In this document: in pieces, positions 1 through 64,000 of the stretch
Position numbering within the stretch: position 1 is the first letter of the stretch
How the letters are laid out: each line of letters starts with the position of its first letter
Notes under the pieces: model-generated
Databases searched by the model: none
Told to the model about the DNA's origin: nothing
The model's input: the letters and a program-made list of their open reading frames with translations, nothing else
Made by a program: the position numbers and the translations under genes
NCBI GenBank assembly: GCA_019638235.1
Contig: JAHBUE010000004.1
Coordinates: 1 to 64,000, forward strand
DNA: 64,000 bases
Source: Cyclobacteriaceae bacterium
GTDB taxonomy: Bacteria; Bacteroidota; Bacteroidia; Cytophagales; Cyclobacteriaceae
Direction: 5' to 3'

Positions 1-38
1 GTGTCGTCTTTTAAGCTGCCGCATAACTCGTTTATACC

Positions 39-97
39 CCTCACAAAACTGCGCCAATCCAACCGCTTTACGTTGGCTTTGCGCCATAAGCGTGAGG
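39..97. repeat. nested imperfect inverted repeats beside the integrase remnant
   Basis: An outer pair, CCTCAC (39-44) with GTGAGG (92-97), encloses an inner pair, CCAAC (59-63) with GTTGG (72-76), leaving an 8-base loop. The segment lies just downstream of a decayed tyrosine recombinase. Folded recombination sites have this general shape, but I could not match consensus core sites, so the role is open. No gene is visible in 1-127. Confidence 0.35.
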
Positions 98-127
98 CTT
101 ATTTTGATACAAAAATAGTTTTTTCTG

Positions 128-264
128 TCACAAATCATCAAAAGGGCTTTTAATGTTTTGAAGACTTTTGGTGCTTACATGGGTGTATATTTCGGTAGTT
201 TTGCTGCTATTGTGCCCTAAAAGTTCCTGTATATACCGCAAGTCTGTCGCAGGTGTGTGGCATA
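128..264 (-). pseudogene. tyrosine recombinase (phage/XerC-like integrase), C-terminal remnant
   Basis: Reading the minus strand to the stop at 130-128 gives DLRYIQELLGHNSSKTTEIY followed by THVSTKSLQNIKSPFDDL. This is the C-terminal part of a tyrosine recombinase, including the LLGH region and the catalytic tyrosine in EIYTHV. Just upstream (250-264) the words YATHL are in another frame, and the few residues that normally separate them from TDLRY are missing. The gene therefore carries a small frame-disrupting deletion. Nothing of the catalytic domain is visible further upstream, where the peroxidase gene begins. This is a dead fragment marking an old mobile-element insertion; the family assignment is firm. 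Confidence 0.8.
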
Positions 265-328
265 GCCAATAATCCGTATTCCATTTTGATTTACCCTGCC
301 AATAGTGTTTTTTTGACAGATAATTGAA

Positions 329-832
329 ATGCTTATGAAAACGCTGATTTTAACTTTATTGGCTATGGCAGTAAACCCGGTAACCTCGGTGTATGATTTT
401 AAAATGAACTCCCTTGATGGCGAAGCGATTGATTTCGCCACGTACAAGGGCAAAACGTTACTCATCGTTAATGTGGCTTCCAAATGTGGTTACACACCAC
501 AATATGCCGATCTGCAAAAACTAAACGAACAGTTTGGCGATAAAGTGGTGATTCTCGGTTTTCCGGCCAATAACTTTGGTGCGCAGGAACCAGGTACTAA
601 CATGGAGATAGCTGAATTCTGTCAGAAAAATTATGGCGTGGAGTTTCAGATGTTTGAAAAAATTTCGGTGAAAGGCGATGACCAGCATCCGTTGTATGCG
701 TTTCTGAAAGAGCAAACCGGGCAGGAGCCAACATGGAATTTTTGTAAATACCTTGTAAAGCCTGACGGCACGGTGAAATTTTTTGCATCGAAAGTAAATC
801 CGTTGGCAAAGGAAATTATTGATGAACTTTAA
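329..832 (+). CDS. glutathione peroxidase-family thiol peroxidase (copy 1)
   Basis: A 167-residue member of the glutathione peroxidase family, which reduces hydroperoxides. Bacterial members with Cys instead of selenocysteine usually draw electrons from thioredoxin. The peroxidatic Cys53 lies in ASKCGYTPQY, the tetrad Gln is Q86 in NNFGAQEPG, and Trp-Asn is in TWNF. Cys98 in the following helix is a plausible resolving cysteine. The N-terminus is hydrophobic (residues 5-19), suggesting export. An ATG two codons downstream (335) is an alternative start. The gene overlaps the next, closely related gene by 11 bp, so the two are probably co-transcribed tandem duplicates. Confidence 0.92.
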   Translation: MLMKTLILTLLAMAVNPVTSVYDFKMNSLDGEAIDFATYKGKTLLIVNVASKCGYTPQYADLQKLNEQFGDKVVILGFPANNFGAQEPGTNMEIAEFCQKNYGVEFQMFEKISVKGDDQHPLYAFLKEQTGQEPTWNFCKYLVKPDGTVKFFASKVNPLAKEIIDEL

Positions 833-1367
833 AGTATTACTTGCTTTCATAGTCCTGGTAGCTGTGGGGATATTCTCTTTTTTAACCGGTCAATCAACCA
901 AAGCGGAGCAAGGTTCCATTTATGATTTTAAAATTTCTTCGTTAGATGGCGAAGTGATTGATTTTGCACAATACAAAGGCAGGAAGTTGCTTATTGTGAA
1001 CACCGCATCGAAGTGTGGCAAAACCCCGCAATATGCCGACTTGCAAAAACTGCACGAACAGCATGGCGATAAAGTTACGGTACTTGGTTTTCCGGCTAAT
1101 AATTTTTTATGGCAGGAGCCGGGTTCAAATAGCGACATAGCCGAATTCTGTGAGCGCAATTATGGCGTAACGTTTCAGATGTTTGAAAAAATTTCGGTGA
1201 AAGGAAAAGACAAGCACCCGTTGTATCAATGGCTGGAAGCCAAAACCGGCAAAATCCCCGACTGGAACTTTGCAAAATATGTAGTGAGCGAAGATGGTGA
1301 AACGGTAACGTTTTTTAAATCGGGAGTAAGGGTGTATGAACAATCATTTATGGAAAGAATTTTTTAA
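822..1367 (+). CDS. glutathione peroxidase-family thiol peroxidase (copy 2)
   Basis: A 181-residue paralogue of the upstream peroxidase; long stretches such as QYADLQKL and FQMFEKISVKG are identical. It keeps the peroxidatic Cys (ASKCGKTPQY), the Gln (FLWQEPG), Trp-Asn (DWNF) and the putative resolving Cys (IAEFC). It has a longer hydrophobic N-terminal segment (about residues 5-24), so membrane-anchored or secreted. The ATG at 822 overlaps the stop of copy 1, implying translational coupling; an in-frame TTG just before it is less likely. The C-terminus (GVRVYEQSFMERIF) differs from copy 1. The pair arose by tandem duplication. Confidence 0.9.
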   Translation: MNFKVLLAFIVLVAVGIFSFLTGQSTKAEQGSIYDFKISSLDGEVIDFAQYKGRKLLIVNTASKCGKTPQYADLQKLHEQHGDKVTVLGFPANNFLWQEPGSNSDIAEFCERNYGVTFQMFEKISVKGKDKHPLYQWLEAKTGKIPDWNFAKYVVSEDGETVTFFKSGVRVYEQSFMERIF

Positions 1368-1408
1368 GCCATCTCTAAAAAGCCCATAACCCCGCGATTG
1401 ATACCTGA

Positions 1409-2206
1409 ATGAAAAAAAAGAAATATCCATTTTACCTGACAGTATGCGCCATTACAAAAAACGAAGGCCCATATTTGCAGGAATGGATTGAGTACCACAA
1501 TATGTTGGGCGTTGAAAAGTTTTATCTGTACGATAACGAAAGTGCAGATAACACACGCGATGTATTGCAGCCGTATATCGACAAGGGTTTGGTGGAATAT
1601 ACGTTTTTTCCGGGTATGAAAATGCAGTTGAAGGCATACAAGGACTGCGTGAAAAAACACAAGCGCGATACCCGGTACATGGCCTTTATAGATATTGACG
1701 AATTTATTGTTCCAATAAAACACAACACCATACCGGATTACTTAGATAGCCTGGGTAAAATTTCGGCTGTGCAGATGAACTGGATTGTTTATGGCAGCGG
1801 TGGTGCAAAAACACGCACGGAGGGATTTGTAATTGAACGCTTCCGCGACCATTCGTTGCCGGATAACCCGTTGAACCATCATATAAAAACAATTGCAAAC
1901 CCGAGGCGGATAGTAACATTCTTTTCGGCACACCGGCCACTCATAATTTTAGGTAAAGTTGTTGATTCAAACGGAAAACGTGTAACGAAGTCGTTCTGGA
2001 AGCGCCCGCCTGTTACCAGCGCGATCAGGGTTAATCATTATGCAATAAAAAGCTATGAAGAATTTCTGGAAAAACGCAGTCGTGGCAGGGCAAGGTTTAA
2101 CCGTATTCGCGGGTTAGACTATTTTGAAAAATATGATAAAAACGAAATTAAAAGCGACCCCATTATGGAAAAGTATGTTGTGGAGTTGAAGAAGTTGATT
2201 CGATAA
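1409..2206 (+). CDS. glycosyltransferase family 92 / GT2-like protein
   Basis: 265 residues. The N-terminus AITKNEGPYLQEWIEYH and the following FYLYDNESADNT are typical of the GT92 (formerly DUF23-like) fold, a GT-A transferase related to family 2. FIDIDEFI carries the metal/nucleotide-sugar binding D-x-D. Such proteins usually add sugars to glycans or surface polysaccharides; donor and acceptor cannot be told from sequence. There is no signal peptide, so it is probably cytosolic. It stands alone between the peroxidases and a secreted protein. Family assignment is good, the substrate unknown. Confidence 0.85.
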   Translation: MKKKKYPFYLTVCAITKNEGPYLQEWIEYHNMLGVEKFYLYDNESADNTRDVLQPYIDKGLVEYTFFPGMKMQLKAYKDCVKKHKRDTRYMAFIDIDEFIVPIKHNTIPDYLDSLGKISAVQMNWIVYGSGGAKTRTEGFVIERFRDHSLPDNPLNHHIKTIANPRRIVTFFSAHRPLIILGKVVDSNGKRVTKSFWKRPPVTSAIRVNHYAIKSYEEFLEKRSRGRARFNRIRGLDYFEKYDKNEIKSDPIMEKYVVELKKLIR

Positions 2207-2288
2207 AGTGGCTGTTAATGTAAATTAACATAACTTAATGGTTTGATAAGCAAATGAAACCCAATGATGTAAACAAGAACCGGGGAAG

Positions 2289-2321
2289 CCGCATAGTCCC
2301 TGCTTGATGGAAACTGTGCGG
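2289..2321. other. possible structured RNA or hairpin, unidentified
   Basis: CCGCATAG (2289-2296) can pair with CTGTGCGG (2314-2321) around a 17-base loop, between the GT92 gene and the next secreted protein. The rest of 2207-2367 shows no gene. I could not match it to a riboswitch class or a group II intron domain V. Confidence 0.25.
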
Positions 2322-2367
2322 GAACAAAAATCCGGAAACACGATTAAAGAATGGTTGAACTTAGAAA

Positions 2368-2895
2368 ATGATTAAAATGAAACAGATAGTTTTTTTGTTG
2401 TTAATTTTTTATAGTAATAACATTATGGCACAATCAGTAAGTGATTTTGATTTTCATATCGGGACATGGCAAACAAAAGTAAAGGTTCTCAAAAGCCCCC
2501 TTTCTGGTTCTGATGTATGGCTTGAATTTGAAGGAACAAGTATTGTAAGCAAAATATGTAGCGGTAAAGCAAATATGGTAGAACTGGATGTGGAAGGAGC
2601 AACAGGAAAAATTGAAGGCGTTAGCTTGAGATTATACAACCCTCAGACAAAAAAATGGAGTTTGAACTATGCCAATATGAGAAATGGTACTTTGGAAGTT
2701 CCTGCTGTCGGTGAATTTAAAAATGGGACTGGTGAGTTTTATAATGAAGATACCTTTAATGGTAAAACGATCCTTGTCCGTTTCATTATTTCCGACATCA
2801 CCGAAAATTCAATCCACTTTGAACAGGCATTTTCTACGGACAACGGAAAATCATGGGAACTCAATTGGATTGCAGATGATATAAGAATAAAGTAA
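2368..2895 (+). CDS. secreted DUF1579/lipocalin-like protein
   Basis: 175 residues with a Sec signal peptide (MKQIVFLLLIFYSNNIMAQ) and a mature part starting SVSDFDFHIGTW. The word DFDFxxGxW is the hallmark of small beta-barrel proteins of the DUF1579/lipocalin-like group. The rest is beta-rich with alternating hydrophobic residues. ATG codons at 2368 and 2377 (MKQ) are both possible. The gene is visibly richer in A/T than its neighbours and is followed by a decayed toxin-antitoxin pair, so it may have arrived by transfer. The function is unknown. Confidence 0.7.
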   Translation: MIKMKQIVFLLLIFYSNNIMAQSVSDFDFHIGTWQTKVKVLKSPLSGSDVWLEFEGTSIVSKICSGKANMVELDVEGATGKIEGVSLRLYNPQTKKWSLNYANMRNGTLEVPAVGEFKNGTGEFYNEDTFNGKTILVRFIISDITENSIHFEQAFSTDNGKSWELNWIADDIRIK

Positions 2896-2903
2896 TAAAA
2901 ATT

Positions 2904-2954
2904 ATCCGTACACGTTTGGTATTCCTTTTTATTTTTTATCGGCTTTAGCTTCAT
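2904..2954 (-). pseudogene. HigA-type antitoxin, N-terminal remnant
   Basis: An ATG at 2954 on the minus strand begins MKLKPIKNKKEYQTCTD, which matches the usual start of HigA antitoxins (MxLKPIKxxxDY). The reading frame loses any resemblance after about 17 codons; the helix-turn-helix domain is absent. It follows the HigB remnant by 4 bases, the usual toxin-first order of higBA. It is non-functional. Confidence 0.65.
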
Positions 2955-2958
2955 ATTT

Positions 2959-3120
2959 TTATTGCTTTTTAAATTTGATGGTTTTAATGTCAATCTTATC
3001 ATACTCCGTGTGTGTTCCAAACCATTTCACCTGAATGGTTTTGAATGAAAATACAATTCGGACTACCAACCTGTATTTATTACCCAATATATTAGAAACA
3101 ATAGGGTTTTTCACGATACC
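2959..3120 (-). pseudogene. HigB-type mRNA interferase toxin, C-terminal remnant
   Basis: The minus strand encodes GNKYRLVVRIVFSFKTIQVK then WFGTHTEYDKIDI before a stop at 2961-2959. This is the C-terminal half of a HigB toxin (RelE-like ribosome-dependent ribonuclease), which typically reads NRYRLxVxI...VRFxGTHxEYDKI. The N-terminal half is gone; menA starts at 3142 where it should be. With the HigA fragment downstream it forms a decayed type II toxin-antitoxin module. Confidence 0.75.
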
Positions 3121-3141
3121 TTAATTATTTTGCACTTGATT

Positions 3142-4041
3142 ATGGAAATCAAAACCTGGATTAGCGCCTTCCGCCTTCGCACACTGCCTTTGGCATTAGC
3201 GTGTATTGGCATGGGTGGGTTTCTGGCGGCTTCGCAACAAGCGTTCCGGTGGGATATTTTCTTGCTGTGTGTATTTACTACCATCTTTCTCCAGATTTTA
3301 TCCAACCTGGCAAACGATTATGGCGACTCCATTCACGGTGCCGACCATGCCGGTCGTAAAGGGCCCAGCCGTGCGGTGCAGTCGGGGGCAATTACTCCCG
3401 AAAAAATGCGGATGGCGTTGTTTCTCTTTATCGGGCTTTGCCTTGCCAGCGGGCTGTGGTTATTATGGACTGCTTTCGGATTTAACTGGAGCGCCTTTTT
3501 GTTCTTTTTTGGGTTAGGGCTTCTTAGCATATTGGCGGCCATTGCCTATACAGTGGGCAAAAAACCGTATGGCTATGCCGGCTTGGGCGATATTTCGGTA
3601 CTCATTTTTTTCGGAGTAGTGGGGGTGATGGGCTCGGTGTATTTGTTTACACACCAAATCGTTCCAACCCAGTTATTACCCGCCCTTAGTTGCGGTTTTT
3701 TTTCAATGGGTGTGCTCAATCTTAACAACATTCGCGATATAGAATCCGACCGCGAGGCCGGTAAATTTTCAATCCCGGTGCGTATCGGGCACGAAAACGC
3801 CATCCGGTATCATTGGTTTTTGATTGTAGGAGGAATAGTTTCTGCAATTGTGTTCACGGTGCTAACCTACCAATCGCCCTGGCAGTTGCTTTTTTTAATT
3901 ACAGGGCCGCTTTTCATAAAAAACGGACTTGTTGTTCAGCAAAAATCATCGGCAGAGCTTGACCCCTACCTGAAGCAATTAGCCCTGTCAACCCTGCTTT
4001 TTGTGTTGCTTTTTGGCATCGGCCTGCTGTTGGCCGCTTAA
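3142..4041 (+). CDS. menA: 1,4-dihydroxy-2-naphthoate polyprenyltransferase
   Basis: 299-residue integral membrane UbiA-superfamily prenyltransferase that joins a polyprenyl chain to dihydroxynaphthoate in menaquinone synthesis. The first Asp-rich motif is NDYGDSIHGAD near residue 60; the second region, NIRDIESDREAGK, lies near residue 200. Eight or nine hydrophobic segments alternate through the protein. ATG at 3142 is preferred over an in-frame TTG at 3130. The quinone it makes would feed the cbb3 and N2O-reducing chains encoded just downstream. Confidence 0.93.
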   Translation: MEIKTWISAFRLRTLPLALACIGMGGFLAASQQAFRWDIFLLCVFTTIFLQILSNLANDYGDSIHGADHAGRKGPSRAVQSGAITPEKMRMALFLFIGLCLASGLWLLWTAFGFNWSAFLFFFGLGLLSILAAIAYTVGKKPYGYAGLGDISVLIFFGVVGVMGSVYLFTHQIVPTQLLPALSCGFFSMGVLNLNNIRDIESDREAGKFSIPVRIGHENAIRYHWFLIVGGIVSAIVFTVLTYQSPWQLLFLITGPLFIKNGLVVQQKSSAELDPYLKQLALSTLLFVLLFGIGLLLAA

Positions 4042-4046
4042 CGAAG

Positions 4047-4062
4047 ACTGACATAAATCAGT
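4047..4062. promoter_or_regulatory. distal Crp/Fnr-like palindrome upstream of usp
   Basis: ACTGA-CATAAA-TCAGT is a perfect 5-bp-arm inverted repeat of the TGA-N6-TCA class. It is centred at 4054.5, 23 bp upstream of the proximal site, so it could be a second regulator site. Near-identical cores occur at 7764, 7659 and 36974. Confidence 0.6.
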
Positions 4063-4069
4063 ATTTAAC

Positions 4070-4114
4070 CGTGACAGCCATCACGTAAAGATTGTATTAT
4101 CAGTGATACTTTTG
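4070..4114 (+). promoter_or_regulatory. usp promoter with proximal Crp/Fnr-like site
   Basis: CGTGA-CAGCCA-TCACG (4070-4085) is a perfect palindrome of the TGA-N6-TCA class. A perfect Bacteroidota -7 element, TACTTTTG, follows at 4107-4114. The palindrome centre (4077.5) is 29.5 bp from the first T of the -7 element, so about -41.5 from the likely start. That is class II activator geometry. There is no good TTTG -33 element, which fits activator dependence. Confidence 0.65.
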
Positions 4115-4138
4115 AGTTGGTAATAAACCCCCAACGTC

Positions 4139-4978
4139 ATGAAAAAAATTTTGGTTCCGTGCGATTTTTCCGAACAAGCGGTTAGCGCTTTTCGGTTCGC
4201 GATTGACCTCGCTGCTCAATCCAAAGGAGAAATTCATTTAGTTAATGTAATAGAAGTTCCGGTGATGCACGATACGGTGCTGATGCCGGTAATGGCGTTT
4301 GAAGAAGCGCTTTTTAAGGAATTGCGCGAGAAGGCCGAGAAGCAATTCAAAAAAATGATTGAAAAACACGTGCCTGAAAAATTGAAGGTAAAAACCCGGG
4401 TTATTTTCGGGCCGGTAAGCCGGATGCTTGCCGATTATATCAAAGAAAATAAGCTTGACCTCGTGGTGATGGGAACCAAAGGTGCGAGCGGGGTTCGCGA
4501 AGTGTTCATCGGGTCGAATGCCGAAAAAATGGTGCGCAATTCTGCCGTTCCGGTAATTGCTGTTAAAAAATATGTGAAGGCGGAATCCATTAAAAACATC
4601 GTGTTCCCCAACACATTAAACACCGAGCGCCAGGAAGATCTTATTACGAAAGTAAAGGCGTTGCAGCATTTCTTCAAAGCTACCTTGCATATTGTTTGGA
4701 TTAACACGCCAACAAACTTCACACGCGATACCGTAACGTATAAGCGCCTTCAGGCATTTGCCAAACGCTTTATGTTAAAGAACTTTACCGTAAACGTGTT
4801 TAACGATCCGTATGAAGAGTCAGGCACGATTAATTTTGCAAACGAGATTGGCGCTGACATGATTGCAATGGGCACACACGGACGCAAGGGGCTTGCGCAT
4901 TTTTTTAGCGGAAGCGTTGCTGAAGACATTGTAAATCATGTAGATTGTCCTATCTGGACATACACAATAAAGAAGTAA
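4139..4978 (+). CDS. tandem-domain universal stress protein UspA family
   Basis: 279 residues holding two Usp domains. Domain 1 (about 1-145) starts MKKILVPCDFSE and has the ATP-binding signature G-x2-G-x9-GS in GTKGASGVREVFIGSNAE. Domain 2 (about 150-279) is more divergent at its start but ends with GTHGRKGLAHFFSGSVAE, the same signature. Usp proteins are cytosolic and often induced at low oxygen or in stationary phase. The gene sits 49 bp upstream of ccoI on the same strand, behind a promoter with two Crp/Fnr-like palindromes, so co-expression with the cbb3 assembly genes is likely. Confidence 0.9.
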   Translation: MKKILVPCDFSEQAVSAFRFAIDLAAQSKGEIHLVNVIEVPVMHDTVLMPVMAFEEALFKELREKAEKQFKKMIEKHVPEKLKVKTRVIFGPVSRMLADYIKENKLDLVVMGTKGASGVREVFIGSNAEKMVRNSAVPVIAVKKYVKAESIKNIVFPNTLNTERQEDLITKVKALQHFFKATLHIVWINTPTNFTRDTVTYKRLQAFAKRFMLKNFTVNVFNDPYEESGTINFANEIGADMIAMGTHGRKGLAHFFSGSVAEDIVNHVDCPIWTYTIKK

Positions 4979-5027
4979 TGCAGTACCTTTAGGCATCTCT
5001 TTAAAGTGCGATTTTTTAACAAGTAAG

Positions 5028-7457
5028 GTGGCCGTTATTCATCAATATTCAGATACGCAACCGTTGGTTGATCAGGACGTGCATTGCTATCACTGCGGTG
5101 AGCGATGCGATGACTTGCTATGGCAGGATGATAAGCCCTTTTGTTGTTATGGCTGCAAAACGGTTTATGAAATTTTGAGCGCCAATGACCTTTGCGAGTA
5201 TTACGACCTTGAAAACAACCCGGGCACATCGCTGCGCCATGTAAGCGATGAAGCATACGTGTACTTAGACGATGCACAGATAAGGAAGAAATTAGTAAGC
5301 TTTGATTCCGAAACATTTGCGCGTGTGCAATTTTATGCTCCGGCCATTCATTGTGTTTCCTGTATCTGGTTGCTCGAAAACCTGCAAAAGCTTACTAGTG
5401 GCATACTTCGTTCGGAAGTGAATTTTGCACGCAAAACAGTAACAATTGATTTTAATCCAACACACATCCGCCTAAGCGAAATTGCACGATTGATTACTTC
5501 AGTGGGTTATGCCCCGAAAATAAACCTGGATGCAGAGAGTAAACAAAAAACCGATGCAGCGGTTTACGATAAAGCATTGGTGTTAAAGCTCTCCATTGCA
5601 GGCTTTTGTTTTGGCAACGTTATGTTGTTCAGTTTCCCGGAGTATCTTGGGCTGGATGCTTCTGACGGACAATTAGGTCATATTTTTTCGTGGCTGAATA
5701 TTTTATTGTCGTTGCCGGTGTTGCTTTACAGTGATGCCGGTTACATGGTTTCGGCATGGAAGAGTTATAAACAACGGCAGATTAATATTGACGTGCCCAT
5801 TGCCGTTGGGTTGATTGCTTTGTTTGTGCGAAGCGTTTGGGATATTGTTTCGGGCTACGGCCCGGGTTACCTTGATTCCTTTACCGGGTTAGTTTTCTTT
5901 TTGCTGATAGGCCGTTGGTTTCAGAATAAAACTTACGAAAGCCTGGCATTCGACAGGGATTTTAAATCGTATTTCCCGTTGGCCATACTGCGAAAAGAAA
6001 AGGAGAATTGGGAACCTGTTGTGGTTTACAATCTTGAAAAAGGCGACCAGGTAAAAGTGCGCAACATGGAAATCATTCCTGCTGATAGTCTTTTATTAGA
6101 TGATGAAGCGTTTATTGATTACAGTTTTGTGACAGGCGAATCGAAACCGGTGCAGGTAAAAAAAGGCGAGTTGATTTATGCCGGTGGTAAATTACTGGGG
6201 CAGCCCGTAACGCTGCTGGTTGAAAACCGCACATCGCAAAGTCATTTAACAAGTTTGTGGAACAACCAGGTGTTTCAAAAACCGGAAGAAAGTAAATACA
6301 AACGTTTAATCGATAAAGCAGCAAAGCGTTTTACATGGGTAATACTTGGTCTTACGGTTGTAGCCGGCACATATTGGTACATGGCCGACCCTTCGCAGGT
6401 TTGGCTGATTATAACGTCTATACTGATAGTAGCCTGCCCGTGTGCGCTGGCACTAACGGCTCCGTTCACGTATGGAAACATGCTTCGCGTGTTTGGAAAA
6501 AATAAACTGTATTTAAAAAATGCTGATGTTATCGAACGGATGGCCAATGTTGATGCGGTAGTGTTTGATAAAACCGGCACGGTAACACACGGCCACAACC
6601 CTGAGATTGTATTTACCGGTCAACTTTCTGCCGAAGAAAAAGGTTGGGTACATACGTTAACGGGTTACTCCACGCATCCGCTAAGTAAATTAATTCACAA
6701 CTACCTCGGCAACAGCCGGGCTAATGTGGTGGAAGAGTTTAAAGAAATTCCGGGTAAAGGTCTGATAGGTGTTGTTTCAGGTGTGCCGGTTCGGATAGGC
6801 TCGGCAGCGTTTACCGGATTTCATGAGCGGTTAGAAGATATGTCATCAACTGTATTTATATCCATCGCGGATGAAGTTCGCGGATATTTTACGGTTCGCA
6901 CTGCCGTGCGAAAAAACATACAAAAAATGTTGGGTCGTTTGGGAGAACGATGTGAGGCGATGCTTTCGGGGGACAGCAGCGCAGATTCTGTGCAGATGGG
7001 TAAATTGTTTCAACCAACGACTCAACTACTTTTTAATCAAAGCCCCCACGATAAACTGCATTATATCAGCAACCTGCAACACCAACATAAACGTGTTATG
7101 ATGTTGGGAGATGGTCTGAACGATTCGGGTGCGTTAAAGCAAGCCGATGTAGGGCTTGCCGTTACTGACGATACGGGCGTATTTACACCGGCCTGCGATG
7201 GAATTTTGCAAGGCGACCGGGTTTCTAACCTTGACACCTTTCTCAACCTGGCTAAATCGGCTACCCGAATAATGAAAGCCGCATTTGTGCTGTCGTTTAC
7301 CTACAATGCCATCGCGTTGAGTTTTGCCGTAACGGGGCACTTAACACCCTTAGTGGCAGCTATATTAATGCCCCTTAGTAGCATTTGTGTGGTAGTGTTT
7401 ACAACCGTAGCCGTAAACCTGGCCGCTAAAAAACAGTTAAGTAAACAGTTCGCGTAG
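5028..7457 (+). CDS. ccoI: cbb3 oxidase-associated copper-transporting P1B-type ATPase
   Basis: 809 residues. An N-terminal Cys-rich metal-binding part (CYHCGERC, CCYGC) is followed by a heavy-metal-associated domain with CVSC (C109, C112). Then come the P-type ATPase landmarks: TGES in the actuator domain, the CPC transport motif in VACPCALAL, DKTGTVTHG with the phosphorylated Asp, and GDGLNDSGAL. This N-terminal layout and the adjacent ccoS mark the FixI/CcoI branch, which moves copper for assembly of cbb3 cytochrome oxidase. The start is a GTG at 5028; no ATG lies before the Cys motifs. The ccoNOP oxidase genes are not in this window. Confidence 0.93.
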   Translation: MAVIHQYSDTQPLVDQDVHCYHCGERCDDLLWQDDKPFCCYGCKTVYEILSANDLCEYYDLENNPGTSLRHVSDEAYVYLDDAQIRKKLVSFDSETFARVQFYAPAIHCVSCIWLLENLQKLTSGILRSEVNFARKTVTIDFNPTHIRLSEIARLITSVGYAPKINLDAESKQKTDAAVYDKALVLKLSIAGFCFGNVMLFSFPEYLGLDASDGQLGHIFSWLNILLSLPVLLYSDAGYMVSAWKSYKQRQINIDVPIAVGLIALFVRSVWDIVSGYGPGYLDSFTGLVFFLLIGRWFQNKTYESLAFDRDFKSYFPLAILRKEKENWEPVVVYNLEKGDQVKVRNMEIIPADSLLLDDEAFIDYSFVTGESKPVQVKKGELIYAGGKLLGQPVTLLVENRTSQSHLTSLWNNQVFQKPEESKYKRLIDKAAKRFTWVILGLTVVAGTYWYMADPSQVWLIITSILIVACPCALALTAPFTYGNMLRVFGKNKLYLKNADVIERMANVDAVVFDKTGTVTHGHNPEIVFTGQLSAEEKGWVHTLTGYSTHPLSKLIHNYLGNSRANVVEEFKEIPGKGLIGVVSGVPVRIGSAAFTGFHERLEDMSSTVFISIADEVRGYFTVRTAVRKNIQKMLGRLGERCEAMLSGDSSADSVQMGKLFQPTTQLLFNQSPHDKLHYISNLQHQHKRVMMLGDGLNDSGALKQADVGLAVTDDTGVFTPACDGILQGDRVSNLDTFLNLAKSATRIMKAAFVLSFTYNAIALSFAVTGHLTPLVAAILMPLSSICVVVFTTVAVNLAAKKQLSKQFA

Positions 7458-7460
7458 CCT

Positions 7461-7646
7461 ATGTTAATCATCATACTGTTAATATCCATCAGCCTCACCA
7501 TTGCCGTTATTTTTTTGCTCATTTTCTATTGGAGCATGAAGAGCGGACAATATGACGATACCTATACGCCCTCTGTGCGGATGCTTTTTGAGGACAAGAA
7601 AAAAGAGAAAAAATCCGCCCCTGAGGATAAGCAGCAGCCGTCCTGA
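7461..7646 (+). CDS. ccoS: cbb3-type cytochrome oxidase assembly protein CcoS
   Basis: 61 residues: one N-terminal transmembrane helix (about residues 2-24), then WSMKSGQYDDTYTPSVRMLF, the signature of CcoS, which is needed to load cofactors into cbb3 oxidase. It starts 3 bases after the ccoI stop, so the two are translationally linked. The charged C-terminal tail (KKKEKKSAPEDKQQ) is typical. Confidence 0.9.
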   Translation: MLIIILLISISLTIAVIFLLIFYWSMKSGQYDDTYTPSVRMLFEDKKKEKKSAPEDKQQPS

Positions 7647-7658
7647 AACTTCCATCGG

Positions 7659-7672
7659 CTGACTTTTGTCAG
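7659..7672. promoter_or_regulatory. Crp/Fnr-like palindrome after ccoS
   Basis: CTGA-CTTTTG-TCAG is an inverted repeat of the TGA-N6-TCA class, nearly the same as the sites at 4047 and 36974. It lies 206 bp upstream of the first nos-cluster gene and upstream of a terminator-like structure, so its target promoter is unclear. Confidence 0.5.
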
Positions 7673-7696
7673 ATAAAATTTTACTGTTCCGATATA

Positions 7697-7750
7697 CCCC
7701 CGAATCCGGCCGGATAATGGGGGAGAACACCCTGTTTTTGAGGGTTTTTT
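7697..7750 (+). terminator. terminator-like hairpins between ccoS and the nos cluster
   Basis: A hairpin pairs CCCCC (7697-7701) and ATCCGG (7704-7709) with CCGGAT (7710-7715) and GGGGG (7719-7723). A second short stem, CCCT (7730-7733) with AGGG (7741-7744), is followed by six Ts. Together they could end the usp-ccoI-ccoS transcript or attenuate read-through. Confidence 0.5.
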
Positions 7751-7763
7751 ATACCTTTAACAA

Positions 7764-7807
7764 ATGATATAAATCAAGCCGCGTTTATGATTTGGCTCAT
7801 AAAGCTG
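7764..7807 (+). promoter_or_regulatory. probable nos operon promoter with Fnr-like box
   Basis: ATGATATAAATCAA (7764-7777) matches the Fnr box TTGAT-N4-ATCAA at all but its first base. Its centre (7770.5) is 29.5 bp from the T of a weak -7 element, TAAAGCTG (7800-7807), the same spacing as in the usp and hpf promoters. This is consistent with anaerobic induction of N2O reduction. Confidence 0.6.
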
Positions 7808-7877
7808 TTGCTGGATACGGACATACCTTGTACACAAATTTAAAACGATTGAAACCGCAAACTAAACCCATACAATT

Positions 7878-8339
7878 ATGAAAAAACTAATGATTGTTCT
7901 TATTGCTGCTGCCACGCTGGCTGCTTGTGCTCCCGACAAACCCAAGATGGCGGAAAACATGCAGTCTAAAAAAAGCGCTGTAACAGACATTGTTGACCCA
8001 ACCAAAGGAATCGGGCAGGTAAAAAATGTTACCCTGCACAATCCGTTGGATGCCGACCGGATTCAACGCGGTCAGGACATTTTTGATATGAAATGCTCAG
8101 CTTGCCATCAGCTTACCGACCAACGTATAGTAGGCCCCGGCTTTAAAGATATAACCAAGCGCAGAAAGCCCGAATGGATTATGAACATGATTACCAACGT
8201 AGATGTGATGTTGGATGAAGACCCTGTTGCGCAGGAGCTTCTTGAATTGTGTTTAATGCGTATGCCTAACCAGAATGTTTCTATTGGCGATGCACGCGAC
8301 ATTCTTGAGTTTATGCGCAAGAATGACGGTGAAGAATAA
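7878..8339 (+). CDS. nos-cluster monoheme cytochrome c lipoprotein
   Basis: 153 residues. A lipoprotein signal ends LAAC (Cys17). The mature protein has one haem-binding motif, CSACH (Cys73, Cys76, His77), and a likely axial Met in LMRMPNQN near residue 132. It is the first gene of the nos operon. In clade II nos clusters small c-type cytochromes are thought to carry electrons from the quinol pool to NosZ; that role is inferred from position. The lipid anchor would hold it at the periplasmic membrane face. It is separated from the FAS1 gene by 17 bp. Confidence 0.88.
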   Translation: MKKLMIVLIAAATLAACAPDKPKMAENMQSKKSAVTDIVDPTKGIGQVKNVTLHNPLDADRIQRGQDIFDMKCSACHQLTDQRIVGPGFKDITKRRKPEWIMNMITNVDVMLDEDPVAQELLELCLMRMPNQNVSIGDARDILEFMRKNDGEE

Positions 8340-8356
8340 GGAACCAGTTAATCCAA

Positions 8357-8911
8357 ATGTATATGAAATATTTGCTAATCATTCCACTTATGCTGTTGAT
8401 GGCTTGTGGCCAGCAACAAGCTGATGTTACAACCGAAACAGCAGGCGCTGCGCTTGGTGCCGGACAGTCTGGCGTTAAAGACGAAACCTCCAAGCCGGAT
8501 GTTGTTCGTGTTGCTGTGAACTCGAATGTTCACAAAACCTTAGTGGCGGCTTTACAAGCTGCCCAGTATGTAGATGCACTATCCAATGCAGGGCCGTTTA
8601 CGGTGTTTGCTCCAACCGATGATGCGTTTGCCAACTTGCCCGCAGGCACGGTTGAAAACTTAGTAAAGCCTGAAAACCGGGAAACCCTTCAAAACATTTT
8701 AGAGTACCACGTGTATGTAGGCAACATTCGCGAAGACCAGATTCGTGATGGCATGAGCCTTAACCAGGTAAACCTGGATAATGTTACACTAAACGTATCA
8801 GCCGATGGTAAAATAACGGTTAACGGAGCAAATGTTATCGGGTCGGTAAGTGCTTCTAACGGAACAGTTTATGTAATCGATACCGTATTGCTTCCTCCGG
8901 ATAAAAATTAA
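8357..8911 (+). CDS. FAS1 (fasciclin) domain lipoprotein in the nos cluster
   Basis: 184 residues with lipobox LMAC (Cys17), a low-complexity linker, then a single FAS1 domain (about 50-182) showing GPFTVFAPTDDAFANLP and ILEYHVY, ending VIDTVLLPP. FAS1 domains mediate adhesion or protein contacts outside the cytoplasm; no enzymatic role is known. Its position between the cytochrome and nosZ suggests a scaffold or partner of the respiratory complex, which is inference. Four of the first five gene products of this operon carry lipoprotein signals. ATG codons at 8357 and 8363 are both possible. Confidence 0.85.
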   Translation: MYMKYLLIIPLMLLMACGQQQADVTTETAGAALGAGQSGVKDETSKPDVVRVAVNSNVHKTLVAALQAAQYVDALSNAGPFTVFAPTDDAFANLPAGTVENLVKPENRETLQNILEYHVYVGNIREDQIRDGMSLNQVNLDNVTLNVSADGKITVNGANVIGSVSASNGTVYVIDTVLLPPDKN

Positions 8912-8948
8912 TCAAACAGTAAATCAACAGTAACCAAATTAAATAACT

Positions 8949-10919
8949 ATGAAAATAAATCGAATAATCCTGTTAGTAACGGTAATGGCTTCATTAGTCG
9001 TTCTTAACAGTTGCAAACCTAAAGGGCCCGGAAGTGTTACCACTGGCGATGCCGCATCAAAAGTATATGTAGCACCGGGGCAGTATGATGAATTTTACAA
9101 CGTTGTATCCGGGGGCTTCAACGGACAAATATCTATTTATGGTATTCCTTCCGGACGACTCTTTAAAATTCTTCCTGTGTTTTCCGTTTTCCCTGAAAGC
9201 GGTTACGGATTTAGCGAAGAAACAAAACCTATGCTGAATACTTCGCATGGTTTTGTGCCGTGGGATGACTTGCACCACATTGCGTTATCGACAACAAAAG
9301 GAGAGCACGATGGTCGTTGGGCTTTTGCCAATGCCAACAACACACCCCGTGTAGCCCGCGTTGATATGACAACTTTTCGCACTACTGAAATTCTGGAGAT
9401 ACCGAACAGCGGTGGAAACCACTCTTCACCGTTCATTACAGAAAACACCGAGTATTTGGTTGCCGGTACACGTTTTAGTATTCCTATGGGCGATAATGTT
9501 GATGTTCCTATCAGTTCTTACAAAGAAAACTTTAAAGGCTCTATCAGTTTTATTAAAGTAAATCCTGAAACCGGCCGCATGAACATTGAATTCCAGTTGC
9601 GCACACCCGGTTTCAATTATGATTTGAGCCGCGCAGGCAAAGGCCCGTCACACGGCTGGTTCTTCTTCTCTTGCTATAATACCGAACAAGCCTACACGCT
9701 GTTGGAAGTAAACGCTTCGCGTAACGATAAAGACTTTATCATGGCTGTGAACTGGAAGAAAGCAGAAGAATACCTGGCGCAAGGCAAAGGCAAAAAAGAA
9801 AAAGTGAAGTATGCGCACAACGTGTATGATGAAACTACACACATGGCTACCAGCTCCATACTGAATGAAGTTACCGTATTGGATGTAATGGAATTTCCTG
9901 ACCTTGTTTATTTTATTCCTTGCCCTAAATCACCGCACGGTTGCGATGTTGACCCTACTGGCGAATACATTGTAGGTAGCGGTAAACTGGCTGCCGTAAT
10001 GCCGGTGTTTTCTTTCAGCAAGTTCCAAACAGCAATCGCTAACAACGATTACGAAGGCGATTTCGATGGTATCCCTGTTATTAAGTATGAGTCAGCGTTG
10101 CATGGTGAAGTGAAGAAGCCCGGCCTTGGCCCGTTGCATACAGAATTTGATGCTAACGGAAATGCCTATACTTCATTCTTCGTCTCGTCAGAGATTGTAA
10201 AGTGGAATGTAAAAACACTTGAAGTGTTGGATCGTGTTCCTACTTATTACTCCATTGGTCACCTTTCAGTGCCTGGTGGGCCTACTGCCAAACCGCACGG
10301 TAAGTATGTAATTGCTTATAACAAAATCACAAAAGACCGCTACCTGCCTACCGGCCCGGAATTAACACAAAGCGCGCAGCTTTATTCGATTGAAGGAGAT
10401 AAGATGCAATTATTGCTCGACTTCCCTACAACCGGTGAGCCGCACTATGCTGAAGCTATTCCGGCCAGCCTCATCCGCGATAAGTCTGTGAAGATTTACC
10501 CGATTGAACACAACGAGCACCCCTATGCTGCCAAAGGCGAAAAAATGGCGCGGGTTGAGCGTAACGGAAAAGAAGTTCACGTGTACATGACCGCCATTCG
10601 CTCGCACTTAACACCGGATAACATTGAAGGTGTTAGGGTAGGAGATGAAGTGTACTTCCACGTAACAAACCTTGAACAGGATTGGGATGTGCCACACGGA
10701 TTTGCAATTAAAGGCGCTAACAATGCCGAAATTCTGATTATGCCCGGTGAAACACAAACGCTGAAATGGACTGCAAAAGAAGTAGGTGTAGTGCCGTTCT
10801 ATTGCACTGACTTCTGTTCAGCGTTGCACCAGGAAATGTCAGGGTATGTGCGTGTATCGCCAGCAGGTTCTAACACACCCTTGAAGTTTTCAACCGGTGA
10901 TACCGGTGGTCAGAAATAG
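8949..10919 (+). CDS. nosZ: nitrous oxide reductase, clade II (Sec-exported)
   Basis: 656 residues. It reduces N2O to N2 in the periplasm using the CuZ and CuA copper centres. The N-terminus lacks a twin-arginine motif and instead ends in a lipobox-like LNSC (Cys22), consistent with clade II Sec-type export and possibly a lipid anchor. A seven-bladed propeller with His-rich motifs (DDLHHIAL, PHGCD, PLHTEF, KPHG) forms the CuZ site. The C-terminal cupredoxin domain carries the CuA ligands C-x3-C-x3-H-x2-M (Cys619, Cys623, His627, Met630). The accessory genes follow downstream. No nosR or nosX is present, as usual for clade II. Confidence 0.96.
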   Translation: MKINRIILLVTVMASLVVLNSCKPKGPGSVTTGDAASKVYVAPGQYDEFYNVVSGGFNGQISIYGIPSGRLFKILPVFSVFPESGYGFSEETKPMLNTSHGFVPWDDLHHIALSTTKGEHDGRWAFANANNTPRVARVDMTTFRTTEILEIPNSGGNHSSPFITENTEYLVAGTRFSIPMGDNVDVPISSYKENFKGSISFIKVNPETGRMNIEFQLRTPGFNYDLSRAGKGPSHGWFFFSCYNTEQAYTLLEVNASRNDKDFIMAVNWKKAEEYLAQGKGKKEKVKYAHNVYDETTHMATSSILNEVTVLDVMEFPDLVYFIPCPKSPHGCDVDPTGEYIVGSGKLAAVMPVFSFSKFQTAIANNDYEGDFDGIPVIKYESALHGEVKKPGLGPLHTEFDANGNAYTSFFVSSEIVKWNVKTLEVLDRVPTYYSIGHLSVPGGPTAKPHGKYVIAYNKITKDRYLPTGPELTQSAQLYSIEGDKMQLLLDFPTTGEPHYAEAIPASLIRDKSVKIYPIEHNEHPYAAKGEKMARVERNGKEVHVYMTAIRSHLTPDNIEGVRVGDEVYFHVTNLEQDWDVPHGFAIKGANNAEILIMPGETQTLKWTAKEVGVVPFYCTDFCSALHQEMSGYVRVSPAGSNTPLKFSTGDTGGQK

Positions 10920-10962
10920 TGGCGCTGACCAACAGGTTGATCCATAGTTTGCAGGTTGAAAA

Positions 10963-10995
10963 AAGCGTTCCCGTTCCGTAAGGAACGGGGCGCTT
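10963..10995 (+). other. hairpin after nosZ
   Basis: AAGCG and CCCGTTCC pair with GGAACGGG and CGCTT around a short loop, 43 bp after the nosZ stop. No T-run follows, so it is more likely an mRNA 3'-end stabiliser or partial attenuator than a full terminator. It would allow more nosZ than maturation-gene expression. Confidence 0.55.
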
Positions 10996-11010
10996 ATCAA
11001 AAACAAAATT

Positions 11011-11595
11011 ATGAAAAAGTTAAAAACGTCAACACGAATAATAATAGCCATTGCTTCATTAGCCATGATAAGCGCATACTATGTGCCATTGTGGCAAATC
11101 CTGATGTGGGCGCCACAATACCCCGAAGGGTTGGAAATGAAAATCTGGATCAACGATATATCCGGTGATGTAAAGATCATCAGTGCATTGAACCACTACA
11201 TTGGCATGAAGCACATTGAAGTAAGCATGTTCCCCGAATTCGGATACATGATTTACATTGTTGGTGCGCTGATTGGTGTAGGGTTGTTAACAAGCCTTAT
11301 CAACAGGCGCTTTATGCTGATAACATTTGCTTCGCTTATCGTTGCTTCGGGTATTGCCGCATTGGTCGATTTTTATTTGTGGGGATACGATTACGGTCAT
11401 AACCTTGACCCGACAGCGCCTATTGTTGTGCCGGGCATGGCATACCAGCCGCCAGTAATCGGTACTAAACAGTTATTAAACTTTACGGCATTTTCCGGCC
11501 CGGATGTAGGAGGATGGATTTTTCTTGTGATAGGAATTGCCATTATAGGAGTATTAGGATTGGAAATTTTTAAATACGGAAAATCAACAAGATGA
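11011..11595 (+). CDS. nos-cluster integral membrane protein (NosB-like)
   Basis: 194 residues with about four transmembrane helices (near 9-27, 83-99, 103-123, 164-182) and a periplasmic loop carrying acidic and aromatic residues. A membrane protein of unknown function next to nosZ is a known feature of clade II nos operons (often called nosB); the assignment here rests on position and topology, not on a motif. Its stop overlaps the start of nosL by 4 bp (ATGA), so the two are translationally coupled. Confidence 0.7.
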   Translation: MKKLKTSTRIIIAIASLAMISAYYVPLWQILMWAPQYPEGLEMKIWINDISGDVKIISALNHYIGMKHIEVSMFPEFGYMIYIVGALIGVGLLTSLINRRFMLITFASLIVASGIAALVDFYLWGYDYGHNLDPTAPIVVPGMAYQPPVIGTKQLLNFTAFSGPDVGGWIFLVIGIAIIGVLGLEIFKYGKSTR

Positions 11596-12035
11596 AACGA
11601 ATTGCCACTATCGTAATTTTTGCTGCCCTTATTTTTGCAGGCACAGCCTGTACCGTTAAACCGGAAGCTATCCGGTACGGCACAGACAATTGCCACGCCT
11701 GTAAAATGACCTTGATGGATAAACGCTTCGGTGCCGAAGTAGTAACCGAAAAAGGTAAAATATACAAATTTGATGATGTGAACTGCCTGGTGAATTTTTT
11801 AAATTCAGGTGATGTTCAGGAACGCGATGTGAAATACACATTGGTAACGGACTTCTCACAACCCGAATCGCTTATCGATGCCGCTACAGCTTTTTACCTG
11901 AAATCGCCAGAAATAAAATCACCAATGGCCAGCCAGGTGGCTGCCTTTGAAAATAATGATGTGTTTAAAGAACACAAAAAAGAATTTGACGGTTTTTATT
12001 TAACATGGGGCGAGTTGATAACACAATATAAGTGA
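11592..12035 (+). CDS. nosL: NosL copper-binding lipoprotein
   Basis: 147 residues. The lipoprotein signal ends GTAC (Cys20). The motif DNCHACKMTLMDKRFGAE (Cys34, Cys37, Met39, Met42) is the NosL metal site. NosL binds Cu(I) and helps deliver it to apo-NosZ outside the cytoplasm. It lies between the membrane protein and nosD and overlaps the former by 4 bp. Confidence 0.93.
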   Translation: MKRIATIVIFAALIFAGTACTVKPEAIRYGTDNCHACKMTLMDKRFGAEVVTEKGKIYKFDDVNCLVNFLNSGDVQERDVKYTLVTDFSQPESLIDAATAFYLKSPEIKSPMASQVAAFENNDVFKEHKKEFDGFYLTWGELITQYK

Positions 12036-12066
12036 ACATTCGCAGCCCTCTTTTGTCGCCACACAA

Positions 12067-13314
12067 ATGAAGGACTACATACAATATAGCATTCAGTTTT
12101 TATTGATACTGTTGCTGTTGCCGGCTGCTGCCAACAAAATTGTTGTTCAGCCGGAAGGCAAAGTAAGGAGTATCAGGTCGGCCATAGCGTTGGCCGCACC
12201 CGGAGATACAATCCTTGTAAAATCCGGCACCTACCGCGAAGGAAATATTCTTATTGCCAAACCTGTTGTGCTGATAGGTGAGGGCAAGCCCGTTGTGGAT
12301 GGAGAAAACAAGGTTGAGGTATTTACCGTAGAAGCCGGGCATGTAACCATCGAAGGCTTTCGGATTATAAACTCCGGTGTCAGCAGTATGAAAGACCTGG
12401 CCGGTGTCGGTTCGTTACATAGCCATTACTTAATTATCCGCAATAATGATTTTATCGGTACCTTCTTTGGTGTTCACCTATCGGGTGCCAACCATGTAGT
12501 TGTTGAGGGTAATACGTTTAAAGCCGCTCTGCGTTCCGACCACGAAACCGGTAACGGTATTCACCTTTGGCATTGTGCTGAGGCTACCATCCGCAATAAT
12601 GTAATTAACGGCCATCGCGATGGAATTTATTTTGAGTTTGTTACGAACTCAATCATATCCGGAAATACCAGCGAGAAAAATCATCGGTATGGATTGCACT
12701 TCATGTTTTCGCATGATGACGAATACACCAACAATATTTTTCGCGACAACGGAGCAGGAGTAGCCGTGATGTACTCCCAGCATGTGCGGATGGTTAATAA
12801 TATTTTCGATAGGAATTGGGGCCCGGCAGCTTATGGGTTGTTGTTAAAAGATATTCGCGATAGCCATGTAGAAGGCAACCGGTTTGACCAGAACACCATA
12901 GCCATCTATATGGAAGGTTCGAGCCGCACAGAATTTAAACGAAACACGTTTGTGAGCAATGGTTGGGCAATTAAGTTGCAGGCAAGTTGCGATGCCAACA
13001 CCTTTACCGAAAATAATTTCAAGTCGAATACGTTTGACCTCGCTACCAACGGCACTATGGTGCTGAATACCATTGACCGGAATTACTGGGATAAGTATCA
13101 AGGCTATGACCTGAATAAAGATGGTGTTGGCGATGTTCCGTTTCGCCCGGTGAGTATGTATGCTATGGTAGTAGAGCGCATACCTACGGCAGTATTATTA
13201 TGGCGCAGCTTTTTGGTGTTCTTATTAGACAGAGCCGAAAAAGTTTTTCCGGCCGTTACACCCGAAAATTTAAAGGACGATAACCCAACCATGAAGCCCT
13301 ATGATATCGGTTAA
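12067..13314 (+). CDS. nosD: NosD periplasmic copper-maturation protein
   Basis: 415 residues with a hydrophobic signal (about 7-21) and a right-handed parallel beta-helix (CASH/NosD domain) made of repeated short strands such as IRNNVINGHRDGIYF and VEGNRFDQNTIAIYM. NosD works with the NosFY ABC transporter in assembling the CuZ centre of NosZ. The C-terminal region (after about 370) is non-repetitive. The last 14 bp overlap nosF. Confidence 0.93.
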   Translation: MKDYIQYSIQFLLILLLLPAAANKIVVQPEGKVRSIRSAIALAAPGDTILVKSGTYREGNILIAKPVVLIGEGKPVVDGENKVEVFTVEAGHVTIEGFRIINSGVSSMKDLAGVGSLHSHYLIIRNNDFIGTFFGVHLSGANHVVVEGNTFKAALRSDHETGNGIHLWHCAEATIRNNVINGHRDGIYFEFVTNSIISGNTSEKNHRYGLHFMFSHDDEYTNNIFRDNGAGVAVMYSQHVRMVNNIFDRNWGPAAYGLLLKDIRDSHVEGNRFDQNTIAIYMEGSSRTEFKRNTFVSNGWAIKLQASCDANTFTENNFKSNTFDLATNGTMVLNTIDRNYWDKYQGYDLNKDGVGDVPFRPVSMYAMVVERIPTAVLLWRSFLVFLLDRAEKVFPAVTPENLKDDNPTMKPYDIG

Positions 13315-14035
13315 AGAAGTAAGAAAGAATTTTGGAAAGTTGCAGGCTTTAAAAGGCGTGAGTGTTGAGTTTGCTTTGGGTAAATCATACGCGCTTATCG
13401 GCCCGAATGGCTCCGGAAAAACCACACTGATTAAATCCGTATTGGGATTGGTTGTTCCCACGTCTGGCGAAATCCTTGTGGATGGCGAGAGCATTCGCAA
13501 CCACTGGAGCTATCGCGAAAAAATAGGGTACATGCCCCAGATTGGGCGCTACCCGGACAACATGAGCATAGGTCAGTTGCTGGATATGATGAAGAATATC
13601 CGCAAGAACCCGCCCGTGCTGGATGAAGAACTTATCGAAGCCTTTAAACTTGGTAATATGTTAGACAAGCGTATGCACACCCTTTCGGGTGGCACGCGCC
13701 AAAAAGTAAGTGCAGCGCTTGCCTTTTTGTTTAATCCGCCCGTGTTGTTTTTAGATGAACCCACAGCAGGATTAGACCCTGTTTCTGTTGAAATTTTAAA
13801 AGATAAAATTCTGAAAGAAAAAGAGTCGGGCAAATTGATGATTATCACCTCGCATATAATGAGCGACCTGGATGAGCTAACAACGGAAGTTGTTTACTTG
13901 CAGGAAGGATTAACCCGGTATAACGACTCCATTGCCGATTTGAAAGATATAACCGGAGAGCAGCGTTTGGGCAAGGCGATGGCGAAGATGATAAGAAGTT
14001 TGGAAAACAATAGACAGGTGGCAATTAACAATTAA
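13301..14035 (+). CDS. nosF: NosF ABC transporter ATPase
   Basis: 244 residues. Walker A is GPNGSGKTT (34-42), the signature is LSGGTRQK, and Walker B is VLFLDEPTAGLD. It energises the NosFY transporter that supplies a sulfur species or other factor for CuZ assembly. The ATG lies inside the end of nosD. The gene ends inside a 7-bp tandem repeat that also encodes its last residues (AINN). Confidence 0.93.
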   Translation: MISVKEVRKNFGKLQALKGVSVEFALGKSYALIGPNGSGKTTLIKSVLGLVVPTSGEILVDGESIRNHWSYREKIGYMPQIGRYPDNMSIGQLLDMMKNIRKNPPVLDEELIEAFKLGNMLDKRMHTLSGGTRQKVSAALAFLFNPPVLFLDEPTAGLDPVSVEILKDKILKEKESGKLMIITSHIMSDLDELTTEVVYLQEGLTRYNDSIADLKDITGEQRLGKAMAKMIRSLENNRQVAINN

Positions 14036-14049
14036 CAATTAGCAATTAG
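14022..14049. repeat. heptamer tandem repeat over the nosF stop codon
   Basis: Four 7-bp units: CAATTAA twice, then CAATTAG twice. The nosF stop (14033-14035) lies in the second unit. Gain or loss of a unit would alter only the extreme C-terminus and the nosF-nosY spacing. Confidence 0.8.
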
Positions 14050-14112
14050 TATGGATGATAGTTGCCTGCTGCCTGTTTTGAATATTGAAGAAAGTAATTA
14101 AATGAAACACCC

Positions 14113-14880
14113 ATGACCCGCGTAATTAAATATGTATTTTACGATATCCTCCGCACGAGGTTTATCATGTTATATACCCTCTTCCTGTTGTTGAGCACCT
14201 TTGCTATGTTTCAGCTTGATACCGACACCGGTAAAGTAGTGTTGAGTTTAATGAACATTGTGCTGATGGTTGTTCCGTTAGTTAGTATTGTATTCAGCAC
14301 TATACATTTTTATAACTCGTATGAGTTTATTGAGCTGATGCTTTCCCAACCTGTTAACCGCAGGGTAGTTTTTCTGGGCGAATATTTTGCTGTCGCGATT
14401 TCACTCTGTTTTTCCTTTACCATTGGTGTTGGTATTCCGGTGGTGCTGTATGGCACAGGGCCGGGTGGGTTTACATTACTGTTTACAGGCATTATGCTTA
14501 CGTTGGTGTTTGTATCGCTCGCGTTTTTGTCTTCTGTATTAACCCGCGATAAAGCCAAAGCCATTGGTGTGGCCTTGCTGTTCTGGTTTTACTTCTCGCT
14601 TATTTATGACGGGCTGTTGATGTGGATTATTTATTCTTTCATGGATTATCCATTGGAAAAAGTAACGTTGGCCCTTGTATCGCTTAACCCGGTTGACCTG
14701 GCGCGTATTCTCATGTTGTTGCAGCTTGATATATCCGCCTTGATGGGCTACACCGGTGCATTTTATAAAGATTTCTTCGGCAGCAGTATGGGTTTTATTT
14801 TTTCTTCTGCAATTTTATCGCTTTGGATTATTATCCCCGTATGGGGTGCATTGCGTATTTTCAAGCGCAAGGATTTATAA
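14113..14880 (+). CDS. nosY: NosY ABC transporter permease
   Basis: 255 residues with six hydrophobic segments, the membrane partner of NosF. It contains the family word YNSYEFIELMLSQPVNRR in the first cytoplasmic loop and ends with a helix followed by basic FKRKDL. It is the last gene of the nos operon, 77 bp after nosF. No clear terminator follows; the next gene is convergent. Confidence 0.92.
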   Translation: MTRVIKYVFYDILRTRFIMLYTLFLLLSTFAMFQLDTDTGKVVLSLMNIVLMVVPLVSIVFSTIHFYNSYEFIELMLSQPVNRRVVFLGEYFAVAISLCFSFTIGVGIPVVLYGTGPGGFTLLFTGIMLTLVFVSLAFLSSVLTRDKAKAIGVALLFWFYFSLIYDGLLMWIIYSFMDYPLEKVTLALVSLNPVDLARILMLLQLDISALMGYTGAFYKDFFGSSMGFIFSSAILSLWIIIPVWGALRIFKRKDL

Positions 14881-14905
14881 GCGAAACAGATCTAACCAAA
14901 CAGGA

Positions 14906-15397
14906 TTAATCGACTACCTTTATCATTTTCTGGAACAGCAGGGAGTTTGGAATAGTAATTATCTCTTTGGTTTCCGTTTCAATACTCACAAAGAAAGCGC
15001 CTATATCTTTTATCTTTCCCGTAAGGGGATAATCTTTATCCAATATGTTGATGGTGTCGCCCACTTTGGCCGGATGACTTACAAAAAGCAGGATGCTGGC
15101 CGTAACATTAGAGAGCAAAGACCATTGCGCGAACAACGCTATACCCAATAAGGCAACAAACGAAGAGAGGAACAACACGAGGTCTTTTTGGTCAACCCCC
15201 CAGATGAACAGCAGGGTAATAGCGGCTGCCGTGTATAAGCTGATGTTAATAACCTTGATGGTGAACATCGTGCGGTCTTTTTGCAGGTGATACCGGTTGC
15301 CCAGCCTGCGCAAGGTTCCTTTGATGACGATAATCAAAATAACCATACCAACAAGTATCAGCGCAGATTGAATGATTTTCAGTTGAAGCGGTTCCAT
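14906..15397 (-). CDS. small-conductance mechanosensitive channel, MscS family
   Basis: 163 residues from the ATG at 15397 (MEPLQLK); an upstream ATG at 15448 would add 17 polar residues and is less likely. There are three hydrophobic segments (about 8-27, 50-70, 75-108). The third is the pore helix, running into LLSNVTASILLFVSHPAKVGD, typical of MscS. A short beta domain (INILDKDYPLTGKIKDIGAF...TIPNSLLF) ends the protein, with the usual large C-terminal cage missing. Such channels release solutes upon osmotic downshift. It converges on nosY. Confidence 0.88.
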   Translation of the reverse strand: MEPLQLKIIQSALILVGMVILIIVIKGTLRRLGNRYHLQKDRTMFTIKVINISLYTAAAITLLFIWGVDQKDLVLFLSSFVALLGIALFAQWSLLSNVTASILLFVSHPAKVGDTINILDKDYPLTGKIKDIGAFFVSIETETKEIITIPNSLLFQKMIKVVD

Positions 15398-15618
15398 AAA
15401 CGTGGTGTTAATGTCATTTAGTCCATTTATTGGTTGTCGAAAATCCAAAGTTGGTGAGCAAAGGTTATTTGGGAAAGCTGTCAGTTTTTCAAAATTAAGA
15501 ATTTAAAGGGTTTATCAATGCTTTGATTGACGGGGATTTTGATTCTCTCCACAACTTAGATGAGATAATTATTACCCTGAAGGTCAAAACTCAACTTAAC
15601 TTCTATCCGCATTTCTAC

Positions 15619-15626
15619 TACCTTTG
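15619..15626 (+). promoter_or_regulatory. -7 promoter element for the NeuD-like gene
   Basis: TACCTTTG is a perfect TAnnTTTG element lying 6 bases before the ATG at 15633. The transcript would be leaderless or nearly so. Confidence 0.45.
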
Positions 15627-15632
15627 CTCCGT

Positions 15633-16271
15633 ATGGAAAACCCTGTATTGATTTTTGGCGCGGGCAGTCTGGGGCGCGTGGCCAAGGAAATTCTTGAAAG
15701 TAATGGAAACGTTGTGTATGGTTTTTTGGATGATGAAAAAAAACTTCACGGTAAGGAAATTGATGGCGCGGTTGTGCTGGGCAGTACCGATGATGACGGC
15801 TTTCTGAAACTGATCGGGAAAAAATGCGAAGCCTGTGTTGCCGTTGACGATAACCGGCTGCGCAAAAGCCTGGTAACCATGCTGAATGACGTGCGCCATG
15901 TCCAGCCGGTAAACATCATTCACCAGCGGGCGTTTGTCGCCAACCATGTTGTGCTGGGGCATGGAAACTTTATTGATGCCGGTGTGCAGGTTGGCGTAGG
16001 CTCGGTGCTGGGTAATCACACTATCATTCAGGCCGGTGCAATTATCGGGGCTGAAGTAACCCTGGCCGATTTTGTGCAGGTAGGCGCGGGCAGCATTATT
16101 AATTCCGGTGTGGTGGTTGAGGTGGAGGCGTTCATCGGCTCAGGCGTAACCATTGTATCGGGTGTTACTGTTGGCAAGGGTGCACGCATTGGCGCGGGCT
16201 CGGTGGTGATTGCCCCCGTTAAACCCGGAGAAACTGTTTTTGGAAATCCCGCTCAACCCGTAAGCCGTTAA
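15633..16271 (+). CDS. NeuD-family sugar O-acyltransferase (left-handed beta-helix)
   Basis: 212 residues. The N-terminal Rossmann-like part (VLIFGAGSLGRVAKEIL) is followed by hexapeptide repeats forming a left-handed beta-helix (about 100-205; FIDAGVQVGVGSVLGNHTII and following). This is the NeuD/PglD/PerB pattern of acetyl-CoA-dependent sugar O- or N-acetyltransferases. It has no polysaccharide neighbours here; the next gene starts 4 bp downstream and is a nucleoside phosphorylase, so the substrate is unknown. The ATG at 15633 is preferred to a TTG nine bases earlier. Confidence 0.82.
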   Translation: MENPVLIFGAGSLGRVAKEILESNGNVVYGFLDDEKKLHGKEIDGAVVLGSTDDDGFLKLIGKKCEACVAVDDNRLRKSLVTMLNDVRHVQPVNIIHQRAFVANHVVLGHGNFIDAGVQVGVGSVLGNHTIIQAGAIIGAEVTLADFVQVGAGSIINSGVVVEVEAFIGSGVTIVSGVTVGKGARIGAGSVVIAPVKPGETVFGNPAQPVSR

Positions 16272-16275
16272 GAGT

Positions 16276-17139
16276 ATGCCTAAAGTAACCGAAACCGACC
16301 TTATCTTAAATAAAGATGGTAGCGTGTATCACCTTAACCTGCTGCCAAAACATATTTCCGATATTATTATTGCCGTTGGCGACCCTGGTCGTGTGTATAA
16401 GGTGAGTCAGCATTTTGATGAGGTAGAGTTTGAAATGAACAAGCGTGAGTTCATTACACACACCGGTCATTTTAACGGGAAGAAGATCTCTGTGATCAGT
16501 ACGGGCATTGGTACCGATAACGTGGAAATTTTTATGACGGAACTGGATGCATTGGTGAACATGGATCTGAAAACACGCGAACCGAAATCGCGGAAGAAGA
16601 AACTGAAAATTATTCGCATCGGCACTTCAGGTGCGTTACAGGAAGATATTCCGGTTGGCTCACATTTGGTTACCGACTATGCCGTTGGCCTCGATAACCT
16701 GATGGAATTTTACGAATTACCCGTTACAAAATTTGAAAAGAGCATCGCAAATGACATACAAAAAAAAGTAAAACTCCCAGTTGTACCGTATGTTGTTCAA
16801 GGCTCACCAACTTTGTTGAGCCGCATCGGCCACGACATGATTAAAGGCAACACCATTACCACGCCCGGCTTTTATGCCCCGCAAGGCCGGAAGGTGCGCG
16901 CAGCAACCCGTATGCCTAAGTTGCTTGACGATTTTAATTATTACCATAACAAAACCAGCGATTTCTGGCTCACCAATTTTGAGATGGAAACCGCAGCGCT
17001 TTACGCGATGGGCCGTTTGCTCGGTCATGAAATGTTGAGCGCCAATGCCATCATTGCCAACCGCATCAAAAGCAAGTTTGCCAAAAATCCCGAAAAGGTA
17101 ATCGACTCACTGATTGAAAAGGTGCTGGAGCGGATTTAG
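16276..17139 (+). CDS. uridine phosphorylase-like nucleoside phosphorylase
   Basis: 287 residues of the PNP/UDP phosphorylase family, which splits nucleosides with phosphate to free base and ribose-1-phosphate. GDPGRV near residue 36 binds phosphate, STGIGTDNVEIF and IRIGTSGAL follow, and NFEMETAALYAMG supplies the Glu-Met-Glu that contacts ribose. The pattern is nearest to uridine phosphorylases. It is co-directional with, and 4 bp from, the acyltransferase gene, so it is probably in the same transcript. Confidence 0.88.
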   Translation: MPKVTETDLILNKDGSVYHLNLLPKHISDIIIAVGDPGRVYKVSQHFDEVEFEMNKREFITHTGHFNGKKISVISTGIGTDNVEIFMTELDALVNMDLKTREPKSRKKKLKIIRIGTSGALQEDIPVGSHLVTDYAVGLDNLMEFYELPVTKFEKSIANDIQKKVKLPVVPYVVQGSPTLLSRIGHDMIKGNTITTPGFYAPQGRKVRAATRMPKLLDDFNYYHNKTSDFWLTNFEMETAALYAMGRLLGHEMLSANAIIANRIKSKFAKNPEKVIDSLIEKVLERI

Positions 17140-17167
17140 GGCATCGGGCAAACCAGTCAGATTAGAA

Positions 17168-17422
17168 TCAATCACCATTCACCGCGCTGTCCATGCGCAC
17201 GATGTAACGGCCTGCGTTGAACGGATCATCATTATAAAAGCCCGACAGAATGCGGTGGGCGATCTGTTCCACGATCAGCTCATGATCGGTCTTGCCTTGC
17301 TTGCCTCTCCAGAAAACCCGGTTGGGGTGGCGCTTCATGTCTTCCACATAGGCTTTGGCTCTGTTGAATTGTTCATCCGTGAATGTAATCGTAAAGCAGG
17401 TTTTAACGCGTTGTGTATCCAT
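17168..17422 (-). CDS. hypothetical protein, 84 residues
   Basis: Small soluble protein, basic and aromatic in the middle (RHPNRVFWRGKQGKTDHELI), with no signal or membrane segment. No family is recognised. This strand is preferred because its composition is protein-like, whereas the opposite-strand frame is a typical antisense shadow. It lies alone between convergent and divergent neighbours. Confidence 0.55.
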   Translation of the reverse strand: MDTQRVKTCFTITFTDEQFNRAKAYVEDMKRHPNRVFWRGKQGKTDHELIVEQIAHRILSGFYNDDPFNAGRYIVRMDSAVNGD

Positions 17423-17555
17423 AATGCTGTAAGGTTTACAATTGATATGCCAGTTGAAAACTTGTCAAATTACGTAAAATCCATCAACGAAAGTCAAGTC
17501 CATGTTCGTATATGGGCATTCGTGTTCGCAGTTGGGACGGTAGGCGTTAACATAG

Positions 17556-17563
17556 TATTTTTG
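17556..17563 (+). promoter_or_regulatory. -7 promoter element for the M16 peptidase gene
   Basis: TATTTTTG matches TAnnTTTG perfectly, 8 bases before the ATG at 17572, again implying a nearly leaderless mRNA. TTG at 17532-17534 is a possible -33 element. Confidence 0.45.
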
Positions 17564-17571
17564 CGCCCAAT

Positions 17572-18801
17572 ATGAGAGAGTTGTATGAGTCGGTATTGCC
17601 CAACGGCATCCGGATGGTGTACCAGCAGATTGAAGGTACGCACCTGGTTCATTGCGGTGTGTTTTTAGATGTTGGCAGTCGCGATGAGCGCGAAGAAACG
17701 CAGGGCATCACCCATTTCTGGGAACACCTCGCGTTTAAAGGAACTAAAAAACGAAAGGCTTACCAGATTATCAGCAGCATTGATTCGGTAGGAGGCGAGC
17801 TGAATGCTTACACCGATAAGGAGAAAGTAGTTTTCTTTGCGTCTGTGCGCGATGAATATTTCGACAGGGCCATTGATGTGCTTTCGGATATTGCCTTTCA
17901 TTCTGTTTTTCCTGAACATGAAATTGAAAAAGAGCGGGGTGTTATTTTACAGGAAATGGCCATGTATCTTGATAACCCCGATGATTCGTTGCAGGATGAA
18001 TTTGAATCGGTTATTTACCGCAATCACCCCATGGGCATGAACATATTAGGGCAAAAAGAAACCGTAATGCGTTTTCATAAACGCGATTTCAGGGAATTTT
18101 TAAATCAGCGCATCGATACACGCAAAATTGTTTTTAGTTGCGTAGGCGATTTGCCCCCGGCACACGTTGAACGTGCTTTTCAACGTTACTTTAATGTGAA
18201 AGCAACAAAGCGCAGTGTAAAACGAAAATCTTCGGGCTTATATAAGCCGATGAAAAAACAATTACTCCGGTCTGTTACGCAAGCTAAGTGCGCTATTGGC
18301 CGACCGGCCTACGCTGTTCATCACCCTGACCGTTTCCCGTTTTTTCTGTTGGTGAATATGCTGGGCGGCCCCGGCATGAACTCACGGTTGAATATGGCGC
18401 TGCGCGAAAAGCACGGGTATGTATATTCTATTGACGCGCATTACATGGCATACTCGGATACAGGTATGTTTGCAGTATTTTTTGGAACAGTACCGGGCAA
18501 ACTTGAGCGGTGCATTGAATTAGTGCAACGCGAGTTGGATAAATTCTGCGAAAAACCGCTTACTACCCGGCAACTCAATGCCGCCAAAGAACAACTGAAA
18601 GGTCAGTTGGCTATGGCCGAAGAAAACAACCAGAGTTTAATGATGATGATGGGGCGGTCAGTGCTCGACACGAACAGCGTTCCTTCGGTAGAAGAAATAT
18701 TTAATATAATTGATGACGTGAGCGCAACGGATGTTAACCGCGTGGCGCAGCAAATGTTTAACCCTAATGGACTAAGTTACTTAACAATGGTACCCGACTA
18801 A
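17572..18801 (+). CDS. M16-family zinc metallopeptidase
   Basis: 409 residues. The inverted zinc motif HxxEH is present as HFWEH (His48, Glu51, His52), with the distal Glu in ERGVILQEM. The N-terminal active half is followed by a C-terminal M16 half (YAVHHPDRFPFFLLVNMLGG...). The size suits the single-chain bacterial processing-peptidase-like group (PqqL/YmxG type). There is no signal peptide, so it is probably cytosolic. The next gene starts 2 bp after its stop. Confidence 0.92.
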   Translation: MRELYESVLPNGIRMVYQQIEGTHLVHCGVFLDVGSRDEREETQGITHFWEHLAFKGTKKRKAYQIISSIDSVGGELNAYTDKEKVVFFASVRDEYFDRAIDVLSDIAFHSVFPEHEIEKERGVILQEMAMYLDNPDDSLQDEFESVIYRNHPMGMNILGQKETVMRFHKRDFREFLNQRIDTRKIVFSCVGDLPPAHVERAFQRYFNVKATKRSVKRKSSGLYKPMKKQLLRSVTQAKCAIGRPAYAVHHPDRFPFFLLVNMLGGPGMNSRLNMALREKHGYVYSIDAHYMAYSDTGMFAVFFGTVPGKLERCIELVQRELDKFCEKPLTTRQLNAAKEQLKGQLAMAEENNQSLMMMMGRSVLDTNSVPSVEEIFNIIDDVSATDVNRVAQQMFNPNGLSYLTMVPD

Positions 18802-18803
18802 CC

Positions 18804-19445
18804 ATGGATATACTGCACCCGGATTTACTACGCTATGCCGAACAGCATACTTCGCCCGAAAGCGATTTACTGAAACACATCAGCAGGGAAACGCACGCTC
18901 ACGTACTGAGGCCGCGCATGTTGTCGGGGCATTTGCAGGGCAGACTGCTGGCTATGCTTAGTCGTATGCTCAGGCCCAAATCGATTTTGGAGATTGGAAC
19001 GTACACGGGGTATTCGGCCATTTGTTTGGCCGAAGGATTGGCGCCCGGAGGTAAGCTGATTACGGTTGACAGCAACGAAGAGTTGGAAGATACCGTTCGC
19101 GCATACCTGAAACAGGCCGGGTTAGAGCAAACTATCGACTACCGGATTGGCAACGCGCTGGAGATTGTTCCGAAACTAAGCGGCCCGTTCGACCTGGTTT
19201 TTATTGATGCCGACAAAGAAAACTATCATCGCTATTACGATTTCGTGTTCAATCTCGTACCTTTGGGTGGTTATATTCTGGCCGATAACGTGTTGTGGAG
19301 CGGTAAGGTGTTGCAGTCGAAACCCGACAAAGACACCCGTGCGATTCAGGAGTTCAACGAGAAGATTCAGAACGACTCGCGTGTTGAAAACCTGTTGCTG
19401 CCCGTTCGTGATGGCATTATGATTGCACGTAAGGTTAAAGAATAA
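18804..19445 (+). CDS. class I SAM-dependent O-methyltransferase (COMT family 3)
   Basis: 213 residues. The SAM-binding motif I is LEIGTYTGYSAICLAEGL; VTVD-type acidic residues (ITVDSNEE) and the metal-binding region FIDADKENYHRYYD with LADNVLWSG identify the catechol/caffeoyl-CoA O-methyltransferase-like family, which uses a divalent metal. The bacterial substrate is unknown. It probably forms an operon with the M16 peptidase. Confidence 0.9.
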   Translation: MDILHPDLLRYAEQHTSPESDLLKHISRETHAHVLRPRMLSGHLQGRLLAMLSRMLRPKSILEIGTYTGYSAICLAEGLAPGGKLITVDSNEELEDTVRAYLKQAGLEQTIDYRIGNALEIVPKLSGPFDLVFIDADKENYHRYYDFVFNLVPLGGYILADNVLWSGKVLQSKPDKDTRAIQEFNEKIQNDSRVENLLLPVRDGIMIARKVKE

Positions 19446-19468
19446 TGACATCTATAAAAATTCCATCA

Positions 19469-19491
19469 CCCCTTCTCTGAAGGAGAAGGGG
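19469..19491. repeat. palindromic intergenic element (CCCCTTCTC type)
   Basis: CCCCTTCTC pairs with GAGAAGGGG around TGAAG, flanked by CATC and GATG. It is a short member of the dispersed palindrome family also seen at 24824, 27482 and 40432. It lies between the methyltransferase and the transglycosylase genes. Confidence 0.65.
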
Positions 19492-19539
19492 GAGGGGATG
19501 AGGTATTTTTTGAGGCTGCCATTTTTTAAACTTAGCCGT

Positions 19540-21339
19540 ATGCGACTTACAGCCATTTTTGTTTTCTTCGTCCAGGTAGCGCTTGCGCAAAGCCCTGAAG
19601 TGCCGCACAAACTTAATTTTGCCGGCATCACCCTCACCATTCGCGATGATGCCCGCAGGGAAATCCAGAAAGATGTGGATGCGCTTACGCAATATCCCAA
19701 ATACTTTAACATTAAAGTTGAGCGGGCAAAAACGTATTTTCCCATCATCGAAAAAATATTTAAGGAAGAAAATCTACCCGATGATTTTAAATTTTTAGTG
19801 TTGCAGGAGAGCGCACTGATTGCCGATGCCGTTTCGGTTTCCAATGCTGTTGGGTTCTGGCAATTTAAAGATTTCACTGCGGTGGAAATGGGCCTGCGTG
19901 TGGATAAGGAAATAGATGAACGGATGAATATTGTATCATCAACACGCGCTGCCGCGCAATACCTGAAAAAGAATAATGTTTACTTCAATAACTGGGTGTA
20001 TGCGTTGCAAGCCTACCAGATGGGGGCTGGTGGTGTTATGCGTTCTGTAAAAGATTATGAAAGCGGTTCAAAGCACATGCAAATCACCAGTCAGACGTAT
20101 TGGTATGTAAAAAAATTCCTTGCACATAAAATTGCATTTGAAGGAGTTGTGAAAGGCGAGGGCGAGATAAAAATATTGGAATACGAAAATCGCAACAGCC
20201 GTTCGCTTCATGCATTGGCTAAAGAAGTTTCGGTTGCTCAAGATGAACTACTGGCGTATAACAAATGGGCTAAGAAAGGCAACATACCGCACGACCGCAC
20301 CTATGTTGTGGCCATACCGGTGCAGGGCACTGCAAGTCAGGCATACGCATCCGTTACCAAAGCAAATGCAGAAAGCCTGAAAGTTGCTGAGCACAAAAAA
20401 TTAGATGCTAAACCGGCCGTAGCCGCCCGTGCTGATAAAAAAGCGATTAATGGTATTTTAGCCATTAAGGCTGAAGGAGGCGAAAGTGCGACAGCGCTGG
20501 CCAAACGCGCAGGTGTGAATTTGTCATCTTTTTTGTCGTATAATGATTTGTCCATTTCTGATGCGTTGATAGCCGGGGAGTATTACTACCTGAAAAAGAA
20601 AAAGAACAAGGCATCGGCTTATGTTCATGTTGTTCGTAAAGAAAATGAAAGCTTATGGTCGGTTAGCCAGCAATATGGAGTTCAGCTAAGGCGCTTAGCG
20701 CGATATAACCCAACATTACCTGCTGGTAATCTGCCTAAAGGTTCAAGCGTGCTGCTCACGTCTTCAGCCCGCACAACTACAACCCCGGTAACGGAGGTGG
20801 CTGCCGTTGAAGTTGAACAGGATAGATTTTTTAACTGGACGACTGAACAGCAACCTGTTACAGCCAGTATTTCAACAAAAGTTTCCCAACTCGTAGAAGA
20901 TACGCCAGTATTATCACCGGTAGTAGTCCAGGATGTTAAAACAGATGAGGCTGGAGCTTCGGAAAATGACAAAACCGGCCAAAATAGTACAAGCCCGGTT
21001 TTACCGGTAGAGGTTACCCCTGACCTGCACACGGTTGCAGCCGGTGAAACGCTCTACGCCATATCCAAACGCTATAATGTTGGTGTGATGGACCTGGTAA
21101 GCTGGAATCAACTGAAGTTGGAGGAGGGCATAAAACCCGGCCAGGTATTGAAACTGAAAGGCCCTGTGGAGGAAGAAGCTGAAAATAAGGGATTTGTTGT
21201 GTATGAGGTCAGGGCATCCGACACATTATATAGTGTGGCACGCAAATACGATGTTACCATAAAAGAACTGATGGACTGGAATCAAAAGAAGGATTTTTCT
21301 GTTTCTGTCGGTGAGAAACTCCGGATTCAGGTAAAGTAA
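19540..21339 (+). CDS. membrane-bound lytic transglycosylase (MltD-like) with LysM repeats
   Basis: About 599 residues from the ATG at 19540, chosen because it opens a clean signal peptide (MRLTAIFVFFVQVALAQS); earlier ATGs (19423, 19498) overlap the palindrome or the preceding gene. The SLT catalytic domain (about 60-200) has the catalytic Glu in VLQESAL and GFWQFKD. Two weak LysM-like segments are followed by three clear LysM modules near the C-terminus (ESLWSVSQQYGV; ETLYAISKRYNVG; DTLYSVARKYDV) that bind peptidoglycan. It cleaves glycan strands to give 1,6-anhydro ends during wall remodelling, probably from the periplasm or outer membrane. Confidence 0.88.
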   Translation: MRLTAIFVFFVQVALAQSPEVPHKLNFAGITLTIRDDARREIQKDVDALTQYPKYFNIKVERAKTYFPIIEKIFKEENLPDDFKFLVLQESALIADAVSVSNAVGFWQFKDFTAVEMGLRVDKEIDERMNIVSSTRAAAQYLKKNNVYFNNWVYALQAYQMGAGGVMRSVKDYESGSKHMQITSQTYWYVKKFLAHKIAFEGVVKGEGEIKILEYENRNSRSLHALAKEVSVAQDELLAYNKWAKKGNIPHDRTYVVAIPVQGTASQAYASVTKANAESLKVAEHKKLDAKPAVAARADKKAINGILAIKAEGGESATALAKRAGVNLSSFLSYNDLSISDALIAGEYYYLKKKKNKASAYVHVVRKENESLWSVSQQYGVQLRRLARYNPTLPAGNLPKGSSVLLTSSARTTTTPVTEVAAVEVEQDRFFNWTTEQQPVTASISTKVSQLVEDTPVLSPVVVQDVKTDEAGASENDKTGQNSTSPVLPVEVTPDLHTVAAGETLYAISKRYNVGVMDLVSWNQLKLEEGIKPGQVLKLKGPVEEEAENKGFVVYEVRASDTLYSVARKYDVTIKELMDWNQKKDFSVSVGEKLRIQVK

Positions 21340-21425
21340 CCCCTTGTTTTTCTTCATATTTCATAAAATTATTACGTCCGGGCGGCTATTTCGGTCGGTA
21401 ACCCCTTTAAATATTCAAAAAAGAA

Positions 21426-21433
21426 TAATTTTG
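21426..21433 (+). promoter_or_regulatory. -7 element and palindrome upstream of the receiver gene
   Basis: TAATTTTG is a perfect TAnnTTTG element 40 bp before the ATG at 21474. It overlaps the right arm of TATTC-N6-GAATA (21412-21427), a possible operator. Confidence 0.5.
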
Positions 21434-21473
21434 TGGCAAGCGATTTTGTTAAAAACTAAGTTTAGGAATATTG

Positions 21474-21887
21474 ATGCAAACAGATACAAAATCCATTGAT
21501 TTGGTAATGCTGGTAGATGATAATGACACTGATAATTTTATCAGTAAGCGCATTATTGAAATCACGAAATTTTCTCTGCGCGTTGAAGCGAAAGCTTCTG
21601 GTAAGGCCGCATTAGATTACCTGCGCGAAAATGAGAACAAGCCGGAAAACGTTCCCAGCCTGATTTTTCTGGACATCAACATGCCGATTGTAGACGGCTT
21701 TGTGTTCTTGTACGAGTTTGAGAAGTTCAACGAATTAGTAAGAAATAAATGCAAAGTGATCATTTTGTCCAGTTCGGATAACAAACGCGACATCGACAAA
21801 ATCGTGAATAACAATCACGTCATTAAATTCATCACAAAACCGCTTACTGAAGTAGCCCTGGAAGAGATCAAGCTCAACCATATTTAG
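21474..21887 (+). CDS. single-domain response regulator (CheY-like receiver)
   Basis: 137 residues comprising only a receiver domain. The acidic pair is Asp15-Asp16 (VDDND), the phosphorylated Asp is Asp67 in IFLDINMP, SSSD supplies the Ser/Thr switch, and the conserved Lys is in FITKPL. There is no output domain, so it acts through protein contacts; this subgroup is often partnered with hybrid kinases in Bacteroidota. No kinase is in the window. The ATG at 21474 is preferred to the preceding TTG. Confidence 0.92.
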   Translation: MQTDTKSIDLVMLVDDNDTDNFISKRIIEITKFSLRVEAKASGKAALDYLRENENKPENVPSLIFLDINMPIVDGFVFLYEFEKFNELVRNKCKVIILSSSDNKRDIDKIVNNNHVIKFITKPLTEVALEEIKLNHI

Positions 21888-21931
21888 GGCAAGTATGTTT
21901 CTGTAACACCTTTATTTTAACCGTTAATATT

Positions 21932-22843
21932 ATGATATCTGTAAAGACCCCCGGAGCACTTGTGTTGTTCCTGTTCGTGTGCTGTATCTCAACAGCCACT
22001 GCTCAAATTGTTAAACCCGATACTACCTCTAACTGGAAAAAGAAACTGGTGTTCAACGCCAATCTTAACCAGGCTTCTTTCTCTTCCAACTGGAAAGCCG
22101 GTGGAATTAATTCGATTGGGTTAAACTCAGCCTTTAATTACAAGGCCAATTATCAAAAAGATAAAATTACATGGGATAATGAAATTGATTTCATATACGG
22201 CTTTGTGAATAACGATGGTCAGGGTTTTCGTAAAACACTCGACCGGATGTTTTTTGATACTAAGGTTGGTTACAAGATTGCCGATAAGTGGGATTTGTTT
22301 ACATCCCTGAATTTTTTGAGCCAGTTTACAAAAGGTTACCGCTATAATGACGATGATACCGAAAGCCTGATTTCGGATATTTTTGCGCCCGCTTTCATTA
22401 CCTCGGCCTGGGGTCTTGAATACCGCCCGGTAGATTACTTTAAAGTGAGGCTGTCGCCTTTTGCCCCGCGTGTTACCGTTATACGCGATAACAACGGGCG
22501 CTTTGATGCCGTTGACCCGGTAAGCCCGTATGGTGTGTTGTTGGGCGAATCTACCCGTTTTGAGTGGCTTGCTTTTCAGGCAACAGCCGATTTCGATAAG
22601 GATATTGCCAAAAACCTGAACCTGAAATGGCGCTACATGATTTTTGCGAACTACGAAACCTTTGAAGCTAAAACCATTGACCATCGCTTGGACCTGATGC
22701 TAACCGCACAGGTAAACAAGTTTATCAGCGTAGGCTTGGGAGGTATTCTTCTCTACGATTTCGACCAGGACAGCAAGGTACAGGTAAGCCAGGCCTTTAA
22801 TTTTGGTTTCCGGTACACGTTCCAGAATTACGAAGAGAAGTAA
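21932..22843 (+). CDS. DUF3078 family secreted/outer-membrane protein
   Basis: 303 residues with a signal peptide ending ATAQ (about residue 25). The mature part (WKKKLVFNANLNQASFSSNW...) is rich in alternating aromatic beta-strands and ends with an aromatic strand (FGFRYTFQNYEEK), which suggests an outer-membrane beta-barrel. It matches the Bacteroidota DUF3078 family, of unknown function. Confidence 0.8.
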   Translation: MISVKTPGALVLFLFVCCISTATAQIVKPDTTSNWKKKLVFNANLNQASFSSNWKAGGINSIGLNSAFNYKANYQKDKITWDNEIDFIYGFVNNDGQGFRKTLDRMFFDTKVGYKIADKWDLFTSLNFLSQFTKGYRYNDDDTESLISDIFAPAFITSAWGLEYRPVDYFKVRLSPFAPRVTVIRDNNGRFDAVDPVSPYGVLLGESTRFEWLAFQATADFDKDIAKNLNLKWRYMIFANYETFEAKTIDHRLDLMLTAQVNKFISVGLGGILLYDFDQDSKVQVSQAFNFGFRYTFQNYEEK

Positions 22844-22865
22844 TAAGGAATCACTCTAAAAAAAA

Positions 22866-22997
22866 GAGGTTGTATCAAAATTCGAAAAATTAAGAGTGAG
22901 TGTCATTCCGGCCTTGAGCCGGAATCTCGTTCAGCAACTTTGAATCGGGGATCGTGGAGTAAATCCGCGATGACAGAACGACTTTTGATACACCCTC
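22866..22997. repeat. MITE-like element with 15-bp terminal inverted repeats and inner REP palindromes
   Basis: Ends GAGGTTGTATCAAAA (22866-22880) and TTTTGATACACCCTC (22983-22997) are inverted repeats with one mismatch, bordered by an A-run on the left and a T-run on the right. Inside lie two REP-like palindromes (22902-22928 and 22950-22974, opposite orientation). The structure would also act as a bidirectional terminator between the convergent DUF3078 and dnaX genes. Confidence 0.7.
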
Positions 22998-23022
22998 TTT
23001 TTTTTGTTTGATGACTTCGCTC

Positions 23023-24713
23023 CTAAAAATCAGGGTCGAGCCCAAGCCGATCTTTTAACTCCAACAGATTTGGATTTTTTTCTGCGAGGTGTTCAAACTT
23101 TTCACGGTTGGTATAAATCACCCTTTTCGTGTCGGATGTTTTGAGTTCTCCCGTAACCTGTATGGAATAGTTCTGCACGCTTTCGCGGATGAATTGCAAC
23201 AGGTCGCTTTTCAGTTCGTTCAACAGTGTTTCCTGTATGGGGTTCAGCAAATGAAGCACAATGGTAGATTCGTGTACGTCAAGCTCCTGCGTGAGCAATT
23301 GATATTCGGCTTTATACTTTTTTCGTTGCTCGGCAAAAGCTTTCCAGGCGTTTACGAGTTGTTCAGGTGTAAAGGGTTTGTTCTCCTGCTGCTTTACAGG
23401 ATTTGCAGTTTTTTCTTCTGTTGCTGATTCAGTAGTGAGAATTGTATTGAGTGCCGGAATTTTCGGTGTACTCTTTTGTTTGCCAGAACGACTTCCGTTT
23501 CCATTACTAACAGGCTTTTGAAGTTCAGGAATTTTTGGTGTTGAAGGTGTCGAATGCGTGACAGTTTCGGCAACCGGCTTTGTTGTTTCGGTTGGCGTTA
23601 CGGATTCGGTATCAGTTTTTTTTTTACCGCCTCTTGTTGAGGAAGTGAAGCGAAGTCAAGTACAGCCTGTACGTGGGCCATCTTCATCAGCGCAAGCTCA
23701 ACGGAAAGCCGTTGATTTTTGCTGCTTTTATAATAGATGTCGCACTGGTTGGCAATGTTTAGCCACGACAGCAAGAGGGAAGGAGGGGCGGCCTGCGCCT
23801 GCTCGGCATATTTTTTCTTTACGGTGTCAGGCACTTCCATCAGTTGGGTGGTGCGGGCATCCTGCGACACCAGCAAGTTTCTGAAATGTTCACTCAAGCC
23901 CACTATAAAATTCTGACCGTCAAAACCTTTTTTCAGAATTTCATCTAAAATCAACAGCGGTTGTGTATGATTCTGCGTAAGCAAGGCATCAACAACACTG
24001 AAATAATAATCATAATCTAATATGTGCAGGTTGCTAAGCACATTTTTGAAGGTGATACCCTTTCCGGAGGAATACGTCACCATCAAATCAAAAATAGACA
24101 GGGCATCGCGCAGGGCGCCATCGGCTTTTTGGGCTATCAGGTGCAGGGCTTCATCTTCAGCCTGTATGCCTTCGTGTTTGGCGATGGTTTTCAGGTGGTT
24201 GCTTATGTCGGAAATCTGTATCCGGTTAAAATCAAAAATCTGGCACCGTGAAAGGATGGTTGGGATAACCTTGTGCTTTTCGGTGGTGGCCAAAATGAAA
24301 ATCGCATAAGGAGGCGGTTCTTCCAATGTCTTCAAAAAGGCGTTGAAGGCGGCATTGGAGAGCATGTGCACCTCGTCTATTATATATACCTTGAATTTGC
24401 CAAACTGGGGCGGGTAGCGCACCTGGTCTATCAGGCTGCGGATGTCTTCCACCGAGTTGTTCGAGGCGGCATCCAGCTCAAAAATGTTCAGGGTATTGGT
24501 TTCGGCTTTTTCTTCAAACCCGTTGATGAGGCGTGCCACAATACGGGCGCAGGTAGTTTTTCCTACACCTCGCGGGCCGCAAAACAGAAGGGCCTGGGCA
24601 AGTTTATTATTGTCGATGGCGTTTTTGAGTGTGGTGGTGATGTGCTCCTGGCCTACTACTTCCGCAAAACCGGTTGGCCGGTATTTTCGTGCCGATACGA
24701 CAAAATTATCCAT
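23023..24713 (-). CDS. dnaX: DNA polymerase III subunits gamma and tau, with programmed -1 frameshift
   Basis: The clamp-loader ATPase starts at the ATG 24713 (MDNFVVSARKYRP). Walker A is CGPRGVGKTT, with IDEVHML and SRC sensor motifs typical of DnaX. The zero frame ends at 23598 (371 residues, gamma-like, ending EAVKKKLIPNP). Ten consecutive A residues on the coding strand (23616-23625) precede that stop. A -1 shift there opens a stop-free frame (TDTESVTPTETTKP...) that runs to 23023 and contains the conserved tau C-terminus (KPFTPEQLVNAWKAF...LLELKDRLGLDPDF), total about 563 residues. The usual four-Cys zinc module after Walker A is missing. Gamma/tau roles follow from the family. Confidence 0.9.
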
Positions 24714-24823
24714 GCGGCAAATTAACCTTTTTACCATGCAAATCGGAAAAGATTTCAATGGATAAAAAAGATTGTGAGAATCCGCATAGAGCCTAAATGA
24801 AAAAGGTGCATTGCTTCGTTTTA

Positions 24824-24936
24824 CCTCACCCCGATAAAGATATTAGAATTTGATACAGAATCGTTGTCCCCCTCTCCCGCGGGAGAGGGGGGAAGGATAT
24901 TTCTGTAAAGACTCAAAAGCGCTGTTGGGGGTGAGG
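24824..24936. repeat. palindromic element bounded by CCTCACCCC / GGGGTGAGG
   Basis: CCTCACCCC (24824-24832) and GGGGTGAGG (24928-24936) are perfect inverted ends. A perfect 24-base palindrome of C/T- then G/A-rich sequence sits at 24868-24891. The words CCGATAAAGA and AAAGACTCAAA recur near 27625. It fills most of the 328-bp gap between dnaX and the S9 peptidase; no gene is seen there. Confidence 0.7.
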
Positions 24937-25041
24937 TTGAAAACGGCAGGCCTGACAAAATCAACTCATCAAAAAATGCTGGAATTCAACAGCCGATTAT
25001 TGTACTTTTCAACAATCTGATTTTATAAAACTCCAAATCTT

Positions 25042-27456
25042 ATGAGAAAGAACCTATACCTTGTTTTATTCCTGTTCAGTACGGCACTGTTTGCACAGGA
25101 TAACCTCACGTACCAACGGCCTCCGCAAGAAATCGCCCAACTATTGGAGGCGCCCCTGACACCGCTTGTAACATTTTCGCCCGATAAGCAATGGATGTTG
25201 CTGTTGGACCGTTCCGATTATCCTACGATAGAGCAATTGTCGCGGCCCGAATTGCGTATTGCCGGTATGCGCATAAACCCGGCCAACTTTGGCCCAAGCC
25301 GCAGTAGCTACCTGACGGGGCTAACCGCTAAAAGAATTAAAGACGGGCAGGAAGTGGCTATTAAAAACCTGCCGCAAAACCTGCTTATGAGTAGTGCAAG
25401 CTTTTCGCCCGACAGCAAGAAACTCGCCTTTCTGCAAAACAATCCTGATGGTATTGAGTTGTGGGTGGTTGATATGGCTACACTCACGGCATCGAAAGTT
25501 ACTGACCGTAAAATCAACGCCACATTGGGCAGCACGTTTTCCTGGCTTTCAGATTCGCAGCACCTGTTGTTTACTGCCGTGCCGCAAAACCTGAAGCCGC
25601 TTTCTGAAAAGAAACGGGTTCCTACCGGCCCCATTATAGAAGAAAATCTGGGCAAGCGTGTTCCTTCGCGCACCTACCAGGATTTGATGAAGAACCCGGA
25701 TGATGAGGCGGCATTTGATTACTATGCCACTACCGACCTTATCCTAAAAAAACTTGGCGGTGAAGAAAAAACCATAAGCGCTTCGGCTATTCATTATAGC
25801 TTTTCTCCCTCACCGGATGGAAAACTGATTCTTACCCAAACCATTCAACGGCCGTATTCCTACTTAGTAACAGTTTTTAGTTTTCCGAAACAGGTAAATG
25901 TTATTGATATCAATGGAAACCTGGTTGTCAATGTGGCTTCAATTCCGTTAACAGATTACATTCCTACGGGCTTTAATGCTACACAGCGCGAACCGCGAGG
26001 CCATAGCTGGCGCAGCGATAAACCTGCAACGCTATATTATGTACATGCACAAGATGGGGGCGACCCGAAAGTGAAGGCCGACATTCGTGATAAAGTATTT
26101 ACCTGGGATTTTCCGTTTAACACTGAACCGAAGGAGTTGATAAGCCTGCCGTTACGCTACGGGCGCATTACGTGGGGCAATGACCAGGTGGCATTGGTAT
26201 ATGAACGCTGGACAAGCGACCGGAAAGAACGTGTTTACCAGGTTAACCCCGCAACCGGTGCAAAGAAAATCATGTTCGACAGGAATTATGAAGATGCGTA
26301 CAACGACCCCGGTAACGTGCTTACCGAGCCAAATGCGTATGGCCGTTACGTGCTGGCTGTTAGCAAAGACAACAGCGTGTACCTGACGGGGCAGGGAGCG
26401 AATCCAAAAGGTAATTTGCCATTCTTAGATAAAATGAATATCAGCAACGGGAAGAAAACCCGGTTGTGGCAATGCCAGGCTCCTTATTATGAGTATTTCG
26501 TAAACATGCTCGACTCGAAGAAAGGAACGTTTGTTACCTCGCGCGAATCCAATACCGATAATCCGAATTATTATGTAAGAACGATTGGCTCGGCCAAATT
26601 AACACCGCTCACTTCTTTTCCTCATCCGTATCCGCAAATAAAAGATGTAAAGAAAGAAGTGTTGAAATACACCCGCAGCGATGGTGTTGAATTAACCGCT
26701 GACCTGTATCTGCCGCAAGGCTATAAAAAAGAAGACGGGCCGTTGCCGGGATTGGTGTGGGCGTATCCGCGCGAATTCAAATCGGCCGATGCCGCAGGGC
26801 AGGTAAAGACTTCGCCTTATATGTTTACCCGATTAAGCTGGGGCGGCCCGATTTACTGGGTAACTCGTGGTTATGCTGTGCTTGATAATGCTTCCATGCC
26901 CATTATTGGCGAAGGCGATAAAGAACCTAACGACACCTACATTCAGCAATTAGTGGCAAGTGCGCAGGCTGTGGTAGATCATGCGGCCTCGTTGGGTGTG
27001 CTTGACCCGGAGCGTGTAGGTGTTGGCGGGCATTCGTATGGCGCCTTTATGACGGCCAACTTGCTCGCACACTCCGATATTTTCAAGGCCGGTATCGCGC
27101 GAAGCGGTGCGTATAATCGCACGTTAACGCCTTTCGGATTCCAGGCCGAAGAACGCACGTACTGGCAGGCGCCTGAGGTGTATTACCAGATGTCGCCCTT
27201 CTCGTATGCCGACAAACTGAAAGAACCTATTTTATTTATTCATGGCGAAGCGGATAATAATTCGGGTACATTTCCTATCCAGACTGAGCGTTTCTATAAT
27301 GCAATAAAAGGTCATGGCGGAACTGCGCGATATGTGGTATTGCCCTACGAAAGTCATGGCTATGCCGCCAAGGAAAGTATTTTGCATACACTATGGGAAA
27401 TGGATCGCTGGCTGGAAACATACGTGAAAAATGCGCAGAAACAGGCGCGAAAGTAA
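25042..27456 (+). CDS. S9-family prolyl oligopeptidase-like serine peptidase (secreted)
   Basis: 804 residues with a signal peptide (MRKNLYLVLFLFSTALFAQ). A beta-propeller N-terminal part is followed by the alpha/beta hydrolase domain with the nucleophile Ser665 in GGHSYGAF, Asp738 in GEAD and His772 in ESHG. The sequence around the catalytic domain (SYADKLKEPILFIHGEAD) resembles S9C/S9D acylaminoacyl- or glutamyl-endopeptidase-type members. It is likely periplasmic and degrades peptides. It is a single gene between palindromic repeats. Confidence 0.9.
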   Translation: MRKNLYLVLFLFSTALFAQDNLTYQRPPQEIAQLLEAPLTPLVTFSPDKQWMLLLDRSDYPTIEQLSRPELRIAGMRINPANFGPSRSSYLTGLTAKRIKDGQEVAIKNLPQNLLMSSASFSPDSKKLAFLQNNPDGIELWVVDMATLTASKVTDRKINATLGSTFSWLSDSQHLLFTAVPQNLKPLSEKKRVPTGPIIEENLGKRVPSRTYQDLMKNPDDEAAFDYYATTDLILKKLGGEEKTISASAIHYSFSPSPDGKLILTQTIQRPYSYLVTVFSFPKQVNVIDINGNLVVNVASIPLTDYIPTGFNATQREPRGHSWRSDKPATLYYVHAQDGGDPKVKADIRDKVFTWDFPFNTEPKELISLPLRYGRITWGNDQVALVYERWTSDRKERVYQVNPATGAKKIMFDRNYEDAYNDPGNVLTEPNAYGRYVLAVSKDNSVYLTGQGANPKGNLPFLDKMNISNGKKTRLWQCQAPYYEYFVNMLDSKKGTFVTSRESNTDNPNYYVRTIGSAKLTPLTSFPHPYPQIKDVKKEVLKYTRSDGVELTADLYLPQGYKKEDGPLPGLVWAYPREFKSADAAGQVKTSPYMFTRLSWGGPIYWVTRGYAVLDNASMPIIGEGDKEPNDTYIQQLVASAQAVVDHAASLGVLDPERVGVGGHSYGAFMTANLLAHSDIFKAGIARSGAYNRTLTPFGFQAEERTYWQAPEVYYQMSPFSYADKLKEPILFIHGEADNNSGTFPIQTERFYNAIKGHGGTARYVVLPYESHGYAAKESILHTLWEMDRWLETYVKNAQKQARK

Positions 27457-27481
27457 GAACCAAATTAACCAGTTAAGATTG

Positions 27482-27568
27482 GGGCATCTCTAAAAACCTT
27501 TTCTTTGATAACCTCATCCCAACCCTTCTCCTAATGGAGAAGGGTACAAGGAGTTTTTAGAGATGCCC
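27482..27568. repeat. 87-bp MITE-like palindromic element with perfect 16-bp inverted ends
   Basis: GGGCATCTCTAAAAAC (27482-27497) and GTTTTTAGAGATGCCC (27553-27568) are perfect inverted repeats. An inner hairpin pairs CCCTTCTCC with GGAGAAGGG. A degenerate relative is at 40432-40567, single-end fragments are at 1368-1385 and 4992-5006, and a related palindrome is at 27620-27665. No gene lies between 27457 and 27718. Confidence 0.8.
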
Positions 27569-27718
27569 ATTATTTATAGTGTTGAAATATGCCGGCCAAC
27601 AGGTCGGCATACTTTTTTGCTTCATCCCGATAAAGACTCAAACTCTTTGATAGGGGTGAGGTTATTTAAACCACAGCATTAATTTTGAAACGTTAAAACA
27701 GCTCGTAATTTATTTAAC

Positions 27719-28384
27719 ATGATCTGGGCAGATAGTATTCAATCATTTAATCAGGCATTGAAGATTGAGGCAAAGCTTCCGAAAGGGGTTGATGTGCTCA
27801 ACCCGTTTAAAGAGGCAGTTACGGCTGAACTTAGCGCTACTTTTTACAGGAAATACTATAATGACAACCACAATAGAAGCCTGATTTTGGGAATCAACCC
27901 CGGAAGATTTGGCGCGGGGTTGACCGGGGTGCCGTTTACCGACCCGGTTAAATTAGAGGCACGTTGCGGAATAAAAAATAACCTCCCGAAGAAAGCGGAA
28001 CTTTCGGCTGATTTTATCTGGGCCATGATTGATGCGTATGGCAGGCCGGAAGATTTTTTTAACCGGTATTACATCAGCTCGGTTAGTCCGCTGGGGTTTA
28101 CACAGGCCGGGAAAAACCTGAATTATTACGATGATAAGCGGTTGGAGAAGGCAGTCACCCCATTTATTGTTGATTCCATTCGTGCACAATTGGATTTTGG
28201 GTTGGATGTTTCGGTTTGTTACTGCCTGGGCGAAGGCAAAAACTTTCATTTTCTGCAAAACCTTAACGGGAAATATAAATTCTTTGCATCGCTGGTTCCG
28301 TTGCCTCATCCGCGATTCATCATGCAATACCGCAGAAAAAAGCTGGAAGAGTACATTGCCTTCTACACCCACAAGTTGAGTTGA
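27719..28384 (+). CDS. SMUG2-like uracil-DNA glycosylase (DUF4918)
   Basis: 221 residues. Motif 1 is GINPGRFGAGLTGVPFTD, close to the SMUG-type GMNPGPFGMxxTGVPFG; motif 2 is LPHPRFIMQYRRK. This pattern marks the DUF4918 group, in which SMUG2 enzymes remove uracil from DNA to start base-excision repair. There is no signal peptide; it is cytosolic. It is a stand-alone gene. Confidence 0.8.
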   Translation: MIWADSIQSFNQALKIEAKLPKGVDVLNPFKEAVTAELSATFYRKYYNDNHNRSLILGINPGRFGAGLTGVPFTDPVKLEARCGIKNNLPKKAELSADFIWAMIDAYGRPEDFFNRYYISSVSPLGFTQAGKNLNYYDDKRLEKAVTPFIVDSIRAQLDFGLDVSVCYCLGEGKNFHFLQNLNGKYKFFASLVPLPHPRFIMQYRRKKLEEYIAFYTHKLS

Positions 28385-28438
28385 TTTTTGCCATCAGATA
28401 AGGACGGCACAACAATTTTTTCCTGCCGTCTATTTCCT

Positions 28439-28446
28439 TATTTTTG
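28439..28446 (+). promoter_or_regulatory. -7 promoter element for tRNA-Arg
   Basis: TATTTTTG matches TAnnTTTG perfectly, 26 bp before the tRNA 5' end. No strong -33 TTTG is visible. Confidence 0.5.
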
Positions 28447-28472
28447 CGCACTCAATTATACGTTGACGGGTT

Positions 28473-28544
28473 GGCCCCTTAGTTCAATGGATAGAATGTG
28501 AGTTTCCGGAACTCAAGGTATAGGTTCGATTCCTATAGGGGCTA
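28473..28544 (+). tRNA. tRNA-Arg (anticodon CCG)
   Basis: 72 nt. The acceptor GGCCCCT pairs with AGGGGCT (one G-U at the end) with discriminator A; the D-stem is GTTC/GAAT, the anticodon stem TGAGT/ACTCA encloses loop TTCCGGA, the variable loop has 4 nt, and the T-arm is ATAGG-TTCGATT-CCTAT. Anticodon CCG reads CGG arginine codons. CCA is not encoded. Confidence 0.93.
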
Positions 28545-28587
28545 CTTTTAATTGATATGCTAAGTTAAGATACCTCTTTTCGGTATT

Positions 28588-28935
28588 TTACTCCAATCCT
28601 AACTCCTTTCGCAGTTTTTTCGTGAGTTTTTGCCTGATGAGCGTGTAAGACTGGCTGATGAAATGCTCCAGTTCCTTTTGTTTAACACGCGAAAGATTTG
28701 TTACACTAACCCATTTTGCACGCGCCATATACGGAGCCGGTATGAATCCGTCACGTACAGAAAGTTCATCAAATTCTTCATCCGGTACTTTAAATGAAAT
28801 GCGAAATGGCGCCTCAAGTGAAGCGACACAAAACATTTTTCTGCCAACGCAGAAACATAAATCATTATCCCATTTAATGTCTTCCGTTACTGCAGGAAGT
28901 GATTTACAAAATGATTGAAGTGCTTCAATGTTCAT
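28588..28935 (-). CDS. MmcQ/YjbR family DNA-binding-fold protein
   Basis: 115 residues from the ATG at 28935 (MNIEALQSFCKSLPAVTED). The family words IKWDNDLCFCVGRKMFCVAS, FRISFKVP, FIPAPYMARAKWVSV and QSYTLIRQKLTKK are clear. It has the CyaY-like MmcQ/YjbR fold, often called DNA-binding; its role is unknown. Longer upstream frames on this strand run antisense through the lysine-rich gene and were not used. Confidence 0.88.
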   Translation of the reverse strand: MNIEALQSFCKSLPAVTEDIKWDNDLCFCVGRKMFCVASLEAPFRISFKVPDEEFDELSVRDGFIPAPYMARAKWVSVTNLSRVKQKELEHFISQSYTLIRQKLTKKLRKELGLE

Positions 28936-29032
28936 GATGAAATGTTGTTGTTGGTGAGGATATAATACACTGTTTCGGGTGTTGGATGAGTGATGCAGCA
29001 ATTTTGTGAAAGACAAATTTTTTTGCAAAAAT

Positions 29033-29063
29033 TTTGCATTTATTAAATGATGTGCTACCTTTA
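29033..29063 (+). promoter_or_regulatory. Bacteroidota-type promoter of the mini-histone gene
   Basis: TTTG (29033-29036) is followed after exactly 19 bp by TACCTTTA (29056-29063), close to the Bacteroidota consensus TTTG-N19-TAnnTTTG. The -33 element lies in the palindrome TGCAAAA-A-TTTTGCA (29024-29038), a possible operator. Confidence 0.65.
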
Positions 29064-29104
29064 TTTTGCTTTTTAATAAATGTTTAACTAAAACTAAAAA
29101 CGCT

Positions 29105-29233
29105 ATGGCAAAAAAAGCAAAAAAAGCAAAAAAAGCTGCTAAGAAAAAAGTAGCAAAGAAGAAAGTAGCTAAGAAAGCTGCTAAGAAAAAAGTAGCTAAG
29201 AAAGCAAAGAAAGCTGCTAAGAAGAAGAAGTAA
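29105..29233 (+). CDS. lysine/alanine-rich histone H1-like mini-protein
   Basis: 42 residues beginning MAKKAKKAKKAAKKKVAK and containing only Met, Ala, Lys and Val, with Lys more than half. Composition and the AKK/AAKKK repeats resemble the C-terminal tail of histone H1 and bacterial H1-like nucleoid proteins, so it probably coats DNA or another polyanion; this is inference. It is supported as a real gene by a TTTG-N19-TAnnTTT promoter with a leader of about 35 nt and a perfect 14-bp-stem terminator 23 bp after its stop. The DNA is internally repetitive, so unit number may vary between strains. Confidence 0.8.
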   Translation: MAKKAKKAKKAAKKKVAKKKVAKKAAKKKVAKKAKKAAKKKK

Positions 29234-29256
29234 GTTGATGATAATATCAACAAGCA

Positions 29257-29285
29257 AAAAGAGCTGGTCATTGACCAGCTCTTTT
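29257..29285 (+). terminator. strong intrinsic terminator after the mini-histone gene
   Basis: A perfect 14-bp inverted repeat (AAAAGAGCTGGTCA with its complement) with a one-base centre, ending in TTTTGTTTT. Confidence 0.9.
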
Positions 29286-29317
29286 GTTTTGGATACTGCT
29301 GCCTTTTGCCTGCTGAT

Positions 29318-29836
29318 TTGTTCGCTTCTCAAATCGTTAACCGGATTCGCAACAGCAGCCTTAAAGCATTGTATGGATATGAGTATACATGCGGCTGTAA
29401 GCATGAAACCTGCTGCCAGCACAAATGGAAAAATATTTTGTTCAACGCGGTAAGCGTAGCCTTGCAGCCAGTAACTGGTAATGGCGAATGCAAGCGGCCA
29501 CGCAATGATATTCGCCAACGCTATTTGCAACGCATACTCCTTTATGAACAGCATGACACTGTTTGCTGCTTTAGCACCCAATACTTTCCGAATGGCTATT
29601 TCTTTGGTTCGGCTGGATAACGTGAACGTAACAATCCCGAATATTCCCAACAGCACGATGATGAACATCAGGACAGTGGCCAGGCTTCCCGCCTTTTTCA
29701 GTTGCAGTTTGGTAGTATATAATGACTGAAAACGGTCATCCATAAACGTGTACTCGAAACCTGTTTCGGGGAATAGGGCTTCCCATTTCTTTTTCAGGTC
29801 ATCTATGGTGGAAGCAATAAAGGTGTCGGCAAATGG
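29318..29836 (-). pseudogene. MacB/FtsX-type ABC transporter permease, 5'-truncated remnant
   Basis: The minus strand reads PFADTFIASTIDDLKKKWEA, then a membrane domain (TVLMFIIVLLGIFGIVTFTL, SSRTKEIAIRKVLGAKAANS, YWLQGYAYRVEQNIFPFVLA) ending NPVNDLRSEQ. This is the last quarter of a MacB-like permease. Upstream (from 29837) homology stops abruptly in hairpin-rich DNA. At the 3' end the frame runs on antisense through the terminator and the mini-histone gene, so the original stop seems lost. It is a dead fragment with deletion at both ends. Confidence 0.75.
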
Positions 29837-29862
29837 TTTTCTTTCGGCTGTCGCACAGGCTT

Positions 29863-30104
29863 CGGGCGGGTTCGTTGTTCGGCTGCGGTCAGGCAGAACC
29901 CGCCCGTAATGGCTTCAAAATGCAGTTCAGAGGCTTTTACATGTTTCCAGAGCTTCGCCCAGGTTTTAATCGGGCGTTCCGCCCGATGCGCCCCTTTTTT
30001 TGTTTCCCGCTTTAGCGGGGTTCGGGCTTTTCAGCCCGCAAATAATCGCTTCTTTTTGCTTCTTCCCTCTGTGGATTTTTAAAACTTCATCCCGAACATT
30101 CGGG
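29863..30104. repeat. cluster of GC-rich palindromes at the edge of the AT-rich block
   Basis: Five perfect or near-perfect hairpins lie in 242 bp: CGGGCGGGTTC/GAACCCGCCCG (29863-29906), CGGGC/GCCCG (29971-29985), CCCGC/GCGGG (30006-30019), CGGGCT/AGCCCG (30023-30038) and CCCGAA/TTCGGG (30091-30104). No coding frame is convincing in 29837-30354. The composition contrasts sharply with the adjacent helicase gene. Confidence 0.7.
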
Positions 30105-30354
30105 AGCGGTTTTTAAGGCTTCATTCAGGGCGGTTTTTGCTTTCTTCACTTCTCTTTCTTGGGGTGGGTAAAAGTGGTTTGTGGCGTGTGTTTTTGTTTT
30201 GCGGGGTGGCTTTAGCTCTTTGCCAAAAGTTAGTGCCTGCTAAGGATAAATTTTCAAGTATAACGAACCAAATGTTGGCTCTTTTATTTTTATTCTTACA
30301 AAAACAACTTTTATTTTCCCGGTTTCATAGATTAGTTATTTCAGCGTTTCAAGT

Positions 30355-33300
30355 TTAATGAATTCTTTCAAAATACAGTTCAGGTAAAATAATTTTCACT
30401 TCTTGCTCTGTTTCTTCTTTTTTCCAGTAAACTATAAAATTCACTTTGGCAGTTTTTAACTCATAATTTTTATTTCCCATGTTCACAATTTGCTCAATAA
30501 ATTGCTTTGAGAATTTTAATACAGATTTTTCCTTGCTGTCCAAACATTCATCTCCGTTTATTGTCAGCGTGTCTCCGCTTTTAAGTTGAGAAATCAAATG
30601 TTGTCGGGTTATGAAATAGTCAAGCCAAACGTCTTTTAATGACAAGTGCATTGCTAATTCGTTCGGTCGCAAATGAATTTCTTTATTTTCAATTCGTTCT
30701 AAATTGTCTGCTGTGAGGCCGTCAAGAAAGTTTGAGTTTAAATGAATTATCAAGTTTGTTTTTGCTCTTGTCATTGCAACATATAGAAGTCGTTTTGTCT
30801 TGTCTGTTGCAGAATTGAAGTTTTCAAGCATTAGGAAAACATTGTCAAATTCTTTTCCTTTTGCCTTGTGAATGGTTGAAACAAAAATTGTTTCGCCATT
30901 TTCGTTATAGAAATCTTCAAGCTTAGATTCACGAATGAAAACTTCTAAGTCGGATTTGTATCTCTTTTTAGGATTAGATGCTTCAAATTCTTTGATGATG
31001 TTTCCTAAAATTTCCAATTTAGTGCTGTGGCGATATTTGTTTACCACTTCACGTCTTGCGTTTAACCAAACATCATCGTTGATTATGTAAACATCGTCAG
31101 CCAAATTCAAATGACTTAAAAAATAGCGGACTTCGTTAAGGTTGTATAAACTGAAACCGTCATTTGACTGAATCAATTTTGCTTGAATGTCATTTTTTAA
31201 AAGCAATCCTGTAATTTGTAATGCTTCTTCATTTGTTCTCGTCAAAATGCAAGTCGTTCCCGAAAGCCTAGTTGTGAGAATGTCTTGCACAAGTGGATTG
31301 ATGAGGTTTCCACTTTGATAACAAACAATCTTTATTTTTCCATTGTCGTTTTGCTTTGCAATGATTGGTGTTTGTTTTAGTCGGTAAGGAATACGTTTTA
31401 CGAATTGATTTGAAAAATCAACAAGATTGCTTTTGCTTCGGTAATTCTCTACTAATTCGTGTTTGACTGCGTTGTTTTCCTGAATGAATTGCTCCAAATA
31501 TTTTGAACTTGCCTCTCTAAATTCATAAATATTTTGGTCGTCATCGCCAACCGCAATCACTCTCATTTCTTCATTTTGTTCCATTAAAGCACTTATCAAT
31601 CCAAACTCGTCTTTGTTCATATCTTGTGCTTCGTCAATTACCAAAACGGTTTTTGTTATTCGGCTTGCTTCAACTTCATTGTTTTTTATTTTCTGAATTG
31701 TCTTTTTTATAATTTCTCCTGATTTTTCTATACTGCCCACTCTACCTAATAAATCAAAACAGTATGAATGGAAAGTTTTTATTTCAATATAGTTTGCTGC
31801 ATTTCCAATAAGATTAAGCAAACGCTTTTTAAATTCGGTTGCTGCGGCTCTTGAAAAAGTAATCATAAGCAACTGTTCGTGCTTCACATCTTCCATTAAA
31901 AGCAACGAAGCAAGTTTGTGAACCAAAACTCTTGTTTTTCCGCTTCCCGGACCCGCAGCAACAACAATGTGTTTTGTCTCGTTGTCGTTTATTATTTTTA
32001 ATTGTGTTGGCGAAAGTTCTCCGAAAAGTTGTCTGAATTTAGCAGGCGTAATGTTTCGCTTGATTTCATTTTGACGACTGCCCGGAAAATATCTGTGTAA
32101 AAATGAAGAATAGTTTAAGTGAAAATAATCTTCTACAAACTGCAATGCACTTTTGTAGTCCTCAATCATTTTTTTAGCGTATTCTCCAACAATGTGAATT
32201 TGCTGAACTTTGTTTTCGTAAAACTGATGTAGTTTTTGATAATCATCTTTTGTGTAACGTTTTTTGTTGTCTTGTTCTGTTCGTTCAATGGTCAAACGAT
32301 TATACACAACCAAAAAACCGCCTTCAATTTTTATGGCTTCAATTCTTGACAAGTAAAATAGCGTGTCTTCAATATCGTCAAGACTAATGTTTACTTTAAA
32401 TAAACTTGAACTTTCCTCGTAAGCGGATTTTAATTCTTGAACTGAAAATTCAACTAAGACTTCTTCTTTTGTAGATTCTTTTTCCGAAACGTTCACATTA
32501 CTTTTTTCATAGAGAAACTCAATAATGAATTTTGCTAAAGCGTGTCGTTTCTCTAATTTATCTTTCAATAATTCTTTTGGCTGTAACGAAAGAACAGCAA
32601 CGTGGTTTTTTGATTCTAAACTTTGTCGTTTAATCCAATTTTTGATTGCCCAAAAATTGATAATGGTTTTAATCTTGTTGGTGCTGATGTCGTCAAGTCC
32701 TTTTTCTTCCGCTTGTTCGTTCAGTTCTTTGATGTGAAATACTTTTTCTTGTTCTTCAATTATTGGAAGCAAAAAGTCTTCAATTTTACTGAATGTGTCA
32801 ACTATGTTGAACGAACGATTTTTGTTTTCTCCTTTTTTGATAAAAGCAGTCAAATCTTTTGCATCGGCTAAAATCTTTTCTTCACGCAAAAGATTGACAA
32901 TATTTATCACTTCTTCTTTTACAATTCCCAAATGGTCGCTGATGTAATCAATTCTTGATTCTGCCGCTTCATCACTTGTTTGTTTTCTGCTTTTACTTGA
33001 AAAAAGCTTCTTGATAATTCTGACACCTTTTTCTTTTTGGTTTCCAACAAATCTTTGCGAAGCATTGATTTTGTCAATAGCTTCTTGTGCATTTTTTGAG
33101 AGAATACTGTTTGCAAAAACTCGTGGCATATTTTGCCCGCGTTTCAAATATCCTGCATCTTCCAACGCAGCAATGGCTGTTGTTACCCGTGTTTCAATTT
33201 CAACAACATTGTCGTCCCAACCTGCTTTTCGTGCAATTTCCAAAGCGGAATTGGAAACAGTTGAGCGAAATCGTGTAATTTCTTTTATCGCTTTCCAAAC

Positions 33301-35169
33301 CTGTTGGATTTCTTTAATGGAAAGTTTGGTTTGATTTAAAAGAATAAAGTGCTTGCTTAAATCTTCTTCATTAAACAACACAAAACAATCAGCCGTGATA
33401 TTTTCATCACGCCCTGCCCGTCCTGCTTCCTGAATGTAGTTTTCAAGTGAATCGGAAATTTCATAGTGAATTACCATTCCAACGTCTTTTTTATCAACAC
33501 CCATTCCGAAAGCGGAAGTAGCCACCATTATTTGAGTTTCTCCATTGATAAACGAATCTTGGTTTTCAGATTTTTCCTGTTTATCCATTTTACCGTGATA
33601 CGGTTTTGCACTAAAACCATCATCTCTTAAACGTTCAGCAAGCAGGTAAGCTTTTCGTGTTCGTGAAACGTAAATGATAGTCGGACAATTTTTTTCTTCA
33701 ATCAAATCTCTCGCTGCTTGGTATTTTTCTTCTTCGTCTGCTTTTTCAAATACCTTATATTGAAGATTTGTTCGTGATGCAATTGAAGTGAATAATTCAA
33801 GATTAAGCGATAGTTTTTCTCTGAAATAATCTCTTATATCTTCAATTACTTTTTGTTTGGCTGTTGCTGTGAAACACGAAACAGGAATGCCGTCTTCAAG
33901 ATTTTTCTTTTCTTGAATTGATTTGATAAAATCTCCGATGTATAAGTAATCAACCCTGAAATCTTGCCCCCACGATGAGAAACAATGTGCTTCGTCAATA
34001 ACAAAACGTGCAATCTTTCTTCCTAAAACTAAACGCTCAATGGTTTTTGAACGAAGCGATTCGGGTGATATGTAAAGAATAGAAACCGAGCCGTCTTCAA
34101 CTCTTTCAAAAGATTTTGCTCTTTCAATCGGGTCAAGTAAACCATTTATTGTAACCGCGTCTGTGATTCCATTTTTTTCAAGATTATCAACCTGGTCTTT
34201 CATTAGTGATTGCAAAGGGGAAATTACAATCGTCAAGCCTTTTGAAGTTTCTCCGCTCATCAAAGCGGGAACTTGAAATGTTATTGATTTTCCGCCTCCA
34301 GTAGGGAAAACGGCAAGTATAGATTTGTTGTCAATCGCAGCTTTAACCGCTTTTTCTTGTAAAGGTTCGCCTCCATAACTTCGGTAAGAATCAAAACCGA
34401 AAAATCTTTTCAGCCCTTTGTGTGCGTCTAAAACGCTGTTGCAATATTCACAACCGTTCACACAAGGTTTGTTTCGCAAACGGAACATTATCCGTTCAAC
34501 TTCGGGATAAGTTTTCAAAACCCAAGGTGGCGTTATGGAATGTATTTTCTTGTGTTGAACGAAAGAATTTATCAGCGATAAACAGTAAGCAAGTTCAATC
34601 GGTTTTTCTGAAATGATTTTTGCTAAATCAACTTGTTCGCAAAGTTCGTTTTTGAATTTTCCGCGAATAAGTTTTTCAATGTCTGCGCTTGCGCTGTTGT
34701 ATGCGATGTAGCGAAAAAAAGAGCGGAACTCTTTTTTGTCGTTTAATAGCAAATAAAAAATTTGTTTGAGCGTGTCGTCTGTTTGTTTGAATGTAGCAAT
34801 TTCATCATTCAACAAATCTTTCGCTTTGATTGAATCGTTCAGAGGATTGTTTGTGTCTTCCGATTGCAGCTTGTCGTCTTTGAGTAGTTTATGATACGGC
34901 TTTGTCGGAAAAAGTAAAGGCGAAAGGAACAGCGTGTCAATGATGTTTGTCGAATTTATTCCTGCGTCATTAAGAGCTTTCCCGATATATTTTATGTCGT
35001 GATTGAAAATATTGTGTCCGCAGACGAATTGAGTGCCGTTAATAAACTGTATGAACTCAGCTATCGAAGTTTTGTGAAAAGAACTTCCATTATCCTTGAC
35101 ACTTCCAATGTCAAGAATCTTTCCGCTCTTAGGCTCAATCTCCGTATCTATGAATGCAATTGAGTTCAT
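30355..35169 (-). CDS. giant fusion: DEDD-type exonuclease, RecQ helicase and UvrD/Rep helicase
   Basis: 1604 residues in one uninterrupted frame. Residues 1-170 resemble a DnaQ-like 3'-5' exonuclease (FIDTE with Asp8 and Glu10; GHNIFNHDIKYIG with Asp58). A Cys cluster (C236, C240, C243) precedes a RecQ-type SF2 helicase: Walker A PTGGGKS (289-295), DEAH (392-395), SAFGMGVDK and motif VI EAGRAGRD. A helical linker (about 600-1040) leads to a UvrD/Rep SF1 helicase: Walker A GPGSGKTR (1073-1080), DEAQD, GDDDQNIYEFREA, VSTIHKAKGKEFD and LLYVAMTRAK. Two motors of opposite superfamilies plus a nuclease suggest processing of DNA ends or forks, in repair or defence. It is clearly richer in A/T than its surroundings and lies 47 bp beyond a broken vsr gene on the same strand. 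Confidence 0.9.
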   Translation of the reverse strand: MNSIAFIDTEIEPKSGKILDIGSVKDNGSSFHKTSIAEFIQFINGTQFVCGHNIFNHDIKYIGKALNDAGINSTNIIDTLFLSPLLFPTKPYHKLLKDDKLQSEDTNNPLNDSIKAKDLLNDEIATFKQTDDTLKQIFYLLLNDKKEFRSFFRYIAYNSASADIEKLIRGKFKNELCEQVDLAKIISEKPIELAYCLSLINSFVQHKKIHSITPPWVLKTYPEVERIMFRLRNKPCVNGCEYCNSVLDAHKGLKRFFGFDSYRSYGGEPLQEKAVKAAIDNKSILAVFPTGGGKSITFQVPALMSGETSKGLTIVISPLQSLMKDQVDNLEKNGITDAVTINGLLDPIERAKSFERVEDGSVSILYISPESLRSKTIERLVLGRKIARFVIDEAHCFSSWGQDFRVDYLYIGDFIKSIQEKKNLEDGIPVSCFTATAKQKVIEDIRDYFREKLSLNLELFTSIASRTNLQYKVFEKADEEEKYQAARDLIEEKNCPTIIYVSRTRKAYLLAERLRDDGFSAKPYHGKMDKQEKSENQDSFINGETQIMVATSAFGMGVDKKDVGMVIHYEISDSLENYIQEAGRAGRDENITADCFVLFNEEDLSKHFILLNQTKLSIKEIQQVWKAIKEITRFRSTVSNSALEIARKAGWDDNVVEIETRVTTAIAALEDAGYLKRGQNMPRVFANSILSKNAQEAIDKINASQRFVGNQKEKGVRIIKKLFSSKSRKQTSDEAAESRIDYISDHLGIVKEEVINIVNLLREEKILADAKDLTAFIKKGENKNRSFNIVDTFSKIEDFLLPIIEEQEKVFHIKELNEQAEEKGLDDISTNKIKTIINFWAIKNWIKRQSLESKNHVAVLSLQPKELLKDKLEKRHALAKFIIEFLYEKSNVNVSEKESTKEEVLVEFSVQELKSAYEESSSLFKVNISLDDIEDTLFYLSRIEAIKIEGGFLVVYNRLTIERTEQDNKKRYTKDDYQKLHQFYENKVQQIHIVGEYAKKMIEDYKSALQFVEDYFHLNYSSFLHRYFPGSRQNEIKRNITPAKFRQLFGELSPTQLKIINDNETKHIVVAAGPGSGKTRVLVHKLASLLLMEDVKHEQLLMITFSRAAATEFKKRLLNLIGNAANYIEIKTFHSYCFDLLGRVGSIEKSGEIIKKTIQKIKNNEVEASRITKTVLVIDEAQDMNKDEFGLISALMEQNEEMRVIAVGDDDQNIYEFREASSKYLEQFIQENNAVKHELVENYRSKSNLVDFSNQFVKRIPYRLKQTPIIAKQNDNGKIKIVCYQSGNLINPLVQDILTTRLSGTTCILTRTNEEALQITGLLLKNDIQAKLIQSNDGFSLYNLNEVRYFLSHLNLADDVYIINDDVWLNARREVVNKYRHSTKLEILGNIIKEFEASNPKKRYKSDLEVFIRESKLEDFYNENGETIFVSTIHKAKGKEFDNVFLMLENFNSATDKTKRLLYVAMTRAKTNLIIHLNSNFLDGLTADNLERIENKEIHLRPNELAMHLSLKDVWLDYFITRQHLISQLKSGDTLTINGDECLDSKEKSVLKFSKQFIEQIVNMGNKNYELKTAKVNFIVYWKKEETEQEVKIILPELYFERIH

Positions 35170-35216
35170 TTTATCTTATGCGGCTAATTTAGTATTGATT
35201 TGAGGGCTGTTTTGCG

Positions 35217-35540
35217 TTAGGGATTGAAGTGGAAATCCTTTTTGTCCCGCAGGGCAAAAAGATTGGAACGGAAAGCCCGACCCGATAGGGGAACGCCCAA
35301 ATCATTATGTAAAATAAGGTCTTTATCTCTTTCAACGTTCTTCAAAATTTTAGGTATCCAATAATCCGTATATTTTGGCAAAACAATATCAGGATTCCCG
35401 ATTAGCTTTTTGTTGTATATACGATACCTTAGCCCTTTACTAAATAAATATTTACGAGCAAGCAATTCAGGCTTTGTATCTGTTTTCCTGATTCTTGACA
35501 TGGTATAGCTCCTTGTTGCTTTATCGTAAACATCCGCCAT
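35217..35540 (-). pseudogene. very-short-patch-repair endonuclease (Vsr), internally deleted
   Basis: The start (MADVYDKATRSYTMSRIRKT, DTKPELLARKYLFSKGLRYR) and NPDIVLPKY are classic Vsr, the T:G mismatch nicking enzyme that accompanies 5-methylcytosine methyltransferases. Immediately after LPKY the sequence jumps to TDYWIPKILKNVERDK, which in intact Vsr follows about 25 residues later. The missing piece normally holds the FVHGCFWH core and zinc ligands. After ERDK the frame reads unrelated residues. The enzyme is therefore inactive. It starts 4 bp after the XRE regulator. Confidence 0.82.
35238..35261. terminator. hairpin at the end of the vsr remnant
   Basis: CTTTTTG and CCC pair with GGG and CAAAAAG, giving an A/T-flanked GC stem that could end transcription in either direction. 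It lies in a stretch (35221-35310) with further short G/C palindromes. Confidence 0.5.
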
Positions 35541-35544
35541 TATT

Positions 35545-35763
35545 CTACTTTGTTTTATTTGATGCTAATAGCTCTCTTACATCTACATCTAACGTATCGG
35601 CAATCTCAAAAAGAGTTTCCATAGTTGGCTGCACATCATTGGTGCACCATTTGGAAACTGTCGTTTTATTCTTTTCTAATCGTTCGGCCAACCAAATATT
35701 CGTTTTACCATTTTCTGCCAATACGGCTTTTATACGATTGTAAATACGTTTTTTGCGGCTCAT
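35545..35763 (-). CDS. XRE-family helix-turn-helix regulator
   Basis: 72 residues from the ATG at 35763 (MSRKKRIYNRIKAVLAENG). The HTH reads NIWLAERLEKNKTTVSKWCT, followed by PTMETLFEIADTLDVDVREL, the standard Cro/C1 fold. Regulators of this kind precede DNA methyltransferase-Vsr-restriction gene sets in Bacteroidota and control their expression. Here only the vsr remnant follows, 4 bp away; no methyltransferase is present. It may still regulate the helicase gene, which is inferred from co-direction only. Confidence 0.85.
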   Translation of the reverse strand: MSRKKRIYNRIKAVLAENGKTNIWLAERLEKNKTTVSKWCTNDVQPTMETLFEIADTLDVDVRELLASNKTK

Positions 35764-35837
35764 TTTAATTGCATTTATTGCAAATATGGTGGCGAATTTA
35801 CACATTTTATAGTGCTTGGATTATCTAAATGACTTTT

Positions 35838-35872
35838 CTTTCAGCACCGCCCTAAAAGGGCAATGCTGAAAG
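35838..35872. other. hairpin in the intergenic region before tmRNA
   Basis: CTTTCAGCA pairs with TGCTGAAAG with an inner GCCCT/AGGGC stem. It lies just upstream of the XRE regulator. The rest of 35873-36020 holds no gene that I can support. Confidence 0.5.
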
Positions 35873-36020
35873 CTGGCGAACACCTGACGAGTGAACCCAA
35901 ACAAAGCAACCGCAAGGAAGCTGATAAACCCTGATGCTGGGTGTTAAAAAAAATCGTCTTTGATTTCGTGCCGCCTTATCAGGAAATCCCCAAATACAAG
36001 GCTTTGCAAGCAAAGCAAAC

Positions 36021-36043
36021 AAAAAGCCCCGCGTTAGCGGGGC
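36021..36043 (-). terminator. tmRNA terminator
   Basis: On the minus strand GCCCCGC-TAAC-GCGGGGC is followed by TTTTTG, a standard intrinsic terminator 77 bp beyond the tmRNA 3' end. Confidence 0.85.
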
Positions 36044-36080
36044 GATTAAAAAGTGAGAAAGAAAAAGAATTTCTCTCTTG

Positions 36081-36131
36081 GTGGAGCCGCAGGCTTGCCT
36101 GCCGAAACTCCGAAAGGAGTGGAGCCGCAGG
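36081..36131. repeat. direct duplication of the tmRNA 3' end
   Basis: GTGGAGCCGCAGG occurs at 36081-36093 and again at 36119-36131, where it covers the last 12 nt of the tmRNA gene. The 3' end of ssrA is a frequent target of integrases, so this may be an attachment-site remnant. Confidence 0.6.
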
Positions 36132-36508
36132 GAATCGAACCCTGGTCCAGAGAAGAAGATAATCGTATCTTCTACATGCTTAGTTGACTTTACTTGTCGG
36201 GAATGGCAAGGCAGGCAACAGCCAAACTATTCCGTAGTTACGTGGTCTTAGTTGCACGTTGTAACTCCGTACAAAGCAGTTCCGCAAAACGACACCGCTA
36301 AATCAGCACTTGCAGAACAACGCGCTGAGCGATGATGGCCTGGCGCGTCTTACACGCCATAAGCTAATCTAACGTATCGTCAGATTAAGCAGCCATGGCG
36401 TAGTTAGTCTCGCCACGTATGGTTCAGGACTATCTTTCAAGGCTCTCATCCTATGAGCCTGCATGCTTACACACGTCATCACACATCCTGTCAAAACCGG
36501 TCGGCCCC
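36120..36508 (-). ncRNA. ssrA: transfer-messenger RNA (tmRNA)
   Basis: 389 nt. The 5' end GGGGCCG pairs with 3' CGGCTCC (discriminator A at 36120; CCA not encoded), and the 3' T-arm is CAGGG-TTCGATT-CCCTG. The tag frame ends GETNYAMAA followed by TAA (36414-36385 read on the minus strand), matching Bacteroidota tags of the GExxYAxAA type. It rescues stalled ribosomes and tags nascent proteins for proteolysis. A perfect -7 element lies upstream and a terminator downstream. Confidence 0.96.
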
Positions 36509-36551
36509 AATAGTTCAAATAACAATCCTTTAGTCAACGGCAAAAGGGTTA

Positions 36552-36559
36552 CAAATATA
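36552..36559 (-). promoter_or_regulatory. -7 promoter element for ssrA
   Basis: On the minus strand TATATTTG is a perfect TAnnTTTG, 44 bp before the mature tmRNA 5' end, so a short processed leader is expected. Confidence 0.5.
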
Positions 36560-36598
36560 CAGTTAAAATAGTTCCGCGTTAAGCAAAAAGTGGCGCGC

Positions 36599-36892
36599 TT
36601 AATTCTGTTTCTCCTTCCATTCTTTTAGCTGGCGCTGCAAAATATCCGTTACCTTGTGTATGCCCTCTTCAAATGATTCATATTTTTTGCTTACAAACAG
36701 GTCGTTACCCGGAATAACCACACGCACCTCGCAGATTTTATTATCGCGCCTTTCAGATTTTTCTACGCGCAATATCACGCGGCTCTCAACAATGCGGTCG
36801 CTGAAACGCTCCAGCTTTTCAACTTTTTCGTTAACAAGGTCTAACAAATCCTGTTTTGGGGTGAAATCGAGTGTTTGAATATGGATTTTCAT
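36599..36892 (-). CDS. hpf: ribosome hibernation-promoting factor (short HPF/RaiA family)
   Basis: 97 residues: MKIHIQTLDFTPKQDLLDLV, then VEKLERFSDRIVESRVILRV, CEVRVVIPGNDLFV and YESFEEGIHKVTDILQRQL, the complete S30AE domain without the long C-terminal dimerisation domain. It binds the 30S decoding region and inactivates ribosomes in stationary phase or starvation. The promoter carries a perfect GGCTGA-N6-TCAGCC palindrome in activator position, linking it to the usp and nos promoters. Confidence 0.92.
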   Translation of the reverse strand: MKIHIQTLDFTPKQDLLDLVNEKVEKLERFSDRIVESRVILRVEKSERRDNKICEVRVVIPGNDLFVSKKYESFEEGIHKVTDILQRQLKEWKEKQN

Positions 36893-36943
36893 AAGCGTTG
36901 ATTTTCAATTTTTCTTAGCAGTAAAGAAGCAAAATTTCCGGAT

Positions 36944-36989
36944 TGAACATACCACTTCGGTCATTCTCTAAGGCTGATATTTGTCAGCC
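36944..36989 (-). promoter_or_regulatory. hpf promoter with Crp/Fnr-like palindrome
   Basis: GGCTGA-TATTTG-TCAGCC (36972-36989) is a perfect 6-bp-arm palindrome. On the minus strand a -7-like TATGTTCA starts at 36951, 29.5 bp from the palindrome centre (36980.5). This is the same geometry as upstream of usp and nos. Confidence 0.65.
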
Positions 36990-37000
36990 GGTTCATAAAA

Positions 37001-37966
37001 TCAAATGGCGGCCAAAACGAGCGCTATATTAACGGTTAGAAATAGAATCAGTACAATCCATGCAGCTAATAAATTAATTTTTCTGGATTGTTCTACCTTA
37101 CCTTTTTTCATTATGTAAAGCGCAATGGCCGAGATTACCAGGATAACAAAAATTACAAGAAAGGTTATCGCGTGAAGCGAGTCGACCAGCGTAAACACGT
37201 TGGACTCCGGTAATATGGAATCAATAATGTATTTGTTACCAACGGCTGCAAACAGCCCGCCAACAGGCAAACCAAAACGCGGTTCAACTTCGGTTGGCTC
37301 AAGGCCAAAACTTACCATCGAGATAAGGAAAGCGATATACATACCCGAAAAAAGTTTCCAGAATAGCCCCCATCCGTTTCGTTCAATATCGATGATGATA
37401 TCGAATGATGAGTATTCGGAGTGGAGATGATCGGATTCGGGGTCGCCAAATACGGTTGTGTATTCCTTGTTATTGGTAACTACTTCAAAGTTGGAAATGC
37501 TCCATCCGTCTAAGGTAAGTTCGCGGTCGTAGCCGCTTCCCTCGCTGTCGGCTACAAATACCAGCATATCTTTATCGAAAATGGTATTTTCAATATGCAC
37601 CGTAAGGTGTTGCTTGTCGAACGGGTAATTGCCAACCTTCCAGTTTTGTTTCATGGTAGCGCGCAGTTTCATTAACTGCCAGGTTTTGCCGTCCAGCACA
37701 TCAACAATGGCCTGGGGTTCATCAATGGATTTGGCGTTTGGGATGTCAAGTTGTTTGGCCAGGTCAAACCCCACATTATCAAATAGCCCCCAAAGCCAGA
37801 ACCTGAGGGTGTATTCCTTATCCTGAAAATTAATGTCGTGGATGCTGATAATATACGCCCCGATTTTTACCGTATCGGGCACCGTTTCGGCTACTGTATC
37901 TTCTTGCTGCGAAAACCCCCGGAAGGAAGCGAGGATGAGCAGCAGTATTAATAAGGTCTGTTTCAT
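37001..37966 (-). CDS. prokaryotic pentameric ligand-gated ion channel homologue
   Basis: 321 residues with a signal peptide (MKQTLLILLLILASFRGFSQ). The extracellular domain has W-x-VGNYPFDKQHLTVHIEN, the FPFD-Q hallmark of the Cys-loop receptor superfamily (without the Cys loop, as in bacterial ELIC/GLIC). Four transmembrane helices follow (about 205-222, 235-252, 260-283, 296-318). The N-terminal domain begins with a Bacteroidota-type variant (DTVKIGAYIISIHDINFQDK). The ligand and ion selectivity are unknown; it would sit in the inner membrane with the sensor in the periplasm. The divergent neighbour is a membrane protein. Confidence 0.8.
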   Translation of the reverse strand: MKQTLLILLLILASFRGFSQQEDTVAETVPDTVKIGAYIISIHDINFQDKEYTLRFWLWGLFDNVGFDLAKQLDIPNAKSIDEPQAIVDVLDGKTWQLMKLRATMKQNWKVGNYPFDKQHLTVHIENTIFDKDMLVFVADSEGSGYDRELTLDGWSISNFEVVTNNKEYTTVFGDPESDHLHSEYSSFDIIIDIERNGWGLFWKLFSGMYIAFLISMVSFGLEPTEVEPRFGLPVGGLFAAVGNKYIIDSILPESNVFTLVDSLHAITFLVIFVILVISAIALYIMKKGKVEQSRKINLLAAWIVLILFLTVNIALVLAAI

Positions 37967-38141
37967 GTGTTAATGTTCATTTTTAAAATAATGGACACAT
38001 GGAATGGCCTGAATTAACAATTCGCTGGGTGTAGAGAATCTTAATGGCCATTTCATGAAAAGGCTTTCCTCCAAATTAGGGAGATTTTCGGAAGTTTGAA
38101 AAAGGAATGTTATTTTCGGGGCGTTAAAAAATTTTTACGCT

Positions 38142-38579
38142 ATGCATACAGGTTTACTTCATTCTCATTCGTTGTTGCGCTATTTCGTGCTGATTATGTT
38201 GGTTGTAGTGGTAGTAGTTTCGCTATTGAAATGGCTGGGAAATAAGCCTTATGCAAAATTGGACAATAAATTAGGGCTGTACCTGTTCATATTCACACAC
38301 CTGCAATTGCTGGTTGGTCTTATCCTGTACGTTGTCAGCGATATGGTACAATTTAACTCCGGCACCATGAAAAACGAAGTGTTGCGGTATTGGGCTGTTG
38401 AGCACGCTACATTGAATATTATTGCTATTGTTCTGATTACCCTGGCGCGCACAACATCCAAAAAAATGACTAACGATACCGCCAAACACAGGCGCATGTT
38501 TGTTTTTAATGCGCTGGCCCTTTTGCTCATTATTGTTTCCCTAAGTATGAGCGGCAGGGGTATTTTCCTTCCCGGATAG
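38142..38579 (+). CDS. four-helix membrane protein (cytochrome b-like)
   Basis: 145 residues with four transmembrane helices (about 13-30, 45-65, 87-107, 122-138). Histidines lie in or near helices (HSHSLLRY, FTHLQLL, VEHATLN, KHRRM), as in small cytochrome b-type or DUF420/CopD-like proteins, so haem binding is possible but not shown. It is a Bacteroidota family, a single gene. Confidence 0.65.
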   Translation: MHTGLLHSHSLLRYFVLIMLVVVVVVSLLKWLGNKPYAKLDNKLGLYLFIFTHLQLLVGLILYVVSDMVQFNSGTMKNEVLRYWAVEHATLNIIAIVLITLARTTSKKMTNDTAKHRRMFVFNALALLLIIVSLSMSGRGIFLPG

Positions 38580-38660
38580 TGTTGAATAAAGGCCACTAAC
38601 GGCTGAATTTTCCGTTAATGTTTTTACCTTTATGATTGGTAAAAACAAACAAGTAATTAA

Positions 38661-40421
38661 ATGCAACGGATACTCTCAATCCTACTGGTACTATCTGTAC
38701 TGGTTTCGTATGCGCAGGAATTTTCACCGCGCTATGAAATGGTTAAGCTGAATAAGGAAGTAAATTCATATTATCACGATGCCGCCCCCATCATTTCCGT
38801 TGACGGCAAACAGTTGTATTTCTTCATTCATAACCATCCGCAAAATACGTTTGGCAAGCAGGGAAGTGATGATATCTGGGTATCGAAACTGGGTGATAAC
38901 GGACAATGGGGCGCACCCCAACATTTAGGTTCGCCATTTAATATTCATCGCAGCAACCAGGTGTTTACCGCACTGCCCGATGGCTCTCTCTTTATTAAAG
39001 GAGGCCGTCAGAAAGACACCAAAGGTTTTTCGATTGTAAGCCCCGGAGGTTCGCTTACGGAAATAGAAGTGCCCGGTTTTAAAGAAATGAACAAAGGACG
39101 TTTCTATGGCGCCAGTATGTCGTCCGATATGAAGCATATCATCCTCTTTTTCGGAGAGATGGCCAACAGCACCCGTAGCAGTTTATACGTGAGCAACCTG
39201 GACGGTGATGGAAAATGGACGCGACCGGTGAAATTGAACATTAGCACACGCGATGACGACTTCGGCCCGTTTATCGGCCCCGATGATAAAACCCTGTACT
39301 TTGCCAGCGACAGGAATGTGCCCGGCAAATTCGGCAAGTCGGACATTTATAAAACAACGCGCCTCGATGACACCTGGCAAAATTGGAGCGAACCGGTAAA
39401 CATGGGCTCGCCCATCAATACGGCTGCCGGTGAAATGTATTTCTGTATCGATAAAGCCGGTAATGTATTTATGAGTCGCTCGGTTATTGGCGGTGATGGC
39501 GGTACGCTTGATTTGTGGAAATTGGTGCCACGCGATGTTATCGTAAAAGTTGTGGGCACAATCTATAATGAAAAAACCCAGCAACCGATAGAAGCTAACG
39601 TGCAGGTGAAACCCGCAGGCTCGGAAGTAATTCAGCTTCATGCCCAGGCCAATGGCCGGTATGAAACAAAAATACCGGAAGTGAAGGGTGTTAACATAGC
39701 CGCTTCGCAAAATGAATTTTTACCGAAAGAAGTTTCGGTTTCCCTGCCCGACCAGTTAGGCAACGATGCTACATTATATGTTGATTTGTACCTGACGCCC
39801 ATTGCAAAAAAATTATTGCTTACCGGCACCGTGTTCGACAACAAAACCATGAAGCCGGTTTCAGCAAACCTGAACGTACAACTGAAAGAAGATCGTAAAG
39901 AGAATTTTTCTTTACGTGTAGGCAGTAGCGCGTATGAGCAGGAGATCAAAAAAACAGGTTGGTATATGTACACCGCTTCTGCCGAAGGATATATAAACGC
40001 GGTTGATAGTGTGGAGGTAATAAGCGAAGAAATTACACCGGTTATTAAAGATATTTTTTTACAGCCCATTGAAGTTGGCTTAACCGTGCGGTTGAAAAAC
40101 ATCTATTTCGATTTTGATAAAACAACGCTTAAAAGGGAATCCTTTGTTGAGCTTAATAAGGTAGTTGATTTTCTGAAACAAAATTCTTCCGTAGAAATAC
40201 AGATTGAAGGGCACACCGACAGCAAAGGTTCCGATGAGTACAACCTGAACCTTTCGCAAGGCCGTTCCCAGTCCGTTGTAGATTACCTCGTTAGCCAGGG
40301 CATCAGTGCATCGCGCCTTGGTGCGCAAGGCTTTGGCGAAAGCACCCCCATCGATACCAACGATACGGATGCAGGCCGTGCCAATAACCGCAGGGTAGAG
40401 TTCAGGGTAGTGAAGAAGTAA
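38661..40421 (+). CDS. OmpA-family outer-membrane protein with PD40 propeller and carboxypeptidase-regulatory domain
   Basis: 586 residues. A signal peptide ends SYAQ. A PD40/WD40-like propeller (about 25-270; repeats such as KTLYFASDRNVPGKFGKSDIY) is followed by a carboxypeptidase-regulatory-like beta domain (VVGTIYNEKTQQPIEANVQV) and a second one (LTGTVFDNKTMKPV), then a C-terminal OmpA domain (IYFDFDKTTLKRESFVELNK...IEGHTDSKGSDEYN...GQGES-like GFGEST) that binds peptidoglycan. This architecture is common in Bacteroidota envelope proteins and in accessory components of type IX secretion or gliding; the specific role is unknown. Confidence 0.88.
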   Translation: MQRILSILLVLSVLVSYAQEFSPRYEMVKLNKEVNSYYHDAAPIISVDGKQLYFFIHNHPQNTFGKQGSDDIWVSKLGDNGQWGAPQHLGSPFNIHRSNQVFTALPDGSLFIKGGRQKDTKGFSIVSPGGSLTEIEVPGFKEMNKGRFYGASMSSDMKHIILFFGEMANSTRSSLYVSNLDGDGKWTRPVKLNISTRDDDFGPFIGPDDKTLYFASDRNVPGKFGKSDIYKTTRLDDTWQNWSEPVNMGSPINTAAGEMYFCIDKAGNVFMSRSVIGGDGGTLDLWKLVPRDVIVKVVGTIYNEKTQQPIEANVQVKPAGSEVIQLHAQANGRYETKIPEVKGVNIAASQNEFLPKEVSVSLPDQLGNDATLYVDLYLTPIAKKLLLTGTVFDNKTMKPVSANLNVQLKEDRKENFSLRVGSSAYEQEIKKTGWYMYTASAEGYINAVDSVEVISEEITPVIKDIFLQPIEVGLTVRLKNIYFDFDKTTLKRESFVELNKVVDFLKQNSSVEIQIEGHTDSKGSDEYNLNLSQGRSQSVVDYLVSQGISASRLGAQGFGESTPIDTNDTDAGRANNRRVEFRVVKK

Positions 40422-40431
40422 GGCTCTGTCA

Positions 40432-40567
40432 AGGCATCTTTAAAACTCCTTTAGGAGAAGGAGCAGCCTGCCTTTGCACGCTGACGCAGAAGCTTTAGCG
40501 TAGGCGCCCGAAGCTACGCGCAGGCAGGAGGATGAGGTTATCAAAGGCAAGTTTTTTTAGATATTCC
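40432..40567. repeat. degenerate copy of the GGCATCTC palindromic element with an inner GC hairpin
   Basis: Left end GGCATCTTTAAAACTCC and right end GGATGAGGTTATCAAAGG then AGTTTTTTTAGAT correspond to the ends of the 27482 element. Between them is an extra palindrome pairing GCCTGC with GCAGGC and internal CTACGC/GCGTAG. It occupies most of the gap after the OmpA-family gene. Confidence 0.6.
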
Positions 40568-40604
40568 TTTAAAAAATATTACTTCCGGTTTTCCTACTGA
40601 CAGG

Positions 40605-40619
40605 CTGTTGTCACAACAG
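40605..40619. promoter_or_regulatory. palindromic operator candidate upstream of the DinB gene
   Basis: CTGTTG-TCA-CAACAG is a perfect 6-bp-arm inverted repeat 46 bp before the DinB-like start. The regulator is unknown. Confidence 0.4.
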
Positions 40620-40665
40620 GGCAGGAGATTTAGGGTAAAATTATTAACCTATAAATCTCTACGTT

Positions 40666-41154
40666 ATGACACAGACACAACAGGAAACAAAACCGGTAAT
40701 TACGCCCACCCAGTTGCTTGAGCATTGGCAAGGACACCGCGCCCTTACCCGCAGGGTAATCGAGGCTTTCCCCGAAAAAGAATTATTCAATTATTCTATT
40801 GGCGGCATGCGCACGTGTGCTGCGCTTATCCAGGAGCTGTTGGCCATAGCAGTGCCCGGTTTGCGGCAAATCGCACTTGAGTCAACTGAGAAACTTGATG
40901 AAGATAGTAAAGACATAAACAGCAAGGGCAACCTGTTGCAATTGTGGGATGAAGCCACACCTGAACTAAATCGGTTGTGGGCTTTAATTCCCGAAGAGAA
41001 ATTTCAGCAGCCCACTGTTACGTTTGGCCAGTACGAAGGCACGGTATGGTCGTCAATTCTTTATTTTATCGATAATGAAATTCATCACCGAGGCCAGGCT
41101 TATGTGTATCTGCGCTCGTTGGGCATAGAGCCACCGTATTTTTGGGAGCGTTAA
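40666..41154 (+). CDS. DinB-family four-helix-bundle protein
   Basis: 162 residues. The C-terminal NEIHHRGQAYVYLRSLGIEP is typical of DinB/YfiT metal-binding proteins, with the HHRGQ histidines as metal ligands and an N-terminal His in LEHWQGHR. Family members are thiol- or metal-dependent transferases or of unknown function; DNA damage induction is known for the founding member only. It is cytosolic. Confidence 0.85.
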   Translation: MTQTQQETKPVITPTQLLEHWQGHRALTRRVIEAFPEKELFNYSIGGMRTCAALIQELLAIAVPGLRQIALESTEKLDEDSKDINSKGNLLQLWDEATPELNRLWALIPEEKFQQPTVTFGQYEGTVWSSILYFIDNEIHHRGQAYVYLRSLGIEPPYFWER

Positions 41155-41244
41155 CATGCTATGAATTGGCCATATACCGGAGGTAATCAACTTCGGTATA
41201 TGACTGATTTTTTTACCGGCACGTTCTCTTCGCCAGGTTTGTTG

Positions 41245-41252
41245 TACTTTTG
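41245..41252 (+). promoter_or_regulatory. -7 promoter element before the 129-residue protein gene
   Basis: TACTTTTG is a perfect TAnnTTTG element 18 bp before the GTG start at 41271. Confidence 0.4.
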
Positions 41253-41270
41253 ACACAAAATTGATCTGGC

Positions 41271-41660
41271 GTGGAGCGTATACGTAAAATTGTTATTCAG
41301 GGAAAGGAGATCATCGCCATTGATTATTCCGGTTTGAAAGAATCCGAAATGATCAGCCTGGTGATTGAGGCCAAAGGAATCATTATTGAAACTCCACAGC
41401 CCAAACTGGTCATTACTTCATACAGAAACACGTTCGTCACTCCTGCATATATGCGGCATGTAGAACGTGAAGTAGAGTATGTCGGGCCATTAATTTTGCG
41501 AAATGCCCTTGTTGGATTGAACATGCCCAAAATGATGATCCTGAAAGGGTTTAACCTGTTGTTGGGCACCGGCTTCCAGGCGTTTGCAACCGAGCGCGAG
41601 GCAATTGAATATTTGATTGGTGAGCCGGTTGGTGAAGAACTCAAGCCAATTTTTAGTTGA
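41271..41660 (+). CDS. conserved hypothetical protein, STAS/SpoIIAA-like
   Basis: 129 residues starting at a GTG. The alternating strands and helices (IDYSGLKESEMISLVIEAKG, LVITSYRNTFVTP, REAIEYLIGEP) look like a SpoIIAA/STAS-type alpha-beta fold as found in small Bacteroidota proteins; this is a fold impression, not a motif match. No signal peptide is present. The GTG is the only reasonable start after the -7 element. Confidence 0.55.
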   Translation: MERIRKIVIQGKEIIAIDYSGLKESEMISLVIEAKGIIIETPQPKLVITSYRNTFVTPAYMRHVEREVEYVGPLILRNALVGLNMPKMMILKGFNLLLGTGFQAFATEREAIEYLIGEPVGEELKPIFS

Positions 41661-41669
41661 TAAAAAACA

Positions 41670-42176
41670 TTACCTGATCTGATTCAAACTCACATAATCA
41701 CGAATCAGGTTAATGGCATCTTTTACAGTATTTACCGGTGTAACCCGGTATGTTCCGATTTTCTTAAAGAACATCACCGAAAGTTCATCCTGCGAAAGCA
41801 GGATTATTTTTTTGTTTGCTTTAATGGCTAATGCCACTTCCGAAACTGTTCCGGGCGACATACCTGCCACTACAATAACATGACTACTCAATACAGTGAT
41901 ATTATTGCGCGCACTGCCCATGCCCGTAACAATTTTAAGTTGCGCATGAGGCGAAGAACCCCGTGTAGAATCTGTTGGTAGTACACCAATGGTTAGTCCG
42001 TTGTGGTCACTTGCACCTTTCATGGCCGAGTGCATCACGCCAAATTCGCGGCCACCGGTTAGCAATACCCAACCTTGTTTGGCAATAGCCTCACCCATTT
42101 CATACGCCAATTCGTTTTCTTCGGGCGAGGCATTTTCACCCGGCCCCATCACACCAATAATTATTTTTGATTTCAT
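41670..42176 (-). CDS. TIGR00725-type Rossmann-fold nucleotide-binding protein (SLOG superfamily)
   Basis: 168 residues. GVMGPGENAS near the N-terminus, LLTGGREFGVMHSAMKGA, and MSPGTVSEVALAI form the nucleotide-binding pattern of the LOG/SLOG superfamily. Related proteins hydrolyse or bind nucleotide derivatives, but the function of this group is not established. It converges on the upstream neighbour with a 9-bp gap. Confidence 0.82.
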   Translation of the reverse strand: MKSKIIIGVMGPGENASPEENELAYEMGEAIAKQGWVLLTGGREFGVMHSAMKGASDHNGLTIGVLPTDSTRGSSPHAQLKIVTGMGSARNNITVLSSHVIVVAGMSPGTVSEVALAIKANKKIILLSQDELSVMFFKKIGTYRVTPVNTVKDAINLIRDYVSLNQIR

Positions 42177-42230
42177 TTCGTGTTAAAGATAGGAGGCATA
42201 AAACAGATAACAAGCGTTAGGACGGGCAAG

Positions 42231-42629
42231 TTAAAATTCATGATGGCAATCCTGACATCGGTAAACTTTTTTGAGCGGGAACAGGGCGAGAAATAACGTA
42301 GATAAAATAGTGGCGAGCCGTGCACCCAACTTGCGGGTGTATTCCAGCTCAACCCTTGCCGACCGGCAGCGGGGGCAGCGATTCAGTTCATCGTCAGGAA
42401 TGGGTACGGTTTCGCTAAGTATGTCGTATACCTGTTCATAATCTCTTTCAAAAATGTGGAGCCGCACACTGAATCGCGGATTATGTATCGGGTACAGGCT
42501 GGCTAAATTTTCTTCTGTAAGAAAGCAGGGAATGCCAAAAGCGTCCAGCTTGGTTTTGGCTAAGTTGGCCTCTACACTGTTTTCAAAGGCCCTGTATACG
42601 ATAATTGGCTCCTGTTTTTCGGGTTCCAT
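42231..42629 (-). CDS. DUF2007-like protein with zinc ribbon
   Basis: 132 residues. The N-terminal half (VYRAFENSVEANLAKTKLDA, GIPCFLTEEN) resembles the DUF2007 'putative signal transducing' domain. The C-terminal half carries CPRC and CQDC pairs around a short hydrophobic segment (LATILSTLFLALFPL), i.e. a zinc ribbon split by a possible membrane-touching helix. Function unknown. Confidence 0.7.
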   Translation of the reverse strand: MEPEKQEPIIVYRAFENSVEANLAKTKLDAFGIPCFLTEENLASLYPIHNPRFSVRLHIFERDYEQVYDILSETVPIPDDELNRCPRCRSARVELEYTRKLGARLATILSTLFLALFPLKKVYRCQDCHHEF

Positions 42630-42674
42630 GCTGGTTAAGATACAAATAACGGGTAAGTTTTATACTTTCAGGGT

Positions 42675-45458
42675 ATGAAAACCCTCCGCATAATTTCTGT
42701 TATCGTTTGCCTTCCGCTTTTTTCATTGGCACAAACGCTTTCTGAATCGCAGCAAAAAGCCATAAACAATTACATTACGATGGCCAACCAACTAACTGCG
42801 GATGTTGGCGCGTTAGGCCCTTCGCTGTTGCAGCCTTACCGGCAAATGCTGGAAGGTAAGTCAAACCGGCCGGTATCGTCATACACGTGTGTTTGCCGGG
42901 ATAAGGATTATTATATAACGGAAGCAGGGAAAACCGCATCTGCATTAGGAAGTGCCGGAGCCGCATTTGTTTCTAAAGCAAAGTCCGTATATGCTGCGTA
43001 TCAAAAAATTGATGAGGTATGTAAAGCCATTGAAATTTATTACCGGTTAAAGGATTACGAACAAGACCAGTTTAAAAAACTTGGTGAACTTATTAACAAT
43101 CTTCAGACGAATGTTGCCGACTATCACGCTCGCATTAATGAATTCAGGAAGGAATCTGAAAAATTAGTATCTGCACTGCAACCGTACAATGCCTCATCGG
43201 CCTATCACAAGGCTAACCGTGCCATGCGCGACCAGTTAAACTATGAATTGGAGTTGCTGGAAGCGTTAACTTTTAATGTGAATGAGGCGGTTCATGCAGG
43301 CTGGCCGGTAGAAACTGCTGAAAAACATATTCTTGAAAATGTAAACAGGCTGACTTCGTTAAGTCAGCAAGGCGGAGGGTTGCAATACCCGGCATCCTCG
43401 CAGTTTAAATCGTTTGTCGAATCAATCGGTTCATTACAGGAAAGCAAACGTAATGGTGTTGACAAGTACACGTATGAAAACCGGAAATCCGACAACCACA
43501 GTAACGATGTATATAAAAATCTGATAAATTACTTTAACAATGCCGGTGTGTCGTTCTATAATAATTTTATCAATATGGCGGTGCAGAACGGGTATCGCGG
43601 AATTTACTTTGTGAATTTTTCTCCGGTGTTTGCTGTAAGAACCGAAGTAAAAAAAGTTGACGCGAGCGTTACACCGTTTACAGACAGACAAGTTTCAGAG
43701 CTTGTTGTTAAACCTGTGGCTGCACCCATAAGCCAGCCGGTATTTTCCAGCTTGTCCAATTATGTGGAGTTCATCAACGAAGGCATGCGGCAAATCAATA
43801 CTATGATGAACCCCATACGCAACCTGAACAGTTCAGCTTCGTATGGCAGAAGCCGGTTGAGAAACACAGGTAAAATGAACCTGGAGTATTATTATAAAAA
43901 TTTCGCGTTGCCGGTTACGCTGTATCAGAAAACCATCAGCGAAACAAAAACATTGCCTGCAACGTATCAGAAAACATTAACCGAACAGGCCGAAGTGCTG
44001 TATGGCATTCTTACAGAGATAAATCAATGGAACAATGCTTTACTGGTTCATGCAGAAAATAAACAACTTGCTAAGGACAGCATGGAGTATGTGTATGGTG
44101 TGGTTGAGCGTTTCAAAACCTTATCGGAGGTGTTTGATAAAAAGAAAGAAAAACTCTATGGTGATGTACGCCTTGTTTTTGAATCGTACAAACCGACTGA
44201 TACCAAAAATTCATGGCAGGTATCGGGTAATGCGTTAAGGGCTTTGTTGGATGATAATTACATAGCGTTAAAGAAGTCGAAACAGTTTTTACAAGGCAAC
44301 ACAACACTAACTCTGGCAACAACCGATATTGAGCAGGGCGCCCGCAACCTGATTGTGAACGAATTTACCAACCTGTCGGGCATACAAAAACTTGGCCGGT
44401 ACAATGGGAATTGCCCGTACACACCATACGAAAACTTGGCAGAGAACTCAACCCATTTTGCAGAGGCTGTTCAGAAAATACAATCGAGTAAGATTTCGTC
44501 TTCCGGTTCCCGTCATCCGTACAATGATTTGATTTATCGCTATAACCAAACGTTGTTACGCGATTACAACAAATTTACCGAACTATCCAAAGTACCGTTG
44601 CTTAAATCGGTAATGCAGGCTGAACTGTTTGAAGTAGTGCCGCCCCGCGAAATAGCAACGCCTAAGCCGGTAGCTCAGCCTGTTGTTCAAAAATCAGATG
44701 ATGATATAAAACAAGATGAACCGGTGATTGCAACAAAGCAAAGCGGTAAGAAAGCAAAAGAAACAAAAACTGTATCGGGTGCAGTTGTTCATGATACCGT
44801 TAGAATTACCGATGTAATCCGTATTGAAACCATCCGGCAAGATACTGTTTATGTTTCGCGTGTTGATACGGTTTATGTTGGCTTGCCCGGTGAAGATATG
44901 ATGTCGATGGAAGGCTATGCTACCAATAACATGGTGTTGTTGTTGGATGTATCGGGTTCTATGAATAACCCCGATAAGTTGCCGTTGTTGAAAAAATCGG
45001 TGTTGCTGTTAATGAAAATGATGCGACCGGAAGACCAGGTTTCAATTATCACGTATTCAGGAAAAGCAAAGATTGAGTTGCAACCTACATCCTTTAAAGA
45101 AGAAGAAAAGATTACCCGCGTTATTGAACGATTAAAGCCGGAGGGTAAAACCGATGGCAATGCCGGTATTAAATTAGCCTACGAAGTGGCAGATAAGAAT
45201 TACATTCGTGGGGGTAACAACCGTATTATCCTCGCTACTGACGGGGAGTTCCCGATTGGTTCGCCTACCTATAATGTAGTAAAGAAGTTTGCCGGAGAAG
45301 ATATTTTTATCACGGTATTTAACTTTGGCAAGACAACGCTTTCTGCGAAAAACCTTCAGCAGCTTGCAACGCTTGGTAAAGGCAATTACGAATACATTAC
45401 TCGCGAAAATGTAGATATGAAATTAATTCGTGAGGCGAAGGCGAAGCGGAAGAAATAA
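42675..45458 (+). CDS. large secreted vWA-domain protein
   Basis: 927 residues. A signal peptide (MKTLRIISVIVCLPLFSLAQ) is followed by a long mostly helical region (about 25-690), a Lys/Pro-rich linker, and a C-terminal von Willebrand A domain (from about 750) with the MIDAS residues DVSGS, the Thr in KTDGNAG and ATDGEF. The vWA end (FGKTTLSAKNLQQLATLGKG) resembles Ca-activated channel/YfbK-type vWA proteins. It is probably exported and binds partners through a divalent metal. Its last about 105 bp are repeated, diverged, at 46135, beyond a toxin-antitoxin pair. Confidence 0.8.
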   Translation: MKTLRIISVIVCLPLFSLAQTLSESQQKAINNYITMANQLTADVGALGPSLLQPYRQMLEGKSNRPVSSYTCVCRDKDYYITEAGKTASALGSAGAAFVSKAKSVYAAYQKIDEVCKAIEIYYRLKDYEQDQFKKLGELINNLQTNVADYHARINEFRKESEKLVSALQPYNASSAYHKANRAMRDQLNYELELLEALTFNVNEAVHAGWPVETAEKHILENVNRLTSLSQQGGGLQYPASSQFKSFVESIGSLQESKRNGVDKYTYENRKSDNHSNDVYKNLINYFNNAGVSFYNNFINMAVQNGYRGIYFVNFSPVFAVRTEVKKVDASVTPFTDRQVSELVVKPVAAPISQPVFSSLSNYVEFINEGMRQINTMMNPIRNLNSSASYGRSRLRNTGKMNLEYYYKNFALPVTLYQKTISETKTLPATYQKTLTEQAEVLYGILTEINQWNNALLVHAENKQLAKDSMEYVYGVVERFKTLSEVFDKKKEKLYGDVRLVFESYKPTDTKNSWQVSGNALRALLDDNYIALKKSKQFLQGNTTLTLATTDIEQGARNLIVNEFTNLSGIQKLGRYNGNCPYTPYENLAENSTHFAEAVQKIQSSKISSSGSRHPYNDLIYRYNQTLLRDYNKFTELSKVPLLKSVMQAELFEVVPPREIATPKPVAQPVVQKSDDDIKQDEPVIATKQSGKKAKETKTVSGAVVHDTVRITDVIRIETIRQDTVYVSRVDTVYVGLPGEDMMSMEGYATNNMVLLLDVSGSMNNPDKLPLLKKSVLLLMKMMRPEDQVSIITYSGKAKIELQPTSFKEEEKITRVIERLKPEGKTDGNAGIKLAYEVADKNYIRGGNNRIILATDGEFPIGSPTYNVVKKFAGEDIFITVFNFGKTTLSAKNLQQLATLGKGNYEYITRENVDMKLIREAKAKRKK

Positions 45459-45620
45459 GATTACCCGCGTTCTATCGGTAATAACCTGAATCTGATTTTG
45501 TCTTCTTCAATAGTAACAAGAGCGCCTTTTTCCAGGTAAGATTGAAGGTTAGCAATATTTTGCCTGATGATTGTGAACAGAATTTCTGAACTGATTTTAT
45601 CAGCACGTACTGTTATAACA
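45352..45620. repeat. segmental duplication, copy A
   Basis: Covers the 3' end of the vWA gene and the 3' part of the DUF5615 toxin gene. It matches 46135-46416. The toxin part is almost identical between copies; the vWA part differs by several mostly synonymous changes and a 13-bp insertion in copy B. Confidence 0.85.
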
Positions 45621-45832
45621 GATGGTTTCTCTTTTGCGGATAGTGAAATTATCCTGCTGTAATCCAGGTCATGAGTGATAATTATATAGTCGTTGCTTCT
45701 TGCATACTCAATAATCTGAACATCAGGCTGACCAATAAGTCCTATATCTTTAACGTGAGCCGAAACAATTTGTACTGTTGAGAGCTTTCCTTTTAAGGAA
45801 GGTGAAATGTTTTCATTCAGCAAAAACTTCAT
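45461..45832 (-). CDS. DUF5615 PIN-like toxin
   Basis: 123 residues. MKFLLNENISPSL, VKDIGLIGQPD, ITHDLDYSRI and VITVRADKISSE match DUF5615, a PIN/Mut7-C-like predicted ribonuclease; Asn7/Glu8 and the Asp pair in HDLDY are the likely acidic site. It overlaps the DUF433 antitoxin gene by 4 bp in the usual antitoxin-first order, giving a type II toxin-antitoxin pair. The gene's last about 160 bp are duplicated downstream at 46249-46416. Confidence 0.82.
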   Translation of the reverse strand: MKFLLNENISPSLKGKLSTVQIVSAHVKDIGLIGQPDVQIIEYARSNDYIIITHDLDYSRIISLSAKEKPSVITVRADKISSEILFTIIRQNIANLQSYLEKGALVTIEEDKIRFRLLPIERG

Positions 45833-46074
45833 GAGGCTTTTTCGAGCGGTATGTATTTATCCTGCATCATAACTGCTGCGAATGCCATAGCTTCCAGTAC
45901 ATCTTCACGTGTCAGCCAATCGAAATCCTTCAAAAACTCTTCAACGGTCATGCCGCTTGCCAGATAAGACAGGATGGAGGAAACGGGCATACGGGTTCCT
46001 TTGATCCTCGGTTTTCCGAAGCAGATTTCAGGATCGGCAGATATTCTGGGGAAATCCGGATGTACAAATTCCAT
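45829..46074 (-). CDS. DUF433 antitoxin
   Basis: 81 residues from the ATG at 46074 (MEFVHPDFPRISADPEICFG). GKPRIKGTRMPVSSILSYLA and GMTVEEFLKDFDWLTREDVL are the conserved DUF433 features (a winged/HTH-like antitoxin). It pairs with the overlapping DUF5615 gene. The longer frame to 46152 reads into a duplicated fragment and was rejected as a start. Confidence 0.85.
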   Translation of the reverse strand: MEFVHPDFPRISADPEICFGKPRIKGTRMPVSSILSYLASGMTVEEFLKDFDWLTREDVLEAMAFAAVMMQDKYIPLEKAS

Positions 46075-46134
46075 AATATCAAAATTACAAAAATTAGACT
46101 GAAAACAAGTTTTTTCGGTTTGCTGCTTTCCATG

Positions 46135-46416
46135 ACCTTCAGCAGCTTGCAACGCTTGGTAAAGGCAATTACGAATACATCACCCGCGAAAATGTGGATA
46201 TGAAGCTTATTCGCGAAGCGAAGGCAAAGCGGAAGAAAAAAGCGGAAGAAATAAGATTACCCGCGTTCTATCGGTAATAGCCTGAATCTGATTTTGTCTT
46301 CTTCAATAGTAACAAGAGCGCCTTTTTCCAGGTAAGATTGAAGGTTAGCAATATTTTGCCTGATGATTGTGAACAGAATTTCTGAACTGATTTTATCGAT
46401 TCTTACTGTTATGACA
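46135..46416. repeat. segmental duplication, copy B (vWA 3' end plus toxin 3' end)
   Basis: A direct repeat of 45352-45620 with a 13-bp insertion. It contains neither gene in full. Just before it, 46097-46125 resembles the start of the ECF sigma gene at 46537-46565 (ENKFFRFA versus KNKLFRFA), so pieces of three neighbouring genes are jumbled here. No intact gene lies in 46075-46500. Confidence 0.8.
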
Positions 46417-46500
46417 TGACGGCTGCAAATGCAATGGATTTTTTTCCGGTATCTTGTAACATCTGTTAAACCCCAGCGTCTGGTTATTGGATTTTGATAA

Positions 46501-47013
46501 ATGGATATTGAAGCTTTTCAAAACCGCGTTTTGCCCGCTAAAAACAAGCTTTTTCGGTTTGCCCTGCGTATGCTCGGCAACGATGAAGAGGCCCGCGATG
46601 TCGTACAGGAGGTATTCATCCGGGTGTGGAATGGCCGCGAAAACTGGGGCGACATACAAAATATGGAGGCCTGGTGTATGCGGATAACCAAAAACCTTTC
46701 GCTTGACAGGCTCCGGTCTATACAGCGAAAAGGAACTTACCCGGTAGCCGAAGGCTTTGATGTTCAGCACGCAGACGCAACACCCGATGTTAAAACAGAA
46801 TTAGGTGAAAGTATGCAACACGTAAGTCAACTGATTGCCGCGCTGCCCGAAAAGCAACGGCAAATTATTCACCTTCGCGATGTTGAAGGGTACACGTATA
46901 ACGAGATTAGCGAAATGCTGGAGCTTGATATGAACCAGGTGAAAGTAAACCTGTTCAGGGCAAGAAATGCAGTGCGCGAAAAATTGATGAAAATCAATGC
47001 TTATGGACTCTAA
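46501..47013 (+). CDS. ECF-type RNA polymerase sigma factor
   Basis: 170 residues. Region 2 is KLFRFALRMLGNDEEARDVV then QEVFIRVW; region 4 is LPEKQRQIIHLRDVEGYTYN followed by EISEMLELDMNQVKVNLFRA. It has no sigma 1.1 or 3 domain, so it is an extracytoplasmic-function sigma factor. The next gene overlaps by 11 bp and is a probable anti-sigma factor, then two DUF4252 genes follow; this is a known Bacteroidota operon type. Confidence 0.93.
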   Translation: MDIEAFQNRVLPAKNKLFRFALRMLGNDEEARDVVQEVFIRVWNGRENWGDIQNMEAWCMRITKNLSLDRLRSIQRKGTYPVAEGFDVQHADATPDVKTELGESMQHVSQLIAALPEKQRQIIHLRDVEGYTYNEISEMLELDMNQVKVNLFRARNAVREKLMKINAYGL

Positions 47014-47512
47014 AAAATTGGAAGAATTAGTAAAGAAGTATTGGAACTGCGAAACTTCCTTAGAAGAAGAACAACAGTTGCGCGAATATTTCCGGGGAGG
47101 GAACATTCCTGAATCGTGGCGCGAAACTGCCGCACTCTTTCGTTACTTCGATGAACAAAAATCGAAAACAACAGACTCGCAGTTTGATGAAACGGTACTC
47201 GCCAGCATTAAAAAAATGCCTGCACGAAAAGAAGGGCGTGTAGTGAAATGGGTTGCGGCCAGTATGCGCATAGCAGCCGGAGTGGCCGTGCTGTTGGCAG
47301 CCATCTACTTTGTGCGTCAGGAATTGCGGAGTGATACAGCAATGGCATCAGCAGAAGATACATTTGAAGATCCGCAGCAGGCATTTGAAGAAACGAAAAA
47401 AGCCTTGCTGATGATTTCAAAGGGCTTTGGTCGTGCCGAACAACAGGCTAAGAAAATAAATATGTTTAACGAAGCACAGGAAAAAGTACAAACCACAGAA
47501 TCAGAATTATAA
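47003..47512 (+). CDS. probable membrane anti-sigma factor
   Basis: 169 residues from the ATG at 47003 (an ATG six bases earlier is also possible). The N-terminal part (KKLEELVKKYWNCETSLEEE) is a cytosolic helical region, followed by one transmembrane helix (about 89-106) and an acidic periplasmic tail. It overlaps the sigma gene, so the two are translationally coupled. The role as anti-sigma is inferred from position and topology. Confidence 0.75.
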   Translation: MDSKKLEELVKKYWNCETSLEEEQQLREYFRGGNIPESWRETAALFRYFDEQKSKTTDSQFDETVLASIKKMPARKEGRVVKWVAASMRIAAGVAVLLAAIYFVRQELRSDTAMASAEDTFEDPQQAFEETKKALLMISKGFGRAEQQAKKINMFNEAQEKVQTTESEL

Positions 47513-47531
47513 TCAATAAGAAATTAATACT

Positions 47532-48071
47532 ATGAAAAGGATAATTGCAGTAATCGTTTTAATCGCTTTAGGTACGGGAGTGTATGCGCAAAGCGATGTT
47601 ATGAGTAAGTTTTTTAACAAGTATGCAACGGACGAATCTTTTACAACACAGGTAACAATATCGAGTAAAATGATCAGCCTGTTTACCAACATGGAGGTTG
47701 AAACCCAGGAAGACAAAGAAATCGTGGACGCTATCAGTAAACTAAAGGGGTTGCGTATAATCGGGAAGAATAACAGCAGCGATGCCCGTAATCTTTACAA
47801 AGAAGCTTCTTCGCTTGTACTTCAAAATAAATTTGAAGAATTAATGTCGGTACGCGATAAGGATAAGGATATGAAATTCTACATTCTTGAAAAAAGCCCC
47901 GGAAAAATCAGCGAGCTGGTGATGATCTCCGGCAGTTCCAGCGATTTTTTGGTGATGACGTTATTCGGAGAAATTGACCTGAAACAAGTTTCGCGTATCG
48001 GTAAAAAAATGAATGTTGACGGCTTAGACAAACTCGAAAAGATGAATGACGGTCAGAAGAAGAAAAATTAA
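47532..48071 (+). CDS. DUF4252 secreted protein (copy 1)
   Basis: 179 residues with a signal peptide (MKRIIAVIVLIALGTGVYAQ). The mature part has the DUF4252 pattern (MSKFFNKYATDESFTTQVTI; LMSVRDKDKDMKFYILEK; ISELVMI), ending in a Lys-rich tail. DUF4252 proteins are commonly encoded beside ECF sigma/anti-sigma pairs, perhaps as envelope stress effectors or sensors; the function is unknown. Confidence 0.85.
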   Translation: MKRIIAVIVLIALGTGVYAQSDVMSKFFNKYATDESFTTQVTISSKMISLFTNMEVETQEDKEIVDAISKLKGLRIIGKNNSSDARNLYKEASSLVLQNKFEELMSVRDKDKDMKFYILEKSPGKISELVMISGSSSDFLVMTLFGEIDLKQVSRIGKKMNVDGLDKLEKMNDGQKKKN

Positions 48072-48153
48072 TCTTAAAAAATAATAAGCAGAAAAGAAGC
48101 AGCGATTGAAACCGGTCGTTGCTTCTTTCGTATTAAGCTATAACCCTGCAACT

Positions 48154-48705
48154 ATGAAAAAACTGTTTACGCTTATATTGCTTGCCAGTGTTGGCTTCAA
48201 TGCGTTTAGTCAAAGCAATACTACCAACAAACTCCAGGAGAAATACAACAAGGCGTTCTCGCTGTTCTTTTATCAAAACACGCTGCGCATGATTAACCAG
48301 GTTGAAGATAAAGAGTTTGATGAATTGATAAAGGACATAGAAAAGATGAAATTTCTGATGATTGACAAGGAGTCTGCCTTTAAATCAGCGGATTACATCA
48401 AACTAAAAAAGGATTATATAACGGAGAAATTTGAAGAAGTGATGAGCACACGGCACCAGGGCCTGAACTTTGATATTCTGTTAAAAGAAAAGGCTGGTAA
48501 AACGCAAGGTATGGTTGTGTTGGTAAATGATTCTTCCAGCCTGTATGTGTTAGATGTGGTTGGCAGCATTGCGCTTGATAAAGTAACTTCGCTTTATCAG
48601 ATAATTAATGAAAGCTCGAATGTGGGGCAAAAAATTAAAAACTTCGCTACCCGTAATGAAAAGCGCAAGGAGAACGACAAAGAGGGGAAAGAAGAAAATC
48701 AGTAG
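48154..48705 (+). CDS. DUF4252 secreted protein (copy 2)
   Basis: 183 residues from the ATG at 48154, which opens a signal peptide (MKKLFTLILLASVGFNAFSQ); the ATG at 48106 would bury it. The body (EEVMSTRHQGLNFDILLKEK, MVVLVNDSSSLYVLDVVGSI) parallels copy 1, so this is a diverged duplicate. The C-terminus is highly charged (NEKRKENDKEGKEENQ). Confidence 0.82.
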   Translation: MKKLFTLILLASVGFNAFSQSNTTNKLQEKYNKAFSLFFYQNTLRMINQVEDKEFDELIKDIEKMKFLMIDKESAFKSADYIKLKKDYITEKFEEVMSTRHQGLNFDILLKEKAGKTQGMVVLVNDSSSLYVLDVVGSIALDKVTSLYQIINESSNVGQKIKNFATRNEKRKENDKEGKEENQ

Positions 48706-48726
48706 TAAGAATCAAACCCAATAGTT

Positions 48727-49620
48727 TTGGCAACTGTACTCTCCATTCAAAACCTCACCAAGCATTTCGGTAAAATCCAGGCTGTTAACGGGCTTAACCT
48801 TGAGGTTCAGTCGGGGCAGGTGTTTGGTGTGCTTGGCCCCAACGGTAGTGGCAAAACCACAACCCTCGGCATGTTGATGGGCGTTACCAACCCAACTTCC
48901 GGCAACTTTTACTGGTTTGGCGAAGAGCCTACACCACAACTTCGCAGAAAAATAGGAGCGGTGCTGGAGCACCCGATTTTCTATCCGTATTTGAGCGGAC
49001 AAAAAAATCTTGAGCTAAACGCGATGATTAAACAATGTCCGCAAGAAAATATTCCTAAGGTGTTGGAATTAGTGGAGTTGGCCGAGAGGAAGGATGATAA
49101 ATACAAAACCTATTCGCTTGGTATGAAGCAAAGGCTGGCCATTGCTTCAGCGTTGCTGAATGATCCTACCGTGTTGATTCTTGACGAGCCTACCAACGGG
49201 CTCGACCCGATGGGTATTGCCGAAATTCGTGAAATCATTCGCAAGATTGCAGCCAGTGGTAAAACCATTATTCTTGCAAGTCATTTGTTAGATGAAGTGC
49301 AGAAAGTATGCACGCACTTTGCCGTTCTCAAACGTGGCAACATGGTGCACACCGGGCCGGTTGGCGATGTAGGCGGAGGAGCGGAAACGGTAGAAGTAAA
49401 TGCGGATGTAGAGAATCTGAATGAAGTGTTGTTAAGTTTTTCAGGAACAGCTTCCTTGAACCGGGAGAATGGAATGTACCTGGTTACGATGCGCGATGGT
49501 TTTCATGGAAAAGACCTGAACCGGTTTTTGTTCGATAAACATATTGTGGCAACACATTTGGTTACGCGCAAGAAGACGTTAGAAAAACAATTTTTGGAAA
49601 TCCTCGCTGAATCACACTAA
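48727..49620 (+). CDS. ABC transporter ATP-binding protein (exporter)
   Basis: 297 residues starting at TTG (48727), since no ATG precedes Walker A. GPNGSGKTT, the signature YSLGMKQRLAIA, Walker B VLILDEPTNGLD and switch His in ASHLLD are all intact. The C-terminal about 80 residues form the extra domain seen in BcrA/CcmA-like exporters. It pairs with the permease gene 12 bp downstream. Substrate unknown. Confidence 0.9.
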   Translation: MATVLSIQNLTKHFGKIQAVNGLNLEVQSGQVFGVLGPNGSGKTTTLGMLMGVTNPTSGNFYWFGEEPTPQLRRKIGAVLEHPIFYPYLSGQKNLELNAMIKQCPQENIPKVLELVELAERKDDKYKTYSLGMKQRLAIASALLNDPTVLILDEPTNGLDPMGIAEIREIIRKIAASGKTIILASHLLDEVQKVCTHFAVLKRGNMVHTGPVGDVGGGAETVEVNADVENLNEVLLSFSGTASLNRENGMYLVTMRDGFHGKDLNRFLFDKHIVATHLVTRKKTLEKQFLEILAESH

Positions 49621-49632
49621 TCCACAACCACG

Positions 49633-50436
49633 ATGCTGCAACTGCTGAAAATAGATTTAAAGAAACTGACAAGTTACCGCACGTTCTGGATTATTTGCGG
49701 ACTTTACTTTTTCACGTTGCTTACGGCCAGTGCCAGTGGCATGGAATTTCTGAAATGGTTGGCGCGTACCATTGAAGGGTTCGGCCAATCGATAAACATT
49801 GACCGCATTCCGCTTTATCATTTTCCTGATGTTTGGCAAAATCTTACTTGGGCAAGTGGGTTGCTGAAGATTATGATTGGTATCATGGTATTGATTTCCA
49901 TTACTAACGAATACTCTTATCGCACCATTCGCCAAAATATAATTGACGGATTGAGTCGTAAAGAGTTTTTAGTATCCAAAATTTTAACCAACGTATTGTT
50001 AAGCGTGCTAAGTATGGTGCTCATCTTTTTGGTGGCATTGGTAACGGGTTTAATTTATTCAAGCCGGCTTGATTTAAGTTATATGTTCAGCGGTGTTGAG
50101 TTTTTCCCGGCTTACTTCCTGGAAGTTTTTGCATTTCTTTCGTTTGCCTTGATGCTGGGTATTTTTGTTCAGCGCTCCGGGCTTTCAATTATTTTATTAT
50201 TGAACTCTTACCTGATTGAATTAATCATTAAAGAAAATATTGATGATTATGTTCCCGGGTTGATAAAGTTCTTTCCGCTTGAATCAATATCGAACCTTGT
50301 GCCGTTGCCGTTTGCGCGGTATGCTTTTCAGCAAATACAGGATTATGTAAGCCTTGAGTCGGTAGGTATTGCCTTGGTTTGGACGTTTCTGTTCAACTAT
50401 TTCAGCTACCTGCGTTTAAAACGTTCCGACCTTTGA
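49633..50436 (+). CDS. ABC transporter permease
   Basis: 267 residues with about six transmembrane helices; SITNEYSYRTIRQNIIDGLS is the typical ABC-2 coupling region (E-Y-x-x-x-T-x-R). It is the membrane partner of the preceding ATPase. The C-terminus YFSYLRLKRSDL ends with basic residues. Confidence 0.88.
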   Translation: MLQLLKIDLKKLTSYRTFWIICGLYFFTLLTASASGMEFLKWLARTIEGFGQSINIDRIPLYHFPDVWQNLTWASGLLKIMIGIMVLISITNEYSYRTIRQNIIDGLSRKEFLVSKILTNVLLSVLSMVLIFLVALVTGLIYSSRLDLSYMFSGVEFFPAYFLEVFAFLSFALMLGIFVQRSGLSIILLLNSYLIELIIKENIDDYVPGLIKFFPLESISNLVPLPFARYAFQQIQDYVSLESVGIALVWTFLFNYFSYLRLKRSDL

Positions 50437-50461
50437 CAACGTTTTATTGAAAGTACTAATC

Positions 50462-50992
50462 TTAATCCGTAAAGGAAAGCAACGCCTCGTAAGGGTCGCC
50501 TGTCAACTTGAGTAGTTGCGCAAAGGCGGGCTCGGTTTTCAATCCTTGTTTCTTTAGTTCAATAATTTTTTGTTTGAACGGCTCACCTCGTTTTTGCAGG
50601 ACGGCATATTCAATAACCATGTGCCTGTATGCTTGTTGCTGCCGTACAGGAAGTGGTTGCCCGACAATTTCAAAGATGAAATTGTCCATTGAAAAAGCAC
50701 AAACAGTGCTTTCGGTTTCTTCCAAAAATTTTTGTTTCAACGTAAAATCAGGAATGTTGCCATAACATTCTTTAAGAAGTGATGCAAAAGCAATGTGATT
50801 ATAAACTTCGCAGCATATATCGAGGTCGCTGCCATCAATAAAAATATCGAGTGGCAGTGTGCCGGTTAATATGGGATTGTATGGTGCAAGTTTTTTGAAA
50901 ATGCCCGATTTGATTAACACACAATACCCCGCTTGCTGAACGGGTGAACCGTTTTTTAGATAACGGATGTCAGCAAAATCGAGGTCAGTCAT
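50462..50992 (-). CDS. DUF4269 nucleotidyltransferase-like protein
   Basis: 176 residues. LTGTLPLDIFIDGSDLDICC carries the DxD-type acidic pair of a minimal nucleotidyltransferase fold, with FEIVGQPLPVRQQQAYRHMV downstream. It matches DUF4269, a family of unknown activity. Its start overlaps the stop of the serine hydrolase gene by 8 bp, so they are co-transcribed. Confidence 0.82.
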   Translation of the reverse strand: MTDLDFADIRYLKNGSPVQQAGYCVLIKSGIFKKLAPYNPILTGTLPLDIFIDGSDLDICCEVYNHIAFASLLKECYGNIPDFTLKQKFLEETESTVCAFSMDNFIFEIVGQPLPVRQQQAYRHMVIEYAVLQKRGEPFKQKIIELKKQGLKTEPAFAQLLKLTGDPYEALLSFTD

Positions 50993-52244
50993 TCACGGCC
51001 TGGTAAGTAAGCACTTTAAAACGCTCACCCAAATTCCAATGCCGGGTTTCATACATGTTGGTAAAAATCAAACCGATTATTTTCTCTTTCGGGTCAGCCC
51101 AATAATGTGTGTTGAATGCACCCGCCCAACTGAATGTGCCAAGCGATACAACCGAGCGGTAATCATTCGCGGCAGTTTCCAGCCCGAAGCCAAGCCCAAC
51201 GGGTGAGGCATCGGGCAGTGCTGTTAATTGGCTGGTGAGCATAAGCTCTACCGTTTTGCGACTAAGCAGGCGCATGCCATTGTATTGCCCGTTATTTAAA
51301 AAGAGTTGGAGGAATTTTGCGTAGTCCTCAACGGTAGAAGAAAGTCCGGCACCACCCGAAAAATATTTCCCTTCAGTTTTGGGGTAATCAATATTCACAT
51401 TATCGTAAACAGTTCCCGTTACCTTTTTAATTTTTACATCTCTTCCCGAATACATCGGCACTAACCGGCTGTATTTTTCTTTTGGCAGATAGAACCAGGT
51501 GTCGTTCATGCCTAACGGGTCGAAAATTCTTTTTTTCAGAAACTGGTCAAACGGCATACCTGACCACACCTCAACAAGGTAGCCCAGCACATCGTTGTTA
51601 AGTCCATAAGTCCAGCGTTCACCGGGCTTGTGTTTAAGCGGCAGCGTGGCCAATATTTTCATTTTGTCTGCCAGCACATCATTGTTGTTCCCGATTCCGC
51701 TGGGCACTCCGGCCTTTGCATAAATAGCTTTAAATTCAGTACTGCCAATGGCCGCATAATCAATACCCGAAGTGTGTGTTAATAAATGACGGACTGTGAT
51801 CTCCCTCCCGGCAGGCTCAGTTGTATAAGTACTGTCGGCAGCGTTGAATGTTTTTAATATGGTGGGGTTTTTAAACTCCGGTATGTAGTTCGATATCGGT
51901 TCGTCAAGTAAAAATTTCCCTTCTTCCCAAAGCATCATTACGGCAAGCGCAGTAATGGCCTTGCTTTGCGAGGCAATACGAAAGATGTCGTTCTTTTGCA
52001 TAGCCTTTTTTGTTTCGGTATCGCTTGCACCATACGCTTTATGAAAAACAATTTTTCCGTTTCTTACAATCAAGGCCACTGCACCGGGTATGGCCTCTTG
52101 CTGCACCAGCGTTTGCAGCATATTGTCTATGCGCGTTAATCTTTCTGGAGAAAACCCGGCAGTTTCCGGTTTGGCCGGTGTGAGAACCTGCGCCTGAACG
52201 GAAACCGAGAATAGAACAAGAATTGTGTAAATGAAATTTTTCAT
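50985..52244 (-). CDS. beta-lactamase-family serine hydrolase (secreted)
   Basis: 419 residues with a signal peptide (MKNFIYTILVLFSVSVQAQ). The catalytic SxxK is Ser92-Gln-Ser-Lys95 in FRIASQSKAI, and the Tyr motif is YGLNNDVLGY. The remainder matches the class C beta-lactamase/EstB-like esterase group (Pfam Beta-lactamase), whose members are mostly esterases or D-aminopeptidases rather than antibiotic-inactivating enzymes. Periplasmic. Confidence 0.9.
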   Translation of the reverse strand: MKNFIYTILVLFSVSVQAQVLTPAKPETAGFSPERLTRIDNMLQTLVQQEAIPGAVALIVRNGKIVFHKAYGASDTETKKAMQKNDIFRIASQSKAITALAVMMLWEEGKFLLDEPISNYIPEFKNPTILKTFNAADSTYTTEPAGREITVRHLLTHTSGIDYAAIGSTEFKAIYAKAGVPSGIGNNNDVLADKMKILATLPLKHKPGERWTYGLNNDVLGYLVEVWSGMPFDQFLKKRIFDPLGMNDTWFYLPKEKYSRLVPMYSGRDVKIKKVTGTVYDNVNIDYPKTEGKYFSGGAGLSSTVEDYAKFLQLFLNNGQYNGMRLLSRKTVELMLTSQLTALPDASPVGLGFGLETAANDYRSVVSLGTFSWAGAFNTHYWADPKEKIIGLIFTNMYETRHWNLGERFKVLTYQAVND

Positions 52245-52325
52245 GGTTTTTGCTTTACTGAAAGTTACAAGAATTTAACGTTAAGTGCTTGTTTCGATAT
52301 ATATATATGTTAACCGTATCCCACA

Positions 52326-52360
52326 CGCAACCCGTAACCCGTAACTCGTAACTCGTAACC
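52326..52360. repeat. heptamer tandem repeat (CGTAACC type)
   Basis: Five 7-bp units: CGCAACC, CGTAACC, CGTAACT, CGTAACT, CGTAACC, then a partial CGAATCT. It lies between the serine hydrolase and HNH genes. Confidence 0.8.
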
Positions 52361-52366
52361 CGAATC

Positions 52367-52939
52367 TCAGATTTTTACGTGCCCCCAGTTCTGCCCGGAT
52401 TTTATACGGTAGAGTTGCATATCGGAAATACCGAATTGTTTCGATAAAACGTTCATTTGTGTTTTTGCTGCGGCTATTTTTTTCTTGAGACGTTTAACCT
52501 GTTCAACCGTAAGTTTGTGTCCTTTTCCGCTGAACTCCGCTTTCGAGCGTTTGTAGTTCGGGTCTTTAACCATGTGTGCATCCTTTCCGGCTTTGGTTAC
52601 CCACTTCAGGTTGCGGTAATAATTGTTTTCCTTATCATGGTCTAAGTGAATTACAAACTTATAGGCAACGCCCGGCTTTTTGCAAAAGTGTTCGGCAACC
52701 AACCGATGGACTAAAAAGCCTTTGCTACCTCTGTCTTTTCGTAGCTGAATGCCCGGATAATTTTTGATGTAACTGTATCGTAAAAAATAGCCATTGTTGT
52801 GTGTATCCCAGAAAGCAATAACGCGCCCGTGATTTGAAATCGCGTATTGCTGTCCGTCAGCGCCTTTAAATCCACGAAGAGTATTCCACTTTTCGTTTGA
52901 ATAAAATTTCAGTTTTTGAATTTTTTTTCCTGAGCTCAT
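52367..52939 (-). CDS. NUMOD4/HNH endonuclease-like protein
   Basis: 190 residues. YAISNHGRVIAFWDTHNNGY is a NUMOD4 DNA-binding module, and VIHLDHDKENNYYRNLKWVT is an HNH motif (His, Asp-His, two Asn). A C-terminal helix-turn-helix-like segment (MNVLSKQFGISDMQLYRIKS) follows. Such proteins are free-standing homing-type or phage-like endonucleases. It is a single mobile-type gene placed 2 bp upstream of the aminotransferase stop. Confidence 0.82.
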   Translation of the reverse strand: MSSGKKIQKLKFYSNEKWNTLRGFKGADGQQYAISNHGRVIAFWDTHNNGYFLRYSYIKNYPGIQLRKDRGSKGFLVHRLVAEHFCKKPGVAYKFVIHLDHDKENNYYRNLKWVTKAGKDAHMVKDPNYKRSKAEFSGKGHKLTVEQVKRLKKKIAAAKTQMNVLSKQFGISDMQLYRIKSGQNWGHVKI

Positions 52940-52941
52940 AA

Positions 52942-53847
52942 TTAAAAGGGTAATTTTTCTGAATATAATGGAATGAGCGAATGAAAATGATTTTGCAGCG
53001 TAGTTAATACAGTCAAGCCCGACCGGTTGGTTATTTTTCGTCCGTCAATTTCATGCACCGGTGTAAGCTCACCCATTGTGCCGGTTGCAAACACCTCATC
53101 GGCTGTATAAAATTCTGTAAGCGACAGGTTTCGTTCTTCGTGCGGAATGTTGTGCGTTTGGCATAGCTCCAGCACTAAGCCGCGCGTTATGCCGTGCAGG
53201 CAGGCATCGGCAAAAGGTGTAAACACTTTTCCGTCTTTAATCATAAACAGGTTTGTGTCGTTCAGTTCGGCCACAAATCCGTTGTGGTCTAACATAACGG
53301 CTGCATCAACACCCGCAACGTTTGCCTGTATCTTGGCTAAGATGTTATTCAATAAATTATTATGATGAATTTTTGAATCGAGAAATTGCGGGTTGTTTCT
53401 GCGCTGCGAAGAAGTGATTACGCGGATGCCTTGTTCATTATTATACACTAAGGGTTTCCATTCGGCCAACACAATCAGGCAACAGCCTTTTGTGTTCAGC
53501 CTCGGGTCCATGCCCGATGTAACCTTTTCACCGCGTGTAAGCGTGAGGCGTATGTGCGCTTCATCGCGCATGCCGTTGACTTCCAATGTTTCAAATATGG
53601 CTTTTTTTATTTCCTTACGGGATGGAACATTGGTAAATGCAAGTGTATGGGCTGAAGCCTCTAAGCGGTCGAGGTGTTTATCAAGACAGAAAATTCCGCC
53701 TTTGTAAACACGCAGCCCTTCCCACACGGCATCACCGCCTTGAACGGAGCTATCGAAAACAGAAACTTTTGCGTCTTCGCGCGAAAGCAAGTTGCCGCCA
53801 ACATGAACTTTAATGTCAGCATTTTTTGGGTTATACGATTGAAGCAT
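52942..53847 (-). CDS. class IV PLP aminotransferase (branched-chain/D-amino acid type)
   Basis: 301 residues from the ATG at 53847 (MLQSYNPKNADIKVHVGGNL). Typical features are FDSSVQGGDAVWEGLRVYKG, the PLP-binding Lys in FLDSKIHHNN, and the phosphate-binding ATGTMGELTPV. It falls in fold type IV (IlvE/Dat/PabC). The next gene upstream in the transcript is a sulfotransferase-like protein, a pairing seen elsewhere with such aminotransferases; the exact substrate is uncertain. Confidence 0.88.
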   Translation of the reverse strand: MLQSYNPKNADIKVHVGGNLLSREDAKVSVFDSSVQGGDAVWEGLRVYKGGIFCLDKHLDRLEASAHTLAFTNVPSRKEIKKAIFETLEVNGMRDEAHIRLTLTRGEKVTSGMDPRLNTKGCCLIVLAEWKPLVYNNEQGIRVITSSQRRNNPQFLDSKIHHNNLLNNILAKIQANVAGVDAAVMLDHNGFVAELNDTNLFMIKDGKVFTPFADACLHGITRGLVLELCQTHNIPHEERNLSLTEFYTADEVFATGTMGELTPVHEIDGRKITNRSGLTVLTTLQNHFHSLIPLYSEKLPF

Positions 53848-53933
53848 AATACAATAGATAAACAACTGATTGATTAACCTGGGGGCGCCAATAATTATCG
53901 GGAGGCCGGAACAGTCAGTTGCAAAATTTACCT

Positions 53934-54647
53934 TTACGGTTTAATGGCAAAAGGTAATAACTTTTTATAAAAGATACTCGCTTCTTCATATAAAGAGTTT
54001 AAATGTTCCGGTAGTGGTCGGTTGCTGGTGGGTTGTTTCTCAAACCCGGTCGATTTATGCACGTTACTATACCAGTAGGGCGCCCATGTGCCATCATAAG
54101 GCTTTGGGCCGGGTGGCCACAATAGCATGGTTTCTTCAAACGGCAACCCCACAGCCTCGCAGGTTTTTTGAAGTACAACTTTTGGGTTTTCCAACAGCAG
54201 GTTAGTGTCAAGCACGATGGGTTGCTTTCCGGTTGCGGTCAGTTTTTCAAACAGGTTGTATTGATATTCAATACCGATGTCGCGCATTACAGGTTGCTCA
54301 ATAACCTGCGCGTAGCTGGATATTATTTGCAAGGGGTTGCGTACCAGGAAAATGTTTTCGCACTCTTCGTAAGGAAAATGCTGCACTACTTCGAGGTGGT
54401 GAGCCATGTTTTTGATAAAGAACACCGGGCTGGGGTGTTGCGAAAATAAATTTTTAAGTACCGCTTCTTCCGTGTGGGGCTGATTGTTCAGCACCTCGTT
54501 TTTGCCGGGGTGGTCAACACCGGTTTTAAGAAAATACACGGCATAGAAAGGTTCGTCAATTACACTGGTATCGCTTCGCTGGGCAAAGGAATACATAAGT
54601 GCCGTAGAAATATTGCGTGGGCCAGAAATAATGTGGATAGTTTTCAT
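53934..54647 (-). CDS. sulfotransferase-like protein
   Basis: 237 residues. GPRNISTALMYSFAQRSDTS at the N-terminus is a P-loop-like PAPS-binding (5'-PSB) region, and FLVRNPLQIISSYAQVIE is the 3'-phosphate binding region. It belongs to the sulfotransferase superfamily, in a subgroup linked to branched-chain aminotransferases; whether it moves sulfate is not known. It starts 6 bp after the DUF819 stop, giving a three-gene minus-strand operon. Confidence 0.78.
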   Translation of the reverse strand: MKTIHIISGPRNISTALMYSFAQRSDTSVIDEPFYAVYFLKTGVDHPGKNEVLNNQPHTEEAVLKNLFSQHPSPVFFIKNMAHHLEVVQHFPYEECENIFLVRNPLQIISSYAQVIEQPVMRDIGIEYQYNLFEKLTATGKQPIVLDTNLLLENPKVVLQKTCEAVGLPFEETMLLWPPGPKPYDGTWAPYWYSNVHKSTGFEKQPTSNRPLPEHLNSLYEEASIFYKKLLPFAIKP

Positions 54648-54653
54648 GCTTTA

Positions 54654-55904
54654 TCAGGGAGCTACACTTTGCATCAGAATGCCGCACAGCCATCCGCCAT
54701 AGGTTCCGAGTGCATACCCCAGTACTGCGAGCAACACACCAACCGGGGCAAGCGATGGATGGAAGGCGGAGGCCACTATGGGTGCAGATGCCGCTCCGCC
54801 AATGTTGGCCATGCTCCCCACGGCTGTGAAGAAGAAGGGCGCTTTAATGAGCCGGGCAGTAAGCAACATTATCCCGACATGGAAAAGCATCCACATGCCA
54901 CCTACCATAAAGAGTTCAATGTTGTAATAGATGGATTTCAAATCCATCTGCATACCAATGCTGGCAACGAGTACATATAACAGCACACTTCCTAACCGCG
55001 AAGCGCCCACGCCCTCCAGGTTACGGGCTTTGGTGAAAGATAGAATTACACCAAACGTTGTGGCCAGCACCACAATCCAAAAAAAAGACGAGTCAAGACT
55101 AAAGCGTTCAAGTCCCCATTCGGTTGGCAAACTTTTAATGAACGGAACAATATAATCCGACAGGAAATGCGCAAGGCCCGTAAGCCCGAAGGCGATACCG
55201 AACACAACCATCGTGTCGGATAGTTTCGGCATTTTCATTACGCTGAGCTGAAAATTTTCAATTCGCTTCTTCGCCTCTTCAATAGCGGACGAATCGGCTT
55301 TTATGGCTTTGTCGATTTTATCGGCACGACCAGCACCGTATAAGAGTACGGCCATCCACACATTGGCCACAATCACGTCAATAGTAACCATAATCGAGAA
55401 CAATGACCCACTGGCACCGAATACTTCCAGCATGGCAGCCTGGTTGGCGCCACCGCCAATCCAACTTCCGGCAATAGTTGCCATACCGCGCCATACGGCA
55501 TCGGCACCTTCGCCACCAACCAATTCGGGATTAAAGGTTGAAACGATAATAATGACTAACGGGCCTCCCAGAATCACCCCTATAGTTCCGGCCAGAAACA
55601 TAATGAGTGCTTTGGGGCCTAAGCGAAGTATGGCTTTCAGGTCAATACTTAACGTGAGCAACAGTAAACTGGCTGGAAGTAAATAGCGTGAGGCTACTTT
55701 GTACAGATTTGATTGCTCACCGGAAATAATGCCGGTAGAATTTAAAATGGATGGAAGAAAATAGCAGAGCAGGAGGGAGGGCACGTAGGTGTAAAACTTT
55801 TTCCAGAACGGGTTTTCACTACTCGCTGTTTTAAATACAAAGGCAAGCATAATCATCAGCAGGCCTAATACAACAGCATCGTTGGTAATCAAGGGTTCGT
55901 GCAT
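54654..55904 (-). CDS. DUF819 family multi-pass membrane protein
   Basis: 416 residues with about twelve hydrophobic segments. The conserved GSWIGGGANQAAMLEVFGAS and ASIGMQMDLK are typical of DUF819 (YjcL-like), possibly a transporter. It heads an operon with the sulfotransferase and the aminotransferase, which suggests transport of an amino-acid-related or sulfonated compound; this is inference. Confidence 0.82.
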   Translation of the reverse strand: MHEPLITNDAVVLGLLMIMLAFVFKTASSENPFWKKFYTYVPSLLLCYFLPSILNSTGIISGEQSNLYKVASRYLLPASLLLLTLSIDLKAILRLGPKALIMFLAGTIGVILGGPLVIIIVSTFNPELVGGEGADAVWRGMATIAGSWIGGGANQAAMLEVFGASGSLFSIMVTIDVIVANVWMAVLLYGAGRADKIDKAIKADSSAIEEAKKRIENFQLSVMKMPKLSDTMVVFGIAFGLTGLAHFLSDYIVPFIKSLPTEWGLERFSLDSSFFWIVVLATTFGVILSFTKARNLEGVGASRLGSVLLYVLVASIGMQMDLKSIYYNIELFMVGGMWMLFHVGIMLLTARLIKAPFFFTAVGSMANIGGAASAPIVASAFHPSLAPVGVLLAVLGYALGTYGGWLCGILMQSVAP

Positions 55905-56002
55905 CTGGTTTTTGGTTTTGTGAATGACAATACTACCAAATTGATTTTAATGAGTAAGGAAAGTATGCGGAAAAATGCTCGCTTAAAAAGGATTTTTTTG
56001 AA

Positions 56003-56329
56003 GTGGTTTATCAAAAGTGGCATATTGGATGTATAATCTTTCTATTTAGTAACAGGACAGAGTTAGAGGTCATAGCTAACAATGTTATTGACAAGACGTG
56101 GACAATGGACTATGCCAAAGAGTACATTAATCTTAATGAAATCCCGATAATGTTGGACTATTACAATGAAATCGATCAATCAGTATTGTTTGTCATTAGT
56201 GGAATGCTTGATAACTGTAATGGTATAGCGTTTAGTAGAACTGGAAATGAACCAACTGAGAACGGGTGCGGTAGGTTGATAATGTGGAAAAGTATGACAG
56301 GCAATTGGTACAAATGGAGTACAACATAA
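56003..56329 (+). CDS. orphan hypothetical protein, possibly truncated
   Basis: 108 residues from a GTG in an AT-rich patch (55920-56340) unlike its flanks. No signal, membrane segment or known motif; the C-terminal part is rich in Asn, Gly and Trp (GNEPTENGCGRLIMWKSMTG). The frame extends upstream without an ATG to a stop near 55953, so an original start may be lost. It could be a decayed accessory gene. Confidence 0.35.
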   Translation: MVYQKWHIGCIIFLFSNRTELEVIANNVIDKTWTMDYAKEYINLNEIPIMLDYYNEIDQSVLFVISGMLDNCNGIAFSRTGNEPTENGCGRLIMWKSMTGNWYKWSTT

Positions 56330-56433
56330 AAACCATGTGTTAACACAGTGATGTAATTAGTGCTCTTAACCCGGCAACGTATAGCAGCAACGTTGTCAGG
56401 TATGGCAAGCAGGAATGCCATCGGGTCGCCTGC

Positions 56434-56793
56434 CTACTTCTTCACAACCAACAAAAAATAGTTATTATCCATTTCCAGATAGCCCTGCTCGTAACAATAA
56501 TAGTAAACCGAGCCTTCTTTGGTTTTGTATTGGCTGGTAAAGTAGCCAAAGTCAAAACCTTTTTCGTTGAGTTTGTCGCGGGACACGCGGGTTTTTCCGG
56601 TGGTGTTCAGGACCATTAAAATGCGCCTGTTTTTGCGCAAAATGTTGTTCACGTTGCGCACATAATTGGTTTCATCGCTGTTCAGTTTGTTGTTATAGCT
56701 GATGCGGCACTGGTCGGAACAAAATTTTTTGTCGGCCCGACCTTTAATTTTGTCGCCACACTCTAAGCAGGTCTTTTCTTCGATTTTTGTCAT
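56434..56793 (-). CDS. zinc-finger hypothetical protein (Bacteroidota type)
   Basis: 119 residues. The N-terminus TCLECGDKIKGRADKKFCSD is a compact CxxC...CxxxC treble-clef-like zinc finger, followed by a helical region (NYVRNVNNILRKNRRILMVL) and a C-terminal domain (GFDFGYFTSQYKTKEGSVYY). The domain pair recurs in Bacteroidota, but I know no function. It is divergent from ssb, and the two share an intergenic decamer array. Confidence 0.7.
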   Translation of the reverse strand: MTKIEEKTCLECGDKIKGRADKKFCSDQCRISYNNKLNSDETNYVRNVNNILRKNRRILMVLNTTGKTRVSRDKLNEKGFDFGYFTSQYKTKEGSVYYYCYEQGYLEMDNNYFLLVVKK

Positions 56794-56820
56794 GATTTAT
56801 GGGTTTTTGTAGGTTTTCAG

Positions 56821-56880
56821 ACCCGTTTTTAAACGTTTACAAACGAATATAACCGAAAGTAAGCGATTATCATACGAATC
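56821..56880. repeat. array of degenerate 10-bp repeats (iteron-like)
   Basis: Successive decamers ACCCGTTTTT, AAACGTTTAC, AAACGAATAT, AACCGAAAGT, AAGCGATTAT and CATACGAATC put a CG step at 56824, 56834, 56844, 56854, 56864 and 56875, that is once per helical turn. It lies between the divergent zinc-finger and ssb genes. A repeated protein-binding site is the natural reading. Confidence 0.6.
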
Positions 56881-56996
56881 GGATTTTTTTCTACCCACAC
56901 CTTTGCACCGTCAATCGACAACAAAGTGGTTGGCAGCGTTCCGCCAAGGGGCGGGCAAGTCTTAAATCGTATGTTAAACAATTAAATTATACAGTT

Positions 56997-57332
56997 ATGA
57001 AAAGTTTGAGAAACAGCGTGCAATTAATCGGTCGGTTGGGTAAAGACCCTGAAGTGAAAGTGTTCGGTGAGAAGAAGAAGGCTTCTTTCTCTATCGCCAC
57101 AACGGATTCGTACAAGAATGCGAAAGGCGAGAAGGTAGAGGATACGCAATGGCACAACATTGTGATATGGGGAAGCCTGGCCGGAATAGCGGAGAAGTAT
57201 CTGAAAAAAGGCAACGAAGTATGTGTGGAAGGTAAACTCGTGCACCGTCAGTACGAAACTACGGAAGGAGAGAAGCGATTTTTTACCGAAATCAACGTGA
57301 ACGACCTGCTCATGTTGGGCGGAAACAAGTAA
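56997..57332 (+). CDS. ssb: single-stranded DNA-binding protein, short form
   Basis: 111 residues forming one OB fold: NSVQLIGRLGKDPEVK, TTDSYKNAKGEKVEDTQWHN, YLKKGNEVCVEGKLVHRQYE. It ends LLMLGGNK and lacks the acidic C-terminal tip (usually DDDIPF) through which the main SSB recruits partners. It is therefore probably an accessory SSB rather than the essential copy. A terminator follows 30 bp downstream. Confidence 0.92.
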   Translation: MKSLRNSVQLIGRLGKDPEVKVFGEKKKASFSIATTDSYKNAKGEKVEDTQWHNIVIWGSLAGIAEKYLKKGNEVCVEGKLVHRQYETTEGEKRFFTEINVNDLLMLGGNK

Positions 57333-57362
57333 TAGTCCTGATTGCCATTAGGACAGTTGGTG

Positions 57363-57395
57363 AAAAGCCTGGTTCAGAAATGGGCCGGGCTTTTT
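57363..57395 (+). terminator. intrinsic terminator after ssb
   Basis: AAAAGCCtGG pairs with CCgGGCTTTT, continuing into a T-run. Confidence 0.8.
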
Positions 57396-57422
57396 GTTAC
57401 CGCAGGCTTGACCCGTGTCCTT

Positions 57423-57450
57423 GTCATCGCGGGCTTTGACCCGCGATCTC
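57423..57450. repeat. REP-like palindrome with GTCAT...ATCTC flanks
   Basis: GTCAT, then CGCGGG paired with CCCGCG around CTTTGA, then ATCTC. The element at 22902-22928 has the same flanks but a different stem (TCCGG/CCGGA). Confidence 0.7.
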
Positions 57451-57568
57451 ATTTAATCTGAAGTAGAATAAAACCCCGGCAACAAAATCACTTAACCATA
57501 TATCAAATTTTGTAGTCAGCCGGGTATTAAATTCGTAATTCATCATGCGTAAATCGTAATTTGCACCG

Positions 57569-59572
57569 ATGAGTTTTGTGTATCCGTCATTCCTGTGGGC
57601 CCTGGCTGCGCTTTCCGTTCCGGTTATTGTGCACCTTTTCAATTTCAGAAAAACACAAAAGATATTCTTTTCGAGCACGCGGTTCCTGAAACAGGTGCAG
57701 GAAGCTACCTCGGCCAAACGAAAACTCAAGCATTACTTAGTGCTGGCCTCGCGTCTGTTGTTCCTGCTCTTTTTAGTGCTTGCCTTCGCGCAGCCTTTTC
57801 TCCCGGCCGAAGAACAGGTATCGGCACGGCAACAGGTGGTTATCGTTCTCGATAATTCACTAAGCATGTCGGCACCGGTTGGCGAAAAAACCCGTGCGCT
57901 TGATGCCGGTATTGCTATGGCCAATCAGCTTGTAGAAATTTTTCCGCAGGATACCCGCTTTCAACTTATCACTAATGATTTTGCGCCCTTCTCAAATTCG
58001 TTTAAAACCAAACCCGAACTGATTGATTTACTAACGCAGGTCAGGCTGTCGCCATTGAGCCGCACGTTGCGCGAGGTGAAGGAAAAAATTGATAACACTA
58101 CCGGCTCGGCTATCCAAAAAGAAATTTTCTGGATTTCAGATTTTCAAAAATCCACATTAGGTGTTGTTCAGCCCAACATGGTTGACAGCCTGCAACGGTT
58201 GCATCTTATTCCGCTTACTACACAAGCGCTTGCCAATATTTTTATTGACACGGCCTATCTTGAAAACCCCTTTGTGGTAGGAGGCGAAAAAAATACCTTA
58301 CTCGTTAAGTTGCGCAATGACGGCAATCGCGCGGTTGAGCAATTACTGACCAAGCTAACCGTTAATGGTGTCCAATCGGGAACAAGTGCGGTTAGCATCC
58401 CGGCAAGAGGAAGCGTTACTACTTCGTTTGATATCATTTCGCCAACACATGGCAATAGTCGTGCGGTGATAAGTTTTAACGATTACCCCGTAAGTTTCGA
58501 TAACGAGTTTTATCTCGCTCTTAATTTTTCTGAAAAAGTTAACGTGATAGAAGTTAAGCAAAGCGCCTCGACATCGCCAATAGAAAAAGTTTTTGGCAAC
58601 AGAGATGTGTTTGCGTTCCGGTCGTTCAATTCGGGTAATATTAATTATGCTGCCTTCCAGGAAAGCGACCTTGTGGTTGTGAATGAACTCGACCGCATGG
58701 ATGCCGCATTAGTTCAGGCATTGCGCAGCTATGTAATAGCCGGAGGCACCGTAGTGGTTATTCCGTCATCCATGCCCGATGTAAACGCTTATCGTAGTTT
58801 GTTGGCGCTTTCAAATCTTTCGGTTGCCATTGAAGCGGAGGCCATTGAACTTGAAACCCCGGATTATTCAAATCCTTTCTTTGAAAATATTTTTGAAGAA
58901 AAATCGAACCGGTTGGTTTTGCCAAAAGCCAGGCGCGTGCTCAACTGGGGCACTGACCGTGCCGCTATTCTGAAATTGAAAAATGACAAACCTTTTCTCT
59001 CGCAGTTTTCGCAAGGCGGAAAAATATTTTTGTTCGCCTCTCCGTTGCAGGCAGAGTTTACCGACTTCAACGCTAATTTTTTGTTCCTTCCGGTGATGTA
59101 CCGGGTGGCAACGTCTGGAAAAAAAGCTGATTGGAAACCCTATTATAGCCTTACGGAAACCCTCATTACTATGCGCGTTGACAGCCTGCCCGGTGAAGAA
59201 CCCGTGCGATTAGTTGGGCAGCAGGAAATCATTCCCGCGCAGCGAAAATTGGCCGATAGGGTAGTGCTGGAACTGCCCCGGTTTTCTATGCAGGCGGGCT
59301 TTTACCAGGCCATAGCCGGCAAAGACACTACCGGTTTGTTTGCCTTTAATCTCGACAGCCGCGAATCGTTACTGGAACAGGTGGGCGCTTCCGAAATAAA
59401 ACAGCTACTTGGCGGAGGCGATAATATCACCCTTTTTGAAGCTACCTCATCCGAAACTTTCAGTAACGAAATAAAAACAAGATATTTGGGAACGCCATTA
59501 TGGAAATATACATTGATGATTGCTTTGTTATTCCTGTTGGCGGAGGTATTGCTAATCCGGTTTTTAAAGTGA
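57569..59572 (+). CDS. BatA-like vWA membrane protein
   Basis: 667 residues. The N-terminal BatA domain (MSFVYPSFLWALAALSVPVI, VHLFNFRKTQKIFFSSTRFL) includes two membrane helices (near 5-23 and 57-75). A vWA domain (VVIVLDNSLSMS...) and a long beta-rich part follow, and a last helix (TLMIALLFLLAEVLLIRFLK) ends the protein. This is the large Bacteroidota BatA-family protein, usually next to dihydroorotase and DUF4199 genes. Its stop overlaps the start of an inserted antitoxin gene by one base. Confidence 0.88.
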   Translation: MSFVYPSFLWALAALSVPVIVHLFNFRKTQKIFFSSTRFLKQVQEATSAKRKLKHYLVLASRLLFLLFLVLAFAQPFLPAEEQVSARQQVVIVLDNSLSMSAPVGEKTRALDAGIAMANQLVEIFPQDTRFQLITNDFAPFSNSFKTKPELIDLLTQVRLSPLSRTLREVKEKIDNTTGSAIQKEIFWISDFQKSTLGVVQPNMVDSLQRLHLIPLTTQALANIFIDTAYLENPFVVGGEKNTLLVKLRNDGNRAVEQLLTKLTVNGVQSGTSAVSIPARGSVTTSFDIISPTHGNSRAVISFNDYPVSFDNEFYLALNFSEKVNVIEVKQSASTSPIEKVFGNRDVFAFRSFNSGNINYAAFQESDLVVVNELDRMDAALVQALRSYVIAGGTVVVIPSSMPDVNAYRSLLALSNLSVAIEAEAIELETPDYSNPFFENIFEEKSNRLVLPKARRVLNWGTDRAAILKLKNDKPFLSQFSQGGKIFLFASPLQAEFTDFNANFLFLPVMYRVATSGKKADWKPYYSLTETLITMRVDSLPGEEPVRLVGQQEIIPAQRKLADRVVLELPRFSMQAGFYQAIAGKDTTGLFAFNLDSRESLLEQVGASEIKQLLGGGDNITLFEATSSETFSNEIKTRYLGTPLWKYTLMIALLFLLAEVLLIRFLK

Positions 59573-59799
59573 TGAACATGAAAACAATAACAGTTAACGT
59601 GCCTGAAAATCTTAGCGAACCAGAACTAAGAATCATATTAGCGGGCGAATTGTATGAAAGAGAGAAACTTTCATTGGGGCAAGCTGCTGAATTGGCCGGG
59701 TTATCCAAAAGAACATTTATCGAAGTTATGGGTAAGTATGGTTTTTCAATATTCAGTGATTCTGTTGACGATTTACTTTCGGATATAGAAAATGCGTGA
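59572..59799 (+). CDS. UPF0175 antitoxin
   Basis: 75 residues (MNMKTITVNVPENLSEPELR...). LSLGQAAELAGLSKRTFIEV is the UPF0175 helix-turn-helix signature. The ATG shares its A with the stop of the BatA-like gene; ATG 59578 is an alternative. It precedes and overlaps a DUF3368 toxin gene by 8 bp: a type II toxin-antitoxin pair. Confidence 0.88.
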   Translation: MNMKTITVNVPENLSEPELRIILAGELYEREKLSLGQAAELAGLSKRTFIEVMGKYGFSIFSDSVDDLLSDIENA

Positions 59800-60250
59800 A
59801 ATCCTTATTGTTGATACAAGCTGCCTGATACTACTGTTCAAGATTGGTGCCTTTGATATATTGAAAAATCTATATAGTGAGGTTTTGACCACACCCCAGG
59901 TTTTTAATGAGTACAATCATACTCTTCCTGATTTTGTGCAAGTAAAGGAGGTTAATGATACTTTTCTTCAGCAAGCGCTTGAGCAAAATCTTGGAAAAGG
60001 AGAATCTAGTGTTATTGCACTTGGTTTTACATTGCCTGAGTGTTCGCTTGTAATTGACGACAGGAAAGCCCGAAAGGCTGCCAGGTCAATGGGTTTTACG
60101 GTTACTGGTACCTTAGGCGTACTGGTTAAAGCTAAACAAGAAGGTATTATTGGCCGGATTAAACCACTTTTGGATAAATTACTTGAAACTGATTTCAGGG
60201 TTTCTGATGAAGTAATCACAAAGATTTTAGAAATTGCAGGGGAAAATTAA
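59792..60250 (+). CDS. DUF3368 PIN-domain toxin
   Basis: 152 residues. LIVDTSCLILLFKIGAFDIL supplies the first PIN-domain Asp, GKGESSVIALG the Glu and LVIDDRKARKAARSMGFTVT the distal Asp pair, as in VapC-like ribonucleases. It is coupled to UPF0175 upstream. It ends 6 bp before the dihydroorotase-like gene, so the pair is read within the host operon. Confidence 0.88.
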   Translation: MREILIVDTSCLILLFKIGAFDILKNLYSEVLTTPQVFNEYNHTLPDFVQVKEVNDTFLQQALEQNLGKGESSVIALGFTLPECSLVIDDRKARKAARSMGFTVTGTLGVLVKAKQEGIIGRIKPLLDKLLETDFRVSDEVITKILEIAGEN

Positions 60251-60256
60251 TCACTG

Positions 60257-61522
60257 ATGAAAATACTCATCCAGGCTGCCAAAATCTTCGACCCACAATC
60301 TTCCTTTCACAAAAAAGTAAAAAATGTACTTATCGTAAACGGCCGTATTGCCGAAATAGGCGATAAAAACTACCAGGCCGATAAAGTGATTGCGGCTGAA
60401 GGGATGCTGCTTTCTCCAGGCTGGTTTGACCTGGGTACGTTTGTGGGCGACCCCGGCCTTGAACATAAGGAAGACCTCGAATCGGTAACAAAATCTGCGG
60501 CAGCGGGTGGCTTTACCGAAATTGCCGTGCTGCCGAACACGGTGCCCTGCATCCAGACAAAAAACGATGTTAATTACTTAACCAAAAACAACGATACGCG
60601 GTTGGTGCAGGTGCATGCGCTCGCTTCCGTAACCCGCGATAATAAAGGTGAAGAGCTTACCGAGATGATTGACCTGCATCAGGCTGGGGCGGTTGGCTTT
60701 ACGGACGGATTGAAAACCATTTGGCATACCGATATATTCTTAAAGGCGCTTCAATACCTTCAAAAATTTAATGGTGTGCTGATTGACCATCCCGAAGATG
60801 TTTGGCTGAATATGTTCGGGCAAATGCACGAAGGTGTTCAAAGCACTATGCTGGGATTAAAAGGAATGCCACGCATTGCCGAAGAGGTGGCCATTCACCG
60901 TAACCTGGATTTGCTCCAATATGCAGGCGGGAAGCTGCACATTGCCCGGCTGTCTTCTGCGCGCTCGGTTAACCTCGTTCGCAGCGCTAAGAAAAAACTT
61001 CCTGTTACTTGTGATATTACAGCGTATCAACCTTTGTTCGATGATTCCCTGCTGGCAGGCTTCGATACAAACTACAAGGTTAATCCGCCTTTGCGCGAAA
61101 AGCGTGATAAAGATGCACTCATTCGCGGGTTGAATGACGGAACCATTGATGTGATTTGTTCCGGTCATGTGCCGCAAGATGAAGAGAGTAAAAACCTTGA
61201 GTTTGATAATGCTGATTACGGCATTATCAATTTGCAGACGTTCGCGGCCAACCTGGTATCGCTTTCAAAAGTTGTAGATTGGGCAACGTTGCTTGAAAAA
61301 GTTTCGGTTGCACCACGCAGGGTGTTGGGTCTTGAAACACCCGCAATCGCAATAGAAGCAAAAGCAAACCTCACGTTACTCGACCCCTCGCGCGAATGGC
61401 AGCCTGATGAAAAAACCAACCTGAGCAAATCAAAAAATTCTCCGTGGTTTGGTCAAACGCTTACGGGCAAGGTGGTTGCGGTTTTTAATAACACGAAACA
61501 CTGGTTGGATAATACAGTATGA
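60257..61522 (+). CDS. dihydroorotase-like protein lacking the metal-binding HxH (PyrX type)
   Basis: 421 residues with the amidohydrolase fold. In active dihydroorotases DxHxH follows the PG near residue 55; here the line reads SPGWFDLGTFVGDPG, without either His. The later DHAP-type motif reads CSGHVPQDEESK. Other landmarks (GGFTEIAVLPNT, VNPPLREKRDKDAL) are kept. Such proteins (PyrX) are non-catalytic partners of aspartate transcarbamoylase in pyrimidine synthesis, which I infer from family knowledge. It overlaps the next gene by 4 bp. Confidence 0.85.
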   Translation: MKILIQAAKIFDPQSSFHKKVKNVLIVNGRIAEIGDKNYQADKVIAAEGMLLSPGWFDLGTFVGDPGLEHKEDLESVTKSAAAGGFTEIAVLPNTVPCIQTKNDVNYLTKNNDTRLVQVHALASVTRDNKGEELTEMIDLHQAGAVGFTDGLKTIWHTDIFLKALQYLQKFNGVLIDHPEDVWLNMFGQMHEGVQSTMLGLKGMPRIAEEVAIHRNLDLLQYAGGKLHIARLSSARSVNLVRSAKKKLPVTCDITAYQPLFDDSLLAGFDTNYKVNPPLREKRDKDALIRGLNDGTIDVICSGHVPQDEESKNLEFDNADYGIINLQTFAANLVSLSKVVDWATLLEKVSVAPRRVLGLETPAIAIEAKANLTLLDPSREWQPDEKTNLSKSKNSPWFGQTLTGKVVAVFNNTKHWLDNTV

Positions 61523-62052
61523 AAAAGCCGTCACCACTTTTTGCCATTGCATTACGCTATGGCGCCATTGCAGCCGTGTTGTCAATTGCCCTGAACATTG
61601 CCATGTTTTATATGGGCCGTCATCCGGTTATGATTGCGCCTTACCTCGATTTCAGGATTTTTCTATACGGTATTTTCATCTTTTTTTGTTTGAAAGAGTT
61701 TCGCGACCTTCACAATGAAGGAGCATTGCACTTCTTTCAGGGTATGTTCGGCAGTTTTGTGCTGGTAGCCACTGCGGGCGTTGTAGGGTCAATACTGTAC
61801 CGTATTTTTGGGGCGCTTGAAACGAACTTTATCCCCGAATACATCAGGTTTATGACCGAATACCTTAAATCGGCCCCCGAAGAGGAGGTGGCCCGCATCG
61901 GAAAAGAAACAATTGAGCGTAATTTAGAGGCGCTTCCTTCTACTAATATGGGGCAAATCGCTTCGTTGTATATGGTTCAGAGCTTCGTAATCGGTTTGTT
62001 TATAAGTATAATAATGTCTGTTATTTTAAGAAAACAACCTAAATCTGATTAA
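61519..62052 (+). CDS. DUF4199 membrane protein (copy 1)
   Basis: 177 residues with four transmembrane helices (about 13-30, 41-58, 72-96, 150-168) and a charged loop before the last. It belongs to the Bacteroidota-specific DUF4199 family, function unknown. It overlaps the dihydroorotase-like gene by 4 bp and is followed by a paralogue after 2 bp. Confidence 0.85.
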   Translation: MKKPSPLFAIALRYGAIAAVLSIALNIAMFYMGRHPVMIAPYLDFRIFLYGIFIFFCLKEFRDLHNEGALHFFQGMFGSFVLVATAGVVGSILYRIFGALETNFIPEYIRFMTEYLKSAPEEEVARIGKETIERNLEALPSTNMGQIASLYMVQSFVIGLFISIIMSVILRKQPKSD

Positions 62053-62054
62053 TT

Positions 62055-62576
62055 ATGGAAGAAAACACTACCAAAGAATTACCTACAGTAAGATCTGTGG
62101 GGATTAAGTATGGGCTTATTTCTGCTCTCGTATCAATCGTCTTTTTTCTTATACTGGTGTTGACCGGTGCAAATGCATTTGATAATAAATGGAATTGGAT
62201 CGGTCTTATTTTTTCAATTGTAATTCTCGTTTTAGCGCAAAAGAATTTTAAAGATGATGGAAATGGATTCATGTCTTATGGTCAGGGCGTTGGTATTGGA
62301 TTTTGGGTTGCATTGATTTCTGTGCTGATCGGTGGGGTGTTTACGTATGTGTACTCCAACATAATAGACCCTGCTACTATGGATACTTTTTATCAAGCTC
62401 AACAGCAACAAATGGAAGATCGGAATATGCCAGATGATCAAATTGAGGTTGCCGTAGAGTGGACTAAGAAGCTTTTCTGGCCAATGTATGCTTTCTTTGG
62501 AGTATTTTTTGGTGTGCTCCTGGCATTAATTGTGACTATCTTTACACAAAAGAAAAGTCCAGAGCCTGGTTTTTAA
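62055..62576 (+). CDS. DUF4199 membrane protein (copy 2)
   Basis: 173 residues, the same four-helix layout (about 18-40, 46-62, 75-101, 140-164) with a family-typical MSYGQGVGIGFWVALISVLI. A tandem paralogue of the preceding gene. It is followed after 1 bp by a GT2 gene; DUF4199-DUF4199-GT2 is a recurrent Bacteroidota order. Confidence 0.87.
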   Translation: MEENTTKELPTVRSVGIKYGLISALVSIVFFLILVLTGANAFDNKWNWIGLIFSIVILVLAQKNFKDDGNGFMSYGQGVGIGFWVALISVLIGGVFTYVYSNIIDPATMDTFYQAQQQQMEDRNMPDDQIEVAVEWTKKLFWPMYAFFGVFFGVLLALIVTIFTQKKSPEPGF

Positions 62577-62577
62577 G

Positions 62578-63591
62578 ATGTCCAACCCCGATATTTCTGT
62601 AGTCATTCCTGTACTGGACGAAGAAGAATCGCTCCGGGAATTAACCGATTGGATTAGCCGTGTGATGAAAGCGCACGGCTATTCTTATGAAGTGCTGTTT
62701 GTGGATGACGGAAGCACGGATAATTCGTGGAAAAAAATTCAGGAAATTAGTGCAGAGAACCCCAGCGTTAAAGGCATTAAGTTTAACCGCAACTACGGCA
62801 AATCGGCTGCGTTGCACACGGCTTTCCAAACTGCGCAGGGCGATGTGGTGATTACCATGGATGCCGACCTGCAGGATAGCCCAGATGAAATTCCGGCCTT
62901 GTACAACATGATTCGCAACGAAGGCTATCACCTTGTTTCGGGGTGGAAGAAAAAACGCAACGACCCGATTTCCAAAACCATTCCTTCGCGGTTTTTTAAT
63001 TATGTAACGCGCCTCATGTCAGGTATTAAACTGCATGATTTTAACTGTGGTTTGAAAGCGTATGATAAAGCGGTAGTGAAAAATATTTCTGTGTATGGCG
63101 AAATGCACCGCTACATACCGGTAATTGCCAAGTGGGCCGGCTTTAAAAAAATTGGTGAGAAAGTAGTGGAGCACCGTGAACGCAAGTATGGACACACCAA
63201 ATTCGGGCTCGAACGTTTCGTGCGTGGTTTTCTTGATCTTGTTACCATTATGTTCGTAGGGCGGTTTGCTTTGCGGCCGATGCATTTTTTCGGAACGCTG
63301 GGTTCACTGTCGTTCCTGGCGGGTTTTATTTTCACGGCAAAATTGATTTGGGATAAAATCGACTCAGTTTACTTTTCTCAAATTCCGCTAAAGCGGGAAA
63401 TCACCCAACAACCCGGCTTTTACTTAGCCCTTGTAGCGCTTATTATTGGCGTGCAGCTTTTTGTTACCGGTTTCCTGGCCGAATTAATTGCCCGTCAGTC
63501 GCTTTCAAAAAGAAATTACCTCGTTATCGATAAAACCGGAATTGATGAACTGCCTGCCGGTTCAAAGATGAAACTGGTGGCTAATCAGTAA
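62578..63591 (+). CDS. membrane-anchored GT2 glycosyltransferase (DPM1/GtrB-like)
   Basis: 337 residues. The GT-A domain has SVVIPVLDEEESL, FVDDGSTDNS and the metal-binding DADLQD; FNRNYGKSAAL and HDFNCGLKAY complete the polyisoprenyl-phosphate glycosyltransferase pattern. Two C-terminal transmembrane helices (about 240-258 and 277-300) anchor it. It probably puts a sugar on a lipid carrier for envelope glycan modification. It sits in one operon with the DUF4199 pair. Confidence 0.92.
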   Translation: MSNPDISVVIPVLDEEESLRELTDWISRVMKAHGYSYEVLFVDDGSTDNSWKKIQEISAENPSVKGIKFNRNYGKSAALHTAFQTAQGDVVITMDADLQDSPDEIPALYNMIRNEGYHLVSGWKKKRNDPISKTIPSRFFNYVTRLMSGIKLHDFNCGLKAYDKAVVKNISVYGEMHRYIPVIAKWAGFKKIGEKVVEHRERKYGHTKFGLERFVRGFLDLVTIMFVGRFALRPMHFFGTLGSLSFLAGFIFTAKLIWDKIDSVYFSQIPLKREITQQPGFYLALVALIIGVQLFVTGFLAELIARQSLSKRNYLVIDKTGIDELPAGSKMKLVANQ

Positions 63592-63594
63592 GAC

Positions 63595-64000
63595 ATGCGT
63601 TGGTATTTAGTTATTCTGCTGGTTGCACTTAGTTTCAATTTATATTCACAAAATGGTTATGTTAAGATTAGCAGTGACTCTATCATGATTGGTTTTGTTA
63701 AGCGCTACACCTCGCACATGGATGGTAGCAAAGGCCTGGAAGTTTGGCGAACGAAAAATGATCCTCAACCAATCAGAGTAAAGATGTCTTCCATTTATGA
63801 ATACGCTATTAAAAAGGACACCTTTCGGATCTTGCATGACTTCATTCCTTTTGCAAGTGAAAAGATTTATTTTGAAACAGTTGAGGCGCAAGTTATCTCT
63901 ACTGGCAAAGTAACGTTACTAAAGATTAATGCTTTGAATGATCGTAAAAGGAGCACTCAGTCGATGATCATCTATACAGGAGAAAGACCAGTTTCGGTAA
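63595..64000 (+). CDS. secreted hypothetical protein, cut by the window end
   Basis: At least 135 residues, open at the right edge. It has a signal peptide (MRWYLVILLVALSFNLYSQ) and a mature start NGYVKISSDSIMIGFVKRYT. No family is recognised. It starts 3 bp after the GT2 stop and so probably belongs to that operon. Confidence 0.7.
   Translation, partial: MRWYLVILLVALSFNLYSQNGYVKISSDSIMIGFVKRYTSHMDGSKGLEVWRTKNDPQPIRVKMSSIYEYAIKKDTFRILHDFIPFASEKIYFETVEAQVISTGKVTLLKINALNDRKRSTQSMIIYTGERPVSV

Follow-up and report, generated by a model that had tools for sequence, protein, structure and literature searches.

The gene considered here lies on the minus strand of a 64,000-nucleotide stretch of Cyclobacteriaceae DNA (the window), where the open reading frame list and its translation give an intact frame of 1604 codons with an ATG start and no internal stop. 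Its product joins, in order, a DnaQ-fold (DEDD) exonuclease-like domain, a cysteine cluster, a RecQ motor (SF2), a helical middle region, a UvrD-type motor (SF1A) and a C-terminal beta domain (Table 1), in agreement with a sequence-only reading that had placed a DEDD-type exonuclease, RecQ and UvrD in a single frame. The AT-rich block described in the same reading is also borne out, with a GC content of 34.9% for the gene (GC3 30.8%) compared with 43.7% for the remainder of the window once the variable region is set aside. AlphaFold models of the two halves of the protein have mean pLDDT values of 78 and 84, and the matches returned by fold searches with these half-models were filled by the motors. 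The motor alignments comprise 60 homologues, and the alignments behind the structure models exclude sequences from plasmid records. The architecture as a whole appears in none of the PADLOC, Pfam and NCBIfam models, no PADLOC model covers the entire protein, and we found no paper in the open-licence literature that describes or tests such a fusion.

Table 1. Features of the gene and its surroundings, in positions of the window.
Feature	Positions	Strand	Residues	Remarks	Basis
Exonuclease-like / RecQ / UvrD protein, whole gene	30355..35169	-	1-1604	Single ORF; whole transferable unit	
DnaQ-fold (DEDD) exonuclease-like domain	34465..35169	-	1-235	D8, E10, D58 and D112 invariant; His position is N107	
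C-x3-C-x2-C	34441..34464	-	236-243	Possible metal-binding knuckle	
RecQ-type SF2 motor	33319..34440	-	244-617	FPTGGGKS, DEAH, WGQDFR, QEAGRAGRD	
Helical / winged-helix-like middle region	32053..33318	-	618-1039	Partly low confidence; post-motor RecQ zinc Cys cluster absent	Model and sequence inspection
UvrD-type SF1A motor	30682..32052	-	1040-1496	AGPGSGKT, DEAQD, GDDDQNIYEFR, STIHKAKGKEFD, YVAMTRAK; shorter than UvrD	
C-terminal beta-rich domain	30355..30681	-	1497-1604	Stop codon included	Model
Vsr remnant	35217..35540	-		Match to family positions 1-57 only; probably dead; not a conserved partner	
Small XRE/HTH_3 regulator	35545..35805	-		No homologue beside other family members	
Variable region	29291..36117	.		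Absent from two congeners (G206, G198)	
ssrA (tmRNA)	36117..36508	-		Its 3' end bounds the variable region on the right	

In the two congeners that lack the variable region, the interval between a yjbR-like gene and ssrA holds instead a TerC-like gene, which we take from its sequence to be terC, and a small ORF, and the edge again falls at the ssrA 3' end. A search of the window that allowed up to three mismatches did not reveal another copy of the ssrA 3' end that could represent an attachment site, and integrase-type insertion is therefore not established. Annotation scans confirmed the Vsr remnant, the XRE regulator and the nearby ssrA, but the argument that the sequence-only reading drew from the first two fails, as the XRE gene occurs at no other of the 105 loci compared, a Vsr-like match occurs at only one other, and the Vsr of the window is itself truncated. 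The three genes do adjoin one another on one strand within one AT-rich block, which would suit a single restriction-type system made up of the gene, XRE and Vsr. Such a system is nonetheless very improbable: the genes are linked at no other locus, a comparison that already contradicts it, and no cytosine methyltransferase was noticed beside the truncated Vsr. Vsr and XRE are thus ruled out as functional partners.

Several other elements were observed at this site. A Flavo-1 RNA (RF01705, 62.8 bits; 35209-35286, plus strand) overlaps the 3' end of the Vsr remnant, and the genome contains one further copy outside the window (C1:1967216-1967304). The variable region has at its left edge an FtsX-like permease fragment (29372-29743, minus strand), which retains only the C-terminal part and has the appearance of an ABC transporter gene that was truncated. 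Lysine/alanine-rich repeats at 29084-29270 on the plus strand suggest a histone H1-like gene, and the long minus-strand frames over the same interval are probably spurious.

The exonuclease-like domain lies below Pfam detection, with no match to residues 1-250 of the window protein. The six best PDB matches of a family profile built from 31 members are all DnaQ-fold exonucleases (E 0.0014-0.11), and the half-model has the DEDD-like order of strands and helices expected of this fold. The domain resembles TREX-like, DnaQ and PolC exonucleases in its DxE and GHNxxxxD motifs, its last Asp and its strand and helix order, and the four acidic metal ligands are invariant across the family. It differs from them, however, at the position of the DEDDh catalytic His, five residues before the last Asp. 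Here the family has Asn in 92 of 96 sequences and Ser in the other 4, with Asn in every sampled phylum, including in Proteobacteria, Aliarcobacter and Calothrix. Because N107 replaces the catalytic His family-wide, the nuclease activity of the predicted domain is not assured. The claim that all catalytic motifs are intact thus holds for both motors and for the four acids, but not for the His position.

One interpretation of this substitution is that the nuclease is dead and the protein is a DNA-structure sensor, with the N-terminal domain serving for binding or gating and the motors disrupting the replication of invading DNA or protein-DNA complexes without cutting. The retention of N107 in nearly all members across phyla, alongside invariant acids, would fit such a role, as would the profile alignment to a PDB entry that pairs N107 with the His of a DEDDh exonuclease. 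We consider this unlikely, however, since the invariance of D8, E10, D58 and D112 argues that the site binds a metal ion and is catalytic. Two further invariant residues, H93 and K97, might stand in for the missing His. The adjoining cysteines (C236, C240 and C243), which are invariant in a Bacteroidota-rich set of 60 sequences and missing in Aliarcobacter and Calothrix, form a possible metal knuckle.

The RecQ segment scores 277 bits against the NCBIfam RecQ family over residues 253-617 (cut-off 220) and carries the Walker A and B motifs, the aromatic-rich loop and motif VI. Its half-model fits BLM, WRN and RecQ structures with Z up to 35, the value obtained for BLM, and the motifs of both the RecQ and the UvrD motors are invariant over 60 homologues. 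The segment stays below the cut-off of the DNA helicase RecQ equivalog TIGR01389 (321 bits against 640) and of NCBIfam DpdF (222 bits against 550, over the motor segment only), so that the protein does not qualify as a Dpd component; DpdF and PsyrT are the best PADLOC models over this part. The protein shares an SF2 RecQ motor, with all its motifs, with E. coli RecQ, WRN, RqlH/PsyrT and DpdF, but differs from them in its fusion to an SF1 motor and in lacking the zinc-binding RQC cysteine cluster after the RecQ motor, where C595 is the only cysteine within residues 590-720. WRN also bears an N-terminal DEDD exonuclease, of the DEDDy type, whereas the domain described here is neither DEDDy nor DEDDh. 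The same genome encodes two further, stand-alone RecQ proteins.

In the second motor, the Pfam models UvrD-helicase and UvrD_C score above their cut-offs over approximately residues 1046-1480, and the fold is that of an SF1A helicase. Fits to UvrD, PcrA and Rep reach Z values of up to 39, and the model of residues 1040-1496 aligns with Deinococcus radiodurans UvrD over 437 residues (Z 38.9). This part spans 457 residues, compared with about 645 in UvrD, so that its accessory subdomains are reduced. The protein has its SF1A motor core and motifs in common with UvrD, PcrA, Rep and GajB of the Gabija system, and GajB models and structures match it. Compared with all of these, however, the core is shorter and covalently linked to RecQ, and it has no GajA-like partner: the adjoining ORFs are the XRE gene and Vsr remnant to one side and the FtsX remnant to the other, with no OLD-family nuclease next to the gene.

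Full or near-full copies occur in 33 of 196 sampled genomes of the window's bacterial family, with fragments in two more, and a phylum-wide sample of 395 genomes gave an exonuclease-domain match in 15 (approximately 4%), always inside a frame of at least 1600 amino acids. Among GTDB representatives there are 302 matching stretches, and the best 80 of these 302 (71-94% identity) are all from Bacteroidota except for one Fibrobacter and one Brocadia bin. Copies with 27-50% identity are found on plasmids of Bacteroides, Phocaeicola, Aliarcobacter, Rhodobacterales, Rhizobium, Thiothrix, Allochromatium and Cyanobacteria. The plasmid members therefore span four phyla, extending beyond Bacteroidota to Proteobacteria, Campylobacterota and Cyanobacteria, and several of their records carry full-length annotated proteins of about 1600-1760 amino acids. 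No near match was found in E. coli, and none of 50,697 phage records gave a full-length match. A member with 55% identity was seen on a putative viral contig (IMG/VR UViG 3300044580_000446; L106 566-5410).

The gene is clearly horizontally mobile, because its distribution is patchy, it is carried on plasmids, and it is 94% identical to the copy in Sphingobacterium lumbrici (L087) but only 83% identical to that of the sole sampled congener with the gene. A Chitinophagaceae bin (L028) holds the other closest relative, and the closest clade with support includes members from at least four orders. When the orders are mapped onto a FastTree phylogeny of 77 members, 27 changes are required, compared with a minimum possible of 8, although the labels are still more clustered than chance. 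In five copies with 87-90% DNA identity to the window, homology breaks off about 25 bases or less from the ends of the ORF, and hence the gene essentially moves by itself. Flavobacterium copies have approximately 30-230 upstream bases in common and almost none downstream. Within the window's nearest group, a longer flank block occurs only in L028 and L087; it is a DUF6577-AbiEii pair directly upstream, whose last gene ends about 25 bases before the gene, and L029 keeps a piece of it. Apart from the gene itself, no conserved neighbour cluster is common to more than 7 of the 105 loci. A few copies are broken (L019, L039 and L091). The dN/dS ratio relative to the nearest copies, approximately 0.075, points to strong purifying selection on the intact ones. 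At 4 of 48 scanned loci (L054, L065, L066 and L097), the gene has a tRNA gene no more than about 500 bases away, which may hint at tRNA-linked insertion sites.

These results strongly support the earlier view of an accessory locus: the gene is patchy, horizontally spread, plasmid-borne in several phyla, additional to two RecQ genes and situated at a variable site. A ubiquitous, vertically inherited core gene with no defence-gene neighbours, the outcome that would have spoken against that view, is contradicted. The patchy, horizontally transferred distribution is also the pattern sought in an anti-phage system.

The sequence-only reading had proposed asking whether homologues sit in defence islands, and the answer is mixed. 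In 4 of 33 host genomes, an AbiEii match is no more than 10 kb away from the gene, compared with 0.3 expected (approximately tenfold, P ~3e-4), but the majority of neighbours are housekeeping or ordinary metabolic genes. Among the 148 nearest neighbours at 42 loci, PADLOC and Pfam matches to AbiE, McrBC, type I/II restriction-modification, HNH and AbiD involve roughly ten proteins, and the 143 neighbours at 21 Chitinophagaceae loci include DndC, JetA, SNF2/ZorD-like and HNH matches. PADLOC families number 77 in 143 gene neighbours and 5 in 80 core-recQ control proteins, a contrast that is overstated because the control is syntenic across genomes and thinned of repeats. N6_Mtase occurs near the gene in only two genomes (G003 and G030) and is not decisive. 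Plasmid neighbours include hsdRMS in Allochromatium, HipA in Rhizobium, and BrnT and RES genes in Cereibacter. Overall, the defence-gene association of the family is real but modest. An anti-phage or anti-plasmid role, as first proposed, is plausible given AbiEii and the restriction-modification, McrBC, HNH, AbiD, DndC and JetA neighbours, but only moderately supported given that most neighbours are housekeeping genes. Two individual loci may be described here as well: a Thiothrix plasmid copy has a WYL regulator and Cas6 at a distance of about 4 kb (L113 16487-18094), and the congener copy (L137) is flanked on one side by a Schlafen-type helicase (PDC-S41, 2e-285) and on the other by a pair consisting of an AbiEi-like gene and a short AbiEii (L137 5953-7238, 12849-14834).

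The main competing explanation is an accessory repair or replication-restart enzyme, in which a WRN-like exonuclease, RecQ and a UvrD-type translocase clear stalled forks, recombination intermediates and protein roadblocks for the host or a plasmid, with no role against invaders. The domain set matches that of repair enzymes, the gene is often solo among housekeeping genes, the Aliarcobacter copy adjoins parAB and a replication initiator, and the Bacteroides copy is on a plasmid with ssb and parA. However, this genome already has two RecQ genes, such extreme patchiness and transfer would be unusual for a repair gene, and a repair role leaves aside the AbiEii enrichment. We regard this explanation as a serious possibility, although one with the weight of probability against it.

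The explanation that we favour, at about an even chance, is a solo, mobile accessory nuclease-helicase for the processing of abnormal or foreign DNA, with anti-phage or anti-plasmid defence as its most likely role. The protein is intact and under purifying selection (dN/dS ~0.075), with motor motifs and four acids invariant over 60-96 homologues. The gene is patchy, transferred across orders and plasmid-borne in four phyla, it coexists with two other RecQ proteins, and its modest defence association includes AbiEii near 4 of 33 host copies and the DUF6577-AbiEii pair upstream of the two nearest relatives. We count against it the mostly metabolic neighbours, N6_Mtase nearby in only two genomes, a nuclease that lacks the catalytic His, and the lack of both a whole-protein PADLOC model and a paper testing it. 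A repair or plasmid-maintenance role would account for much of the same data.

Both the RecQ and UvrD helicase families have 3'-5' polarity. In the defence explanation, the RecQ motor would load onto abnormal or incoming DNA at a 3' tail, a gap or a fork and open it, the UvrD-type motor would pull the exposed strand or strip bound protein, and the DnaQ-fold domain would trim, or at least grip, the freed 3' end. The likeliest benefit would be defence against phage or plasmid DNA by one chain with no obligatory partner. We infer the enzymatic activities, polarity, substrate and defence role, the polarity and substrate from knowledge of the RecQ and UvrD families. The earlier description of a self-contained end-processing machine is thus a fair deduction from the domains, but one weakened by the family-wide change of His to Asn.

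A similar logic, in which a nuclease and a helicase act on DNA ends, is found in Hachiman (HamAB) and in RecBCD/AddAB. The family protein differs from these in being one chain, with another nuclease fold, RecQ and UvrD motors, and no partner or trigger known. Hachiman is a helicase-nuclease that senses DNA damage (PMC12278908), and may serve as the closest working analogy, though not as a relative by membership. It is conceivable, if somewhat short of an even prospect, that the family is a one-gene immune system in which an Asn-type DEDD nuclease, RecQ and UvrD in one chain sense aberrant ends or forks in the DNA of invaders, and that it spreads as a bare gene across phyla without partners or common flanks.

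If the protein is defensive, one transferable gene would join sensing and processing that known helicase-nuclease systems split over at least two proteins. The family-wide Asn at the nuclease site poses a precise question of how DEDD enzymes cut and whether this protein cuts at all, and the near-absence of common flanks between copies that are 87-90% identical raises that of how a gene of this size can transfer by itself. The family comprises hundreds of loci, nearly all in Bacteroidota among those examined, and, if defensive, would be common enough to matter for phage resistance in that phylum.
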